Origin: Cytophagaceae bacterium
GTDB taxonomy: Bacteria > Bacteroidota > Bacteroidia > Cytophagales > UBA9547
Reading direction: 5' to 3'
Assembly (NCBI GenBank): GCA_027488865.1
Contig: JAIYAU010000058.1
Location: forward strand, 66,724-130,723
DNA length: 64,000 nt
Under the pieces are notes generated by a model. It did not search any database, was not told where the DNA came from, and saw nothing but the letters and a program-made list of their open reading frames with translations. This document shows positions 1-64,000 of this stretch, one piece after another. The translations under genes were made by a program, and so were the position numbers. Each line of letters opens with the position of its first letter. Positions within the stretch are counted from its first letter, which is position 1.

Positions 1-588
1 AGAATCGTCTTTTATTCCCCTACTTGAAACACATAGGTGAACTGCATCTATCACCACAGCAACATCCTCTGTTTTTAAAATTTCTTTAAGCGAATTTAAA
101 ATTTGCACTGTTAATCTTTCTTGAACTTGAGGTCTTTTAGCAAAGTGCTGCACTATTCTATTGATTTTTGAGAGACCGATTACTTTGCCACTTGAAATAT
201 AAGAAACATGGGCTTTTCCAATAATTGGAACAAAGTGATGTTCACAATTAGAGTAGAAAGTTATGTCCTTTTCCACAAGCATTTCGTTATATTGATATTT
301 ATTGTCAAATAACTTTATGTCTGGAAAGTTAGCAGGATTTAAGCCGCTAAAAATCTCCTCTACATACATTTTGGCCACTCGCTGCGGCGTGCCTTTAAGG
401 CTATCATCAGTAAGATCCAAGCCCAAGGTTTTCATAATCTCCGCAAAATGTGTTTGGATTATTTGAATTTTCTCCTTATCAGTTAGATCAAAGGCATCTT
501 GCCTTAAAGGGGTTTCAATGGACGTCAATATATGTTCATCCCCTATTTCGTCCGTAGTGTATTCGTTATGCGTGTGGGTATTCAACAT
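1..588 (-). CDS. folE: GTP cyclohydrolase I, C-terminus truncated by window edge
   Basis: Own translation of minus strand from ATG at 588: [20 protein letters not shown]...[47 protein letters not shown]...[20 protein letters not shown], the FolE signature. Not in ORF track because it runs off the window. Confidence 0.95.
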
Positions 589-976
589 AGTTCCGTTCAG
601 TTTCATAAAGAAAAATTTTTAACTCGTAACCTACTTCAATCTTTTGTCTTAAAATATTCCAAATTACCATAGCTATATTTTCCGCTGTAGGATTTAGGTT
701 TAAGAATTCTTCTGTATCCAGATTTAAATTTTTATGATCAAACCTATCTAGTACGTTAACTTTTATGATGTCACTCAATATTTTCATATCTATAACATAG
801 CCAGTGTCTTGATCAATATCACCTGTAACCCGTACAATTAGTTCATAATTGTGTCCATGAAAATTTTGATTATTACATTTTCCAAAAACTTCCTTATTTT
901 TTTCTTCTGTCCATAATGGGTTGTTAAGCCTATGTGCCGAATTAAAATGTTCTTTTCTATAAACAGTAGCCTTCAT
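566..976 (-). CDS. queD: 6-carboxytetrahydropterin synthase / 6-pyruvoyl-tetrahydropterin synthase family (QueD-like)
   Basis: [41 protein letters not shown] motifs of the PTPS/QueD family. Confidence 0.9.
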
Positions 977-1187
977 ACATAATATTCAGTAAGTATAACA
1001 GTACAATTCATATTTTGTTTAATCAAAAAATAAAAATATTAAACAAAAATAAACATACTCTATTATAATTGTTTTTTATACTTGATAGTTCCCCTTTATT
1101 TTGGCCAATACTATAAAAAGGATAATAATTACCTTAAGCTTATATTAAAAATAACAATAGGCAAATTTCGATTTTGAAAATCAGAAA

Positions 1188-1219
1188 TAAAAAAACCTTG
1201 TGAAGTCAATCACAAGGTT
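1188..1219 (-). terminator. Intrinsic terminator of rpsT
   Basis: AACCTTGTG / CACAAGGTT stem followed by a T run on the minus strand, just past the rpsT stop. Confidence 0.8.
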
Positions 1220-1245
1220 CAAATATAATTAAAATATCTTTAAAA

Positions 1246-1503
1246 CTATGCAGCGATGCTATTTACAAAACGTGCAAGTTTAGATTTTTTGTGAGCTGCG
1301 TTGTTCTTATGTATTATGTTCTTCTTTGCTAATTTATCTACTAAAGAAGAAACCTCAATGAATAATTTTTCAGCTGCTTCTTTTTCTTTCGTAGCTTTTA
1401 ATCTTTTGATAAAAGTACGAGTCGTTTTCAACTGATATCTGTTAAGCAATCTTTTTGCTTCATTAGATCTAATTCTTTTTAATGCTGACTTATGATTTGC
1501 CAT
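1246..1503 (-). CDS. rpsT: 30S ribosomal protein S20
   Basis: MANHKSALKRIRSNEAKRLLNRYQLKTTRTFIKRL...NAAHKKSKLARFVNS is typical S20. Confidence 0.97.
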   Translation of the reverse strand: MANHKSALKRIRSNEAKRLLNRYQLKTTRTFIKRLKATKEKEAAEKLFIEVSSLVDKLAKKNIIHKNNAAHKKSKLARFVNSIAA

Positions 1504-1598
1504 TGTATATATGAATATCTTCTTTTACCTATCAAATTTTAGGATTGCAAAGGTACGTAATTAATTGTATTATACAAATTATTTTAACATTAAATTAA

Positions 1599-4500
1599 TT
1601 ATCTAATTACCGTTATACTTCCTCTTTTGCTATAAGGTCCCTTAAACTCCTCATGTATACCTTCGTAACTAACCATAAAAGGATATAAGCCAATGGGCAC
1701 TGGTTCACCTTTGTATGTACCATCCCATGATTCATTTCTATCTTCTGTATAGAAAATAATCTCGCCCCATCTACTGAATATGGTAAACTTATAATTAACA
1801 TCATGTTTACCTTTCACATACAATTTATCATCACCTAAATTTCCACTAATCACATTTCTACCTGGGGTAAATGCTGTAGGTACAAAAACTTTAGGAGGGC
1901 AACGATCTAAAATGCTTACACTGTCTGTAAAAGAACAATTGCTTTTATTTGTAATTGTTACCTTAAAATCACCACCTCCATTAACACTTATTCTTCTGGT
2001 AGTTTCCCCAGTAGACCAAATGTACTTCATACCTATAGAATCCGATGCAAGGCTTGATCCTTGTCCGGCATCAATGCGTATGGCTGTTAAAGTGTCACTA
2101 CAATACCTTATAATAGGCTGCAAAAGATCTATAGGTAAGCTATTTATTTTTAAAGCTGCAGTATCGGTAGTAATACATTCATCTATGCTCACTGTTGCTA
2201 CAAATAAACTGGTAGTTGTTGATGTAATGGTATCATTATCACTAAAATAAACTCCGTCTTTGAACCATGAATAAATTGGGTCATAATCTTTGAGCTTGTT
2301 GATATTACTTGGGGTAGCCACCAATACAAAACTACCTCCAACACAAGCTGAGTCATTGCCAAGTGTTAAAATTGGTTTCTCTATACCTATAACTCGGATG
2401 CTGTCGGTACTGGTACAACCAAGAGAATCAGTTCCTTTTACATAATATAAATTTGTATCTGCTATAACAGGAGCTAATGTAAATGGATTTCCAGTTGGGG
2501 ACCCGGCAGTTTGCCAAACAAATATAGCCTTGCTAGTAATACTTCTAGAACTTATATCCAAACTATTATTTATACATGAAATTTTATCGTTGTGAACCAA
2601 AACAGGTGGTTCTGTAATGTTTGAAACAGTTGAATACTGGCAATTTCCTACTGTATAAGCAATTTTATAATTTCCAGGTTGTGAAATAATTATTGTTGAA
2701 TCGTTTTGACCATTCATTGCCAAATTATTTCTATACCATTGATATTGCGCAGTTACTGTACCGTTTAGAATCAATGGTGCAATGGATAAATTTGGAACTA
2801 AACAGAAATGAGGTGGTAACACAAATTTTACAGAATCCACTTTATTCACCGTAATTGTATCTCGATCAATACAACCAAAATTATTAGTAACTGTTAGTTC
2901 ATAATCTGTTGCATCTGTTATTGGAATCGTAGTTAAAACTGATGAATTACTTTGATCTATTCCAGTTAATGATTTCCAACTATAACTCGCTATATCATCA
3001 GAAACCTTTGCAACCAACTGGGCGGTACCATTAATACATACCGACTGATCCTCGCCTGAATTGGCAACGGGTAACTCGTTAATAGTAAGGGTGGTACTAC
3101 TTACAGATGGACTACAAACTCCATTACCTGTAGTAGTATAAGTCAAGTTAATTACTTTAAGTACATTATCGTTAGAAGATGGGAAATACCTCGCATCAAA
3201 TTGAGCAAAGTTTGTAGCAAATATTCCTGAACCTGAAGTTGACCATTCTCCACCAGTAGCATTAATAAAACTGCCATTTAATTGAACCCCATTAGCGTAT
3301 GCACAAGATTGTGCTGGCCCTGCCTCAGCTTTAGGAATTTGTTGTAAAAGTGCTACTATAGTATCTCTTCTAGCGTTACAAGATCCATTTCCTGTTGTTT
3401 GCAATACCAAATTAACGCTTCCTAGACTTACATCACTTAATGACGGTTGATATTTAGCGTTTAGAGCTGTGCTGCTTGGTGTAAATGCGCCGGAACCATT
3501 GGTAGACCAAAATCCACCTGCGGCAATTGTTACACTTCCTCCTAAGTTAATTTGGCTTAAATTACCACATGAGGTTACATCTGCACCCGCATTAACTGTT
3601 GGTCTTGGGGTAAAATTTAAAATGAATTTATCCTTAACAGGTTTACAACTATTATTCGGGATGGTTTGAGCAAAGAAGTTGATTTGAACATTATTTTTAT
3701 CACCAGTGGTAGGACTATATATAGCAGATGTATTATTGGGATTAAAATTACCTGTACCGGAACTTGTCCATGTAACTCCACCTGCTCCACCAAAAGAGGC
3801 TACTATTGGAATTTGTGTAGCATCTAGACAAATAGATCGATCTACTCCTGCATTAATCGTTGGCTGAGACAAAATGGTTAATTTGATATTTTTATCTTGA
3901 GCATTACAAGTACCATTATCTGTTGATGTTAGGGTAAGGCCCACAAATCCTGCAGATTTATCTTGACTTGAAGGCACGTACATAGCATTTAAGACATTAG
4001 CATTTGGTACAAAAAATCCAGTTCCGCCTGTACTCCATGTTCCACCACCAGCATTGTTAATGACTGCTCCGGTAATTTGAAATGTGGTATCTGCACAAAA
4101 TGTATTATCGGTGATTCCAGCAACTGTGACGGTATCCGTAAACCGAACAACAACATCATCAAAAACTGCTTGACATATTCCGTTACCGGTAGAAGTAAGC
4201 CGTAATTTAACTGAATCTCCTAAGACATCTTGGGCACTCAAAGTGTACAATGCCTCTACCTTGGTAGGATCATCCAAAGTACCCGTACCAATAAATTTTG
4301 TCCAAATACCGCCAGCAGCATTCGCTATAAATCCTGCCAATTGGGCTTGCGTTTGATCTCGACAAAGTTCTTGGTCAAACCCAGCATTTACCAAGGCTAT
4401 GGGTGCCGCTATTAACACAATAGTTTTATAATCAATTTGTGAATTACAAGCACCATTTCCCGTAGTATTAAGTGTAATAGTAACACCACCAGATAACTTA

Positions 4501-7500
4501 TCTTGATTAGATGCTAAATAGTCAGTTGTAAAACTAACTGAATCTCCAAAAATACCCCTTCCTGGACTTCTCCAGACAGAAGCAGTGGACGCTGAACCGA
4601 AGATATCTATTGGATTTGGCGAAGCACATAATGTTGTATCCTTTCCAGCGTCAACTGTAGGTAAAGGATTAATTGTTACCAAAACTGTGTCAACCAAAGG
4701 TATACAAGAACCTACCCCGATTGTTTTAAAATACAAACTTACCGTTTGGTTAGTTCTATCTAAAGCAGTTGGTATATAAGTTGAATTCACTAAAAATTGA
4801 TTTGGAGCAAAACTACCACCTGAAGATGAGATCCATTCACCACCGGCTGCATTTGTTATTTTACCTCTCAAATCTAATTCAGTATTACTTGCACATATTA
4901 CGGTATCATTTCCCGCAGAAATGGAAGGCTTTTCAATAAATGTAATTTCTAATGTATCTGATAAACTGTTACATAATCCAACTCCTTGTGTAGTAGCAAT
5001 AATTTTAACTTTTTTATTTACAAAATCATTGTTACCAAAAGAATAGGTTGGGTTATCAAGTATATCATTATCAAATACTCCATCACCTAAACTAGTCCAT
5101 AATAAATTTTTTGCAATGGTATAACTAGACTGAAATTGAACTGATGGCAAATCAGTACATAAGGTTAAATTGGGACCAATATTAACCGTTGGACTTGGTG
5201 TAATATTTAAAATTACCACATCTTTTACCTCAGCACAAACGCCATTTCCGGTTGAAGTTAAAGTGAGTGTAGCCCTACCGTTCGTTTTTTGAAAATCCGA
5301 AGGTATAAAAGTAGGATTTAAGCTATTTGCATTAGGAAGAAATGTTCCTGTGCCAGAAGCAGTTGACCATTGAACTCCACTTGAAAGGCCATTACTTGAT
5401 GCATATAAAGTTAAACCATTACCATTAGCACAAATACTGGTATCAATACCAGCATCTATTACAGGGCCATCAATAAAACTAAAAGTAACGGAATCTTGAC
5501 TTTGGGCACAAGACCCTGTTTTTGTAGATAAAACTACTAGTTTTACAAAACCAGCGGATATTTCGCTTGCAGATGGAATATATGTGGCATTTAAAGCTTT
5601 ATTATTGGGAGTAAATGTTCCAAGACCATTTATCCACTGACCACTAGGGCCTGAACCTTCAAGGCTAATAGGGAAGTCAGTTTTACAAATTGTTTTATTT
5701 GTACCAGCATCGATATTTGGAGAAGGCTGAAAGAATATTTGAAGAGCATCAGAATAAAAATCACAAAATCCATTATCTTGACTAATCAAAGTAAGGGTAA
5801 CTACTCCATTTGCAATATCTTTGGGTGAAGGCTGATAAATTGCATTCAAATCAAAATCATTTGGTAAGAAGGTGCCAGAACCATTTGACGACCAAAATCC
5901 ACCAGCAGCAACAGTGACAACACCATTTAATTGTATACTATCCGCTGTGGGACAAGTAGTAATATCGGGTCCAGCACTAACCGTAGGAATAGGCGTAAAC
6001 GTTACATTTTTACTATCAGTAGCTTGTGGACATGGGCCATTACCCGTAGATGTGGCTTGAATGATCACATTACCAAACAGACTATCAGCGGCTGAAAAGT
6101 TGTAAACTGCGTTAATAGCTGTATCTGATGGTTGAAATGTACCAATTCCACTTGTTTCCCATTTAATTCCTTTTGCGTTAGTGACTGTACCACTAAGGAA
6201 TACCACATTTTGGTCGGCACAGGTAATGAAATCCGCGCCTGCATCTACCTGCGGCAGATTTTTTAAGGTTATATTTAAACTATCAGTTTTAGATTTACAT
6301 GTACCATTACCAGTGGTGGTAGCTTTTATTTTTACAACACCATTAGTTCGATCTAGAGCACTTGGTTGATAAGAAACAATGGTTGAGGTATTGTTTGGAC
6401 TAAAAAGCCCCGATCCACTAGTTGACCAATTCACTCCAGAGGCTACCGTAAGATTGACCGATAATGAAATATTATTTGTATTTACACAAGATTCTATATC
6501 GTTTGGTAAATCGATTGTAGGTGCAGTAGTTATTTTTATATCGATAGTATCCGAAATTTCCGAACAAGAACCGTTATTAGTACTTTTCAAAACCAAATTA
6601 AAATTTCCTGTAGTTAGGTCATTTTCTGAAATAACATAGGTACTTGAAAGTGCGTTATCATTAGGGGTAAAAAAACCTCCTCCAGAAGTACTCCATTGGC
6701 CACCTCCTGCATTTAAAACCAATCCGCTTAATGGTATGACACCAGCATCAGCACAGATGAAAAGGTCAGACCCAGCATTCACTACTGGTTTTGGTGCAAT
6801 GGTAGCAATTATTAAGTCATTAGCCGCTTTACAAATGCCATTACCTGTAGTATTAAGTCCAAAAACGACCTTACCCGCAGCCCTATCTGTTGGACTAATG
6901 AGGTAATATGGCGTTAAGGAAGTATTACTAGGTGCTAAAAGACCTGAACCTGTAAAATACCATGCAGCCCCTGTTGCATTGGCTTGTGATCCACTTAAGT
7001 AAATGGTATCCTTGTCAGCACAAATTGTTTGATCCGGCCCAGCATTGGTTGTAGGAGTTGGAACAATTGTTAGGGTAAATTGACTTATATCCGCATTGCA
7101 AGATCCATTACCTGTGGTAGTTAAAATTATATTAACCGAACCTGCCGTTCTATCCGCCTGAGAAGGAACATAGTTAGCATTTAAAGTAGTATTATTGGGA
7201 AAGAAATTTCCCCCTCCTGAACTAGTCCATTTACCTCCTGTGGCTACTCCAACGATACCGTTTATAGCAATACCAATACTATCAGCACAAATCGAAACAT
7301 TTGATCCAGCCGATGCAGTAGGTTTTGGATCGATTTGAACTTGTAATGTGTCGATAACTGAATTACAAGTACCATTTCCAGTAGTTCTTAATGCTAATTT
7401 AACTTTACCATTGCTTATATCTAGGGCCGAAGGGCTGTAGGTGGTAGCCAATAAATTATTATTCGAAAAAGTACCTGTACCAGAAGTTGTCCATATCCCT

Positions 7501-10500
7501 CCCGAAGCTACTGTTACACTTCCTAATAAATTAATATTAGCCACATTCTCACATGTAATTTGGTCAAAGCCAGCATTAACTGTGGGTGCAGGTGTTAGGT
7601 TTATCAAAATTTGATCTGAAACAGCTTGACAAGTGCCATTTCCTTTTGTTGTTGCAGTTAAAGTCACAATTTCTGCCGCTTTCTCGTTTGCTGAGAAGGT
7701 GTACAAAGGCGCTGTAAGTGAAGTATCATTATATGTTCCATTATTTGAAGTTTTCCAAACAACGTTGCTTGCTACTGTAAACCTTGCTAGTAAAGAAATC
7801 GATGATCTGTCTGCGCAAATGGAAGTATCTTTACCAATATTTATCGTTGGTTTTGGCGTAATATTTAATACCATTTGATCTGTTGCTGGTAAACAAGCAC
7901 CATTTCCCGTAGTCATGAGCGTCAAAGTAACAATTCCTGCATTTTTTTCAGACGTAGATAAAAAATAACTCGTTTTTAATGCGGCACTACTTGGAGAAAA
8001 TGTTCCACTACCACTTGTTGACCAACTCACCCCTGTTGGGATAGAATTAATAATCCCAGATAAATTAACAGTATCTTTATCAGCACATATTGTTTTATCC
8101 GCTCCCGCATTCACCGTAGGCTCGGCCGTAAACGTAAATCTAACAAAATCAGTTAATGAAGGACATACGTTTGAAGCAATCGTCGACAATTGAAGATTAA
8201 CAGACCCTAAAGCCAATTCTGCGGCTGATGGTATATATTTCGCATTCAAAGTTGAATTATTTGGTGAGAAGGTACCAGTTCCTCCTGACCATGTACCCCC
8301 ACTAGTATTTACTACCGTTCCTAATAAATTAAGATTGACATTATTTCTACAAAAAGATTGATCTGGCCCTGCATTTACCGATACGACTGGAGCTATTGTA
8401 ATTCTTACAGTATCCTTAACAGCAGAACAACCTGCATTACCGGTCGTAGATAATATCAATGTCGTGGAACCGTTTGAAATATCTGAACTTGAAGGTTGGT
8501 ACGAACCAACCAATGCATTAGAATTTGGTATAAACGTGCCACTACCCAAAGTTGTCCAACTTCCACCAGTGGCATTAGTAACAGTGCCTGAAATATTAAA
8601 AGTACTAGAATTACCACAAACCGCTTGATCCGCACCAGCATTAGCAGTTGGTGCTGATTTTAAAGTAATTACAACTTGGTCAGAAACAGACGAACAAAAC
8701 GCGATAGGATTTGTCGTAAGTGTCAATGTAACGCTTCCAGCGGTTATTTCTGCAGCACTTGGTGTATATTTAGCATTTTGAGTAGTGTTATTTGGTACAA
8801 AAGTTCCAAGTCCTCCTGACCAGGTAGCAGGTGAACCACTACCGGATAAATTTACCGGAAAATCATTTTGACAAACTATTTGATCTACTCCAGCATTTAC
8901 TGTGGGAGAAGAAACAAAGAAAATCCGCATGACGTCACTTACTGCTTGGCATCTATTGTTACCAGTAGTAGATAAAGTTATAGTTACTGCGCCAGTGGTT
9001 CGATCGGCAGCTGAAGGTGTATATGTAGGACTTAGAGCAGAAGTATTAGAAAAAGTTCCAGTCCCGTTAGATGTCCATAAAACCCCACCAGCATTAGCAA
9101 AACTACCAGATAAACTAACAGTAGTAGCTGATGCACAAATAGTTTGATCAGGACCGGCATCAGCCGTAGGGGCAGGAGCTATATTAATAATAACTGAATC
9201 GCTTACTGGATTGCAATTATTATTACCTGATGAGGTAACATTTAACATAGCCTTACCTCTTGAGGATTCTAGGCTCGATGCTGTATAAGTAGGACTTTGA
9301 TTTGTATTATTGGGACTAAAAGATCCAAGCCCCCCAGTCCAAATTACACTTGTACTTCCAACAACTGTACCACTTAATGTAGCTACTGGCACATCTGCAC
9401 AAATGTTTAAATCAGTCCCAGCACTAATAGTTGGCGCTGGTGTCAAATTAATTCTAACCTGATCATTTACTGCATTACAATTACCATTTGAACTGGAAGT
9501 TAATGTTAAAACAACAAATCCAGCAGTTGAATCGGCTTTTGATGGAGCATAGGTGGCATTGAGTGACAAAGCGTTAGGCGTAAATGACCCAACTCCACCT
9601 GACCAACTACCCGCATTCGTGCTACTTACACCTGCTAGAGTGGTTAATGATTTATTTGCACATAAGGTTTGATCAACACCTGCGTTTACAGAAGGTGAAT
9701 TGGTAAAAAGAATATTGGTTTTTGAGAATTTTGCCAAACAATTTCCATTATTGGCAGAAGTATATGTTAATTGAACTATACTTCCCGAGGTAATCTCTGC
9801 TGCACTCGGTGTATACGTTGGGGATGCTGTAATTGCATTTGGCGAAAATGACCCAGACCCACCCGACCACACACCAGAACCTGTGCTAGAGGAACCATTA
9901 ACCGAAGCTATTGCATTGTTTTTACAAATTGAAACACTTGAAGATGATGTAACTATTGGAGAGGACGTAAATGTTATATTCATCTGATCATTAATCGGAT
10001 TACAAGAAGTGCTTCTTCCTTGTAGAGTTAATGTGACTGTCCCTAGCGCAGTATCTGCAGCAGATGGCAAATAGATGGGTCTCAAGGTAAAACTTGAATC
10101 ACCCCCTGGATTAAATTTACCTGTTCCATTAGTTGTCCACTTGTAGGTTTCAAAAGTTCCAGTAGCTGTACTCAAACTTAGCGTTCGATTGTTCGAACAA
10201 ACTGAACCATCCACCCCAGCATTAACCGAAGGTGTATTAGCTACAACAACTAACACAGTATCCAAAGCCCTCGTGCAAGTTCCTATCCCTGTCGTCTCAA
10301 GAACGAGTATTGATAATCTAGCTGTAATTTCAGCAGCAGTTGGAGCGTAGGTGGTATTTAAGCTAGTATTGTTTGGAGAAAAAGTTCCAGCGCCCAGCCA
10401 TCTTCCACCAGTTGCATTAGTAACACTACCTGATAATGAAACTGTAGGTCTATTAAAACAAATAGTTCTATCTGCGCCAGCATTGGCAGTTGGTCTGCCA

Positions 10501-12998
10501 GTAATATTAATTAAAACTGTGTCTCTAACAGCATTACAAGTTCCTAATCCTGCAGTAGTGGTAACAATAACTCTTGCAATGCCAGCAGCTATTTCAACAG
10601 CAGTAGGTGTATAGGTGGGGTTAGCATTAGTTACACTAGGTGTAAACATCCCCCCTCCCCCACTCCAAGTAGCAGCCGTGGCTACCGTCATGGTTCTGGA
10701 CAAGCTAGCTGCTGGACTAGTAGCGCAAACCGTTCTATCAGCACCTGCAGATATAGTGGGTGCGGCTGTAAATCTAATACGCATTTGGTCCGATACTGCC
10801 CTACAAAGACCATTATTAGTTGTGGTTAATGTGAGTACAACATTGGTAGCTGCAATTTCAGCGGCCGTCGGGGAATAAGTAGCATTGAGAGTATTAACAT
10901 TGGCTGTAAAAGTACCTGAACCTCCAGACCATACTGCAGAACCCGTAGAGGTAACACCAGCTAAAACCGTATTCGCATTATTACCACAAACTGTTCTGTC
11001 CGCTCCAGCATTTACTGTTGGAGTTTGAATGATAGAAATTCTCATTTGATCAACAGCAGCGGGACAAACACCATTACCAGTAGTAGTTGTTAATGTTAAT
11101 GTAATGGGAGTTCCAGCTGTTAGTTCAGCAGAAGAAGGTGTATAAGTAGGTGTTAAAGAATTCCTATTTGGGGCAAATGAACCTGCTCCTCCTGACCATG
11201 TTGCAGCAGTAGCAACACTAATTGTTCCTCTAATTGCTAGAGCAGTGTTATTTCTACAAACAGAAGTATCTCTTCCAGCATTTGCTGATGGAACTGTGGT
11301 AAAAGAAAGCACCATAGAATCTTTGGAAGCTATACAAAGTCCATTACCTATTGACTCGAGTAAGATTTTGACACTTCCAGCGCTTAAATCGGCAGCAGAG
11401 GGCGTATACCTAGCATTTGTATCAGTGGTACTTGTAAATGTTCCTGTTCCGGTTGTAGACCACCTAATACTTGCGGCTCCTTTCATAAATCCATTTAGCT
11501 GATAAGGCGTACCATTACCACAATGGTTATCATTATTAGCACTTCCAAAACCTGATTTAAGTTTGTTCGCGTCAACATTTACTGAGTTATGTATGTAGGT
11601 AACAGGATTGCTAGTTGTAATATTTGCATACCACCAAGAGTTGATAGTTTCGGAACATGGAGGACAATTATTAGACCCACGACCAGTCCATCTATGACAA
11701 CCTGTTGCTAAGGCACACCCTGTTAAATTCACTTTACCATCTACTGCTGTACCTGGGGTGATATTCGAATCATCCCAAAATATTTTAGGTTGAGTCACTG
11801 TACCCCTTGGTCTTACCAAAGTTACTAAAAGTCCATTTCTGTTATCTTCACAATCATATAATGGAAGGTGAGTTATTCCATTTAAAAAATCTACCTGAAC
11901 AGGAAATTGTGTTCCATTCAAAACTGGAGCTCCTAAACCATTTAAACCGTCCCAAGGAACACAGTTTAGACCAGCAACTGCTGTGAAACTAATTTGCCTA
12001 TCAATAGTGGCAATTTGATATCCTGGTACACCATTTAAATCCAGTGTTACTATGATGTTACCTGGTTTATCTACTGTGACATTTACACAAATATTACTAC
12101 CACAACCAATAGGTTGTGGATCAGCAAGAAGTTTCCCATAGGTCCCTGTAGGATAACATAGTGAATCTGGATCATTTATAAAAATTTTATATTGTGGATA
12201 AACAAATCTATCAGGTCTTGATTTTCTATCAGCCACTGGATCACCAGTATCTAAACATCCAGTAGCATTACAAGAAACTGAAAAGGCATGCGGTTCAATG
12301 CCGTTTCCACTCCATTTCGTTACAATCCCGTCATCCGCATAAATAAAAAATTGACCACTAAAAACACTATTTGCATCAGTTAGCTGCCATGCCTTAGACC
12401 ATAATCTTCCTTCAGCAACTATACCGTTTGTTCTTACAACTGTTACGTCAAAAAACCGTACAGAAATCTCATTAGCGGCATATGTAGTAGAATTACCGCG
12501 GTTAAATTCTATATAATAGTCTCCAGCAGTTGGAGCTACAAATCCTGTATCGTTATAACCAGTGGCACCCACAATTGACCTTGGTCCAGCTACAGCCTCA
12601 TCATAAGTATTAATAAATGCTTCACCAGCTGCACTTGGCATGAGCATCGGCCCAAAAACAACAACTCCCGCCTGATTTTTAATTCTAAAAAATGTGTTTG
12701 ATTGGTTTCCACGAAAACCAAATCTAACCCTTTCGCCAGGATTGCAAATTCTAATATTTAGTCTATAATCAACATCATTTGTACCATTGGGATAAGGAAT
12801 TGCATTGGGAGTATACATCGCAAAAGGAATGTTTAGCCCTGTTCCGCTGTTTGCTCTATTTATAAGTAAATAATAAGTATCAGTGGTATTAGGTTGAATT
12901 TGTTTTGTTCCTTCAGCAAAAATGAGCTGTATGATATAAATAAAAAATATTACTAATAATCCAGTTTTGTTTATGTTGATATAATTTTTCATGTCCAT
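1599..12998 (-). CDS. Giant (3799 aa) secreted Ig/PKD-like repeat protein with T9SS type-B (gliding motility-associated) C-terminal domain
   Basis: N-terminal hydrophobic signal; about 32 repeats with NAGxDxxxC and GNGxC motifs; C-terminus VFVPTAFTPG..YKFTIFSRWGEIIFYTEDRNESWDGTYKGEPVPIGLYPFMVSYEG. Confidence 0.9.
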   Translation of the reverse strand: MDMKNYININKTGLLVIFFIYIIQLIFAEGTKQIQPNTTDTYYLLINRANSGTGLNIPFAMYTPNAIPYPNGTNDVDYRLNIRICNPGERVRFGFRGNQSNTFFRIKNQAGVVVFGPMLMPSAAGEAFINTYDEAVAGPRSIVGATGYNDTGFVAPTAGDYYIEFNRGNSTTYAANEISVRFFDVTVVRTNGIVAEGRLWSKAWQLTDANSVFSGQFFIYADDGIVTKWSGNGIEPHAFSVSCNATGCLDTGDPVADRKSRPDRFVYPQYKIFINDPDSLCYPTGTYGKLLADPQPIGCGSNICVNVTVDKPGNIIVTLDLNGVPGYQIATIDRQISFTAVAGLNCVPWDGLNGLGAPVLNGTQFPVQVDFLNGITHLPLYDCEDNRNGLLVTLVRPRGTVTQPKIFWDDSNITPGTAVDGKVNLTGCALATGCHRWTGRGSNNCPPCSETINSWWYANITTSNPVTYIHNSVNVDANKLKSGFGSANNDNHCGNGTPYQLNGFMKGAASIRWSTTGTGTFTSTTDTNARYTPSAADLSAGSVKILLESIGNGLCIASKDSMVLSFTTVPSANAGRDTSVCRNNTALAIRGTISVATAATWSGGAGSFAPNRNSLTPTYTPSSAELTAGTPITLTLTTTTGNGVCPAAVDQMRISIIQTPTVNAGADRTVCGNNANTVLAGVTSTGSAVWSGGSGTFTANVNTLNATYSPTAAEIAATNVVLTLTTTNNGLCRAVSDQMRIRFTAAPTISAGADRTVCATSPAASLSRTMTVATAATWSGGGGMFTPSVTNANPTYTPTAVEIAAGIARVIVTTTAGLGTCNAVRDTVLINITGRPTANAGADRTICFNRPTVSLSGSVTNATGGRWLGAGTFSPNNTSLNTTYAPTAAEITARLSILVLETTGIGTCTRALDTVLVVVANTPSVNAGVDGSVCSNNRTLSLSTATGTFETYKWTTNGTGKFNPGGDSSFTLRPIYLPSAADTALGTVTLTLQGRSTSCNPINDQMNITFTSSPIVTSSSSVSICKNNAIASVNGSSSTGSGVWSGGSGSFSPNAITASPTYTPSAAEITSGSIVQLTYTSANNGNCLAKFSKTNILFTNSPSVNAGVDQTLCANKSLTTLAGVSSTNAGSWSGGVGSFTPNALSLNATYAPSKADSTAGFVVLTLTSSSNGNCNAVNDQVRINLTPAPTISAGTDLNICADVPVATLSGTVVGSTSVIWTGGLGSFSPNNTNQSPTYTASSLESSRGKAMLNVTSSGNNNCNPVSDSVIINIAPAPTADAGPDQTICASATTVSLSGSFANAGGVLWTSNGTGTFSNTSALSPTYTPSAADRTTGAVTITLSTTGNNRCQAVSDVMRIFFVSSPTVNAGVDQIVCQNDFPVNLSGSGSPATWSGGLGTFVPNNTTQNAKYTPSAAEITAGSVTLTLTTNPIAFCSSVSDQVVITLKSAPTANAGADQAVCGNSSTFNISGTVTNATGGSWTTLGSGTFIPNSNALVGSYQPSSSDISNGSTTLILSTTGNAGCSAVKDTVRITIAPVVSVNAGPDQSFCRNNVNLNLLGTVVNTSGGTWSGGTGTFSPNNSTLNAKYIPSAAELALGSVNLQLSTIASNVCPSLTDFVRFTFTAEPTVNAGADKTICADKDTVNLSGIINSIPTGVSWSTSGSGTFSPSSAALKTSYFLSTSEKNAGIVTLTLMTTGNGACLPATDQMVLNITPKPTINIGKDTSICADRSSISLLARFTVASNVVWKTSNNGTYNDTSLTAPLYTFSANEKAAEIVTLTATTKGNGTCQAVSDQILINLTPAPTVNAGFDQITCENVANINLLGSVTVASGGIWTTSGTGTFSNNNLLATTYSPSALDISNGKVKLALRTTGNGTCNSVIDTLQVQIDPKPTASAGSNVSICADSIGIAINGIVGVATGGKWTSSGGGNFFPNNTTLNANYVPSQADRTAGSVNIILTTTGNGSCNADISQFTLTIVPTPTTNAGPDQTICADKDTIYLSGSQANATGAAWYFTGSGLLAPSNTSLTPYYLISPTDRAAGKVVFGLNTTGNGICKAANDLIIATIAPKPVVNAGSDLFICADAGVIPLSGLVLNAGGGQWSTSGGGFFTPNDNALSSTYVISENDLTTGNFNLVLKSTNNGSCSEISDTIDIKITTAPTIDLPNDIESCVNTNNISLSVNLTVASGVNWSTSGSGLFSPNNTSTIVSYQPSALDRTNGVVKIKATTTGNGTCKSKTDSLNITLKNLPQVDAGADFITCADQNVVFLSGTVTNAKGIKWETSGIGTFQPSDTAINAVYNFSAADSLFGNVIIQATSTGNGPCPQATDSKNVTFTPIPTVSAGPDITTCPTADSIQLNGVVTVAAGGFWSSNGSGTFLPNDFDLNAIYQPSPKDIANGVVTLTLISQDNGFCDFYSDALQIFFQPSPNIDAGTNKTICKTDFPISLEGSGPSGQWINGLGTFTPNNKALNATYIPSASEISAGFVKLVVLSTKTGSCAQSQDSVTFSFIDGPVIDAGIDTSICANGNGLTLYASSNGLSSGVQWSTASGTGTFLPNANSLNPTFIPSDFQKTNGRATLTLTSTGNGVCAEVKDVVILNITPSPTVNIGPNLTLCTDLPSVQFQSSYTIAKNLLWTSLGDGVFDNDILDNPTYSFGNNDFVNKKVKIIATTQGVGLCNSLSDTLEITFIEKPSISAGNDTVICASNTELDLRGKITNAAGGEWISSSGGSFAPNQFLVNSTYIPTALDRTNQTVSLYFKTIGVGSCIPLVDTVLVTINPLPTVDAGKDTTLCASPNPIDIFGSASTASVWRSPGRGIFGDSVSFTTDYLASNQDKLSGGVTITLNTTGNGACNSQIDYKTIVLIAAPIALVNAGFDQELCRDQTQAQLAGFIANAAGGIWTKFIGTGTLDDPTKVEALYTLSAQDVLGDSVKLRLTSTGNGICQAVFDDVVVRFTDTVTVAGITDNTFCADTTFQITGAVINNAGGGTWSTGGTGFFVPNANVLNAMYVPSSQDKSAGFVGLTLTSTDNGTCNAQDKNIKLTILSQPTINAGVDRSICLDATQIPIVASFGGAGGVTWTSSGTGNFNPNNTSAIYSPTTGDKNNVQINFFAQTIPNNSCKPVKDKFILNFTPRPTVNAGADVTSCGNLSQINLGGSVTIAAGGFWSTNGSGAFTPSSTALNAKYQPSLSDVSLGSVNLVLQTTGNGSCNARRDTIVALLQQIPKAEAGPAQSCAYANGVQLNGSFINATGGEWSTSGSGIFATNFAQFDARYFPSSNDNVLKVINLTYTTTGNGVCSPSVSSTTLTINELPVANSGEDQSVCINGTAQLVAKVSDDIASYSWKSLTGIDQSNSSVLTTIPITDATDYELTVTNNFGCIDRDTITVNKVDSVKFVLPPHFCLVPNLSIAPLILNGTVTAQYQWYRNNLAMNGQNDSTIIISQPGNYKIAYTVGNCQYSTVSNITEPPVLVHNDKISCINNSLDISSRSITSKAIFVWQTAGSPTGNPFTLAPVIADTNLYYVKGTDSLGCTSTDSIRVIGIEKPILTLGNDSACVGGSFVLVATPSNINKLKDYDPIYSWFKDGVYFSDNDTITSTTTSLFVATVSIDECITTDTAALKINSLPIDLLQPIIRYCSDTLTAIRIDAGQGSSLASDSIGMKYIWSTGETTRRISVNGGGDFKVTITNKSNCSFTDSVSILDRCPPKVFVPTAFTPGRNVISGNLGDDKLYVKGKHDVNYKFTIFSRWGEIIFYTEDRNESWDGTYKGEPVPIGLYPFMVSYEGIHEEFKGPYSKRGSITVIR
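2990..11300 (-). repeat. Protein-coding tandem repeat array (~32 units, ~240-260 bp each) inside the giant type-B T9SS protein
   Basis: Recurring NAGxDxxxCxx...TWSGGxGxFxPNxxxLNATYxPSxxDxxxGxVxLTLTTTGNGxCxxxxD, counted by eye in the translation; boundaries approximate. Confidence 0.88.
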
Positions 12999-13089
12999 CT
13001 CCAGTTTCCTCCCTTAGATATTTTACGAAGTATGTAAATAAAAGGATGAAAATATTTATAGTTTTAATACAAAAAAATATTAATATATT

Positions 13090-13488
13090 CTAATTATCGC
13101 TAACCAAAACGATAATTATAGCCTCCTTACCATCAATAGACAAATTGGTGACCATTCTAGTCTCAAAAAGATCAATTATCTCCATTTTAAATTTGATTGA
13201 TTTTCCTTTACCAGTATTAACCGACCAAGAAAGTTGATGTTTTAAAGAATCAAAAAACCAAACATTATCTTTACCAGATACAATTGACGGGTTTTCCAAA
13301 TTCATCTTCCCGTTACTAAAAAAAATATAGGAATCCAATAATCTATCACTTTCGATTAAAGGACCATCAGGATTGGGACTTATTCTCCAACGTTTCCCAT
13401 TTTCATTATACAAATTCTGAATTTTAATGTCCTGCGCATTTGTAAAATTGACTATAAGTATAAGAACAACTGTGATAAATAATTTCAT
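13090..13488 (-). CDS. Hypothetical secreted protein
   Basis: 132-aa ORF with signal peptide MKLFITVVLILIVNFTNAQ; no family recognised. Confidence 0.6.
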   Translation of the reverse strand: MKLFITVVLILIVNFTNAQDIKIQNLYNENGKRWRISPNPDGPLIESDRLLDSYIFFSNGKMNLENPSIVSGKDNVWFFDSLKHQLSWSVNTGKGKSIKFKMEIIDLFETRMVTNLSIDGKEAIIIVLVSDN

Positions 13489-13572
13489 AGTTCAACAGAG
13501 TTTTATCTTATTATACGCTTTGAAATATATTTCGGTTATTCATACGTAATATTTAGCGCATTTTAGTAGTAT

Positions 13573-13599
13573 AATAGGGCTGTTTTAAACAGCCCTATT
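13573..13599 (-). terminator. Hairpin downstream of leuS
   Basis: Perfect 13-bp inverted repeat AATAGGGCTGTTT-T-AAACAGCCCTATT a few nt after the leuS stop; U-tract is weak. Confidence 0.6.
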
Positions 13600-13604
13600 T
13601 TAGA

Positions 13605-16424
13605 TTAAAGTACTACATTCACAATTTTTTTTGGAACAATGATTATTTTCTTGGGAGGTTTGCCATCAAGCCATTTTTGTACTACATTATCTTCTAGTAC
13701 TAGTTTCTCTATGTCAGTAACTGGCATGTCTGCGCCAAAAATCATTTTATGTCTTGTTTTTCCATTAATTGAAATAGGATATTCGAAGCTGTCTTCAATT
13801 AAATACTCACTATTAAAAATCGGAAATATTGCATAAGAAATTGATTGTGTATGACCAATGGCCTGCCACAATTCTTCACATATATGTGGTGCATATGGAG
13901 AAATTAATACCAACAAATCTTCCAATATTTCTTTTTTAGTACATTTTAACGCAGCCAACTCGTTTACACAAATCATAAAAGTACTTACATTGGTATTAAA
14001 AGAAAATCTTTCAATATCATCTTCTACCCTTTTGATTGTTTTATGAAGCACTTTTAATTCATCTTTTGAAGGTTGTTCATCAACTACCACCAAATTTGAT
14101 TTCTCATCATAAAATAATCGCCAAAGTTTTCTTAAAAATCTTGCAACACCATCTATGCTATTCGTATTCCAAGGTTTAAATTGTTCCAAAGGACCAAGAA
14201 ACATTTCGTATAATCTTAATGTATCAGCTCCATATTGATTAACGATGTCATCAGGATTTACCACATTATACTTTGATTTGGACATTTTTTCAATTAAAAA
14301 ATCACAATGAATAATTTCATTTCCCGACTCATCAATTGAAAATTCGAATTTAGCATCATGCAAGTCAACTCTAGATTTTTTAATTGCATCTACGCTTATG
14401 TTATCCTTGCTATCTACCAAATTAACATCCACATAGATCCAAATAAAATCTTTGTCTAAGTGCAAATTGTTTTCTTTGGCATAGGCTAACAATTGATTTT
14501 TACAAATAATTACATTCGCGCTTTTTTCTTTGCAAATTAAGGTAGATCTACCCTGTATCATCCCTTGGTTGATCATTTTAGCAAAAGGCTCTGCTGTGGG
14601 TACCAGACCCCAATCATACAAAAATTTATTCCAAAATCTTGAATATAGTAAGTGACCAGTGGCGTGTTCAGATCCGCCAATGTAAAGATCCACATCTTTC
14701 CAATAAATTGCTTTTGTATCTGAAACAAATGTTTGGTCATTTGTAGAATCCATATATCTCAAAAAATACCAACTTGATCCTGCCCAACCAGGCATGGTGG
14801 ACAGTTCATATGTATACTCGTTTTTATATTTCCAATTATTTGCTCTTCCTAAAGGCGGGTCACCTGATTCAGTAGGTTTATATTCATCAATTTCAGGGAG
14901 TAATAATGGCAATTCTGATTCTTCAAGTGCATAAGGAATACCATTCTTAAAAAATATAGGAATAGGCTCACCCCAATATCGTTGACGACTAAAAATAGCA
15001 TCACGCATCCGATAATTTACCTTAGCTTTGCCCCAACCCATCTCTTCAGTCTTGATAATTGCCTTTTCAATAGCCTCTTTTACATGGAGTCCATTTAAAA
15101 AATCAGAATTAATCATAACTCCTGCCTTTGGATCAAAATCCTCTTTCGTAATATCGCAATGGTTACCTTGTTGCACATTTATAATTGGAAGATTAAAGTG
15201 TTTTGCAAATGCAAAATCTCTGGTGTCTGATGAAGGAACCGCCATCACAGCTCCAGTCCCATAGCCATACAAGACGTAATCGGCTATCCAAACAGGAATC
15301 TCTTTATTGTTAAAAGGGTTAATCGCATAAACACCAGTAAAGACACCAGAAATAGTTTTAACATCGCTCATTCTATCCCTTTCTGATCTATTTTTGGCCA
15401 TATGTATATAATGACCCACACTCTCCCTATGCTCAGGTGTTGTAATAACCTCCACAATTGGATGCTCTGGTGCTAAGGATAAATACGTTACGCCATAAAT
15501 CGTATCTATTCTAGTGGTAAACACTTTAATAATGTGCTCTGAGCCAACTAACCGAAATTCTAATTCAGTACCTATCGATTTACCAATCCAGTTTCGCTGC
15601 ATTTCTTTTATAGGCTCGCTCCATTCTAAATCCTCAAGATCTTGAAGTAAGCGTTCTGCATAAGCTGAAATTCTTAAACACCATTGCTTCATTTCTTTAC
15701 GCTCAACAGGATAACCACCCCGTTCAGAAACTCCATCTTTTACCTCCTCATTTGCCAACACAGTACCTAATGCAGGACACCAATTTACGGTAACCTCAGC
15801 CAAAAACGCCAAACGATACTCCAATAAAATGATGTATTTTTCATTATCAGTAAAGTTAGTCCAATCATTTGCCGAAAATATTAAAGAATAATCAGTAGCG
15901 GCTTTAACTTTTTCATTGCCTTCGGTATTAAAAGTTTCAATTAACGATTCAATAGATTGCGCCTTATTTAATGTTTTATTATACCAAGAATTAAAAAAAA
16001 AAAAAAAAATCCATTGTGTCCATTTATAATAGCTAGGACTTGATGTCCTTACTTCTCTGCTCCAGTCAAAAGAAAACCCCAAATTATCTAATTGTTCTCG
16101 ATATCTGTTAATATTTTTATCAGTAGTAATAGCAGGATGTTGACCTGTCTGAATGGCATATTGCTCAGCTGGTAATCCAAAAGCATCATATCCCATGGGA
16201 TGAAGCACATTATATCCCTTACTTCTTTTGAAACGCGCCATAATATCACTGGCAATGTATCCTAGTGGATGTCCTACATGTAAACCCGCACCTGAGGGAT
16301 ATGGGAACATGTCAAGTACATAATATTTTGGTTTGTCTAATTTTTCTGAAACTTTAAAAATCTGGTTATCAGACCAATACTTTTGCCACTTTTTTTCAAT
16401 ATCTAAAAACTGATACTCTGCCAT
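13605..16424 (-). CDS. leuS: Leucyl-tRNA synthetase (start adjusted to MAEYQFLDIEKKWQ; the ORF track start is 15 codons upstream)
   Basis: FPYPSGAGLHVGHPLGYIASDI, GYDAFGLPAEQYA, MSKSKYNVVNPDDIV, typical LeuRS. Confidence 0.96.
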   Translation of the reverse strand: MAEYQFLDIEKKWQKYWSDNQIFKVSEKLDKPKYYVLDMFPYPSGAGLHVGHPLGYIASDIMARFKRSKGYNVLHPMGYDAFGLPAEQYAIQTGQHPAITTDKNINRYREQLDNLGFSFDWSREVRTSSPSYYKWTQWIFFFFFNSWYNKTLNKAQSIESLIETFNTEGNEKVKAATDYSLIFSANDWTNFTDNEKYIILLEYRLAFLAEVTVNWCPALGTVLANEEVKDGVSERGGYPVERKEMKQWCLRISAYAERLLQDLEDLEWSEPIKEMQRNWIGKSIGTELEFRLVGSEHIIKVFTTRIDTIYGVTYLSLAPEHPIVEVITTPEHRESVGHYIHMAKNRSERDRMSDVKTISGVFTGVYAINPFNNKEIPVWIADYVLYGYGTGAVMAVPSSDTRDFAFAKHFNLPIINVQQGNHCDITKEDFDPKAGVMINSDFLNGLHVKEAIEKAIIKTEEMGWGKAKVNYRMRDAIFSRQRYWGEPIPIFFKNGIPYALEESELPLLLPEIDEYKPTESGDPPLGRANNWKYKNEYTYELSTMPGWAGSSWYFLRYMDSTNDQTFVSDTKAIYWKDVDLYIGGSEHATGHLLYSRFWNKFLYDWGLVPTAEPFAKMINQGMIQGRSTLICKEKSANVIICKNQLLAYAKENNLHLDKDFIWIYVDVNLVDSKDNISVDAIKKSRVDLHDAKFEFSIDESGNEIIHCDFLIEKMSKSKYNVVNPDDIVNQYGADTLRLYEMFLGPLEQFKPWNTNSIDGVARFLRKLWRLFYDEKSNLVVVDEQPSKDELKVLHKTIKRVEDDIERFSFNTNVSTFMICVNELAALKCTKKEILEDLLVLISPYAPHICEELWQAIGHTQSISYAIFPIFNSEYLIEDSFEYPISINGKTRHKMIFGADMPVTDIEKLVLEDNVVQKWLDGKPPKKIIIVPKKIVNVVL

Positions 16425-16717
16425 TGTAAAATGTACTTTAAGATTGTAGATATAAACTACTATATCCAATTAATAAAATACAAAGTTATAAAGTTGTTGG
16501 TCGCAACAAATAATTAAAGTGTATAAAATAGGGTGCACGCAATACTAAAAATACGACTAAGAAAAAAAACAACGAATAAAATTAAGCAAGAAAAGCTTCG
16601 AAAATCTAACTTCAAATTATTCAATAGCTGATGTTCATTTACCGAAGACTTGGTTGATCGAAATAATTAGTAGTTGATTTTAATTTATAACTATATAAAA
16701 CTATGATTAAGAAGAAT

Positions 16718-16760
16718 AAAAAAAGGGGGTTATATGGATATAATATAACCCCCTTTTTTT
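16718..16760 (-). terminator. Intrinsic terminator of the 3608-aa adhesin gene (symmetrical A/T flanks, possibly bidirectional)
   Basis: AAAAAAAGGGGGTTATA...TATAACCCCCTTTTTTT long perfect stem 12 nt past the stop codon. Confidence 0.85.
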
Positions 16761-16772
16761 ATAATTTATAAA

Positions 16773-19700
16773 CTATCTAATTATAGATATTTTGAATTGA
16801 GAATTAACAGAGTTAGAATAAATCTTCATAATATAAACCCCTGCAGCTAGACCTTTAACAGCATCAATTTTCCTTTTGATATGATTAGAACCTGACAGAT
16901 TAGGGAATTCTTTGAAATACACAGACTTACCATTGACATCTGTTATTTCAACATTGAATGATTGATCTCTTAAATCTATTATATCCACATCCACAAAATC
17001 AATTATTGATGGATTAGGATAAATAGAAATTACAGGTGTATTTAATCTACTATCTATTGCATTGGTTACATTACTATTCCTTAAGTAATTTCTCAAAACA
17101 AACCTATCTTTGATTGTGACCGGTGAGTTAATTTCGATCCCTACTTTAGTATCTGAATCGATTTTAGAAACGGTATTTAATAATTTATCCTCCAAATAAA
17201 TCACACCATTTAACGAATTAGATTTAACTGATAAAACGTGACTGCCTTTAAGTGAAGTGCTTAATACCAAAGGTATGGATAAAGTATCATCTATACTTCC
17301 TATACTATTGATAGATAAATTACTACCATCTTTTGAAACTGTAGATACGTTTATCTGTGTGTTAGAAAACTTAATTGCATCGTATTTTCCATCATAATTA
17401 ATTGTAGCCTCATTATCTAAATAAACTACAGTTTCGTCAACAATAGTATCTTTTGCAAATGATAATCTTAGAAGGTTATCAGGTTCCGAAGTCCTAAAAT
17501 TAGCTGTATGAGCTAATGAAACTTTTGCACTTTCTGTAATAGTCAATACTGGATTCACTGCATTTGCTTTCACAAAAAACCCTTGGAATGAAGCTATCAC
17601 AGAAGGATTGGTTCGGCTAGGAACCCCCACATTATTTACAAAGGAATAATAACCGCCTGGACCAGTAATTTGAGGATCCCAAGTATAGAAAGCATTCTCT
17701 ATATTTGTTTTTGTCCATCCACCAGAATTCCAATCAATTTGACTAGGGTATGGATTACCTACAAAATTCCATCCAGGATCAGGTGCATTAGTACTATAGG
17801 TAACTGGTAAATTAACTGTACCTATGTTAGGAGTACCAGTTACTTGTAAAGTAACTGGATTAGTTGTTAATGTGGTGTTATTGCGTTTGACAGACGTCAA
17901 CAAATAATACCCAGCACCTCGTTGCATCTCAAAGCTTGGAGATGAAATCGAATTCCATTTTCTATCTTTAACATTTCCAGCTGCTTCATCATAAATTTTA
18001 AAGGTAGTTGCTGTAACATTTGGAGCATCAAAACCTTTAGATGTAGGACCATAAACCTTTACACTATCCATTAAATTCGCCACGGTTGACCCTTGAACTG
18101 GAGCAGAAATATATCTAGGCAAACGTTTTGCTGGTATGTATCGTTGCACACTCAAGTCACCTATGTACGATGAGGTATTAGGCACATTAGCTAACCTTGC
18201 TGTACCTGCTGCGTTAGAAATTAAACGAATGGATTTACCTAAGTTAGTAACTTTTGTGCCACTACCAATTGTAAATGTTCCATTGATATCAACATCCGCA
18301 TTAAGCTCCGTCCCTTCTGGAGAACCGTTGGTAATACTTAGGTTATTGAAGGTCGACCTAGAAGATCCCGCAATTGCTTGAGAAAGAGATGCATTATTTA
18401 ATGCTACTGTACTTAATGTGCCAGGATTGAAGATCCCACTGTTTGTCCAAACACCACTTACATTTAATGTATTTGCACCTGAAATAGAAAGTGCAGCTCC
18501 AGGATTGATATAAATGTCGCGCGCATTAGATGTATTGAAAATTGTTGGGTTATTAGGAGTACCACCATTAATTACAACATCTGTGGATATGGTAGGTATA
18601 CCACCACACCAGTTGGCGGCTGTTTGCCAAGAATTACCCGAAGTACCTAACCACAATCCATTTGGATTTAATAATAATGGGGCATAGTTTGAAAATACAG
18701 CTGGAGCGCATGAACCTGTCACTCTCAACGCATATGAATAACCATTCATTGCCGTACTTACACTGGAAATATTTAATGTAGTAGTGGTAGTAGTTGAATA
18801 AATACCACTATTGGTTAATGAAGTATTGTTTGGAATATTCCCAAACCATTGATAGGTCAACCCAGCTCCTGATGCTACCGCTGTATAAGAAGCACTTGTA
18901 CCACTACATCTACTTAAACTGGTAGGATGTGAGGTAATTGATGGTTTGGCTAAAACAGATAATATGGCCGCATTAGAATTAACAGCACATGCCGAAAGAT
19001 TAACCACACATCTAAATTGATTTGACGAAAAAGAAAGTGGTGTGTTATTTATGGTGAGTGTGGCCGTAGTTGAACCTGAAAAAACAGCATCATCAGTTAA
19101 GTCTGTAAACGAACCTGAACCAATTTTACGTTGCCAACGATAGGTTAAAGGAGTTCCGGATGCTGAGACGCTAAAGGAGGAAGTAACTCCTTCACAACTA
19201 TTTACTGCACTCGGTTGGGAAGTTATAACAGGTGACGGATCAATTAATAAGAATGCAGAATCACTTGTAACCTCAGGAGGGGTACAGTTACCAGATACAA
19301 CTACCCTATATAAGTTACCGCTCATTAAATTTGTAGGAGCGCTTATTGTTAAGGTACTAGTTGTAAACCCAGGGTACTGAACAGCATTAGTAATGTTAGA
19401 ATAAGTAGATCCTATTTTTTGTTGCCATTGATAAGATAAATTAGAACCTACCGCTGAAACAGATATAGTGGCATTAGCTCCTGCACAAGTGTTTGCATTT
19501 GCAGGTTGAGTTACAATGCTAGTTGGTGGATTTACGGTTATTTGAATCACGTTGCTGTTTGTATTGTTACAAGCACCTGAAGAAACCACTCTTCTATACC
19601 AGGTGGTAACATTTAAAGCTGGAGGTGTATAGCCAATGTTTGTACTTACACCTGATGCGGTGACAAAACCAGTATTATTGGCTGTAGTACTACTTTGCCA

Positions 19701-22700
19701 AACATAATTGTATGTGCCATTTCCTCCACTCGGTGTGCTACCCAATAAATCTACTGGGGTTGATCCCTGACATATAGTTTGTGCAGAACTTACTGAGTTG
19801 GTGCTTATAGTAGGTGTTAATGTTAAAGTAGCTCCATTGGAAGTAACGGACGGACTACATGTACCAGAAACAATAACTCTAAAGGAATAACCGCTGTAAG
19901 TAACAGGAGGCGCCAATATACTCAAAGTGTTGGTGGTAACGTTTCTGAAATTACTTCCCACATTTGCTAGGTTATTAAATCCACCTCCAAAATCGCCCTG
20001 CCATTGATAACTTAAACCCGTACCTGTTGCAACAGTAGAGAAAGTAATAGTTGGACCCGCAGCACAACTAGATACGCTAACAGGTTGTGTTGTAATATTA
20101 GGTAAAGTGTTGATTGTTAAAGTTGCGTTATTGGTGGTCGAGCTACACGTTGAAGCAAATATTATACATCTATATAAATTGCCGTTAAATGTAGCACCTG
20201 GAGACGTAATCGTTAAACTCGCTGTAGTTGCACCTGCATAAACACCTCCGTTAGTAATATTTACAAATGCAGCAGCTCCAATTTTTACTTGCCATTGATA
20301 AGAGGTTGCATTTGTACCCGCTGCAGTAAATGTAGCCGTTCCTGTTGGACAAATAGCAACATTGGTAGGTTGGGTAGTGATGTTAACACCAGTATTAATA
20401 GTTACTGTAACTGTATTACTTGAAGATGCCAAGGCAGAATTACATAAAGCGGTGCTGGCCAGTCTTTGGTAATATGTAGTTGTTGCAATTGATGTTGGAC
20501 TATAGTTGATACCAGTAGCACCAGAAATATTCGAGAAATTAGTATTATCAGTTGAGATCAACCATTGGTACGTATATGAACCACCACCACCTGTTGGCGT
20601 TGAACCATTTAATGCTGCGGGAACGCCTGGGCATATAGTTTGATTCGCCGTTATTGTGTTATTTGTTACTGATGGATTAACTGTTAAGGTAGCTCCGGTA
20701 GTCGTTGATGAGCCACATGTAGAGTTAATTACGCAACGATATTGATAGGTGGTAATTGCCGTAGTTATACTTGACAAACTTAATGTTGCTGTTGTAAAAT
20801 TACTGTAAATACCTGCGCTTGTTGTAATATCGGCCCAAGTTGACCCTGCATTAGTAGATACTTGCCATTGATACGTGAGTGGATTACCAGTAGCAGCTGC
20901 GGTAAAAGTGGTACTGCCATTATTACAAACAGAAACACTAGTAGGATTAGTTGTAATTGTAGGCCCGCCTATAGTTAATGTAGCAAAACTAGAATTAACA
21001 GTTGTAGGAAGACAACTTGCGCTAACCACACATCTGTATTTATAACTATTCATCCCAACCGTTACACCATTAACCGTCAAAGTAGTTGTGTTTGCACCGC
21101 TATAAGTGGCATTGTTGGTAATATTGGTAAACCCTGAAATATTATTATCTACTTGCCAAACATATGTAAGCCCATTTCCAACAGCAGTTATATTGAATAT
21201 TGCGTTACCTCCAGTACAAACAGAATAATTGCTTGGTTGTAAAGTAATTGCAGTTGATTGACTAATCGTAACTAAAACAGTATTAGAAGAAAGTGAAGTA
21301 GAACAAGCAGAACTTGCATTTCTTCGATAATAAGTATTAACGGTTAATGCAGGGGTAGAATAACTTATACCCGTACCCGCTGTAACAATATTAGTAAAGG
21401 TAATATTATTAGTAGAAGACTGCCATTGATAGGTGTAAGGCGAGTTGCCTCCAGAGGCAGCAGTTATATTATTTATAGCAGTGGTTGTATTACTACAAAT
21501 TGTCTGGTCGGAACCGATAGTGCCTGGATCAATTTGTGGATATACTGTAATTGTTACTAAATTAGAATTTAAAGGTGTATTATTACATCCGTCAGAGGCT
21601 ACTCTTCTAAAGGACGTTGTGGTAGTTAATCCAGAAGGAAAGGTGTAAGTTGCGGATGTAGCTCCAGTAATATTTACAAACCCACCACCATTATCTTGTT
21701 GCCATTGGTAATAAACATAACAACCACTTGTGGCACTCGAAACATTGGTTAACACTGCTGGTGTACCGTTGAAACACACATTCTGGCTACTTCCAATAAC
21801 ACCCGCAGATGTCAGACCTGCTGGGGTAACAGGTATAAATGAAGCTTGGAGCTGACCTGGACCATTAAAATTAATATATCTAAGTTCAACTTCTGACGTG
21901 GCATTTAATACACCCGTCCAAACATTTAAACGAGCATCACAACAACCTAAAAATTGATATACTAAAACATTATTTATATACACATAAACATAGTCATCAT
22001 GATATGGGATATCAATTTGATAAGTACCAGGGGTAAAATTGGTACGTTTCATACTAATTGAATAATTTGTTCCATTAGTTTGGCAACCAACATATCCCGG
22101 AGCGAAACTTGGCACACTAGCAGCTGCAAACTTGGATGTAGTTAAAAATGATAAATTTGATTCTGTATAATAACCTACATAATTTGTAAAGTTATTGCTA
22201 CTATACACATAACAGTTCCATTCATTATTACCAAATACTGCGGTATTTCCTGGAACAGTATTATTAATTGTAATAAGTACAGGATCTGTATACACCGCAG
22301 CATTTCCGCAATTATCAGCTGCTTCTCTTCTGTAGTAAGTTTCAGCGCTAATTGGTATTGTTGCGGAATAATTTTCTGTGTTTGCACCAAAAATATCAGA
22401 CCAAGTGTTGCCATCACTAGATTGTTGCCATTGATAAATTGGATAACAACCACCAGAAGCTGGAGTTAATGAGGTGATCCTTGGCAAATCTCCAATACAA
22501 AAACTACTTTGCGCACTACTTATAGTTCCCGCAACTAATGCACTTGGCGGAGTCGTACCCAAATAATTAAAGGCGGCTCTAATATAACCAGGGCCAGGAT
22601 AATTTACATATCTAAATTCTAATGTTGAATTGCCATCAAGATATCCTGTCCAAACATTTGTATGTGCATCACAACAACCAATATGTTGATATACATTTAC

Positions 22701-25700
22701 TCCATTTACAAATAAATAAACATCATCATCATGTTGCGGAATGTCAATTTGATAATATCCTACCTTCGCACCTGGAACACCTCTACGTTTTAAAGTAACT
22801 GAATAGTAGGTACCTACATTTTGACAACCATTATACGCAGTCCCTGTGGAGGTAATGCCTGCAGTGGATGGTGCACATGTGGTGCAATATCTTGATTGTG
22901 AATTAAAAGACAAAGTGGTGTCGGTAAAATACCCTATATATAAACCAAATGATTGATCATCATAAACGTTTATATTCCATTCATTATTACCAAAAAGAGA
23001 AGGATTGCCAGGAGGGGTATTATTTATTGTGAATTTAACTGTGTCACTAATTGTAGTATTTCCACATACATCGTTTGCCACCCTTCTAAACCAAGTGTCC
23101 ACAAAGGCTGTTTGTGTTGGCGTATAGGTTAAAGTATTTGAACTAGCTAAATTTGTCCAAGTAGCACCTCCATCGGTTGAATTTTGCCAAACGAAATTGG
23201 ATACATAACAACCACCAGAAGGAGAAGATATATTGGTAAGTGGAGGAGGAATATCCCCTCTACAAATAGTTGAACTTGATCCGATTTTACCACCTGTTAA
23301 AGCCGTAGGTATTACTTGCGTAAAAGTAAGACCAGATCTACCAGCACCACCGTAGTTTATCCAACGCCATTCAACCAGAGAACTTGCGTTTAATGGACCA
23401 GTCCATATATTCGTGGCAGGGTTACAACATCCTGCAGTAAATACTTGAACACCATTTATTAACAAAGTTCCAACATCATCTAAACTTGATACATCAATTT
23501 GATAAAAAGCTGTGCTAAACCCGGTACGCTTCATACTTGTAGAGTAGTTAGTTACTGGCACTACACATCCTTTATAATTTGATGCGAAATTAGGGCTTTG
23601 GGTATTGGTATATCTGTTTGTGGTTGCAAAAGTTAATAATGGTTCGGTGTAAAAACCACTGTATATTGAATAATTATTGTCTTTATAAGCATAAACATTC
23701 CAAACATTATTGCCAAAAACCACAGGATCACCATAAACCGTATTATCTATTGCAATTTTTACAGGGGTAGTAAATGCTATTCTGTTACATGCATCAGATA
23801 CTGCGCGCCTATACCAGGTGGTAATATTAAGCGCAGATGGCACTGAATAAGAAGCAGCAGTTGCGCCAACGATATCAACCCAATTTGTACTGTCGCTAGA
23901 TTGTTGCCATTGATAAGAAATCAAATTACAGTCTGAAGTATAGGCTGTAACACTATTCAATCCAATTAAGGGCTGCTCGTTAGAGCATACTGATTGATTT
24001 CCAGAAATAGAGCCAGGAAGCAATGCCGTTGGGGTAAAAGGAACAAAGGTAAAATCAATATCACCACTACCACCTGAATTAATTAAGCGTACCTCTAACT
24101 GAGATGTTGAGGTAAAACTACCAGTGTAAGCGATAGCTTGGGTTCCACTCGAATTTCTGGAGAATAAACTTACACCATTATTTAAAAGTGTAAAATTTTC
24201 ATCATTCCTATTTATTGTGAATCTATAATCCCCAGCTGGCAAATTTGTTCTTAAGAATCTAATTGAATAAGGACTAGTATTGGCCAAACAACCTTCATAC
24301 GACACATTTTGTGAGGGTCTAGCAGCCGCACTGTAATTATTAGGATCAGTATCTACACTTAAAGATGAAGTAGTTGGAAAATAACCTGCATAGTTTGAGG
24401 TAAAATTTACGTTATTAAAAACATATGCATTCCAAATACCATCTCCATAGGTAATTGGCAATCCAGCACTAGAAGTTGAAAATTTCACTTTAACAACATT
24501 ACTAATTACTGAATTACAATAATCAGTATAAACCCTTCTATAAAAAGTTGTCGATGTAATGGTACCTGGGGCATAGGTATTAGCAGTTGCACCTGAAATA
24601 TTCGTCCAGTTTAAACTATCTGTGGAAGATTGCCATTGATATGATATGGCTGGGACACTACAAGTTGCTGAGGAGGCGTTAGAGACACTAGTAAAAGCTG
24701 CAGGTGTTTGTCCTGAACAAACAGATTGTGAGCCGCTTATTACGCCAGGCAAAGCAACAGTAGGATTTGGAACAAGTGTGAAGTTCATTTGCATGTTTGA
24801 ACCACCACTACCTTGAAACCATTGTATTTCTACTTGACTAGCAGTTGTTAATGCTCCTGTCCAAACGACACCTCTATTAGCACAACATCCATTAATCTGG
24901 TAAACATTAACTCCATTAATAAGAATAATAAAACCATCATCATGGCCTGGTACTGAAATTTGATATACCCCAGCAGGTATATTAGTTCTCTTCATACTCA
25001 TACCAATGTTAATAGCTGGTACTAAACATCCCAAATATCCAGTAGTATTAGAAGGTCTTGATCCATCGGCCCATTTAGTTCTAGTATCAAATGACAAGTT
25101 AGATTCTGTATAATATCCATAATAAGCACCAAGGTTGTTAAATCCTGTACTGGCATAACAATAATTTATCCACTGACCGTTACCAAATACGGATGGTGTA
25201 CCTGGCGGTATTGAATAGACCGAAATTTGTGTTGCGTTGCTAGTATTGGTACATCCACCAGTTGAACTCACAAGTCTTCTAAACCAGGTTGTTTGGGTTC
25301 TTGTGCCAACTGTATAAGTAGTTCCGTTGGTAGTACCACTTGCTGTTGTAAAACCAGCCGACGCACTGGTAGTACTACTTTCCCATAAATATGTGTATGT
25401 GCCAGAACCACCACTTACGGTTGTACCTGTAAGTGTACTTACAGGAGATTCCCCTGAACAAATTGATTGATCTGCAGAAATGGTATTATTGTTAATAGCT
25501 GTATTTATAAACAGTGCTGTTGAAACCGAACTTGAGCAAGAGGGAGAAACTGCTTGTACTGTCATGTTACCAGAAGTACTAGGTGTTGCAAAATTAACTG
25601 TAATTGAATTTGTATTGGCTCCAGAAGCAATAGTAGCACCAGTAGGTAAGGTCCAAATATAACCCGTGGCACCAGATATAGAATTAATTGAGTAAGCTAC

Positions 25701-27599
25701 TCCAGAAGTAGTAGTACAAACGTTGGCTGTACCAGTAATTACACTTGGTGCTGCTAAAAATCTTTCTGCAATTTGTAAATCTCCTGCAGAGGTAATTCCA
25801 TTAACAGTAGCACTAGAAGCTGTTTGTGATGCCAAAGTTGGATAAGACCATGAAGTACCATTGTATAAACCTACAATAAAATTGGAAGTATTGACACTAG
25901 CATCAACATCACCAGAAACAAAATTTAAGACAGCGTTGTAGGTTAAAGGAGAAATAGATGTATTTGTAATTGAATAATACCTATTAACAGACAGACCCGA
26001 AGATAAACACGCAGAGCCAATATTAGGATGGTCTGTTGAAAAAGTACTTAAGTTTAAACTTCCTGCAGAAGAAATTGTAGGAAATGTAATAGTAACTGGG
26101 GTATAGGCAGATGTACTACCTATATCAAATGTTCTGGAAACGTTACTACCGGTATTAAAGGATCTAGAAAGCCTTCCGTTAACCCAACCAGCAGTACCAC
26201 TTGCAGATGTTGCCGCAGTGCCTGAATAAACTAACGAATTAGACCCAGTGGATATAATACCCTTTGAAAATACTAAGTTAGTTGTTACTGTAAGATTATT
26301 GGAACCTCCAAGAGTGTATGTTAATAAACTAGGATCAGCTATCTGACCTATTGTTAAGCTTGAAAATGATAGTGCATTACTACCTTGTAAAGTTTGAGCA
26401 TTAGTATTGAGTGTATAAACACCAGTACCTGATGTAAATGTTCCATTATTGGTTATACCACCTCTTATTTGATATGCGGAATTTCCTGTGCTTGTCCATG
26501 AACCGTTATTGGTAATTAGCCCAACAAAAATATTAGTTCCTGCATTATTATTGTCATCCAGAAGACCATTTGCTGCTATTGTTGTGGTACCGTTATTGGT
26601 AAAAGCACCGTTGCCTAATTGCATTACTCCAAAAGCATTTACGTTTAAGCTTCCAGTAAGATTGATTGTTTGACTACTAACAAGAGAGTTGGTAAAAGTA
26701 GCTGATGTACCTGCAATTGTAAGATTATTTAGAACAGTCAAAGCTCCAGTAAGGGTACGATTTCTTGCTGCGGTTAAAGTACCTCCTAAGTTTAGGTTAA
26801 AATAGTTACCAGATTTAATAACGGTATTACCATCTACATTATAGTTTACAGTATTTGCATTAGCGGAAGCATTTATGGCACCAGTAGCCAATAGACTTGT
26901 AAATGTATTTAAATAAGTAAGTGTTGATCCTGAACCATTAATCCAAGTTGAGGATGCATTTCCTCCATTAATTGTTGTACCAGAAGTTGTACCGATAGTC
27001 ACACTGGTGGTATTTGTTAAAGAAATAGAATTTGAAATGAATACTGTACAATTGAAGTTAAATCCGCTCGAACCACTTAATGTTTGGTTTGTTGAAAAGG
27101 TATGTTGTGCCGAACCTGAGTTAAAAGTTCCATTATTGGCAATACCTCCATTAAATGTATGAGCTGAGTTAGAGGTGTTATTCCAGGTTCCTCCAGTTGC
27201 CACAGTCACTAATCCATTAAAGGTATTTGTACCATTAAGATTTTGATCGTTTAATGTACCAAAAATAGTGATTTTACCAGCTGATGTAAAATTGGCAGTA
27301 TTTAATGTAAGTATCCCTCCATTATCAATTACTATTGAATTTGGGTTATTAGTAAATACTAAGTCATGGGTAATATTGTGCAAATTACGAATAAGTACCC
27401 TTGGATTGGCACCACCACCAGCACTACCTGGTACTGCGGAAGCAGGAATCCATGTTGTACTGTCGGCGCTTGACTGCCATGTACTTGTTAAATTCCAACT
27501 ACCCGAACCAACACTTCTAAAATAGGTTTGACCTAATAACGAAAATGTTGAGATAAATAGAACAAAGCCAAATAGAAAACCCTTACTTTGAATCGACAT
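16773..27599 (-). CDS. Giant (3608 aa) modular cell-surface adhesin-like protein with T9SS type-A sorting domain
   Basis: Signal peptide; N-terminal beta-rich repeats (NNGTFNSGSAQHTF); five PA14-like modules; many Ig-like LTYQWQ modules; C-terminus ISIYPNPSIIDFVDVDI...NVEITDVNGKSVYFKEF..GVYIMKIYSNSVNSQFKISIIR. Confidence 0.9.
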   Translation of the reverse strand: MSIQSKGFLFGFVLFISTFSLLGQTYFRSVGSGSWNLTSTWQSSADSTTWIPASAVPGSAGGGANPRVLIRNLHNITHDLVFTNNPNSIVIDNGGILTLNTANFTSAGKITIFGTLNDQNLNGTNTFNGLVTVATGGTWNNTSNSAHTFNGGIANNGTFNSGSAQHTFSTNQTLSGSSGFNFNCTVFISNSISLTNTTSVTIGTTSGTTINGGNASSTWINGSGSTLTYLNTFTSLLATGAINASANANTVNYNVDGNTVIKSGNYFNLNLGGTLTAARNRTLTGALTVLNNLTIAGTSATFTNSLVSSQTINLTGSLNVNAFGVMQLGNGAFTNNGTTTIAANGLLDDNNNAGTNIFVGLITNNGSWTSTGNSAYQIRGGITNNGTFTSGTGVYTLNTNAQTLQGSNALSFSSLTIGQIADPSLLTYTLGGSNNLTVTTNLVFSKGIISTGSNSLVYSGTAATSASGTAGWVNGRLSRSFNTGSNVSRTFDIGSTSAYTPVTITFPTISSAGSLNLSTFSTDHPNIGSACLSSGLSVNRYYSITNTSISPLTYNAVLNFVSGDVDASVNTSNFIVGLYNGTSWSYPTLASQTASSATVNGITSAGDLQIAERFLAAPSVITGTANVCTTTSGVAYSINSISGATGYIWTLPTGATIASGANTNSITVNFATPSTSGNMTVQAVSPSCSSSVSTALFINTAINNNTISADQSICSGESPVSTLTGTTVSGGSGTYTYLWESSTTSASAGFTTASGTTNGTTYTVGTRTQTTWFRRLVSSTGGCTNTSNATQISVYSIPPGTPSVFGNGQWINYCYASTGFNNLGAYYGYYTESNLSFDTRTKWADGSRPSNTTGYLGCLVPAINIGMSMKRTNIPAGVYQISVPGHDDGFIILINGVNVYQINGCCANRGVVWTGALTTASQVEIQWFQGSGGSNMQMNFTLVPNPTVALPGVISGSQSVCSGQTPAAFTSVSNASSATCSVPAISYQWQSSTDSLNWTNISGATANTYAPGTITSTTFYRRVYTDYCNSVISNVVKVKFSTSSAGLPITYGDGIWNAYVFNNVNFTSNYAGYFPTTSSLSVDTDPNNYSAAARPSQNVSYEGCLANTSPYSIRFLRTNLPAGDYRFTINRNDENFTLLNNGVSLFSRNSSGTQAIAYTGSFTSTSQLEVRLINSGGSGDIDFTFVPFTPTALLPGSISGNQSVCSNEQPLIGLNSVTAYTSDCNLISYQWQQSSDSTNWVDIVGATAASYSVPSALNITTWYRRAVSDACNRIAFTTPVKIAIDNTVYGDPVVFGNNVWNVYAYKDNNYSIYSGFYTEPLLTFATTNRYTNTQSPNFASNYKGCVVPVTNYSTSMKRTGFSTAFYQIDVSSLDDVGTLLINGVQVFTAGCCNPATNIWTGPLNASSLVEWRWINYGGAGRSGLTFTQVIPTALTGGKIGSSSTICRGDIPPPLTNISSPSGGCYVSNFVWQNSTDGGATWTNLASSNTLTYTPTQTAFVDTWFRRVANDVCGNTTISDTVKFTINNTPPGNPSLFGNNEWNINVYDDQSFGLYIGYFTDTTLSFNSQSRYCTTCAPSTAGITSTGTAYNGCQNVGTYYSVTLKRRGVPGAKVGYYQIDIPQHDDDVYLFVNGVNVYQHIGCCDAHTNVWTGYLDGNSTLEFRYVNYPGPGYIRAAFNYLGTTPPSALVAGTISSAQSSFCIGDLPRITSLTPASGGCYPIYQWQQSSDGNTWSDIFGANTENYSATIPISAETYYRREAADNCGNAAVYTDPVLITINNTVPGNTAVFGNNEWNCYVYSSNNFTNYVGYYTESNLSFLTTSKFAAASVPSFAPGYVGCQTNGTNYSISMKRTNFTPGTYQIDIPYHDDYVYVYINNVLVYQFLGCCDARLNVWTGVLNATSEVELRYINFNGPGQLQASFIPVTPAGLTSAGVIGSSQNVCFNGTPAVLTNVSSATSGCYVYYQWQQDNGGGFVNITGATSATYTFPSGLTTTTSFRRVASDGCNNTPLNSNLVTITVYPQIDPGTIGSDQTICSNTTTAINNITAASGGNSPYTYQWQSSTNNITFTNIVTAGTGISYSTPALTVNTYYRRNASSACSTSLSSNTVLVTISQSTAITLQPSNYSVCTGGNAIFNITAVGNGLTYVWQVDNNISGFTNITNNATYSGANTTTLTVNGVTVGMNSYKYRCVVSASCLPTTVNSSFATLTIGGPTITTNPTSVSVCNNGSTTFTAAATGNPLTYQWQVSTNAGSTWADITTSAGIYSNFTTATLSLSSITTAITTYQYRCVINSTCGSSTTTGATLTVNPSVTNNTITANQTICPGVPAALNGSTPTGGGGSYTYQWLISTDNTNFSNISGATGINYSPTSIATTTYYQRLASTALCNSALASSSNTVTVTINTGVNITTQPTNVAICPTGTATFTAAGTNATSYQWQVKIGAAAFVNITNGGVYAGATTASLTITSPGATFNGNLYRCIIFASTCSSTTNNATLTINTLPNITTQPVSVSSCAAGPTITFSTVATGTGLSYQWQGDFGGGFNNLANVGSNFRNVTTNTLSILAPPVTYSGYSFRVIVSGTCSPSVTSNGATLTLTPTISTNSVSSAQTICQGSTPVDLLGSTPSGGNGTYNYVWQSSTTANNTGFVTASGVSTNIGYTPPALNVTTWYRRVVSSGACNNTNSNVIQITVNPPTSIVTQPANANTCAGANATISVSAVGSNLSYQWQQKIGSTYSNITNAVQYPGFTTSTLTISAPTNLMSGNLYRVVVSGNCTPPEVTSDSAFLLIDPSPVITSQPSAVNSCEGVTSSFSVSASGTPLTYRWQRKIGSGSFTDLTDDAVFSGSTTATLTINNTPLSFSSNQFRCVVNLSACAVNSNAAILSVLAKPSITSHPTSLSRCSGTSASYTAVASGAGLTYQWFGNIPNNTSLTNSGIYSTTTTTTLNISSVSTAMNGYSYALRVTGSCAPAVFSNYAPLLLNPNGLWLGTSGNSWQTAANWCGGIPTISTDVVINGGTPNNPTIFNTSNARDIYINPGAALSISGANTLNVSGVWTNSGIFNPGTLSTVALNNASLSQAIAGSSRSTFNNLSITNGSPEGTELNADVDINGTFTIGSGTKVTNLGKSIRLISNAAGTARLANVPNTSSYIGDLSVQRYIPAKRLPRYISAPVQGSTVANLMDSVKVYGPTSKGFDAPNVTATTFKIYDEAAGNVKDRKWNSISSPSFEMQRGAGYYLLTSVKRNNTTLTTNPVTLQVTGTPNIGTVNLPVTYSTNAPDPGWNFVGNPYPSQIDWNSGGWTKTNIENAFYTWDPQITGPGGYYSFVNNVGVPSRTNPSVIASFQGFFVKANAVNPVLTITESAKVSLAHTANFRTSEPDNLLRLSFAKDTIVDETVVYLDNEATINYDGKYDAIKFSNTQINVSTVSKDGSNLSINSIGSIDDTLSIPLVLSTSLKGSHVLSVKSNSLNGVIYLEDKLLNTVSKIDSDTKVGIEINSPVTIKDRFVLRNYLRNSNVTNAIDSRLNTPVISIYPNPSIIDFVDVDIIDLRDQSFNVEITDVNGKSVYFKEFPNLSGSNHIKRKIDAVKGLAAGVYIMKIYSNSVNSQFKISIIR
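21832..25197 (-). repeat. Five repeated PA14-like + Ig-like bipartite modules (~725-760 bp period) within the giant type-A protein
   Basis: FGNNEWN..VY...YYTESNLSF...GC....SMKRTN.P.G.YQI...HDD...LINGV.VYQ..GCC....VWTG.L...S.VE.R.IN..G.G; module starts near 25197, 24457, 23727, 23003, 22245. Confidence 0.85.
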
Positions 27600-27928
27600 A
27601 ATTTATTATTAAAATTTTGAGCTGGTTAAAACCTCTTAACAATCTTTTTGGAACTTTAAGAAAATTATTTAACTTCCAAATTTACGTAAAATTACAACTA
27701 ACAGACAATTAAATTAAGTTTAGGGAAATTAGATGTTAAACCGCTATATGTTTCGCTTTATTGATTAAATCAATAGATTGAACTTATAAATACATATTTA
27801 GCTGTCTTAATACCAAAACCAAACTTTTAAAAAAATAGATTAATATACAAAATTTTGATATTAAAAATTGGAAATAAAATTAAATTGAAAGTCCGTTTTT
27901 TGTAATAAATAATTTTAAAAAGAAAATA

Positions 27929-28414
27929 TTGTATTATTTGAACATTATAAACAAAAGAAGTATGGTTAGGAAGGCAACAACTTCGGATATTTCACAAATG
28001 GTAGGTTTACTTAACATATTATTTACCCAAGAACTGGAATTTACACCAGACCTTAAAGCACATACATTTGGTTTAGAAACAATTATAAACAATCCAAAAA
28101 TTGGAATTATATTGGTATACGAGCTAGAAAACAAAATAGTGGGTATGGTAAATATATTATTTACAGTAAGCACTGCCTTGGGTAAAAAAGTGGCAATTTT
28201 AGAAGATATGATTGTGGATGATCAACTTAGAGGGACGGGCATTGGTAGTAAACTGATTAAAGAAGCCATTTTACTATCAAAAAGAAATAATGTGGCTAGA
28301 ATAACGCTACTTACTGATAGCACCAATGAAAATGCTATAAAATTTTATAAAAAAACTGGCTTTGAAATCTCTCAAATGGTTCCTTTGAGAATGTTTCTAG
28401 AAGATTCTTTTTAA
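27929..28414 (+). CDS. GNAT family N-acetyltransferase (actual start probably at the internal MVRKATTSD, 27962)
   Basis: ILEDMIVDDQLRGTGIGSKLIKEAI...ITLLTDSTNENAIKFYKKTGFEI is GNAT motif A/B. Confidence 0.9.
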   Translation: MYYLNIINKRSMVRKATTSDISQMVGLLNILFTQELEFTPDLKAHTFGLETIINNPKIGIILVYELENKIVGMVNILFTVSTALGKKVAILEDMIVDDQLRGTGIGSKLIKEAILLSKRNNVARITLLTDSTNENAIKFYKKTGFEISQMVPLRMFLEDSF

Positions 28415-28497
28415 TACAGTTTTAAATAATGCTGCGAAAATGTAATAAAATTATACTTTTAGAGTTTATAAAAGATAATTAAACCAAAAAAACTAAA

Positions 28498-30054
28498 ATG
28501 AATCCATACCATATCCTTTGGGCTGACGACGAAATAGACCTTTTAAAACCTCATATTCTTTTTTTACAAACGAAAGGCTACGAAGTAACCCCTGTTTTTA
28601 ACGGTATGGACGCAATAGAAAAATGCACAGATCCTAAGTTCGATCTATTGTTTTTGGACGAAAATATGCCTGGTATCACAGGCCTAGAAACGTTGGAAAA
28701 GGTAAAACAAATTAGACCAAATTTACCGATTGTGATGATCACCAAAAGTGATGAAGAAAGAATAATGGAACAGGCAATCGGTTCAAAAATAGCTGATTAC
28801 CTACTTAAACCACTTAATCCAAATCAAATTCTCATATCTATAAAAAAAATTATGGATAACAAACGGTTGATTTCTGAAAAAACAACTAGTGGATATCAAC
28901 AAGATTTTAGACAATTAAGTATGGCTTTTGGTGATAACTTGTCTCACGAGGAATGGGCAGATATCTATAAAAAGCTCATATTTTGGGAGTTAGAGATGGA
29001 GAACGGTGGCGACAAAAGCATGAAAGAAATTTTGGACAACCAAAAATCTGATGCTAACACATACTTCGCAAAGTTCATAACTAAAAACTACGAAGAATGG
29101 CTCAATAATCCAAACATTAGCAAACCTTTGTTTTCTCATCAATTAATGAAAAAAAAGGTGTTTCCCATACTTACTGGCGACCAATCAGTCTTTTTTATTT
29201 TAATTGACAATCTTAGGCTCGATCAATGGAAGATATTACAAACAACTTTTGAGGAATATTTCACCATTGAAGAGGAAAGTACCTATTATTCGATATTGCC
29301 TACTACAACTGCTTACGCTCGAAATTCCATTTTTGCTGGCATGTTACCCGCTGAAATCCAAAAGGCTTACCCTAATTTATGGGTAAATGACGATGACGAA
29401 GGAGGACAAAATTTGCATGAGGAAGAACTTTTACAAAAAAACATGCAGAAAAATAAAATTGAAGGAAAAATGACATACCATAAAATCACTCAATTATACC
29501 AAGGTAAGCAGTTGGCAGACAATATTAATAACCTATTTAGCAATAAGTTAAATGTAATTGTATACAATTTTGTGGATATGCTTTCACATGCACGAACAGA
29601 TATGGCCATGATTCGCGAACTTGCTCCAAATGAATCTGCCTACAGATCAATAACAAAATCATGGTTTTTGCACTCTCCGCTTTTTGAAATCATAAAAAAT
29701 ATAACAAACAAAAAATCAAGACTCATTATAACCACAGATCATGGAACGGTCTTTTGCAAGAGACCTTATAAAATAGTAGGCGATAAAGAAACAACAAATG
29801 ATAATTTGAGGTACAAACAAGGCAAAAACTTGAGTTTTGATGAAAAAAATGTTTACTTCACTAGAAAACCTGAAAGACTTTTTCTGCCCAAAAGAAATTT
29901 ATCTACAACTTATGCTTTTACAATCGAAGACTATTTTTTCGCATACCCAAATAACTTTAATCACTATGTAAGTTATTATAAAGACACCTTCCAACATGGT
30001 GGAATCTCGATGGAAGAAATGATTATTCCTTTTATAAGTTTAAAATCAAAATAA
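28498..30054 (+). CDS. porX: PorX-like response regulator with C-terminal PglZ domain (T9SS regulator)
   Basis: Receiver ILWADDEIDLLKPHILFLQTKGYEV..DLLFLDENMPGITGLE..ITKSDEE..DYLLKPLNP followed by PglZ-like region (LIDNLRLDQWKIL...STYYSILPTTTAYARNSIFAG...TTDHGT...HGGISMEEMIIPF). Confidence 0.9.
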   Translation: MNPYHILWADDEIDLLKPHILFLQTKGYEVTPVFNGMDAIEKCTDPKFDLLFLDENMPGITGLETLEKVKQIRPNLPIVMITKSDEERIMEQAIGSKIADYLLKPLNPNQILISIKKIMDNKRLISEKTTSGYQQDFRQLSMAFGDNLSHEEWADIYKKLIFWELEMENGGDKSMKEILDNQKSDANTYFAKFITKNYEEWLNNPNISKPLFSHQLMKKKVFPILTGDQSVFFILIDNLRLDQWKILQTTFEEYFTIEEESTYYSILPTTTAYARNSIFAGMLPAEIQKAYPNLWVNDDDEGGQNLHEEELLQKNMQKNKIEGKMTYHKITQLYQGKQLADNINNLFSNKLNVIVYNFVDMLSHARTDMAMIRELAPNESAYRSITKSWFLHSPLFEIIKNITNKKSRLIITTDHGTVFCKRPYKIVGDKETTNDNLRYKQGKNLSFDEKNVYFTRKPERLFLPKRNLSTTYAFTIEDYFFAYPNNFNHYVSYYKDTFQHGGISMEEMIIPFISLKSK

Positions 30055-30129
30055 ATTAAAACCAGAATTTCATAGTTAGGTTTTGAAAATGTTTTATATT
30101 TTTACAGTCTTACTAATCAATCTATTGAG

Positions 30130-31422
30130 ATGAAAAAGATTATACTCTACTTTTTTAAATGGGATCATATACTATGTACCTTATTTATTTTTGCAATGTT
30201 GGCATTATTCCAAGTTGTAGAAATACCCAAAACTGACTTGGTTGATCCAGTTGGTAAAACTTTTGAAGATTTTGATGCGACTGATGTTATTTTTTCTAAA
30301 ATAAGAAAGTATAAAAGTAAAGATAAGGAGATAGTTATTAATGATGAAAAATCGGATACAAATATCGTAATTGTAAACTTCGGAGAAAGATCGAGAGGAG
30401 AAATCGCACAGATGTTGCAAATAGTAAATTCCTATAATCCTGCAGTAATAGGAGTCGATGCTTTTTTTAAAAAACCGAAATTCTCTGAGGATAGTATAGA
30501 AAATATATTTCTTAAAAGAGAAGACAGTTTACTATCAGCTGCATGCCAACAAATAGATAACTTGGTATTTGTAAGCAAGTTACTTTTTGATGATTCTACA
30601 ACTACATTTCAAGGAATACAAAAATCACATCCCATGTTTAGCAACTATGTAGAAATGGGATATGCTAACCTAATAACTGCTGGTACTGAAAAAGAACAAA
30701 AAACGTGTAGAACATTTGACCCTCAGGAAATTATAAACGGCAAAAAGGAGGTGGCGTTTCCCGTAAAGCTAGCCTCTTACATAGACAAATTTGCGGCTAA
30801 TCAATTTCTTGATAGACAGTATGAGGTCGAACGTATCAATTATTTGGGTAATATAACGGAGGAAGAAGGTGTTAAATTTACAGTTTTGGATCATGACCAA
30901 ATTTTAAATCACGAGTTTGACTCCTCTATATTTAAAAACAAAATAGTGTTGTTTGGATTTACTGGAAGGTACTTGGGCGAAGTGACCTTGGAAGATATTT
31001 TTTACACACCAATGAACGAAAAGTATGTAGGTAAAGCATATCCTGACATGTATGGTATTGTGATTCATGCCAATATAATCCATATGATTTTAACAAAATC
31101 ATATATTGATGTAATGCCTGAATGGATAGGTCTATTAATAGGGGTTATAGTTTGTTATATTTCGGTAGTTTTCTTGGGTTTGGTGTTTGAAAAATTTCCT
31201 CTTTTATATGGCACATTAGGTAAAATTGTTCAATTATTTATAACTTTTATACTTTTATTTATTACTATAAGAACCATGTATTATTATAGTTATAGGATTG
31301 ACTTCGGCCCAGCTATTGTAACAGTACTTTTGGCAGGAGATTTGCTAGAGATTTATATGGAGGTAATAAAAAATGGTTTTATAAAAATAAGAAGATTAAT
31401 TTTATTACGGAAAAATAAGTAA
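30130..31422 (+). CDS. CHASE2-domain membrane protein
   Basis: N-terminal TM, VIVNFGERSRGEIAQMLQIVNSYNPAVIGVDAFF, IVLFGFTGRYLGEVTLEDIFYTPMN, C-terminal TM helices. Confidence 0.8.
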   Translation: MKKIILYFFKWDHILCTLFIFAMLALFQVVEIPKTDLVDPVGKTFEDFDATDVIFSKIRKYKSKDKEIVINDEKSDTNIVIVNFGERSRGEIAQMLQIVNSYNPAVIGVDAFFKKPKFSEDSIENIFLKREDSLLSAACQQIDNLVFVSKLLFDDSTTTFQGIQKSHPMFSNYVEMGYANLITAGTEKEQKTCRTFDPQEIINGKKEVAFPVKLASYIDKFAANQFLDRQYEVERINYLGNITEEEGVKFTVLDHDQILNHEFDSSIFKNKIVLFGFTGRYLGEVTLEDIFYTPMNEKYVGKAYPDMYGIVIHANIIHMILTKSYIDVMPEWIGLLIGVIVCYISVVFLGLVFEKFPLLYGTLGKIVQLFITFILLFITIRTMYYYSYRIDFGPAIVTVLLAGDLLEIYMEVIKNGFIKIRRLILLRKNK

Positions 31423-31455
31423 ATTTGTAATTGTAAATCAAATAAAACGAAAGCT

Positions 31456-32412
31456 ATGAGAAAGTCCCTACCAATCATTTTAACCACGCTAATGTTGTTT
31501 GTAACATTTATTACAAACGCCCAAGGAGAATTGTTTAAAGTAATGGCTACTAAAGGCATAATAGTGTTAAAAAAAGCTGCTAGTGCCGAATGGAAACCAT
31601 TATTTACAGGAACAAGATTGCACAAAGAAGAACAAATAAAAGTTTCTGAGAAGGGATATTTAGGCCTAATCCACGCTCCTACGGGTAAAACACTTGAGGT
31701 AAAAACGCCAGGAACTTACAATATTTCAGATCTTGCCACAAAAGTAACTTCAAACAAGGTATCATTTTCTGAAAAATACTCCAAATATGTATATGCTGAA
31801 CTTACATCAGCCGAGGCTGAAGATCCGAACGCAAATCATAAAAAAAATATGAAAGTAACAGGGTCAGTGGATAGAGGATTGTTAAATTCAGATTTTATTA
31901 GGGTTTTTGCTACTGGCAATTCAGACGTACTCAATAGCAACACTACCATTAGATGGATGAAAAATGCTGGGGCAGAAGGTTACGTAGTGGAAGTATTTAA
32001 TATGGTGGATGAAGTAATTCAAAAAAATGAAACTGTAGACACCAGCATTACAATTGACTTGGCAAAAATAAACTATGGTGAGTTTGCTGATGACAAACGA
32101 GTAATTATTAAAGTATCTGCAAAAAATAATAAGAAGTTAATATCACATTCAAAAACCATTGTTTTTAACGAATCTAAAGAATTAGCTACAGAGCTTGCGA
32201 ATCTTGAAGGTGAATTTTCAGAGGAATCATCTTTAGGTTATCTAATTAAAGCATCGTTCTATGAACAAAAAAATATGTTCTTAGAGGCTGCCAACTGCTA
32301 CGAAAAAGCTATTATCCTTGAGCCAAACTCAGAAAAATACAAATCAATGTTTAGAAATTTCTTGGTTAAATACGAATTACCAGAATTTTATCCATATTAC
32401 ACTGTAGACTAA
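31456..32412 (+). CDS. Secreted FecR-like/TPR-containing hypothetical protein
   Basis: Signal peptide; FKVMATKGIIVLKK..WKPLFTGTRLHKEEQIKVSEKGYLGLIH resembles a FecR-like barrel; C-terminal EAANCYEKAIILEPNSEKYKSMF resembles TPR. Confidence 0.55.
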   Translation: MRKSLPIILTTLMLFVTFITNAQGELFKVMATKGIIVLKKAASAEWKPLFTGTRLHKEEQIKVSEKGYLGLIHAPTGKTLEVKTPGTYNISDLATKVTSNKVSFSEKYSKYVYAELTSAEAEDPNANHKKNMKVTGSVDRGLLNSDFIRVFATGNSDVLNSNTTIRWMKNAGAEGYVVEVFNMVDEVIQKNETVDTSITIDLAKINYGEFADDKRVIIKVSAKNNKKLISHSKTIVFNESKELATELANLEGEFSEESSLGYLIKASFYEQKNMFLEAANCYEKAIILEPNSEKYKSMFRNFLVKYELPEFYPYYTVD

Positions 32413-32435
32413 AAGAGTTTCAATTGAATAAAAAA

Positions 32436-32467
32436 AAGCCCGTTTAATTAAAGTGAACGGGCTTTTT
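32436..32467 (+). terminator. Intrinsic terminator
   Basis: AAGCCCGTT...AACGGGCTT stem followed by T run, just past 31456..32412. Confidence 0.85.
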
Positions 32468-32551
32468 ATATGATTGTGTTGGCAAGCAATTCGTGTTTTT
32501 AAACCTAGCTTAATAAAAAAACTATTAACTTTGTAGCTTATATTCTATAAT

Positions 32552-33625
32552 ATGAGTAGTGTTTACGGTAAGTTATTTAAAATCAGTACTTTTGGCGAGT
32601 CACATGGACGAGGTGTGGGCGTAATCATAGATGGCTGCCCGGCTGGAATTGAAATAGACGAAGATTACATACAAATTGATTTAGATAGACGAAAACCAGG
32701 TCAATCTAAAATAACAACACAACGTGGTGAAGCTGATAGAATTGAAGTTTTATCAGGAGTATTTGAAGGAAGATCTACTGGCACACCCATAGCTATGATG
32801 GTTTGGAACGAAGACCAACGAAGCAAAGATTATTCACATATTGCTGACAAATACCGTCCTTCCCACGCAGATTATACGTATCAGGTAAAATACGGCCATA
32901 GAGATTATCGTGGTGGTGGCCGTAGTTCAGCTCGTGAAACACTTGCAAGAGTAGCTGCTGGAGCTGTAGCAAAAAAATATCTAGAAAAGTTTAATATTAA
33001 TATTGTTGCTTATGTATCACAAGTAGGCAATTTAAAGTTAGAAAAAAATTATCAAGAACTCGACCTTTCAAATGCAGAAAACAATATCATTAGATGCCCA
33101 GATAATGAAATGGCAGATAAAATGATAACTCTTATAGATGAGGTGAGAAAAAATAGAGATACAATAGGTGGTGTAATTTCTTGTGTAATTAAAAACACCC
33201 CTGCTGGCTTAGGAGAACCCGTATTTGATAAACTTCATGCCGAACTTGGTAAGGCCATGTTAAGTATAAACGCTGTAAAAGGATTTGAATATGGATCTGG
33301 ATTTGAAGGTATAGAAATGTTGGGTTCTCAACATAATGATTTATTTTATAACGAAAATGGTCAAATAAAAACCAAAACCAACCATTCTGGGGGTATTCAA
33401 GGCGGAATATCAAACGGCGAAGATATTTATTTTAGGGTGGCATTTAAGCCAGTTGCTACCATCATGCAAGACCAAGAAAGTGTTGATGTTGAGGGAAATG
33501 AAGCCGTAGTAACTGGTAAAGGGCGACACGATCCATGTGTAGTACCTCGCGCAGTTCCAATTGTAGAAGCAATGGCGGCCTTAGTTATAGCCGACATGCT
33601 TTTGAGAAATGGTAATAAATTCTAA
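32552..33625 (+). CDS. aroC: Chorismate synthase
   Basis: [59 protein letters not shown]. Confidence 0.97.
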
Positions 33626-33648
33626 ATTCAATTAATAAAAAAATTTTA

Positions 33649-34686
33649 ATGTACAAGTACTTACTCAAACCAATTTTCTTTTTATTTGACGCCGAAAAAG
33701 TACATTATTTTGTTTTTAGTTTGTTAAAAATTCTACTAAAACCTGCTTTTTTAAAAAAGTTAGCCTATTTTAGTTATGGAGTCACCTCCGAAAAATTACA
33801 AACTCAAGTTTGGGGACTTAATTTTAAAAATCCGGTTGGTGTTGCTGCTGGATTTGATAAAAATGCAGTTTTGATTGACGAACTAGCCTCTCTTGGTTTT
33901 GGATTTATTGAAATAGGAACATTAACCCCAAAACCACAAAGCGGCAATGACCAGCCTAGATTGTTCAGAATTCCAAAAGATAAAGGGTTAATAAACAGAA
34001 TGGGTTTTAATAATGCCGGTGTCATAGAAGCAATTAAGCATCTAAAATCCCGCAAAAGCGATATAATTATTGGTGGAAATATTGGAAAAAATAAAACAAC
34101 ACCAAATGAACAGGCAATAGACGATTATGAATTTTGTTTTAATGCCTTACATGATTACGTTGACTATTTTGTGGTAAACGTAAGTTCACCAAATACGCCA
34201 GGATTAAGAGAATTACAAGAAAAAGAACCTTTAAGTAAGTTACTTTCTCACTTGGTAGAATGGAACAATACAAAAATAAAAACAAAGCCCATTCTTCTAA
34301 AAATAGCTCCTGATCTTACTAATGAACAACTTGACGATATTGTTGAAATTGTACAGTTGACGGGAATCCATGGAATAGTAGCTACCAACACCACAATTGA
34401 AAGAAATGGATTAAATAGTCCCAATAAATTATTGACAACTATTGGAAATGGAGGTGTTAGTGGCTTGCCTCTTAAAGATAGATCAACCGAAGTGATTAGA
34501 TATATTAGCCAAAAATCTAATAAAACAATTCCAATAATTGGTGTTGGGGGAATTTTTACGGCTAAGGATGCCCAAGAAAAACTTGATGCTGGTGCAGTTC
34601 TTGTTCAAGTTTATACTGGTTTTGTATATGAAGGACCCGGTATTACTAAAAAGATTTGCCAAGGCTTATTAAATATTGATAACTAA
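33649..34686 (+). CDS. pyrD: Quinone-dependent dihydroorotate dehydrogenase
   Basis: [88 protein letters not shown]. Confidence 0.97.
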
Positions 34687-34800
34687 ATACAAATACTAGA
34701 CAATATTTAAGCCCAACCACCCTATAGCTACAATTTAGCCACAATAATCATCCATTTTTCTTTTAAATACTCATAATTTTGCATCCAAAGAATAACATGT

Positions 34801-36207
34801 ATGCAATCAACTACCTTCAAATCTATTTTAGTATTCTCATTCTGTTTAATTCAAATTATAATAAAAGCACAGCCAAACGCCGGAATTGGAACCTACTTTG
34901 ACGGTATCGCCACCCCTTACGGAGGATGTGGAATTCCAGAAAATAGGCTTGAAAGTCCTTATTATGTAGCGTTGGATGTATATGATTCTCCGGGTGTAGG
35001 AACGATGTGGACCCGACCATTGCAAGGTGCTGATACGGCCTATATGGGTGAATTTGAGAATGGAAAAAACTGTGGTCGTTGGGTTAAGGTAACCATTTTA
35101 GAAAACTGCTTGGGCGGAATAAACGACGGAGCGCTGGGACTTCCTTTTTGTAGAAATGGAGGCACTTGGACTCCAGATGGCTATTATGGAGCTACAATGA
35201 ACCTTTTAGTAACTGATGCCTGTGGAGATAATAATGCATGGTGCAGAGACAATAAATATCACCTAGATATACGACGAAGTGCTTTGGCGCGATTTAATAA
35301 AAATGACACCCTCACTACTAATCTCGTACCCATCAATTGGAATAACAGAAAAATTTCTTGGGAATATATAGAAGCCCCTAATTACCAAGGAGATGTAAAT
35401 ATATATTTTATACAAGCCGCACAACAATATTGGCCTGCAATAACAATTAATAACTTAAAAAATGGGATCCACGGCGTTCAACAAAAAATAAATGGTCAAT
35501 GGGTAGACCTTACTATGAATAGCGATATGGGGCAGTCTTACATCATGAAAATCGTAAATGGAAATGGCCCATACACCATCCGTATCATTGATGCTTCTGA
35601 TAATTTTGTTAATGGTGGCAGAGAATATACTTTTTCAAACAGCTGTAATCCAATACCTTGCAATCCAATCACCACACCTGTTAGCTATACCACGACTGAC
35701 CCAAATCCATTGCCATTAACCTATATATCCGCGTCTTTGGAATTCATTAATAGCCAATCGGTCCTAAAATTTATAGTAAATGAAACAGAAAATGGTACAT
35801 TTTATATTTTTGGGAATGACTATTACGGTGAAAGTTTGCTAATTAATGAAATTAAAAGTAACAAATCGGCGCAAAGATTTTACCAAATAAACGTGCCCTT
35901 TTTATTTGAATCTTATCAAGTGATTTTTAAAAATACCGAAGGAATCGAAGTTAAGAGCAACTTTATTCGTAATTACGGTAAGACCTTTAAAGGTCAGTTG
36001 GTACAAGTTGAGAATAGGTTGTTCAAAATAATGGGTCTTGAAGAATCTAGTTATTCTGTAGTTGTTAAAAACTCCATAGGGCAAATAGTGTCAACAAGCA
36101 CAAATAATCCTTCGACCTTTCAATTAAACGATTTAGCCAATGGTATATATTTAGTACTCATAAAATCAGAAAATGAACACTTTATAGAAAAAATTTGGTT
36201 GCACTAG
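34801..36207 (+). CDS. Expansin-like secreted protein with T9SS type-A sorting domain
   Basis: Signal peptide; GIGTYFDGIATPYGGCG..., VTDACGDNNAWCRDNKYHLDIRRSALARF resembles the expansin double-psi barrel; ISWEYIEAPNYQGDVNIYFIQAAQQYWPAITINNLKNGIHGVQQKINGQWVDL...GPYTIRIIDASDNFV resembles expansin CBM63; C-terminal T9SS-like domain (NGIYLVLIKSENEHFIEKIWLH). Confidence 0.7.
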   Translation: MQSTTFKSILVFSFCLIQIIIKAQPNAGIGTYFDGIATPYGGCGIPENRLESPYYVALDVYDSPGVGTMWTRPLQGADTAYMGEFENGKNCGRWVKVTILENCLGGINDGALGLPFCRNGGTWTPDGYYGATMNLLVTDACGDNNAWCRDNKYHLDIRRSALARFNKNDTLTTNLVPINWNNRKISWEYIEAPNYQGDVNIYFIQAAQQYWPAITINNLKNGIHGVQQKINGQWVDLTMNSDMGQSYIMKIVNGNGPYTIRIIDASDNFVNGGREYTFSNSCNPIPCNPITTPVSYTTTDPNPLPLTYISASLEFINSQSVLKFIVNETENGTFYIFGNDYYGESLLINEIKSNKSAQRFYQINVPFLFESYQVIFKNTEGIEVKSNFIRNYGKTFKGQLVQVENRLFKIMGLEESSYSVVVKNSIGQIVSTSTNNPSTFQLNDLANGIYLVLIKSENEHFIEKIWLH

Positions 36208-36806
36208 CATACCAAGCACTTTTCGAGTTCTCTGTAAATTTCCTCTTTCCAAAGAGCATATCCTTCGTCTGACAAATGGAGACCATCAGGTTTATAAAAT
36301 TCTTGGATAATTTCACCCTTTGGATTGAGCATTTTATCATAAATATCAATAAAATGCAACGGCAATGAGCTTTCGTTGATGTAATTTTTTATTGTGTGAT
36401 TAGTGTATTCTATACTTCCTTTAAGATGTTTACGAGAAGGACTTAGCTTAATAGAAATGAAATAGATGGGGATATCAATATTAAACTTTTGGATGGATGA
36501 AACCAACTGAAAATAAAATAACACAACCTCTTCAGGAGTACGACCGTCACCGAGATCGTTGTCTCCTGCATAAATAACTATTATATCTGGGTTTTGTCTT
36601 GGTACTACTCTATTAAAAAACCAAGCACAAGCAGCCAAAGTAGACCCCCCAAAACCCAAATTAACTGCTTGAAAATTTGAAAATTCTTGTTCTAAATTTT
36701 CCCAAAGTGTAAAAGTGGAACTTCCGTAAAAAACCACCTTTTTATTAGAGGTAACAGCTACCTCTTTTTTCTCCAACCACTCAATATCCTGATTATACCA
36801 ATACAA
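36204..36806 (-). CDS. SGNH/GDSL hydrolase family protein
   Basis: VVFYGSSTFTLWENL, VNLGFGGSTL, DIIVIYAGDNDLG, PDGLHLSDEGY blocks. Confidence 0.88.
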   Translation of the reverse strand: MYWYNQDIEWLEKKEVAVTSNKKVVFYGSSTFTLWENLEQEFSNFQAVNLGFGGSTLAACAWFFNRVVPRQNPDIIVIYAGDNDLGDGRTPEEVVLFYFQLVSSIQKFNIDIPIYFISIKLSPSRKHLKGSIEYTNHTIKNYINESSLPLHFIDIYDKMLNPKGEIIQEFYKPDGLHLSDEGYALWKEEIYRELEKCLVC

Positions 36807-36990
36807 CCTTCAACCGTTTATTTAATGCAAAAATAATAAAAAGATATGGGCTTTTTAGCAGTTATTGGAAATTATGTAATATTTACAACATTTTAGGTAC
36901 TGCGATTTAGTAAAAAGTAGTGATAAAGCACTATAAAATCAATTGTTGTGTTTTTAAATCCTGAACTTTATTAGCCTAATACTCGCGCTT

Positions 36991-37497
36991 TTATCGATTT
37001 CTAACACCTAAATATGTCATCCAGTCTTCATCTATTTGTTCAGAAAAATCCCTCAAAAACATAATAAAAGAAGGCTTAAATGGCTTTCTCGGAAGTGGCA
37101 TATTTGCCTCATCAGGAAGTCGATCACCTTTTTTAGAATTGCAACTTTTACAAGCCGTAACTAGATTATCCCAAGTAGATTGGCCATTACGAGATTTTGG
37201 CAATACGTGATCTAGAGTCAAATCTTGATTAGAGCCACAATATTGACATTTATGACCATCACGTTTAAATATATTTTGTCTACTAAGCATTACGCCTTTA
37301 TAGGGCATTTGGACGTATCCATGTAATCGTATAATAGATGGCATAGCAAAAGAAGAGGACACCGTTCTAAGTGTCCTCATTTTATCTTTTGAAATTAACT
37401 CTGCCTTATTTAAATAGACGAGTAAAAAAGCTCGCTGGGCACTACAAATGGTGAGTGCTCTAAAATCTTGATTTAAAACTAAAACCTTTCGTCCCAT
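36991..37497 (-). CDS. HNH endonuclease
   Basis: CQYCGSNQDLTLDHVLPKSRNGQSTWDNLVTACKSCNSKKGDR. Confidence 0.92.
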   Translation of the reverse strand: MGRKVLVLNQDFRALTICSAQRAFLLVYLNKAELISKDKMRTLRTVSSSFAMPSIIRLHGYVQMPYKGVMLSRQNIFKRDGHKCQYCGSNQDLTLDHVLPKSRNGQSTWDNLVTACKSCNSKKGDRLPDEANMPLPRKPFKPSFIMFLRDFSEQIDEDWMTYLGVRNR

Positions 37498-37504
37498 AGG
37501 TATT

Positions 37505-38257
37505 TTAATGTACTAAGATACGATTAATTCTTTTTAGCGTATGAGATAACCGATTATTTTTTTTACTCAAAATCCCTTGACCATTTAATACATCAATTCT
37601 TACTTCTCCATGTGCATGAATGATGTTGTAATCATCCAAAATTAAACCAACATGTGTAACCTTTTCAGCATCCCCAAAAAAGGCAATATCTCCTTTTTTT
37701 GAAGATTCAAAGCTAACTTCCAGCCCAATCTCTGCCTGTTGATAAGCATCTCTTTTTAACTTATAACCATTAATCTTAAAGATTTGTTGTATAAATCCTG
37801 AGCAATCTATGCCAAAGTGGGTTTTGCCACCCCATAAATAGGGCACACCAAGGTATGTTTTAGCGGTTTTGATTACCTCGTCAATAGAAACGCTTTCTTT
37901 TAAAGAATGATAACCGTCGTTGATTAAATATTCTTGACCATTTATCGATAAAATTTTAGATATCTCATTCAACTCTAAAAAACAGCCTGCTGGGATGTAG
38001 CTCCTTGTTTGACCTTCAACTAAAGCAACTTGGCTAGTTATGCAATTTGGTACAAATTTTAATAGTTTGTGATGCAATTTTACATCTAACCATCCAATGT
38101 AGTCATCAAAATCAATTTTTATCTTTACCCAATTGTTTTCTTGCGAAAGCACCTCATATGTATCCCCAAATAGCAGCTGGGTAACCATTTCACTTTTGTG
38201 AGAGGCCTCAGCCCTAATGGGAACAAGGTTATAGATTGTTATGCCGTGTTCGTTCAA
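37505..38257 (-). CDS. SH3-domain NlpC/P60 family cell-wall hydrolase
   Basis: SH3-like N-terminus; AKTYLGVPYLWGGKTHFGIDCSGFIQQIF...GDIAFFGDAEKVTHVGLIL catalytic Cys/His blocks. Confidence 0.92.
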   Translation of the reverse strand: MNEHGITIYNLVPIRAEASHKSEMVTQLLFGDTYEVLSQENNWVKIKIDFDDYIGWLDVKLHHKLLKFVPNCITSQVALVEGQTRSYIPAGCFLELNEISKILSINGQEYLINDGYHSLKESVSIDEVIKTAKTYLGVPYLWGGKTHFGIDCSGFIQQIFKINGYKLKRDAYQQAEIGLEVSFESSKKGDIAFFGDAEKVTHVGLILDDYNIIHAHGEVRIDVLNGQGILSKKNNRLSHTLKRINRILVH

Positions 38258-38266
38258 TTTAATTTT

Positions 38267-38932
38267 CTAAAAGGTAATTTCTTTAACATTATCACTTATA
38301 AACAATTTACCCTCGGTGCTTTGTTTAATTTCGTCTATAGAAACTTGGGGCGCATATTCTATCAACAAAAAGCCTCCTTCGGGCAATATTTCAAAAACAC
38401 CCAAATCAGAAACAACCTTTTTTACGCAACGCTGACCAGTTAACGGTAAGGTGCAGTTTTTTAAAAACTTAGATTTACCATCTTGACTTTTGTGCTGCAT
38501 TGCTACAATTATATTCTTGGCCGATGCAACCAAATCCATAGCACCACCCATTCCCTTTACCATTTTGCCAGGAATTTTCCAATTGGCAATATCACCATTT
38601 TCTGATACCTCCATAGCGCCCAAAATTGTTAAGTCAACATGTCCACCACGAATCATAGCAAAACTGTCGGCTGAACTAAACAATGAAGCTCCTGTAGCCA
38701 TTGTAATGGTTTGTTTACCAGCATTAATTAGGTCCGGATCGATATGATCTATAGCAGGAAAAGGTCCAATTCCCAATAACCCATTTTCTGACTGCAATAC
38801 TACATCAATATTTGCGGGAATAAAATTAGCCACAAGCGTAGGAATGCCAATACCAAGATTAACATAATCTCCATTTTTTATTTCACGAGAAATTACCTGT
38901 GCAATTTGATTTTTGTCAAGTGCCATAAGCAA
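38267..38932 (-). CDS. scoB: 3-oxoacid CoA-transferase subunit B family
   Basis: NLGIGIPTLVANFIP, SENGLLGIGPFP, RGGHVDLTILGAMEVSENGDIANWKIPGKMVKGMGGAMDLV. Confidence 0.93.
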   Translation of the reverse strand: MLMALDKNQIAQVISREIKNGDYVNLGIGIPTLVANFIPANIDVVLQSENGLLGIGPFPAIDHIDPDLINAGKQTITMATGASLFSSADSFAMIRGGHVDLTILGAMEVSENGDIANWKIPGKMVKGMGGAMDLVASAKNIIVAMQHKSQDGKSKFLKNCTLPLTGQRCVKKVVSDLGVFEILPEGGFLLIEYAPQVSIDEIKQSTEGKLFISDNVKEITF

Positions 38933-39209
38933 ACATAGGAATTAAGTACATTTATTTACGACATATATAGGTATTTGTTTATTGCTACCTACTTTTAAAT
39001 TATATCATATTAAATATCAAATTGATTATCAATAATTTATTATTTATTTAGACTCGTGGTCATTAGGTTAATACATAAAAATATTGATATGACTAACTTT
39101 TATGAGAAAAGGTTTCAAGAAACATCTACATTAATTACCCAACAATCAATTATACTTTTCTAAGAAAATAACTATATTTGCACTAGTGAAAAAGTTAGAA
39201 TTATTATAA

Positions 39210-39932
39210 ATGGGTTATAAAATTCAATATCTTATTTTGTTGATAGGGTTATTAATTTCTGGAACTATTTTAGCCCAGCATAAAAATAAACATAAAAAAC
39301 CGCAACACCATAACCCTACGCAACATCATGCACCAAACACTCCTAGTGCACATCATGCAGCCACTCACGACGATAGAGGCAAGGAAAAAGAAGGAGATCT
39401 TGAAGTAGCAAAAAGACTGAACATAAAATTGTTACCTGCATTTTTTAATAATGCAGTAGGAGTTGAGATAGAACTACCTCTTGGAGATAAAGTTTCAATA
39501 GGAGTTAATGCCCTTGCCAAACTTGGAAGAACTGATTTTAATAGTACCAACTTTAAAGTAAGGCCGTCTGACCATTGGAATGATGGATACAGAGCAGAAC
39601 TAGCACTAAAATATTATTTTAAGAAAAAAGGACCATCAGGACTTTACGCTCAGGTGTTTGGAGGTATTAATAAAATGGTCTTTGAAGACGGCAATACTAG
39701 GCCTTATGCACTTATTTTAAGAAAAAAAACCACAGAGCAAGATCTTAGAACAATAAGCGAATTTAAAGATACACAAATGGCCTGCGGTGGAATAGGGTTT
39801 GGTTACCAAACTATATTAGTTCCTAAACATTTAATAGTAAATATTATGATTGGCACACAAATTAATTTTGATGCTGATAATAAGTTGTTTCTATCTGGTT
39901 ACTTATCCCCGTCAATAGGTTATGTATTTTAA
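39210..39932 (+). CDS. Hypothetical secreted/outer-membrane beta-barrel-like protein with His-rich N-terminal segment
   Basis: Signal peptide then HKNKHKKPQHHNPTQHHAPNTPSAHHAATH; C-terminal aromatic YLSPSIGYVF typical of outer-membrane barrels. Confidence 0.6.
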   Translation: MGYKIQYLILLIGLLISGTILAQHKNKHKKPQHHNPTQHHAPNTPSAHHAATHDDRGKEKEGDLEVAKRLNIKLLPAFFNNAVGVEIELPLGDKVSIGVNALAKLGRTDFNSTNFKVRPSDHWNDGYRAELALKYYFKKKGPSGLYAQVFGGINKMVFEDGNTRPYALILRKKTTEQDLRTISEFKDTQMACGGIGFGYQTILVPKHLIVNIMIGTQINFDADNKLFLSGYLSPSIGYVF

Positions 39933-40332
39933 AAATATATTGCTATTTTTTATGTGCATCGTACTGTTTATAGTCACCTACAGTTGCACAAAAAAATGTG
40001 ATGGGGAGGACCCAAAAATAGTGGGTAGATGGTCTGACAGTAATGTTCGTTATTATTTTTTTGAAAATAAAACTTATGGTCTTAAGTATTTGAGAATCAA
40101 CTCCCCTACCGACACAATTACGACAACAGATAGTGCATTTGGAAATTATATAATAGATAAATGTAGAAGTAACATTACCTTTACTCAACTTGGAAGCAAA
40201 CCAAGGAACGCAAATACAATTATTTTTAAAACTATTAATGCTGGTACTTGGGAATATTCCTTTCCAGGAGATTCAGTTTTAGCATATAAGTCATTGACTT
40301 CTATTGGTCAATATTTCAAAATTAATAATTAA
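39922..40332 (+). CDS. Hypothetical lipoprotein
   Basis: FFMCIVLFIVTYSCTKKC lipobox-like; overlaps preceding ORF by 11 bp. Confidence 0.55.
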   Translation: MYFKNILLFFMCIVLFIVTYSCTKKCDGEDPKIVGRWSDSNVRYYFFENKTYGLKYLRINSPTDTITTTDSAFGNYIIDKCRSNITFTQLGSKPRNANTIIFKTINAGTWEYSFPGDSVLAYKSLTSIGQYFKINN

Positions 40333-40352
40333 TAAAAACTAAAACACTTAAA

Positions 40353-40847
40353 ATGAGAACTTTAAAAAATTTATTCATCGTGGCTTTAGCAGCCGGTTTT
40401 TTATTTGCTTGCAAAAGTTCAAAGACTTCTAAAAGTACTTATTCGTTTGGGACGCCATATCACAAATTTGAAACTGAAAATCCAACTGCCTCAACTAGTA
40501 ATGTTGATTTGGAAATAACTGAAAAAGCGATAAGCATTCAAGAAATCAAAACACAGCCAATAAATCAGCAAGTGTCAACAATAAATAAGTCAGCCTTGAA
40601 TAAAAAAGAACTTAAAATTGTTAAGAAAATTGAAAATAAAATTGAGAAGATTCAGAAAATCCGCGATGAACAAGGTTCTAAAGCAAGTTCTTTAACAAAA
40701 AATCTAAAATTAGGCATTCTATTAGCCTCTATTGGTTTGTTACTTTTAATTTTAGGAGGACTAGGGATATCAATATTATATGTATTTGGTGCAATTGCAT
40801 TTATTGCAGGTGGAGTATTAATTTTATTAGAAGTTCTGGACATGTAA
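40353..40847 (+). CDS. Hypothetical lipoprotein with C-terminal transmembrane segments
   Basis: LFIVALAAGFLFACKSSKTSK lipobox; two hydrophobic helices at C-terminus. Confidence 0.6.
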   Translation: MRTLKNLFIVALAAGFLFACKSSKTSKSTYSFGTPYHKFETENPTASTSNVDLEITEKAISIQEIKTQPINQQVSTINKSALNKKELKIVKKIENKIEKIQKIRDEQGSKASSLTKNLKLGILLASIGLLLLILGGLGISILYVFGAIAFIAGGVLILLEVLDM

Positions 40848-40873
40848 AAATCAGAGAATTAACCATAAAAAAG

Positions 40874-40897
40874 GCCTGTTTAGAACAGGCTTTTTTT
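40874..40897 (+). terminator. Intrinsic terminator
   Basis: GCCTGTT-TAG-AACAGGC stem followed by TTTTTTT. Confidence 0.85.
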
Positions 40898-40976
40898 ATA
40901 ATTAATATTGAATCGTAAGTAAATATGAATCTAATTAAATAAAATCAAGCTCCTGTAAAAACAGTTAATACTTCAA

Positions 40977-42836
40977 CTATTCTTCCTCAAACTCCAACTC
41001 AGCGTCTTTTTCCCAAATTTCCATTTCGCAAGGTTTGCAATTAAATTTAAGTTTATATTCATTTTCACCGTGTTGAAGTGTAAGTGGCTCTGTGAGCTTT
41101 TCTCCCATTATATCTCTTTGGTATCGTGGACATTTACCTAGCTCATATTTAACACAATACTTAGTTACCATTACACGCGACTTGCCCGGATCCCACTGAA
41201 GTTCAAAGGCCTTTTCAATATCTTGCACCCCATGGCGTTTATAAAAAGATCTTGCCAACTTATTTGATACATTATAAGTAAAATCTAATTGAGTCACAGG
41301 ATAAGGATGAGTGGTTTTTACCACCTGAATTTCCTTTCTTTGATATTCTTTTACCCTAGTGGTAACTAACTCATCTAACGCATCTCTTCTAATCTCATTT
41401 ATTTTAGAAATCGATAAAAACCAATTAGCAGAAAAATGCACCTCTATGGAATCAACTATAAATGGTGTATTACCTGTTTTTACTAAATTCTTTTTTATTT
41501 CTGGGATAACACGCTCTCCTTTATTACTGAGTTCCTTACTCGTAAAATGCTGTTTAATAGCTTTATGGCCATCTTCATCAACAACCTCTAACTGAAAGCC
41601 TTCCATAGTTTCAGTAAAAAACATTGAAATTCCAATCTTGCGTACTGTACTGTCCTCTCTTTCAACTAATTTATTAAATGCAGCATCTGAATTTCTATAG
41701 ATAAGCGTTCCTTCTTTGATGGGTTTTAAAACATTAGGAATAACCAGATTATTTAAAATTATGTTGATTTGAACACCATCTGCCTCTCCTAATTCATTAA
41801 TAAAGTACAATCCATCGCCATTATTAAGTTGTTCAAAATTTTCAATTAAATATCCTTTCCCTCGGTTTTCAATTAGTTTACCTATAATCTGTCCTTGCGA
41901 TTTGGGAGTTTCCCAAGAACCAATGCGTTCTTTGCGGTGATTAACAAAATAATCGGTATATCCTCTATTAAAACTACGTTCCATTTCTGGTTCAAAATTA
42001 TAAAAAGTACGTCCTGACGAAGCTTTTTCATATTTTGAGTTATTTTCCAAAAAGGCATCTAGTTTTTTTCGAAGGAATGAAACGTTATTTTTAACATAAA
42101 CAACATCCTTAAGACGTCCTTCTATCTTAAACGAGGTAACACCTGCTTCTATCAAATTGGGCAATTGATCACTCAAATCAAGGTCTTTAATAGACAATAA
42201 ATGGCTATTAGCTATCAAAGTTTTTCCATTGCCATCAATCAAATTATAAGGTAAACGACAATTTTGGGCACACGAACCACGATTGGCGCTTCGCTCCCCA
42301 CCTGCTATACTCATATAGCAATTACCACTAAATGAAACACATAGTGCCCCAGAAACAAAAAATTCTAACTCAACATCTGTAGCCTCGCTGATCTCGCGTA
42401 TTTGGTCTAAATTTAACTCACGAGCCAATACCACACGTTTCATGCCCGCATCTGCCAAAAATTTAACATGTTTTGGATCACGGTTATTGGCTTGTGTGCT
42501 TGCGTGGATAACAATAGGAGGTAAATCCATTTCCATAATGGCCATATCCTGTATAATAAGTGCATCTACTCCAGCATTGTATAACTCAAAAATCAATTGT
42601 CGACAAGTTTCAAGCTCGTTGTCATACAAAATAGTATTTAACACGACAAACACTTGAGCTTTAAATAGATGTGCGTATTGTACAAGTTCAGCGATATCTT
42701 CCACTGAGTTAGTGGCGTTAGTACGAGCACCAAACTGTGGTGCTCCAATGTAAACAGCATCGGCACCAGCATTGATGGCAGCCATACCTTGATAAAGATT
42801 TTTGGCAGGAGCTAAAATTTCGACCTTCTTTTTCAT
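40977..42836 (-). CDS. U32 family peptidase (start adjusted to MKKKVEILAPAKN)
   Basis: ILAPAKNLYQGMAAINAGADAVYIGAP, SGALCVSFSGNCYMSIAGGERSANRGSCAQNCRLPY, SIKDLDL..FKIEGRLKD. Confidence 0.93.
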   Translation of the reverse strand: MKKKVEILAPAKNLYQGMAAINAGADAVYIGAPQFGARTNATNSVEDIAELVQYAHLFKAQVFVVLNTILYDNELETCRQLIFELYNAGVDALIIQDMAIMEMDLPPIVIHASTQANNRDPKHVKFLADAGMKRVVLARELNLDQIREISEATDVELEFFVSGALCVSFSGNCYMSIAGGERSANRGSCAQNCRLPYNLIDGNGKTLIANSHLLSIKDLDLSDQLPNLIEAGVTSFKIEGRLKDVVYVKNNVSFLRKKLDAFLENNSKYEKASSGRTFYNFEPEMERSFNRGYTDYFVNHRKERIGSWETPKSQGQIIGKLIENRGKGYLIENFEQLNNGDGLYFINELGEADGVQINIILNNLVIPNVLKPIKEGTLIYRNSDAAFNKLVEREDSTVRKIGISMFFTETMEGFQLEVVDEDGHKAIKQHFTSKELSNKGERVIPEIKKNLVKTGNTPFIVDSIEVHFSANWFLSISKINEIRRDALDELVTTRVKEYQRKEIQVVKTTHPYPVTQLDFTYNVSNKLARSFYKRHGVQDIEKAFELQWDPGKSRVMVTKYCVKYELGKCPRYQRDIMGEKLTEPLTLQHGENEYKLKFNCKPCEMEIWEKDAELEFEEE

Positions 42837-43184
42837 AAACGTGACAAAGTTCTGCAATTAATAACTTAATTACAAGCAAGCCAATGTTTTAAACAACTTT
42901 AAAAGCAGTAGTAAAAATAATCAATATTCAGTGATTTAAAATAAGAACTCAGGGAAGTTGTTAAGATGAGCAACCTCCAAAAGTGTGAACCATGTGGCAT
43001 AAACAACCCAACTAACAATAAACATATGAAGGCTTTATCTCTATTGGGATTCCGGGCTTATGACGCTTTATACATACAACAATTATTTAAAGTGTTGTAT
43101 TAGAACCAAATAAAGAAATCTTATTTAATTGGGTTTTTATTAACTTTTGATTATCTTTCTTCAAACATTTTATGAAATTATTAA

Positions 43185-44525
43185 ATGCATAAAAAAACAA
43201 ATCTTTTCTTATTATTCATTATAGGCCTTATAGCATTTTTACATATCGAAATGTTGCATTTGCCAACAAGCTTACTTTTTGCTTCCAGAATAATAGTAAT
43301 TGCTTCCTTAGTTTATTTTGCCATCTATAAAAAATCCCTAACCACTTGGATATTAGTAGCAATGGTAGTGGGTGCTTGGTTTGGATATGAGTTCCCTACA
43401 TTAGCGGTTCATGCCAAGGTAATTAGTAAAATATTTTTAAGATTAATTAAATGTATCATTGCCCCTCTCCTATTTGGCACTTTAGTGGTAGGTATAGCTG
43501 GGCATGCCAGTTTAAAACAAGTGGGACGTATGGGAATTAAATCCCTGATATATTTTGAGCTGGTAACTACAATGGCCCTCGTAATTGGTTTATTAGCCAT
43601 TAACCTAACTCAAGCTGGTAAAGGGATAAAATTACCAGCTCAAGTGGACATGACAGAGCTTCAAACGAAAAAACAAACACTGGAAGAAGTCTTAATACAT
43701 GTGTTTCCTGAAAATCTAGCTAAATCTGTAGTAGAAGGTGAGGTTTTACAAATTGTAGTGTTCAGTATTATTTTTGGCATCTCCCTCGCCATGACAACCA
43801 ACGCCTACAAGACTAACATGCTTAATTTTACTGAAAGTCTATCAGAGGTAATGTTCAAATTTACCAATATAGTCATGTATTTCGCCCCATTGGGTGTTGC
43901 AGCTGCCATGGCTTATACGGTCGGGCATATGGGTTTAGGGATTTTACTTAACCTGATTAGTTTACTAGCAACATTATATGGTGCGCTTCTAGTTTTTATT
44001 TTGTTGGTCCTTATTCCTATAGCGTTCGTTTGTAAAATTAATTTAATTAAATTCATTCAGTGCATTTCGGAGCCAGTGTATTTGGCTTTTGCAACCACCA
44101 GTTCAGAGTCTGCATTACCTAAGGCTTTATTGGCTATGGAAAAATTTGGAGTACCACGAAAAATAGCATCTTTTGTAATGCCTATGGGTTACAGCTTTAA
44201 CCTTGATGGCACTACGCTTTATTTAGCCTTGGCCTCGGTATTTGTGGCTCAAGCAGCCAATATTACCTTGTCATGGCAAACACAGGTGATTATGGTTCTT
44301 ACATTAATGCTCACTAGCAAAGGAGTGGCAGGCGTTCCAAGGGCTTCTTTAGTAATTCTTTTAGGTACAGCAGCGGCATTTGGACTGCCTGTAGAACCAA
44401 TTTTTATTATATTAGGAATAGATGAACTCATGGATATGGCACGTACTTCAGTAAATGTTATTGGAAATTGTCTTGCAACTGTGGTAATTGCCAGATGGGA
44501 AGGTGAGCTAGGTGAACCACAATAG
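43185..44525 (+). CDS. Dicarboxylate/amino acid:cation symporter (DAACS family)
   Basis: CIIAPLLFGTLVVGIA, AFATTSSESALPKAL, VMPMGYSFNLDGTTLYLALASVFVAQ, KGVAGVPRAS. Confidence 0.93.
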   Translation: MHKKTNLFLLFIIGLIAFLHIEMLHLPTSLLFASRIIVIASLVYFAIYKKSLTTWILVAMVVGAWFGYEFPTLAVHAKVISKIFLRLIKCIIAPLLFGTLVVGIAGHASLKQVGRMGIKSLIYFELVTTMALVIGLLAINLTQAGKGIKLPAQVDMTELQTKKQTLEEVLIHVFPENLAKSVVEGEVLQIVVFSIIFGISLAMTTNAYKTNMLNFTESLSEVMFKFTNIVMYFAPLGVAAAMAYTVGHMGLGILLNLISLLATLYGALLVFILLVLIPIAFVCKINLIKFIQCISEPVYLAFATTSSESALPKALLAMEKFGVPRKIASFVMPMGYSFNLDGTTLYLALASVFVAQAANITLSWQTQVIMVLTLMLTSKGVAGVPRASLVILLGTAAAFGLPVEPIFIILGIDELMDMARTSVNVIGNCLATVVIARWEGELGEPQ

Positions 44526-44940
44526 CTAAACTTATTATCCTAAGTGATAATTCAATGGCGGTATAATTTGTACTAAATTTTTAGTAAATACGATAGAAGA
44601 AGATTATAACTTAGTTAGAGTCAAATTTTTTATTTTGTCCAATCTTATATTGAAATCTTGCACATAGATAAGTAAATTAACTAAGGAATTCCAGTTAGTA
44701 AATTGTGTTATTCTGAGGAAAACTGGCAATAAAATAAATTCTGGTTATTACTATCAAATGGTGCAATGGCTGGTTTTGAATGTTGCATAAGTAAAACATA
44801 ATTATTTAAGCTTATTTTATATTTTTTTGTACTATTATAAGAAACTATTCATTTCATAACACGTTATTAATCCTAGCCAAACCAATGGCGGTAGAATGCA
44901 ATTTTTAATAATAATTTGTAAAATTTAAAACTAAGAAGCC

Positions 44941-46725
44941 ATGTCAACAATTGTAAAAAAAGGTAAAGGAGGAGAGTTTTTGATCCAAGAAACTTTGTCA
45001 AGCGAAGTTTTTATACCTGAAGATTTTAATGAAGAGCAAAAGATGATGCGCGACATGGTACGCGATTTTATAACAACGGAGGTTTTACCCCATTTAGATA
45101 GAATAGATGCTCAGGAAGAAGGATTAGTACCAAAGCTACTTGAAAAAGCTGGAGAATTAGGGATTTTGGCTATTTCTATCCCTGAGGAGTTTGGTGGATT
45201 TGGCAAAGATTTTAACACAAGTTTACTTGTAACCGAAGAAGTTGGAGCTGGACATTCGTTTGCTGTAGCCATGGCTGCTCACACAGGTATAGGTACTTTA
45301 CCAATTTTGTATTTTGGTAACCAAGCGCAAAAAGATAAATATATTCCAAAACTTGCTTCTGGAGAGTTAAAGGCAAGCTATTGCTTAACTGAGCCAGGCT
45401 CAGGCTCTGATGCGCTTGCAGCAAAAACTAAAGCAATACTTACAGAGGATGGCAACCATTATGTTATCAACGGGCAAAAGATGTGGATTACAAACGCTGG
45501 ATTTGCAGATGTTTTTATCGTATTTGCCCAAGTAGATGGAGATAAGTTTACTGGATTTATAATCGATAGAGGCACTCCAGGTTTATCTTTTGGCAATGAA
45601 GAACATAAAATGGGTATCAAGGGCTCGTCTACAAGGCAGGTGTTTTTATCAGACGTGAAGGTTTCTAAGGATAACATTTTAGGAGAAATTGGCAAAGGTC
45701 ACTTAATTGCATTTAATATCCTAAATATCGGACGTATTAAACTGGCTGGTGCAGCCTTAGGTGCTATGAAGAGAACTAGCACATTATCTGTCCAATATGC
45801 AAAAGAAAGAAACCAATTTAAGCAACCTATTGCAAATTTTGGTGCCATTCAACATAAACTTGCAGAACAGGCGATCAGAATATTTGCAACTGAATCTGCC
45901 ATGTACAGAGCAGGTAATGAAATTAATCTAAAAGAGGAAGAACTTCTATCTGAGGGTAAAACTTTCGAACAAGCCTTAATGGGTGCTGCACAAGAGTATG
46001 CCGTAGAATGTGCTATATTAAAAGTGGCTGGTTCCGAAGCTCTTGATTATGTAGTAGATGAAGGAGTGCAAATATTTGGAGGGTACGGGTTTTCTGCTGA
46101 TTATCCAATGGACAGGGCATACAGAGATTCACGGATTAATAGAATTTTTGAAGGTACGAACGAGATCAATAGAATGCTTACTATGGATATGTTATTAAAA
46201 CGTGCCATGAAAGGAGAACTCAATCTGATGGGACCAGCTTTGGCGATTCAAAAAGAACTTATGTCGATTCCAGAATTTGGTGATGAACCAGAGGGTATTT
46301 TTGCTCAAGAAAAGAAGTTAATTTCAAACATTAAAAAAGCCATATTAATGACTGCGGGAGCTGCTGCACAAAAATTCATGATGGCTTTGTCTAATGAGCA
46401 AGAAATTTTAATGAACGTGGCAGACATGATAATAGATGTTTACATGTTAGAATCAACCTTATTAAGAACAGAAAAGTTAATAGGAATTAGAGGTGAGAAC
46501 GCGTGTAGTGTATATGTAGATATTGTAAAAACACTTGCAAATGACACTGCCGATCGCGTAAATAAAGCAGGCAAGGATGCTGTTCTTTCAATGGCAGAAG
46601 GTGACGAGCAGAGAATGATGTTAATGGGTGTAAAACGCTTTTCCAAGTATGCAGGATATAATACAAAAGCTGCTAGAAGGCGAATAGCCATGTTTCTTAT
46701 AGAAACCAATCAATATGCGTTTTAG
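44941..46725 (+). CDS. Acyl-CoA dehydrogenase family protein
   Basis: YCLTEPGSGSDALAAKTKA, WITNAGFADVFIVFAQVD, QIFGGYGFSADYPMDRAYRDSRINRIFEGTNEI. Confidence 0.95.
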   Translation: MSTIVKKGKGGEFLIQETLSSEVFIPEDFNEEQKMMRDMVRDFITTEVLPHLDRIDAQEEGLVPKLLEKAGELGILAISIPEEFGGFGKDFNTSLLVTEEVGAGHSFAVAMAAHTGIGTLPILYFGNQAQKDKYIPKLASGELKASYCLTEPGSGSDALAAKTKAILTEDGNHYVINGQKMWITNAGFADVFIVFAQVDGDKFTGFIIDRGTPGLSFGNEEHKMGIKGSSTRQVFLSDVKVSKDNILGEIGKGHLIAFNILNIGRIKLAGAALGAMKRTSTLSVQYAKERNQFKQPIANFGAIQHKLAEQAIRIFATESAMYRAGNEINLKEEELLSEGKTFEQALMGAAQEYAVECAILKVAGSEALDYVVDEGVQIFGGYGFSADYPMDRAYRDSRINRIFEGTNEINRMLTMDMLLKRAMKGELNLMGPALAIQKELMSIPEFGDEPEGIFAQEKKLISNIKKAILMTAGAAAQKFMMALSNEQEILMNVADMIIDVYMLESTLLRTEKLIGIRGENACSVYVDIVKTLANDTADRVNKAGKDAVLSMAEGDEQRMMLMGVKRFSKYAGYNTKAARRRIAMFLIETNQYAF

Positions 46726-46749
46726 TAAATAAAATTTTCAGAATCTTTG

Positions 46750-46784
46750 AAAGGCCACTCATTTTGTACATGGGTGGCCTTTTT
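46750..46784 (+). terminator. Intrinsic terminator of acyl-CoA dehydrogenase gene
   Basis: AAAGGCCAC...GTGGCCTTT stem followed by T run. Confidence 0.8.
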
Positions 46785-46939
46785 ATTTGATGAACGGGAT
46801 AATAATTTTTAAATCAAAAATAAAAAACATAAGCCTAAATAAATATCTGTAACAAATAGGTCTTATTATGTAATAACAAAACTATTAATTGAGGTCACTT
46901 TTGTTTACTGAAATTAAAATCTTCACTAAACTTTGAGAC

Positions 46940-47140
46940 ATGAAATTTACGCCAATTATAACATTGATATTATTGTTTCCCTTAGTTGTTCATGCCCAAA
47001 CAAACACAACTGAAGGAACTTTCTTTAAGCCATTTCCCAGAAACTACAATGTGAAACATGCAATAGAAGTAGAAAGTCTGGTTCCAATGTTCTTTTATGG
47101 TGGATATCACGTGGCTATTGGCTATTTCCCAAAAGCTTAA
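46940..47140 (+). CDS. Short secreted ORF, possibly a truncated gene remnant
   Basis: 66 aa with clear signal peptide MKFTPIITLILLFPLVVHAQ but ends abruptly. Confidence 0.35.
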   Translation: MKFTPIITLILLFPLVVHAQTNTTEGTFFKPFPRNYNVKHAIEVESLVPMFFYGGYHVAIGYFPKA

Positions 47141-47317
47141 CTGTAAATTCGAAATTATTTATGGTGAATTTTAAGGAATGGGTGTAACACAGTGTTTAAG
47201 CAAACCGGGGTTGTATGCCCTCGTCATTGTCACACTGACGAAATTCAAGCTTAAGATTGTAAAAGATGTCCTTAATTAATTTAAGATAGCTCGAAGTTGT
47301 AGCCTAACAAAAACAAG

Positions 47318-48070
47318 ATGAATAAGCTTCCCATTTTATTAGTACTCATAATCAGCCTTCTTAGATACGAATCTGTTTTAGCACAAAAACAGAATTGGCC
47401 CTTAATATCATTGATCAACAAAGTTGAATATGTTAATAGCAGCTTTAATAACGACAATGCGGCTTGCGGTTTTTTACTAAAAGTTAATAATGACACCTTT
47501 GCTGTAACCGCGAAACATATTCTACTTGTTGCCAAAACAGATTCCATGAATTCTGTTTATTTTGGAAATAATTTAAAAAGTTGGATGATGTCTCCTAAAG
47601 ACAAGCCCCATGAAATTGTTTTAATTGACAAATTAATAAACGAAGACAAAACAGATTCCCTTACCTGGACATATTTGGCTACAAAAAGATTTAATTATAA
47701 CGATTGGCTTGTATTCTCAATAAAAGCCAATCGTTCAAAAGTAATTCCTTTAGAATTAAGAAGAACCAGCATCAAATACGGAGAACCCCTTTATGTAATT
47801 GGATGGACCTATGCAGATAAAGAAGGAATGCAAAGAGTTTATGAATACTCATATCTGGGATCGTATGGTACACATTTTAATATGAAATTGGTCAATGCTC
47901 CAATAGAAGGCAAAGGATTGAGTGGCTCTCCAGTAATCGATTCGGACGGACTACTCGTCGGAATAATATCTGATGGTTATTTTGACTCTGAAACTAGAAT
48001 GAAGATTTCGTCACCATGTAGCACAATCTGTTTATTTGACATATTGGCAAAAATGAAATATAAAAAATAA
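47318..48070 (+). CDS. Secreted trypsin-like serine protease-like protein
   Basis: Signal peptide; GFLLKVNNDTFAVTAKHIL (His block) and IEGKGLSGSPVIDSDGLLVGIISDG (Ser block). Confidence 0.7.
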   Translation: MNKLPILLVLIISLLRYESVLAQKQNWPLISLINKVEYVNSSFNNDNAACGFLLKVNNDTFAVTAKHILLVAKTDSMNSVYFGNNLKSWMMSPKDKPHEIVLIDKLINEDKTDSLTWTYLATKRFNYNDWLVFSIKANRSKVIPLELRRTSIKYGEPLYVIGWTYADKEGMQRVYEYSYLGSYGTHFNMKLVNAPIEGKGLSGSPVIDSDGLLVGIISDGYFDSETRMKISSPCSTICLFDILAKMKYKK

Positions 48071-48169
48071 TTACGTTGCAGAACAACCAAGATTCCATTT
48101 TCCCCGCAAAACAAGAAATAACACCTTCTATAGCGGTGCAACAAAGCTATTTCATTTAAACCTAAACCC

Positions 48170-49246
48170 TTAACTAACAGCACTAAGCTCAGCTTTTTGG
48201 GTGCGGATTTTCCAAATAAACCCATCCAAGATGTAATGTGTTACTTGTGGCACGGCTAAAAGGGATACCAACAATACTTTTGGTACCTGTCCAATTTCAG
48301 TGCCCCAAAAGAATGTAAAACCAAAGTATTGTGGATAATCGTGCCACACAAATGAATCCCACAGGGTTTCTTCAAAGAAAGCGAACCCAATCAATACCAA
48401 TATAAACAGCAACACTCCTCTATTAGTAAAAACTAGCAATTGAATCCTAGAAAATACGGAAGCGTTATTGCTCAGCTTTTTATGCCCATATACCCATACG
48501 AGCGCCATGTAAGGAACTCCGTGACTGACTACGTTTAAGAGAGTGAAGATGAGGTCTGAGTTGAAGTAAACAATGCCAAAATACCAAGACAAAGCAGTAC
48601 CCAACAAAATCATGTTTTTTGGGACATTAAAAAACTTGGATTGGAAAAACTCCCTTATTTCAAAAAACAGGTAAATACCCCATATAACCAAATACAAAAC
48701 ACCAAGATAAGGGATCAGCCATCGCTGTTCTGTAATGAGAAAATCGTTTTCTACAAACCACGTGAAGTTCTTTGCACCCGTCAGGTGCCAAACTAACACG
48801 GGATAGAGGGTGGCGGCGTAAATGACGGTTGTGGAGGCAATACTTCTTAGTTTGTTAGTTGGTTCATTTCTACCATACAGTTGGAAAAAACCATATTGTT
48901 GCCTTATAAAATGAAATACGGCGAGGTAAGCCATCACCCTCCAAAATACCAGATCACCCATTGCACACAGGCCTATGCCAACTAGCCATACCGCCATTGG
49001 AATCCCATACAAAAGCAACTTGTGATTTTTTTGCATGGTAGGGTCTAGGTAAGTTCGGTAGATGGTGCTGTATACATGACTGACATCGATCATCATCACC
49101 AAAATTAGCCAGTGCATAGGGCTAAGGTCTGAATGAAGATTAAAATACCCTTGAAATACAAAAACCAACAGCAGGCATAAAAAAGGTGGCATCAAAATAA
49201 ACGCCCAATCCAATCGACTCGAATGAATATAATTTTGTTTATGCAT
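48170..49246 (-). CDS. Polytopic membrane protein, last gene of the speD/DUF4178 operon
   Basis: Many hydrophobic helices; 8-bp overlap with upstream CDS. Confidence 0.75.
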   Translation of the reverse strand: MHKQNYIHSSRLDWAFILMPPFLCLLLVFVFQGYFNLHSDLSPMHWLILVMMIDVSHVYSTIYRTYLDPTMQKNHKLLLYGIPMAVWLVGIGLCAMGDLVFWRVMAYLAVFHFIRQQYGFFQLYGRNEPTNKLRSIASTTVIYAATLYPVLVWHLTGAKNFTWFVENDFLITEQRWLIPYLGVLYLVIWGIYLFFEIREFFQSKFFNVPKNMILLGTALSWYFGIVYFNSDLIFTLLNVVSHGVPYMALVWVYGHKKLSNNASVFSRIQLLVFTNRGVLLFILVLIGFAFFEETLWDSFVWHDYPQYFGFTFFWGTEIGQVPKVLLVSLLAVPQVTHYILDGFIWKIRTQKAELSAVS

Positions 49247-50882
49247 GATGATCAGTCTTTAATAGTTGCTTTGCTGCTTCTATGCCGCTATAAAACCCTT
49301 CTTCAAACACAGAAATGCCACTCAAATCGGTATGTGCAAAAAACAAAGAGTCATCTACGTTTTGTAAGGCTTGGCGGCGTTCCTCACCCCAGATAAACCC
49401 AACCTTTGGCTTGATCATGGCATGGCCCCACAAGCTTACGTCACATCGTATAACCCAAGACGGAAAGTGGCTATATACTTTTTGCATGTCAGCAAACATC
49501 ATCTCAACCCAATCTTGATGGGTCATTTTAAGGGCCTTTTTCCTTGCTTCCTTGCCAGATTCTGGGGTCAGGTAATACCACGTAAAGTTAACCGTATCTT
49601 GATGCCTGTTCAGGTTTTGGTGGGTGCTTTTGATATAACCCAAAGATTGTGAGCCATAAATCACATTGTCCCACGCCAAGGGAAATCCGTTGCGTTCATT
49701 TATTTTTGAAGCGTCCAACTCGGCATTAGCCACCACCCAAGTAGAATACTCAAAGCTTTGTGTATTCCTTAGTTTCAACTTTTTGATGTTGGTCTTAATA
49801 TGCCTTTGTATAAAAGTTGGGCAGCTAAAAATCACTTTGTCAGCAATAAATCGCTTTACTTGGTTATCGCGGTAATCGATGTAATCAATTTCATAACGCT
49901 TGTCTTTAGTTTGGTTAACTGCAAATACCATACTGCCACTTTGTATATGGGCTTTGCAAGTATTGATCAATTGCTCCACCAGCCAGCCATTCCCTTCTGG
50001 CCAAGTTAATACATGCTCCCCGTCTGCATTGCCAGCTTCCCCATGCCTTCCAGCAAAATAATGGATTCCCGCCCAAGCAGAGGTTTCCTCTAAACTGCTT
50101 CCATAGTCGTCTTTGCAGCAATACTTCACATACCAATGCAAATATGGGGAGTCTAATTGATGCTGAAGCAAAAATTCCTTCATAGATAATTTATCCAACT
50201 CTCGAAAGGAAGTATCCTTGGAACTAGCATCTATTGGCATATCAAAGGCATGCAGTCCATCGCTGCCGATGGCATTTTTATAAGCGTCCATGAGCGCAAT
50301 GAACTTTTTAATCTGCTCTTTCTCTTGCGCTGGCACGCCAAAATTTGGTATCAAGCCCTCTTGCCAATGCCCATTTATGAAGAGCCTTTCGTCTGGGTCG
50401 TGGCAAAGATGTTGTTCATTATAGTGAGGAAGCCCTTTTTCGTCAAAATGTGTAATTAGCCCAACTTCATCAAGCAAGGAAATCAACTCTTTCATTCTAA
50501 GGGATGGAATAGGCAAATAATGTGCGCCTAATGGAAACCTACCCGTTTTGTTTTCGCCATACCTAGCATTGCCCCCTGCCTGATCTTCCAGGTCCAACAG
50601 CTTAAAATCATCATAATTGTTCTGAATCAGATGTCTTGCAGCACTCAGCCCGCTCACTCCCCCTCCTATGATTACCGTACCAATTTTTTCTCTTTGCTGA
50701 GGTTTAGCGAATAACATCTTGAAAAGGTTATGCCCTCTTTGGTGTGAGGCACCAAGCATATCACCTACCACTTTGGATTTTTCGGGAGGAGAATTATACT
50801 TGTCCCATAACCAATAGATGGGCAAAGAGGCCGACAATGCCAACAAACTATTGGTGATAAATCGACGTCTTGAGATGGCCAT
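49239..50882 (-). CDS. FAD-dependent oxidoreductase (amine oxidase-like) with Tat signal
   Basis: SRRRFITNSLLALSASLPIYW twin-arginine signal; GTVIIGGGVSGLSAARHLIQNNYDDFKLLDLEDQAGGNARYG dinucleotide-binding motif; FEEGFYSGIEAA C-terminal motif. Confidence 0.88.
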   Translation of the reverse strand: MAISRRRFITNSLLALSASLPIYWLWDKYNSPPEKSKVVGDMLGASHQRGHNLFKMLFAKPQQREKIGTVIIGGGVSGLSAARHLIQNNYDDFKLLDLEDQAGGNARYGENKTGRFPLGAHYLPIPSLRMKELISLLDEVGLITHFDEKGLPHYNEQHLCHDPDERLFINGHWQEGLIPNFGVPAQEKEQIKKFIALMDAYKNAIGSDGLHAFDMPIDASSKDTSFRELDKLSMKEFLLQHQLDSPYLHWYVKYCCKDDYGSSLEETSAWAGIHYFAGRHGEAGNADGEHVLTWPEGNGWLVEQLINTCKAHIQSGSMVFAVNQTKDKRYEIDYIDYRDNQVKRFIADKVIFSCPTFIQRHIKTNIKKLKLRNTQSFEYSTWVVANAELDASKINERNGFPLAWDNVIYGSQSLGYIKSTHQNLNRHQDTVNFTWYYLTPESGKEARKKALKMTHQDWVEMMFADMQKVYSHFPSWVIRCDVSLWGHAMIKPKVGFIWGEERRQALQNVDDSLFFAHTDLSGISVFEEGFYSGIEAAKQLLKTDHHA

Positions 50883-50939
50883 CCTTTGTTAATAATGATT
50901 CTTAAAATACCTTCCGACAATTATATTCAAACCAAAAAC

Positions 50940-52487
50940 TCAATTTACCTTGCCCCATTCCTCTTCAAAATACCGAACAAGTGATTGGTTGTTGAGTTGA
51001 TTGACCTCCGCTTTCCTGCGCGCCATATCTACTGGAAAATTGCACATGGCTTCGAAGGTGTCGTGGTTATAAAATTTTAAGGCAAAAGGCAGAGGTTGAT
51101 GAGGTGGGAATTCGCCTTTACTCGCCATCATGTAGCCCCAGTCGCCAAAAGCTGGCACAAAGGTATGGTAAGGCAATGTTTTAAACCCAGCCTTTTGCAA
51201 CGTAGCCTCCACACACCAATAGGACTTGGGAGCCACCAAAGGGGAAGTAGACTGGATTACCACAAGTCCTTGGTCGCCCAGACATTTGTATAACTGCTTG
51301 TAAAAAGTGAGACTATACAGTTTTCCAACTGAGAAATTAGAAGGATCTGGGAAGTCGATGATAAAAGCATTAAATTGCTTCTTACTTTCTAACAGCCAAA
51401 TAAATGCGTCTTGGTTAATAATTTCAATTTTAGGATCACTCAGCGCATCTTTGTTAAGCGGAGTAAGCAAGGGGTGTGATTTAAACAATTGTGTTACCGC
51501 AGGATCCAAGTCTACCAAATACAATTTTTTTACCTCTTTGTATTTCAATACCTCCCGTGCAGCCAATCCATCTCCACCTCCTAAGATTACTATTGTATCC
51601 TTTTGTGCCAAAGAGGTCATCAAGGGGTGCACCAGCGACTCATGATACCTGTACTCATCTAAGGATGAAAACTGCAAATTATTATTCAGGAAAAGCCGCA
51701 CATCGTTTTTGTGTTTGGTAAGCACTATGCGCTGATAAGGTGTTGATTTGGTAAAAATTACCTTATCATGGTATGAAAATTCCTCTGCAAAATCCTGAAT
51801 CTTGGTGGCAAAGATAAATGCCACAACTAAAAAGGCAATCACTATAAACGCAACACCTTTGAGCCATTTAACTTTGTACCCAGGGTCCTTTAAACTAAAA
51901 CACACCCACAAAGCGACAACAGCATTGAGTAAACCAAAAAAGAGAGAGGTGCGAATGAGGCCTATATGTGGCACAAAAAACAATGGGAAGATCAAAGAAG
52001 CCAACAATGCACCGATGTAATCAAAGGTAAAAACCTCAGATACCAACTCGCTGAAAGTAAACTTATCCTTCAACATGCGCATTAACAGCGGAATCTCCAG
52101 TCCTACCAATAAACCTGTGAGAAAAACCAGCACATATAATATTAGCCTGAAATAGAGGATTTGCTCGAAAAGTACAAAAAGTATGGTGGAAGAAAACCCG
52201 CCGAGTACTGCAATCATTAACTCGATCTGAACAAATCGCGCAAAAAGATCGGTATTAAAATACCTAGAGAGATAAGAACCTACTCCCATCGCAAAAAGAT
52301 AGGTACCTATAATGGTGGAAAACTGTGTAACGGAGTCACCCAACACATAACTGGCCAATGTGCCTGCTACCAGCTCATAAATGAGCCCACAGGTAGCAAT
52401 TACAAATACTGAAAACAGCAACAAGGCTGGTTTGGCCAAGCCTTGTTGCTGCTGCTCTAGACCACTATCCATGAATCGCCGACGCAA
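50940..52487 (-). CDS. Membrane-anchored polyamine aminopropyltransferase (spermidine synthase-like)
   Basis: N-terminal multi-TM region, then FSSLDEYRYHESLVHPLM, VILGGGDGLAAREVLKY, IIDFPDPSN, LYSLTFYKQLYKCL. Confidence 0.92.
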   Translation of the reverse strand: MRRRFMDSGLEQQQQGLAKPALLLFSVFVIATCGLIYELVAGTLASYVLGDSVTQFSTIIGTYLFAMGVGSYLSRYFNTDLFARFVQIELMIAVLGGFSSTILFVLFEQILYFRLILYVLVFLTGLLVGLEIPLLMRMLKDKFTFSELVSEVFTFDYIGALLASLIFPLFFVPHIGLIRTSLFFGLLNAVVALWVCFSLKDPGYKVKWLKGVAFIVIAFLVVAFIFATKIQDFAEEFSYHDKVIFTKSTPYQRIVLTKHKNDVRLFLNNNLQFSSLDEYRYHESLVHPLMTSLAQKDTIVILGGGDGLAAREVLKYKEVKKLYLVDLDPAVTQLFKSHPLLTPLNKDALSDPKIEIINQDAFIWLLESKKQFNAFIIDFPDPSNFSVGKLYSLTFYKQLYKCLGDQGLVVIQSTSPLVAPKSYWCVEATLQKAGFKTLPYHTFVPAFGDWGYMMASKGEFPPHQPLPFALKFYNHDTFEAMCNFPVDMARRKAEVNQLNNQSLVRYFEEEWGKVN

Positions 52488-52683
52488 TAATGATCGCTAT
52501 CGCAAGCATAAATGCCGAAAGAATAATAGCCAAGGCCACGTTTTTGTTCTCTAAAATCTCCTTGTAGAGATTCTCTGGAGTTATTTTCTCAATGATCCAA
52601 AAAGATAAAACCAAAATGATTATTCCGATGAATGAATAAACGATCGATGCCCAGATGTACTTTAAACTTAGTAAATGTTCCAT
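52465..52683 (-). CDS. DUF350 (YjfL-like) small membrane protein
   Basis: 72 aa, two hydrophobic segments, FIGIIILVLSFWIIEKITPENLYKEILENKNVALAIILSAFMLAIAIIIASAIHG. Confidence 0.8.
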   Translation of the reverse strand: MEHLLSLKYIWASIVYSFIGIIILVLSFWIIEKITPENLYKEILENKNVALAIILSAFMLAIAIIIASAIHG

Positions 52684-52702
52684 GATAATAAATGTTATGA
52701 TT

Positions 52703-52855
52703 TTATTTATGTGAATGATCTTTTTTCTCAGGTGACCACTTGTCGGATTGAGAACCTAAAAACCTCAATCCAAACAAATTGGCCATTAAAAGCAATAAGA
52801 ATAAAACTATGAGTACCACTAGGTACGTACGTTCTTTAATATTATTAGCTACCAT
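52703..52855 (-). CDS. 50-aa single-pass membrane protein, not in the supplied ORF track
   Basis: Own translation: MVANNIKERTYLVVLIVLFLLLLMANLFGLRFLGSQSDKWSPEKKDHSHK*; start overlaps the end of the upstream DUF4178 CDS by 11 bp. Confidence 0.7.
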   Translation of the reverse strand: MVANNIKERTYLVVLIVLFLLLLMANLFGLRFLGSQSDKWSPEKKDHSHK

Positions 52856-54128
52856 ATTTACTTCCTATCCAACGACTTTTTTCGAAATTTCCGCTTCTTA
52901 TAGTTATATACATAGGATACAACAAAGCCAGAATCAATACTATTACATAATTGGATATTACTTTCGTATTTTCTTCTATAATGAAGTTATAATAGTATAA
53001 CTTTTGATGTACTTCCCATGCGAGTCCATTTGAGAGCTCTGCATGAGGTGTGATACTTAATTTATAAGTACCATTAGGAACTAAAGATAGTATCTTATCC
53101 TCTGTATGTGTCCCTTCTGACCAATTTTCGCCACCTTCATATCCATGATAATATTCAATACCAATTTCGGTACTAAATTCGTCATCCGTATCTTGATTAA
53201 TAAGGTTCACTTCTGTTTCTAACCAGGTATTTTCTGCCATTGGTGCGTCCAAAGTTAACCTCACAGCACTAAAGCCCAACGGGCCATTTACTTTAAAATC
53301 TTCTGATACATAAGACTTGAAAGTACCAGTGGCCACTGATACCGTATCGATGGGCAAGGTTTTTCGAAAGATTTCCTTGTTAGGAACTAGTGCAGCGTGC
53401 AATAAATATAGAAAAACCATAGAGACATAAAATACCACAAGATAGGTCCAAGCTGATTTTTCATTATTTTTATAAGGGTTTGGTTGATTGCTAATAACAC
53501 CAGTGGCTCTTGGAAATGTTATTTTTATATTCCTAAATGCCTTCTGTACTTCTGAGGTTTTTAGATAAGTGGCTTGATACCACTCTGTTTTATCGGTATT
53601 CGTTTCTCTGATCAGGCTATAAGGTGGCGCAATATACTCAACAATATAATTATCTTTTTCGGGCATTAAGTCCCACATAAATTCACCGTCGGCACCAGCA
53701 TAATAGGTATTGTATTTATTAAATAGTTGGTATTTAAGGCCTTCGTAATTTACCTCTTCACCTTTCTTTTGTGGGGCGCCTATTGGCTTTATTATGTTCC
53801 ATTGGCCGTTTGACTCACTTAATGTCACATAACCATAAATATTGTTATACAGTACGTATTCATTCCAACCGTAAACAACACCAGTCTCCTTGGCCAAAAG
53901 CAGCCCAATCACTTTATATTCAATATCGTCAAATATTGCTATGGAGCCTTTTGGTATACACCCTCCAGCTTCACGTACAAAATCCCCTTTTATACTTAAA
54001 CGGAAGTTGAATTCAGAAAAATAAGTTTTACAAGCACTACAAACAAAATATTGCGCTCTGTTGCCCGTGTAGCGGGGCATTTTGTGGTTACATTTAGGGC
54101 AGATGACTTCGCTTTGGGTAAAAATCAT
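52845..54128 (-). CDS. DUF4178 domain-containing protein with N-terminal zinc ribbon and two TM segments
   Basis: ICPKCNHKM...FVCSACKTYF ribbon; IAIFDDIEYKVIGLLLAKETGVVYGWNEYVLYN DUF4178-like core. Confidence 0.8.
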   Translation of the reverse strand: MIFTQSEVICPKCNHKMPRYTGNRAQYFVCSACKTYFSEFNFRLSIKGDFVREAGGCIPKGSIAIFDDIEYKVIGLLLAKETGVVYGWNEYVLYNNIYGYVTLSESNGQWNIIKPIGAPQKKGEEVNYEGLKYQLFNKYNTYYAGADGEFMWDLMPEKDNYIVEYIAPPYSLIRETNTDKTEWYQATYLKTSEVQKAFRNIKITFPRATGVISNQPNPYKNNEKSAWTYLVVFYVSMVFLYLLHAALVPNKEIFRKTLPIDTVSVATGTFKSYVSEDFKVNGPLGFSAVRLTLDAPMAENTWLETEVNLINQDTDDEFSTEIGIEYYHGYEGGENWSEGTHTEDKILSLVPNGTYKLSITPHAELSNGLAWEVHQKLYYYNFIIEENTKVISNYVIVLILALLYPMYITIRSGNFEKSRWIGSKYGS

Positions 54129-54139
54129 ATATAGTTCAG

Positions 54140-54724
54140 CTAGTGCAAAGTAGTAATTATTTCGTTAAAAGATATATCAACACCTTTAAAAAATTTTTGA
54201 TTACCTTGGTTGTCTTGATGAATGATCAATAAATCTGCACCGTTACTACATTCTATGGATTTAAAGCTGGAAAAATAAGTGTCAAAATCAGGAAGTTCAC
54301 CTTCTAGGCTATAACCTAAGGCAGTGTGTATGGCATCTACAAAATAGGCTTTGTCATCAACGGTAATTTTATTCCCTAGGCCTAATTTTTTATTAAAAGT
54401 TTCTTTTTGTGAACCCATCAATACAAAGTAGTGCCCCAAGCTCTCACACAGCCAAAAATGTTGTTTATCAAGACAAACCGCCCATTTATTTAAATACCCC
54501 TCTGTATAGAAATAGCGAAGTTTACCAGTAACTATTCCCTTAGTTTTTTGTACTGTGATGGTTTTATGGATAAGGTCTAGGCTAAACTCGTTGGGCGGCG
54601 GGTAGCATTTAAACGTAACTTGTGTATTGCTAGATACTATATAACCACAATGATCACAGCATTTTACGAGTGTAAATTGGTACCTAAAAGTTAAAAAATT
54701 ACCGCAATTGCCACATTTAACCAT
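54140..54724 (-). CDS. DUF4178-like protein with N-terminal zinc ribbon
   Basis: CGNCGNFLTFRYQFTLVKCCDHCG; ITVQKTKGIVTGKLRYFYTEGYLNKWAVCLDKQHFWLCESLGHYFVL. Confidence 0.7.
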   Translation of the reverse strand: MVKCGNCGNFLTFRYQFTLVKCCDHCGYIVSSNTQVTFKCYPPPNEFSLDLIHKTITVQKTKGIVTGKLRYFYTEGYLNKWAVCLDKQHFWLCESLGHYFVLMGSQKETFNKKLGLGNKITVDDKAYFVDAIHTALGYSLEGELPDFDTYFSSFKSIECSNGADLLIIHQDNQGNQKFFKGVDISFNEIITTLH

Positions 54725-54734
54725 TTGACTTTGG

Positions 54735-55091
54735 CTATCTCTTTAATTCCGTTTTAGAATGACTTGAGCTCTCAAAATAAGCGAGGCAATCTTCAAATAT
54801 ACCTCTGGCTTTGCCGTCGTTTACTTGCTCATAATTAGACAAATAGACATCCAGTGTTAGATATCCATGTTCTGGCCACGTATGAATAGAGATGTGCGAT
54901 TCTGTAAGGCAAACCATCCCAGTAAACCCGCTTTGCTCCCCAAAACTGTGATAGTGATCTGCTAGTTTGTGCAGGTCGTAATGTATTATCCTTTCATCTA
55001 AAAACAACCGAATGGAATGAACATCAATCAGTAAGTGTGTAGAAAGTGTATTGATCTCCCCAATAACATGTAGGCCTGGTTTGTATGGCAT
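54735..55091 (-). CDS. speD: S-adenosylmethionine decarboxylase proenzyme (prokaryotic class)
   Basis: HLLIDVHSIRLFLDE and LTESHISIHTWPEHGYLTLDVY self-cleavage/pyruvoyl motif. Confidence 0.95.
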   Translation of the reverse strand: MPYKPGLHVIGEINTLSTHLLIDVHSIRLFLDERIIHYDLHKLADHYHSFGEQSGFTGMVCLTESHISIHTWPEHGYLTLDVYLSNYEQVNDGKARGIFEDCLAYFESSSHSKTELKR

Positions 55092-55495
55092 TAAGGTTAA
55101 ATTTTAGCAAAAATATGTATTTCAACTAAAATTATATAAAAATTGAAAATAAATATGGAACAGGGGGGATTTTTAACAAATCGCTAAATCTTAAATACAG
55201 ACATCTGAACCCTATCCTACGGTCATCTTCCAAGCATCCTACATGTATGCTCCCACAAATATATCCTTCCCAATAAAAAAGCTCAAGTGATTTTTGAGTA
55301 ATTTTACATGTCAAGTATCCTCTTACCCTATGGCGTCTCAATTACGCCAAAGAGGTTTATACCCACTGCGAATTTTCTTCTTCACTACTCATCTCCCCTA
55401 GTTTAAATTTTTGGCTAAACACTGTGGCAAAACTAAACCCTGCCGATTGCCAAAACCAAACACTAGTGAACAAGAACCCTACTCCCACCAACAAC

Positions 55496-55601
55496 AATCC
55501 TACTCATCTCATCCAATAACCGAGCGGAATGTTGTTGACGCCCGTTTAGCGCAATAAAACTGTAAAGCGAATTGTGGGCTAAACATCAACTGCGGAGTTA
55601 G
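55496..55601 (-). repeat. attC-like imperfect palindrome copy A
   Basis: 106-bp element near-identical (2 mismatches by eye) to copy B at 56910..57015; terminal TAAC/GTTA and internal GTTTAGC/GCTAAAC, TTGA/TCAA complementary arms; begins 15 nt after the RhuM stop. Confidence 0.8.
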
Positions 55602-55616
55602 CTTCTGTTCAATGCT

Positions 55617-56672
55617 TCAATTTTTTGATTTGGGTAATTTTTTAATATCATTTTCAAGTTCCTTTAAGCTTTCAGTTCTTTCATTAGCTTTTTGTACAAT
55701 TTTATATTTTTCAAATTCCTCTCCTGATCTTTGCAATGCAATTTCGTGACTTATTTTTCCTGCATGGTCTAACAATTCCCTTCCGTTCAATTGCAGAATA
55801 GAATCTAATCGGTTAATCCAATCTGTCATATACATGGGAGTGCGTTGCTGTGCCATTGTTTCCGCAAAGGCTAAATATTGCTCCACCAATAATCCCAGAA
55901 GTTTTATTTCATCTTCATTCAGGTAGTTTTTAGCAATGCTCACATCCGACTTCTTAATGGAAACAGCGTTTTTCTTATCATATGATTGCATTCCCAACAA
56001 TGGCAAACTGGCATCAACCCTGCGATACACCAACTCCGCAGCCGTTTGCTCACTGATAGCCCAAAGTAATTTATTTTGTACTACTTTAAAAAACTCAATG
56101 GTTTTTTCATCCTTGGGTTCATAATCTATGCTAGTTGTGTAGATGTCCTTGATTTTTTGATAGAAAAACCGTTCCGATAGCCTTATTTCCCGAATACGTT
56201 CTTGCAATTCGTTGAAATAGTTCATCGAATTTCCCGATTTGAAACGGTCGTCGTTTAGGGCAAAACCTTTGATAATGTATTCTTTGAGCCTTTGTGTAGC
56301 CCAAATACGGAACTGTTTGCCTTGAGGTGATTTTACTCTGTAGCCTACCGAAATTATTACGTCAAGATTGTAGGCATATACCTCAACTTCCTGTGTTTTT
56401 CCAGCCATAGCACCATGCTGAGTGGTTATTCGGAATTTCCGAACTACCACTTTCTCGTCCAATTCGCCTTCTGCAAATACATTTTTAATATGTTCGTTTA
56501 TAGTCGATTTGGCTTTGCCAAATAAAGTTGCCATTTGGTCTTGGGTAAGCCAAACGGTTTCTTCCTCCAGCCGAACATCAATTTTAATACTGCCATCGGG
56601 GTTTTGGTATAGGATGATTTCGCTATTCATTTTCCAATTTAATATTTCTTCAATATAAAGCGGTTTGTTCAA
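55617..56672 (-). CDS. RhuM family protein
   Basis: EIILYQNPDGSIKIDVRLEEETVWLTQDQMATLFGKAKSTINEHIKNVFAEGEL...VYAYNLDVIISVGYRVKSPQGKQFRIWATQRLKEYIIKGF. Confidence 0.93.
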   Translation of the reverse strand: MNKPLYIEEILNWKMNSEIILYQNPDGSIKIDVRLEEETVWLTQDQMATLFGKAKSTINEHIKNVFAEGELDEKVVVRKFRITTQHGAMAGKTQEVEVYAYNLDVIISVGYRVKSPQGKQFRIWATQRLKEYIIKGFALNDDRFKSGNSMNYFNELQERIREIRLSERFFYQKIKDIYTTSIDYEPKDEKTIEFFKVVQNKLLWAISEQTAAELVYRRVDASLPLLGMQSYDKKNAVSIKKSDVSIAKNYLNEDEIKLLGLLVEQYLAFAETMAQQRTPMYMTDWINRLDSILQLNGRELLDHAGKISHEIALQRSGEEFEKYKIVQKANERTESLKELENDIKKLPKSKN

Positions 56673-56909
56673 GCCACTTTATCACTTACCCCGAATTCGG
56701 TATAATTGAAATTGGGATCGATTATTTTTTCCCAAACGCCAAAGTATACGCGGTCGGCTTAAAACCTAACCTGCTAATCATCATGATATTGTTTGTTTAT
56801 TCTATGACATCAGTTAAGTTTGATTGTAACCTCTGTAATTTCGCAAATCAACCAAAAATTGCAGCTACCGCTCCAATATAAGAGATAAATGAAAACATTC
56901 AAAGACAAA

Positions 56910-57015
56910 AATCCTACTCATCTCATCCAATAACCGAGTGGAATGTTGTTGACGCCCGTTTAGCGCAATAAAACTGTAAAGCGAATTGTGGGCTAAACAT
57001 CAACCGCGGAGTTAG
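56910..57015 (-). repeat. attC-like imperfect palindrome copy B
   Basis: Direct repeat of copy A, same orientation, 15 nt after the stop of the 57031..57375 ORF. Confidence 0.8.
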
Positions 57016-57030
57016 AGGCCAGCTTTACAA

Positions 57031-57375
57031 TTATTCGATGGTTTGTAACCATTTAAACGTAGATGGACATGTTCTTTCCATCCTTTTGTATACTTTTGTT
57101 GTAAATTCTTCTTTTTGTTTAATAGTTAAACTATTGATAAACGCAACTTCTTCTTTTGTCCTTTTCTGCTGAAGACATTTATCAAAATCAAAATAATCTC
57201 CACCAAAATTTTTTTCATAGGATATTATATTTCTTTCCCTTTCCTTAGCTTTATATCCTTTTTTATACAATTTGAAGCAAGAACAACTGTTTCTTGCTTC
57301 AGAATTAATATACCTTTCATAATCATTTAGAATTAACAAAAGGGTTACTGCACTAAAAACAAATAAAATCTTCAT
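57031..57375 (-). CDS. Hypothetical protein (candidate cassette gene)
   Basis: 114-aa ORF with N-terminal hydrophobic segment, immediately upstream of attC-like copy B. Confidence 0.55.
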   Translation of the reverse strand: MKILFVFSAVTLLLILNDYERYINSEARNSCSCFKLYKKGYKAKERERNIISYEKNFGGDYFDFDKCLQQKRTKEEVAFINSLTIKQKEEFTTKVYKRMERTCPSTFKWLQTIE

Positions 57376-57530
57376 AGCAATAACTATTTGGTCTATTTAT
57401 TAAGTATTTTGGGTAATGCGTATTTTCACAAACTCCTGACGAATATCTCTATTTCCTATGCACATGGCACAAAGACAAATTAATGTCCTGTATGCCACAG
57501 GCCACAAAGTACGTTAATATTCCTTATTCC

Positions 57531-58226
57531 CTAGTTTTCGTTGCGCTCGTTGATCTCGTCTACTTGTTTTTTTTGCTTGTTTTTCTCCTCCAAGGATGGA
57601 TTATCATAAATCTCGTCGTTATGCTTGTAAATGCTTGCATGATAGAGTCTTTGTATAAAAATCCTTTCGAGGGTAAAAGGGGCAGCGTCATTTTGCGGAT
57701 TAGCGATCACCACGTCATTTCCTATTCTATACACATCGTCTAGCTTGAAAATCGGGCCAGCAGTTTCTATACCACGAAGGTCACACTTACTCGAAAATAC
57801 GATTTGTAAGGCGACTGGTTTGTATTCGCTGTGTTTGGTGGTACGATCATGATACAATTGCTCGTAAACATCGATGTAAAACGAAAAACAGCCCACCATG
57901 TATGGGTCTATAAAGTTGCAATACCCTCCTTGACAATCAGGAAATGATTGCCTTACAGCCTTCTCCGCTTTCTCGTCGGGTACAGAAACACCAAAGTGAT
58001 TGAGAAAACTATTGAAGGTGACGGCTGTATCCATCGCCATAGGATAAAAAGCGTTTACCTTTTTTTCACAAAAAGACCTAATCAACAAGGGCGGGAGTGT
58101 TTTAAGCGGTTTATTGAATTTTTCACTTAAGTCAATCCTCCTTACGATGTAGGTGTCAGTTGCTTTAGTTTGAGCCAAGGCCCAACTAATATTTGCCAGA
58201 ATAAATAATACGATCAGATTTTTCAT
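57531..58226 (-). CDS. Hypothetical secreted protein
   Basis: Signal peptide MKNLIVLFILANISWALAQ; 20 bp downstream of the next ORF, likely co-transcribed. Confidence 0.65.
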   Translation of the reverse strand: MKNLIVLFILANISWALAQTKATDTYIVRRIDLSEKFNKPLKTLPPLLIRSFCEKKVNAFYPMAMDTAVTFNSFLNHFGVSVPDEKAEKAVRQSFPDCQGGYCNFIDPYMVGCFSFYIDVYEQLYHDRTTKHSEYKPVALQIVFSSKCDLRGIETAGPIFKLDDVYRIGNDVVIANPQNDAAPFTLERIFIQRLYHASIYKHNDEIYDNPSLEEKNKQKKQVDEINERNEN

Positions 58227-58246
58227 TTTTGTTAGTTTGAAGGGGT

Positions 58247-59269
58247 TTATAACAATCCAAGTTTGAGAGACATCGCTTGTTGATCGGTAATTGGTGCTAT
58301 TTCCTCCAATTCGAAGGTTATTTTCTTGTCTTTTAGGGAAGCGAAATCAAGCTTTTGGAGTTTTTCGTCGGGGTACTTCAATAGCTTACCGTTGTCGGAT
58401 AAGGCAAAAATAACGATATCTTTTTGTGGCAACAGGTTGACAGACACCTCTCCTTTGTAATAAGTGACCAAGGAATTGATGGATCTATAGGCGACATAAA
58501 CGGTACTAAAAGTGTTTTGAGGATCACTAGTCTTAAAATCTGCTATCAAAGGGATGGCACCCGCCTCCTCAAATATTCTATCACAATTGTACATGCCCAT
58601 TTTGTCTACCTTGAGTGTTTTAAAAGTTTCCTTTCTCAGCGAATCAAGGTATCTCCACCTGGCCATTTCTTTAGGATCCATGTATCCATCTCCATCCATT
58701 TCAATATTGTTCATATTGTTGCCGTTGCCCTGATTGATACTTGGCACCGTGGAACTTCCCCATTTATCATTGTCTTTATTGCTGGCATTGATGGCAATGT
58801 CTACCAGAGGGGTGGGGTACTTTCTCCAGATCTTTGATGTTTTTTCATAAAACCAAGTGGTAAGTTTGGTGATGGCGTTCTTTGAAGCAAACAGCACATC
58901 TATCTTTTTGTTTTTGGCCAGTTTCAATTTAGCACCTGACTTGAGACAAATCGCCTCTATTTCAAACATCCCACCCGACTCAAGGTGCATTTTTTTATTT
59001 CCTTCTACATTGTCCAGATTAATATTTGCCGCCACAAAGTCCGTTACGGTGTGGAGCTCACGGTATTGGATTTCGACAGGGCCGTCGCAGCTCATCCCAG
59101 CTTCATACATAAAAGCATTTTCTGGTATGGTGATTTGTGAACCTGTTTTGTAAAGAAAGGTAAAACATTTGTTGTCGTATTTGTATTTTGTAAATTGTAT
59201 GTCGGGAAGCTTTTGTGCAAAAGCCATAACGGAAATACAACATAGGGAGGCAAATAAGGTATTCCTCAT
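58247..59269 (-). CDS. Hypothetical secreted protein with ZU5-like N-terminal region
   Basis: Signal peptide; GSQITIPENAFMYEAGMSCDGPVEIQYRELHTVTDFVAANI resembles the Bacteroidota ZU5-like pattern. Confidence 0.6.
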   Translation of the reverse strand: MRNTLFASLCCISVMAFAQKLPDIQFTKYKYDNKCFTFLYKTGSQITIPENAFMYEAGMSCDGPVEIQYRELHTVTDFVAANINLDNVEGNKKMHLESGGMFEIEAICLKSGAKLKLAKNKKIDVLFASKNAITKLTTWFYEKTSKIWRKYPTPLVDIAINASNKDNDKWGSSTVPSINQGNGNNMNNIEMDGDGYMDPKEMARWRYLDSLRKETFKTLKVDKMGMYNCDRIFEEAGAIPLIADFKTSDPQNTFSTVYVAYRSINSLVTYYKGEVSVNLLPQKDIVIFALSDNGKLLKYPDEKLQKLDFASLKDKKITFELEEIAPITDQQAMSLKLGLL

Positions 59270-59509
59270 TGTTCTGTAAGTTTAGTTTATGAAAATAGGT
59301 TTATTAATTTTGATCCAATTTAACACTTTTTAAATTTTAAGTGCTAGGATTTAAGTTTTAAATTAGGGATATAGTTTAATGTGGATTAAGCTTTAGAAAT
59401 ATTAAAGATGAATTGATGTTGGTAGTGTAGTTTTATGGCTGTTTCCGTGATGGGTGGAACGCAGAACGAATAATTAATGTCCAATATACTAAGGGTATGG
59501 AGGTATACA

Positions 59510-60262
59510 CTATATACTGTGTTGTGGTGTCGTTTTTATTCTAATTATTGCTAAATCATCAGTCACCAAATGATTCCATTTGTCTTTTAAAACTCTAATT
59601 TTTCTATCCAAGAAATTGTCAAATTCTGCTCCTTCATTATCTATCAACAAAAATTCGATAATTTCACTTTCAGATTTCTGTTTGGACTTATTTTCAAGGT
59701 TTTTAAATGTAAAAATTCCGTCTGTACAGATTGATAAATCCTTAAAGTTAGAAATCGTTAGTTTTTGTTTTTGATTCTCAAACCAATTTTCGAAATCATC
59801 TACTAAATGATACCCGAGATAATCAGGCTTATCGTCTTGTTCATATTCGATTAATTCTCCGTCCCTACAAATTAATCCATCTCCAATGGTCAGAAATTCG
59901 GCTTTTAATTCTTTGGTTTCAATAATTCCAATTATTAAAGTGGATAGCAATTCATTTGTTTCTAGTCCTAAATGATTTTTGAGAAGTTTAATATCCTCTA
60001 TTAGTAATTTAATGACCTCCTTAAGCTTATCATTTAATTGTATTGGGTTATCAGTTACAAATTCTTCGTAAAATTTCTTTTTAGCAATATTTCGCAAAAC
60101 TTTACCGAAAAGAATTGAAGCAAAAACTGATTCTGTACCCATGGTACAGCCATCCATTACTGCAATCAATCTTTCATTTGTTCCAATTTGCTCATCAATT
60201 AAGAAGTCTTCACAATTATTTGTGTGAAATTCTCCAATATTTAGTGTCGTATATATTTTCAT
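59510..60262 (-). CDS. PP2C-like serine/threonine phosphatase family protein
   Basis: LIAVMDGCTMG, LTIGDGLICRDGE, LSICTDGIFTF, TDDLAIIRI blocks. Confidence 0.75.
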   Translation of the reverse strand: MKIYTTLNIGEFHTNNCEDFLIDEQIGTNERLIAVMDGCTMGTESVFASILFGKVLRNIAKKKFYEEFVTDNPIQLNDKLKEVIKLLIEDIKLLKNHLGLETNELLSTLIIGIIETKELKAEFLTIGDGLICRDGELIEYEQDDKPDYLGYHLVDDFENWFENQKQKLTISNFKDLSICTDGIFTFKNLENKSKQKSESEIIEFLLIDNEGAEFDNFLDRKIRVLKDKWNHLVTDDLAIIRIKTTPQHSI

Positions 60263-60273
60263 ATGGTTTTATG

Positions 60274-60409
60274 CACTACAACACATGGTATTTACGGTTT
60301 TTCAGAAGTGACGAAGCCGCCACTATCCCCCGAAGTGAACTGAATAAAGGCGAGTGAACTAGCCCAAACCATGAAGCCCGAAAATGAGTAAATACTGTGT
60401 TAGGCGTAG
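60274..60409 (-). repeat. attC-like imperfect palindrome copy C (divergent sequence)
   Basis: Minus strand GCCTAACACAGTATTTAC...GTAAATACcaTGTGTTGTAG: 14-bp complementary arms with a 2-nt bulge, RYYYAAC match at one end; begins about 6 nt after the 60415..61188 stop. Confidence 0.72.
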
Positions 60410-60414
60410 TTTTT

Positions 60415-61188
60415 TTATTTTTTGTTTATTTCTTTAATCTCAAAGTAGCAGGCTTCACAGACTATTTTAATATTTGCAATTTCCATATTTTCGTCATTCC
60501 AACCATTATCTCTCAACCTTACTTCTTCGCATTTACTACACCAAGCAGAAATATCATCGTCAACGTATAAATCCATTCCAATTTCAGTTTCAAAAGATTC
60601 TTCAAAACCAACTTTGTCGATTTTGTTTAAGTGTTGGCATATAAATGCGCCTCTACTTTTACCATGTTTTTCACAATCAATGCGTTTTGCTGTTTTAGTT
60701 TTGTTCTCCGTTTTAAAATCTTCTACAAAGTCATTGTCTATTTCTTCAATTATTAAAAAATAGATCTCAAGATTGTCGTCATTTACAATTCTATAAGCAC
60801 CAATTGCATCTATTAAATCATAAGTAATGGCAGTTAATTCCCAACCAATAAATTCGTCTGCTTCAAAATAACCGTTGGTCAGCTCCGAATAGTTTTCAGT
60901 TTCTCCAAATTTTCTAACAACTAAAGTTTGGAGTTTATTTTCATGAAGATTGTCTCTATTGTCCCAAGCCCATGACCAAGTTTTGCTTGATCTTGAATAA
61001 CTGCCAATTGGAATATATTTAAAATTAAGCTCTGTAGATTTCTCAAGATTTTTAAAAGTTAATAAAGTCGTTTCTTCATCGTAATACCATTCTTCATAAC
61101 TATCTAATTCATAATCTTCTACGAACTCCTTCTGAATCTCTTTAAATTCCTTACAAATCTTCGTAGCATAATTTGAATAATTACTCAT
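60415..61188 (-). CDS. Hypothetical protein with C-terminal Cys-rich (zinc-binding-like) segment
   Basis: 257-aa ORF; CEKHGKSRGAFICQHL, WCSKCEEVRL, VCEACYFE motifs. Confidence 0.65.
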   Translation of the reverse strand: MSNYSNYATKICKEFKEIQKEFVEDYELDSYEEWYYDEETTLLTFKNLEKSTELNFKYIPIGSYSRSSKTWSWAWDNRDNLHENKLQTLVVRKFGETENYSELTNGYFEADEFIGWELTAITYDLIDAIGAYRIVNDDNLEIYFLIIEEIDNDFVEDFKTENKTKTAKRIDCEKHGKSRGAFICQHLNKIDKVGFEESFETEIGMDLYVDDDISAWCSKCEEVRLRDNGWNDENMEIANIKIVCEACYFEIKEINKK

Positions 61189-61211
61189 GTCTCTTGTTTT
61201 ATAAAATTACT

Positions 61212-61324
61212 CCTAACGATTGTATTTACGCAATTGCCTAATATTCGAAATATAAAAGTTAAACTCAACTATTCAAAAACCATAACCATGCAAATTCGGA
61301 ACAAAATTCCCTTAACGTTTTAGG
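61212..61324 (-). repeat. Weak attC-like candidate D
   Basis: Minus strand CCTAAAACGTTAAGG...GCGTAAATACAATCGTTAGGAG; shares CGTAAATACnAT with copy C and has GTTAGG at the end; complementarity of arms is poor. Confidence 0.4.
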
Positions 61325-61369
61325 TTCGGTAATGAATAATAACATTGTCTGAACCTTTGATTTATCTGA

Positions 61370-61780
61370 TTATTTTGATTGAATTGATTTCGCTTTGAAT
61401 TTAGAATTGATTAACCGTTTATATTCCAAACTTTTGGCTCCAAAGTTAAGCAAAAGGCCCACCTCTAAGTTATAGGCCTCAAGATAATTTATGGCTTGTG
61501 CCAAGTGAACATCCTCCAATTTAACAAGCGCTTTTAGTTCTACCGAAATAAATTCTTCCACTAAAAAATCAACCCGTCTTGTTCCTATTTGTTCATTCTT
61601 GTAAAATATCGGCATATCAAATTCACGAGCAAATGATAAGCTATGTAATATCATTTCTTTTTCTAATGCTCTCTGATATATTACCTCCTGAAAGCCATTA
61701 CCCAATATTTTATGTACTTCAAAAGCACAGCCCAAAATCTTACTCGTTATATCTGAGTATTTGTATTGCTCCTTAATCAT
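61370..61780 (-). CDS. GxxExxY family protein
   Basis: CAFEVHKILGNGFQEVIYQRALEKEM...VDFLVEEFISVELKAL..AQAINYLEAYNLEVGLLLNFG. Confidence 0.93.
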   Translation of the reverse strand: MIKEQYKYSDITSKILGCAFEVHKILGNGFQEVIYQRALEKEMILHSLSFAREFDMPIFYKNEQIGTRRVDFLVEEFISVELKALVKLEDVHLAQAINYLEAYNLEVGLLLNFGAKSLEYKRLINSKFKAKSIQSK

Positions 61781-62001
61781 AGTAAATCTATTAATCAGCC
61801 TTAATCAGAGGTTCGGACATCTTCAACGTAGCTACCAAAATAAAAAAGAAAATTAACTTTTCGTTTTGTACCAAAGACTGTGGAAACAGGTTTTTATTGT
61901 TTTAAGAATTCAAAAAACTCTTCATGGTGGGAAAAATTAATTATCAGAGTTTGTCGTTGTGTCATTTTTTATTCAGAAGAGTGTTATTTTGATTTACCAG
62001 T

Positions 62002-62397
62002 TTACAATGTCTTAATAATCTCCACCAATTTTTCTTTGGTAATGGGTTTAATGATATAATCCGAAACCGCGCTAATCGCTTTTGCCCTTGTAACATCATC
62101 GGGTGAAATGGATGAGGAGCAAATATAAATGGTAATTGTTTTTCCTGTTTTAGGTTTAATCTTTATGTATTCTTCCAAAAACTGCCATCCATCCATCACT
62201 GGCATACTAAGGTCGAGCAGAATAATTTCGGGAAGCAATTCGGGTTTGCTCATGTTCTGTTTCAAAAAATCAAGCATCTGCAATCCGTTTCTGAAAACTT
62301 TAATCAGGTCAACAAGATTTGTTTGCTCAATTGCTTTAGTAGTTAAGAAAACGAATGTTTCGTCATCATCAACTAATGCAAGTTTTACTGTTTTCAT
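62002..62397 (-). CDS. Single-domain response regulator
   Basis: LALVDDDETFVFLTTKAIEQ...IILLDLSMPVMDGWQFLEEY...CSSSISPDD...DYIIKPITKEKL. Confidence 0.92.
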   Translation of the reverse strand: MKTVKLALVDDDETFVFLTTKAIEQTNLVDLIKVFRNGLQMLDFLKQNMSKPELLPEIILLDLSMPVMDGWQFLEEYIKIKPKTGKTITIYICSSSISPDDVTRAKAISAVSDYIIKPITKEKLVEIIKTL

Positions 62398-63524
62398 TTG
62401 TCTTGGTTTTTAAATTCAACATAAAATGTACTGCCTTTATCCACATCGCTTTCTACCCAAATTTTCCCTCCCATTGCATCCACCTGCGTTTTAGTCATAA
62501 ACAAACCAAACCCATTCGCCTCGGGATGCTCGTGAAATACTTTGCGGATTTTAAAAAGTTTATGTTTGTGCAACTTCAAATCAATACCCAAACCATTATC
62601 TGCAACCGATAACACAACAGTGTCATTTCTTTTTTCTGTTTTAATTTTAATAATCGGTTTCCTGTCGGGCGATTTATATTTCAAGGCATTGCTCACTAAA
62701 TTCGTAAAAATGCTATCCATATATTTTTGAGGAAAAAAGATAATAGCGGCGTCATCAAAATTTATTTCAAGCTTAGCTTCAAACAATGTTATCTGCGTTT
62801 CAAAACCTTTCAGAACATCGTTCAGGCAATCTTTCATAATTATTTTGTCAGATTTAATTTCCACATCCTGCCTCACCTGAACAGATTCTACCAATTCCGA
62901 AAACACCTCGTTCAAATGCGTCACCACAGGTTTTATTTTTCCAATCAATTCATTCCGTTCCACTTCATCCTCGCTTATTTCAATATAATCAACCAGCATG
63001 GCAATATTTACAAGCGGTGCCCGCAAATTATGCGAAACAATATTGCAGAAATCAGCCAACTGGATGTTTTGCGCTTCCAGCGCACTCGTTCTTTCAATTA
63101 CCTTCTGCTCCAGTTCGACATTCAGTTTTTTGATTTGCTCCTCTGTATTTTTTCGTTCGGTAATATCACGTGCTATGGCATACAGCGTTCCTATAAGAGG
63201 GTCGGAAGTGCTGTTCCAGTCAAACCACAGATAGCTTCCGTCTTTTTTGCGGTATCGGTTTACAAAATTTATGGTGACGGCTCCGGTTTTTAGTTTTTCT
63301 ATTTCCTGAAGCGTGGAAGCAATATCATCCGGATGAATGAAATTCAAAAATTGACTTTCGTGCAATTCTTTTTCTGAATATCCCAGCACCTTTTCCCAGT
63401 TAGGATTAACAATTTCGAAATATCCCTGAACATTTGCAATGCAGGTAAGGTCATTACTATTGTAAAAAAAGTGTTTGTATTGAATTAGCTGCTCTTCTGC
63501 TTTTATGATTTCATCGGTTTTCAT
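62394..63524 (-). CDS. PAS-domain sensor histidine kinase
   Basis: PAS (YFEIVNPNWEKVLGYSEKEL), H-box DFCNIVSHNLRAPLVNIAML, N-box TNLVSNALKYKSPDRKP, G-boxes. Confidence 0.95.
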   Translation of the reverse strand: MKTDEIIKAEEQLIQYKHFFYNSNDLTCIANVQGYFEIVNPNWEKVLGYSEKELHESQFLNFIHPDDIASTLQEIEKLKTGAVTINFVNRYRKKDGSYLWFDWNSTSDPLIGTLYAIARDITERKNTEEQIKKLNVELEQKVIERTSALEAQNIQLADFCNIVSHNLRAPLVNIAMLVDYIEISEDEVERNELIGKIKPVVTHLNEVFSELVESVQVRQDVEIKSDKIIMKDCLNDVLKGFETQITLFEAKLEINFDDAAIIFFPQKYMDSIFTNLVSNALKYKSPDRKPIIKIKTEKRNDTVVLSVADNGLGIDLKLHKHKLFKIRKVFHEHPEANGFGLFMTKTQVDAMGGKIWVESDVDKGSTFYVEFKNQDK

Positions 63525-64000
63525 GTTTATTTTTTATGTTAAGATGGCCACTTATGAATAAAAACAATTCTCAAAGTAATTTTTTGTCCCCAGTTTTAAG
63601 TTGCTACTGTCGTGTCAAGATATGTTAAAGTATCTACTGTGAACTGTCATTTTTAAGCATTGGCTGTAATGGTTATATTTACTTAATTGTGTAAATATCC
63701 GCCATATGCGCAATAGGCTTTTAATTTAACATTTAGATTTATTAAACAAGTTTAGTATTAATTTCTTACAATTCCAATTCATCCAAAGGAAAAACCATTT
63801 GGTCAATTCCTTTGGTGGTTTTGTGGGTGTAAATCTTTTGGTGGTTTTGCTGCTTTCTTGCTCTATTTGGCTTTGAATACATCTCAAATCAATGCAATTT
63901 AGCGTCAGATCTCAGTTTTAAATACCTATAATTTGCGGATTTTAGCCTTACTTTTTTATTTTATCATCGGTTGCGTTAATATTTCTATATGGAGGGATTT

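Follow-up and report, generated by a model that had tools for sequence, protein, structure and literature searches.

Eight co-directional open reading frames on the minus strand of the window (the whole 64,000-nucleotide stretch of DNA analysed here), at 48170..55091, may encode an envelope protein-modifying system, in which the C-terminal lysine of a membrane-anchored tail is aminopropylated in a manner dependent on decarboxylated AdoMet (dcAdoMet) and then oxidised; we hold this reading tentatively, at slightly less than an even chance. SpeD enzymes make dcAdoMet, and the side chain of lysine is chemically an aminobutyl group and thus putrescine-like. In the proposed sequence of events, SpeD would form dcAdoMet, which would be exported, or presented on the periplasmic side of the inner membrane; the 7-TM domain of the synthase and the DUF350 protein may serve this step. 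The spermidine-synthase domain would move the aminopropyl group onto the side-chain amine of the terminal lysine, and a Tat-exported flavoenzyme, with the polytopic protein TM358 as membrane partner, would oxidise the modified amine. The formation of dcAdoMet by this SpeD and its export, the lysine as acceptor and the oxidation step are inferred, and we know of no described dcAdoMet export; the conservation of the operon, the invariant C-terminal lysine, the contrast with ligase operons, the catalytic motifs and the predicted topology were computed here. The physiological area is likely envelope stability or stress.

The earlier note had described eight genes on one strand over this span, separated by -23 to +57 bp, and the ORF coordinates bear this out. 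From speD to TM358 the intergenic gaps are 10, 11, -11, 19, -23, 57 and -8 bp, where the value of -23 presumes a TTG start of the synthase at 52487; with the ATG at 52472 it becomes -8, which several relatives share. When TM358 was used as sole query, 80 loci were retrieved in which the gene order speD-(ZnR)-DUF4178-smallTM-DUF350-APT-FAD-TM358 recurred, each core gene being present in 67-79 of the 80: the flavoenzyme in 79, the synthase and the 427-aa DUF4178 gene in 77 each, DUF350 in 73 and speD in 70. The gene for the 194-aa zinc-ribbon protein occurred in 17 of these loci and is an accessory; the other seven genes are a conserved Bacteroidota operon, of which Dyadobacter fermentans and Chitinophaga filiformis are among the carriers. 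Among 396 genomes of the host phylum, all 11 full-length TM358 orthologues adjoin a synthase gene. The association of the genes is far beyond chance, and the neighbourhood check proposed earlier for the DUF4178, DUF350 and oxidoreductase genes with speD found very strong co-occurrence (70-79 of 80 loci).

The core of this association, an AdoMet decarboxylase with a membrane spermidine synthase fusion, DUF350 and DUF4178, has been described before: the link between the decarboxylase, the fusion and DUF350 in 2019 (Li et al., Biochem J 476:2579) and the form with PspA, CesT, DUF4178 and DUF350 in 2024 (PMC11237479, group 2). The connection that the earlier note had drawn, of DUF350 and DUF4178 to AdoMet decarboxylase, spermidine synthase and PspA, is thus found in the literature, and its label "uncharacterised" is only partly apt. 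The operon shares with the published ones the 7-TM domain fused to the spermidine-synthase domain and the linked decarboxylase, DUF350 and DUF4178 genes (70, 73 and 77 of 80 loci, respectively). In contrast to group 2, it lacks the PspA/CesT dyad, its DUF350 is reduced to one short unit, a TM protein of about 50 aa replaces the lipoprotein so that only the Lys-ended tail is common to both, and a Tat flavoenzyme and TM358 are added. The available description of group 2 makes no mention of a Lys-ended tail. The invariant His-Lys end, the contrast of Lys with Gly/Ser/Ala ends, the Cys-to-Ser exchange in SpeD and the TM358 family are new here.

The 50-aa tail protein (52703..52855) is the best candidate acceptor because its C-terminal lysine is invariant, and would provide the membrane spermidine-synthase-like fusions with a concrete candidate for their missing acceptor. 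It had been listed earlier as a plain TM protein, which is correct for the membrane segment but overlooks its end: a flexible tail, predicted by charge bias to lie outside (N-in/C-out), terminates in ...KKDHSHK. His-Lys is the C-terminus in 76 of 76 loci with the ORF, which was absent from 1 of 77, while the remainder of the tail varies. An origin of the terminal Lys codon as part of a Shine-Dalgarno sequence was considered and rejected, as no consistent SD follows it in the sequences inspected and the C-terminal His codons are mixed (CAT/CAC). In the host phylum, a Lys-ended, membrane-anchored G/S/R/H-rich tail accompanies 26 of 28 full-length synthase loci, on scaffolds as different as 50-80-aa TM proteins, 230-254-aa lipoproteins and one fusion to a DUF4178-type protein; outside the phylum, plasmid-borne loci of Alpha-, Beta- and Gammaproteobacteria and Gemmatimonadota have such a tail in 7 of 7 cases, against a background of 58 C-terminal lysines in 365. 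An invariant last residue is, however, not unique to the tail, as Arg is the last residue of all 70 SpeDs from these operons.

Similar tails occur in ATP-grasp ligase operons, but there the last residue is Gly, Ser or Ala in each of the 15 partners that could be identified (Fisher p about 9e-10 for 26/28 versus 15/15, without phylogenetic correction and with tail sequences that are not independent within each clade). Two systems of this kind, YgiB-YgiC and YjfL-YjfM-YjfC of E. coli (Pederick et al., 2023), resemble the operon in that YjfL is a DUF350 protein, the partner is lipoprotein-like with a Gly/Ser/Arg-rich C-terminal tail, and the chemistry is of polyamine type. They differ in using an ATP-grasp ligase (PF03738), of which the host genome holds no match, in place of an aminopropyltransferase, and YgiB and YjfM, which adjoin ligases annotated as peptide--spermidine ligase, end in GG, in agreement with the Gly/Ser/Ala rule found here. 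One genome (G166) carries both a Lys-tail synthase operon and a ligase operon. The recurrence of the Lys end on different scaffolds and the Gly/Ser/Ala ends of the ligase partners both argue for modification of the tail lysine. Two loci (L054 and L055) argue against it: the synthase lies beside a ligase, and a GG tail was found there instead of a Lys tail. If the proposal is true, a new modification of C-terminal lysines would be made on the envelope side of the membrane, and it could be told from its sibling chemistry, spermidine ligation, by the last residue of the partner. More tentatively still, periplasmic dcAdoMet-dependent aminopropylation of C-terminal lysines may match, on the amine side, what peptide-spermidine ligases do on the carboxyl side, with the Bacteroidota product processed further by the Tat flavoenzyme and TM358 as a new, His/Asp-conserved membrane enzyme family.

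The His-Lys end could instead bind a metal or dock on the synthase, DUF350 or TM358, the true acceptor being encoded outside the operon. The His-rich tails of the Bacteroidota form and the conserved His/Asp residues of TM358, which could hold a metal, are in line with this, but the lipoprotein tails (GFGK, GGK, SGK) keep the lysine alone and not the histidine, and we consider such a non-substrate role unlikely.

The synthase (50940..52472) was assigned to the spermine synthase family (109 bits) and to NCBIfam PRK03612 (NF002956, 658 bits), matched PDB aminopropyltransferases and retains the motifs DEYRYHE, GGGDG and DFPDP by alignment, which include the dcAdoMet-site and catalytic Asp motifs expected of a SpeE-type enzyme. 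A positive-inside statistic over 105 sequences predicts N-in, 7 TM segments and an outward catalytic domain; 7 TM are also given for such fusions in PMC11237479, and the multi-TM, spermidine-synthase-like enzyme of the earlier note is thereby confirmed. Its Tat-signal FAD oxidoreductase (49239..50882, 547 aa) likewise stands, with a Tat signal and a match to the flavin amine oxidase superfamily (PF01593, 48.8 bits against a cut-off of 19.8). PDB amine and polyamine oxidases were matched mainly over the FAD-binding end. The motif R[RK]xF occurs in 67 of 79 loci, many relatives combine a Tat-like motif with a lipobox-like Cys, and TatC is encoded in the host genome. Synthase domain, tail and flavoenzyme are thus all predicted to be periplasmic; their placement on the same side and the retained synthase motifs speak for the tail lysine as acceptor, with the reservation that the topology of synthase and tail is a statistical prediction.

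Alternatively, the synthase may aminopropylate an envelope lipid or another small membrane amine, e.g., the phosphatidylethanolamine headgroup, with the tail as scaffold or sensor. The fusion of the synthase to a membrane domain, its membrane-protein neighbours, the presence of PspA in related operons and the non-polyamine substrates in membrane dynamics proposed in PMC11237479 all point in this direction. However, neither the Lys end of unrelated tail scaffolds nor the Gly/Ser/Ala ends in ligase operons would be explained, and we regard a lipid acceptor, too, as improbable.

TM358 (48170..49246, 358 aa), noted before as a polytopic membrane protein, matched no sequence in Pfam, NCBIfam or the PDB. 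Its AlphaFold (AF2) model was good when built from 77 sequences (pLDDT 91.8) and poor from 11 (65), and Foldseek against the PDB returned noise only (best E 0.54). Distant homologues lie beside GATase/phosphoribosyltransferase-like, GTPase, phosphoglycerate dehydrogenase-like, LptF/G and SDF symporter genes, among which no functional clue was found; they also keep the invariant residues His57, His112, His242, His337, Asp54 and Asp341. TM358 represents an unclassified membrane family with conserved His/Asp.

The gene speD (54735..55091) encodes a 118-aa class 1b AdoMet decarboxylase homologue (PF02675, 77 bits; PDB matches 2iii/1tlu) and is the sole SpeD gene of the host genome. Judged by the residues whose roles in class 1b enzymes are given in PMC10407285 (Ser63, His68 and Cys83, T. 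maritima numbering), motif alignment shows the pyruvoyl Ser and the catalytic His to be kept (ESHISIHTWPE), but Ser stands at the position of Cys83 (DVYLSN), as in most SpeDs of these operons. Formation of dcAdoMet by this Ser-type SpeD is putative, and the loss of the cysteine counts against the proposed aminopropylation. The two zinc-ribbon DUF4178-like genes reported earlier are both present. The 427-aa protein (52845..54128) comprises a zinc ribbon, DUF4178 (PF13785, 40 bits), a TM segment and a C-terminal domain with the conserved sequence EYYHGYExGExWSEG (alignment); the 194-aa CxxC protein (54140..54724) falls below the Pfam DUF4178 cut-off and was assigned through a Novosphingobium homologue annotated as DUF4178. 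The DUF4178 profile gave weak zinc-ribbon-type matches only in the PDB. The DUF350 gene (52465..52683, PF03994, 53 bits) was also correctly named; its 72-aa product is a mini-DUF350 covering about half of the model (profile 6-66 of 133).

In line with the earlier note, the operon was found to contain no PspA gene and none for an enzyme that forms putrescine; both kinds occur elsewhere in the genome, PspA on another contig (C52) beside a TerD-like gene. SpeA-like decarboxylase (C20), agmatine-deiminase-family (C18) and DHS/SpeY-type (C14) genes are present, the role of SpeY being taken from PMC9992855, and the host can therefore probably make a triamine by a separate homospermidine-type route without the operon; bulk polyamine synthesis is thus an unlikely role for the latter, which favours the tail lysine as acceptor. 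A carboxyspermidine route was discarded, as no NspC scored above the cut-off in the host genome. That SpeD and the synthase make, and perhaps export, free spermidine or aminopropylagmatine, which the flavoenzyme degrades or regulates, is quite improbable: the enzyme families and catalytic motifs are those of the SpeD-SpeE pathway, the flavoenzyme belongs to the amine oxidase superfamily and SpeA-like and agmatine deiminase genes exist, but the synthase is membrane-fused with a predicted periplasmic domain, SpeD lacks Cys83, the host has its own triamine gene, and such fusions reportedly were no substitute for the spermidine synthase of E. coli and come from hosts without spermidine. The earlier proposal of aminopropyl modification at the envelope, and not a spermidine pathway, is accordingly supported by the co-occurrence, the separate homospermidine-type route and the predicted periplasmic parts, and stands in part overall.

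Diatom silaffins differ from the system proposed here in being eukaryotic and N-methylated, in often carrying multiple units on many lysines and in serving silica deposition. Their lysine side chains, however, bear aminopropyl units (PMC4557024) of the type predicted here for the tail protein, which lends support to its C-terminal lysine as acceptor.

Eight tightly packed minus-strand reading frames are present at 48170-55091 of the window, bearing out the eight co-directional genes claimed in the earlier note. Pfam/NCBIfam matches were obtained for SpeD, the 427-aa DUF4178 protein, DUF350, a PRK03612-type fusion of a 7-TM region with a spermidine synthase domain and a flavin amine-oxidase-type protein (the Tat-signal FAD oxidoreductase), and none for the 358-aa polytopic membrane protein, TM358. 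ATG 52472, rather than TTG 52487, is the probable start codon of the synthase, which gives an 8-bp overlap with DUF350. The operon is flanked upstream by a RhuM-family gene (55617-56672, minus strand) and downstream, in opposite orientation, by a gene for a trypsin-like protease (47318-48070). It lies on contig C55 of a 4.3-Mb genome encoding one SpeD, one spermidine synthase above cut-off and TatC. PspA is encoded elsewhere, outside the operon (contig C52; 1489-2971 of locus L004), beside genes for a TerD-like stress protein and an ammonium-transporter-like protein.

A full-length synthase fusion occurred in 29 of 396 sampled genomes of the phylum, the own genome counted. Fusions 50-57% identical to that of the window share the order speD, DUF4178, small TM protein, mini-DUF350, synthase, mostly with the FAD oxidoreductase and TM358. 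Those 35-38% identical mostly belong to the PspA/DUF4178/long-DUF350 operon type already described in PMC11237479, matching the link to PspA-type loci given in the earlier note. Full-length TM358 orthologues were found in 11 of the 396 genomes, each adjoining the synthase. In an independent search of species genomes, TM358 as the only query retrieved at least 556 relatives, of which the best 80 loci, including Chitinophaga, Pedobacter, Mucilaginibacter, Dyadobacter, Hymenobacter, Flavobacterium and others, were analyzed. The oxidoreductase was present in 79 of these 80, the synthase and DUF4178 in 77 each, DUF350 in 73 and speD in 70, a very strong co-occurrence; the small TM protein was detected by profile in 67 and the 194-aa gene in 17, and at least some of the synthase-less loci lie on short contigs. 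The operon genes almost certainly form one functional unit. At one further locus (L162; G364:C12, about 371 kb) a TM358 relic with stop codons, its fragments being the only matches to the operon profiles, suggests that this lineage lost the operon. In Novosphingobium ES2-1 (L148), an SPFH/band-7 gene immediately precedes the DUF4178 genes.

An ordinary free-spermidine pathway is unlikely as the operon's function, as genes for a SpeA-like decarboxylase and for one member each of the agmatine-deiminase and DHS families lie elsewhere in the genome; NspC was not found above cut-off in the genome. DHS-family genes of this kind are homospermidine synthases (SpeY) in other bacteria (PMC9992855), and homospermidine may be made here by this gene. 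The SpeD of the window (54735-55091) retains the equivalents of Ser63 and His68, yet Ser replaces Cys83, which PMC10407285 counts among the processing and catalytic residues; decarboxylase activity of this SpeD is therefore likely but unproven. By an automated pattern count, with visual check of the sequences missed by the pattern, about 62 of 70 operon SpeDs have Ser at this position (Ser-type motif D[IV][YF]LSN) and 8 have Cys, the Cys-type sequences displayed being mostly Flavobacterium-type. The operon's main job is thus very probably not bulk spermidine, in line with the proposed polyamine or aminopropyl modification system; "uncharacterised" holds only in part, as the core linkage of these families is already known.

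The 50-aa protein, earlier taken as a mere TM protein, does have a single TM, but its most constant feature is the C-terminus, which is His-Lys in all 76 loci having the reading frame (picked by position, not by profile, for this count; missing in one locus). FYHK and SSHK are two examples of this ending, and the tail ahead of His-Lys (median 30 residues) is variable, with G, S, R, H, T, N and Y abundant. A C-terminal Lys occurs in 0-6% of the other operon proteins and in 17% of TM358 sequences. Since all operon SpeDs (70 of 70) end in Arg, terminal-residue invariance alone is no proof. Related operons have an unrelated lipoprotein as partner, with tails such as ...SRSGGFGK and ...GGSGGK, and a Lys-ended partner tail was found at 26 of 28 synthase loci of the phylum; at one locus (L053) it appears to be fused to a DUF4178-type protein. 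The plasmid loci, from Novosphingobium (two), Gemmatirosa, Burkholderia, Tritonibacter, Ensifer and Alteromonas, all have a Lys-ended tail. We tentatively regard the tail lysine as the leading candidate for the aminopropyl acceptor. Judged by the readable literature, the operon variant of Bacteroidota and the rule of a C-terminal lysine both seem to be new.

DUF350 genes also accompany ATP-grasp glutathionylspermidine-synthetase-like ligases. Among 17 strong PF03738 loci from the phylum sample used above, 15 have a recognizable partner tail; its last residue is Gly, Ser or Ala in each of them and never Lys. Ligases work on carboxyl ends and aminopropyltransferases on amines, and the last tail residue fits the chemistry of the respective enzyme, Gly/Ser/Ala with the ligase and Lys with the aminopropyltransferase. 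The C-terminal classes at the ligase loci (L163-L179), GG/GFGG, SVSS/RASS, LGS and IHA, perhaps correspond to different ligase specificities. The E. coli proteins YgiB and YjfM, which have GG at the C-terminus, adjoin YgiC and YjfC, annotated as peptide--spermidine ligases (Pederick et al., 2023, as cited in PMC12568646). The only two of the 28 synthase loci where no Lys tail was found, L054 (G158) and L055 (G064), are precisely those adjoining a ligase with a GG tail (L178 and L179); here, the synthase is divergent from speD, a GSP_synth ATP-grasp gene and a tail ending in ...STRSYGG. Speculatively, this synthase might extend a polyamine already attached.

Averaged over 105 sequences, the synthase fusion has seven hydrophobic stretches, the family being described as 7TM also in PMC11237479. 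Lys/Arg are concentrated at the N-terminus and in loops 2, 4 and 6, which puts the catalytic domain on the non-cytoplasmic side. The mean net charge of the tail protein is +1.4 before and -0.5 after the TM, indicating a C-out orientation. In addition, some partner proteins of related operons are lipoproteins, and 67 of 79 flavoenzyme sequences carry an R[RK]xF motif, often followed by a lipobox-like Cys. Catalysis is probably periplasmic, the main difficulty being that dcAdoMet would have to cross the membrane. The envelope acceptor and periplasmic oxidation proposed in the earlier note agree with the predicted topology and the Tat-type motif.

The AlphaFold check proposed for TM358 (48170-49246) gave a confident model (77 sequences, pLDDT 91.8) but no fold match in the PDB. 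The charge bias favours a 10-TM topology with the N- and C-terminus both on the inside. His57, His112, His242, His337, Asp54 and Asp341 are invariant and kept also in distant 390-436-aa homologues of other contexts. From the helix positions, the invariant His would lie near mid-membrane, suggesting a metal or heme site; at a guess, TM358 might accept electrons from the flavoenzyme or be its oxygenase partner. The distant homologues (L157-L161) lie outside the operon, have RQHY in place of RQQY and represent an unclassified membrane family; three of the five adjoin GATase/phosphoribosyltransferase-like, GTPase and phosphoglycerate dehydrogenase-like genes, assigned by length with one locus scanned.
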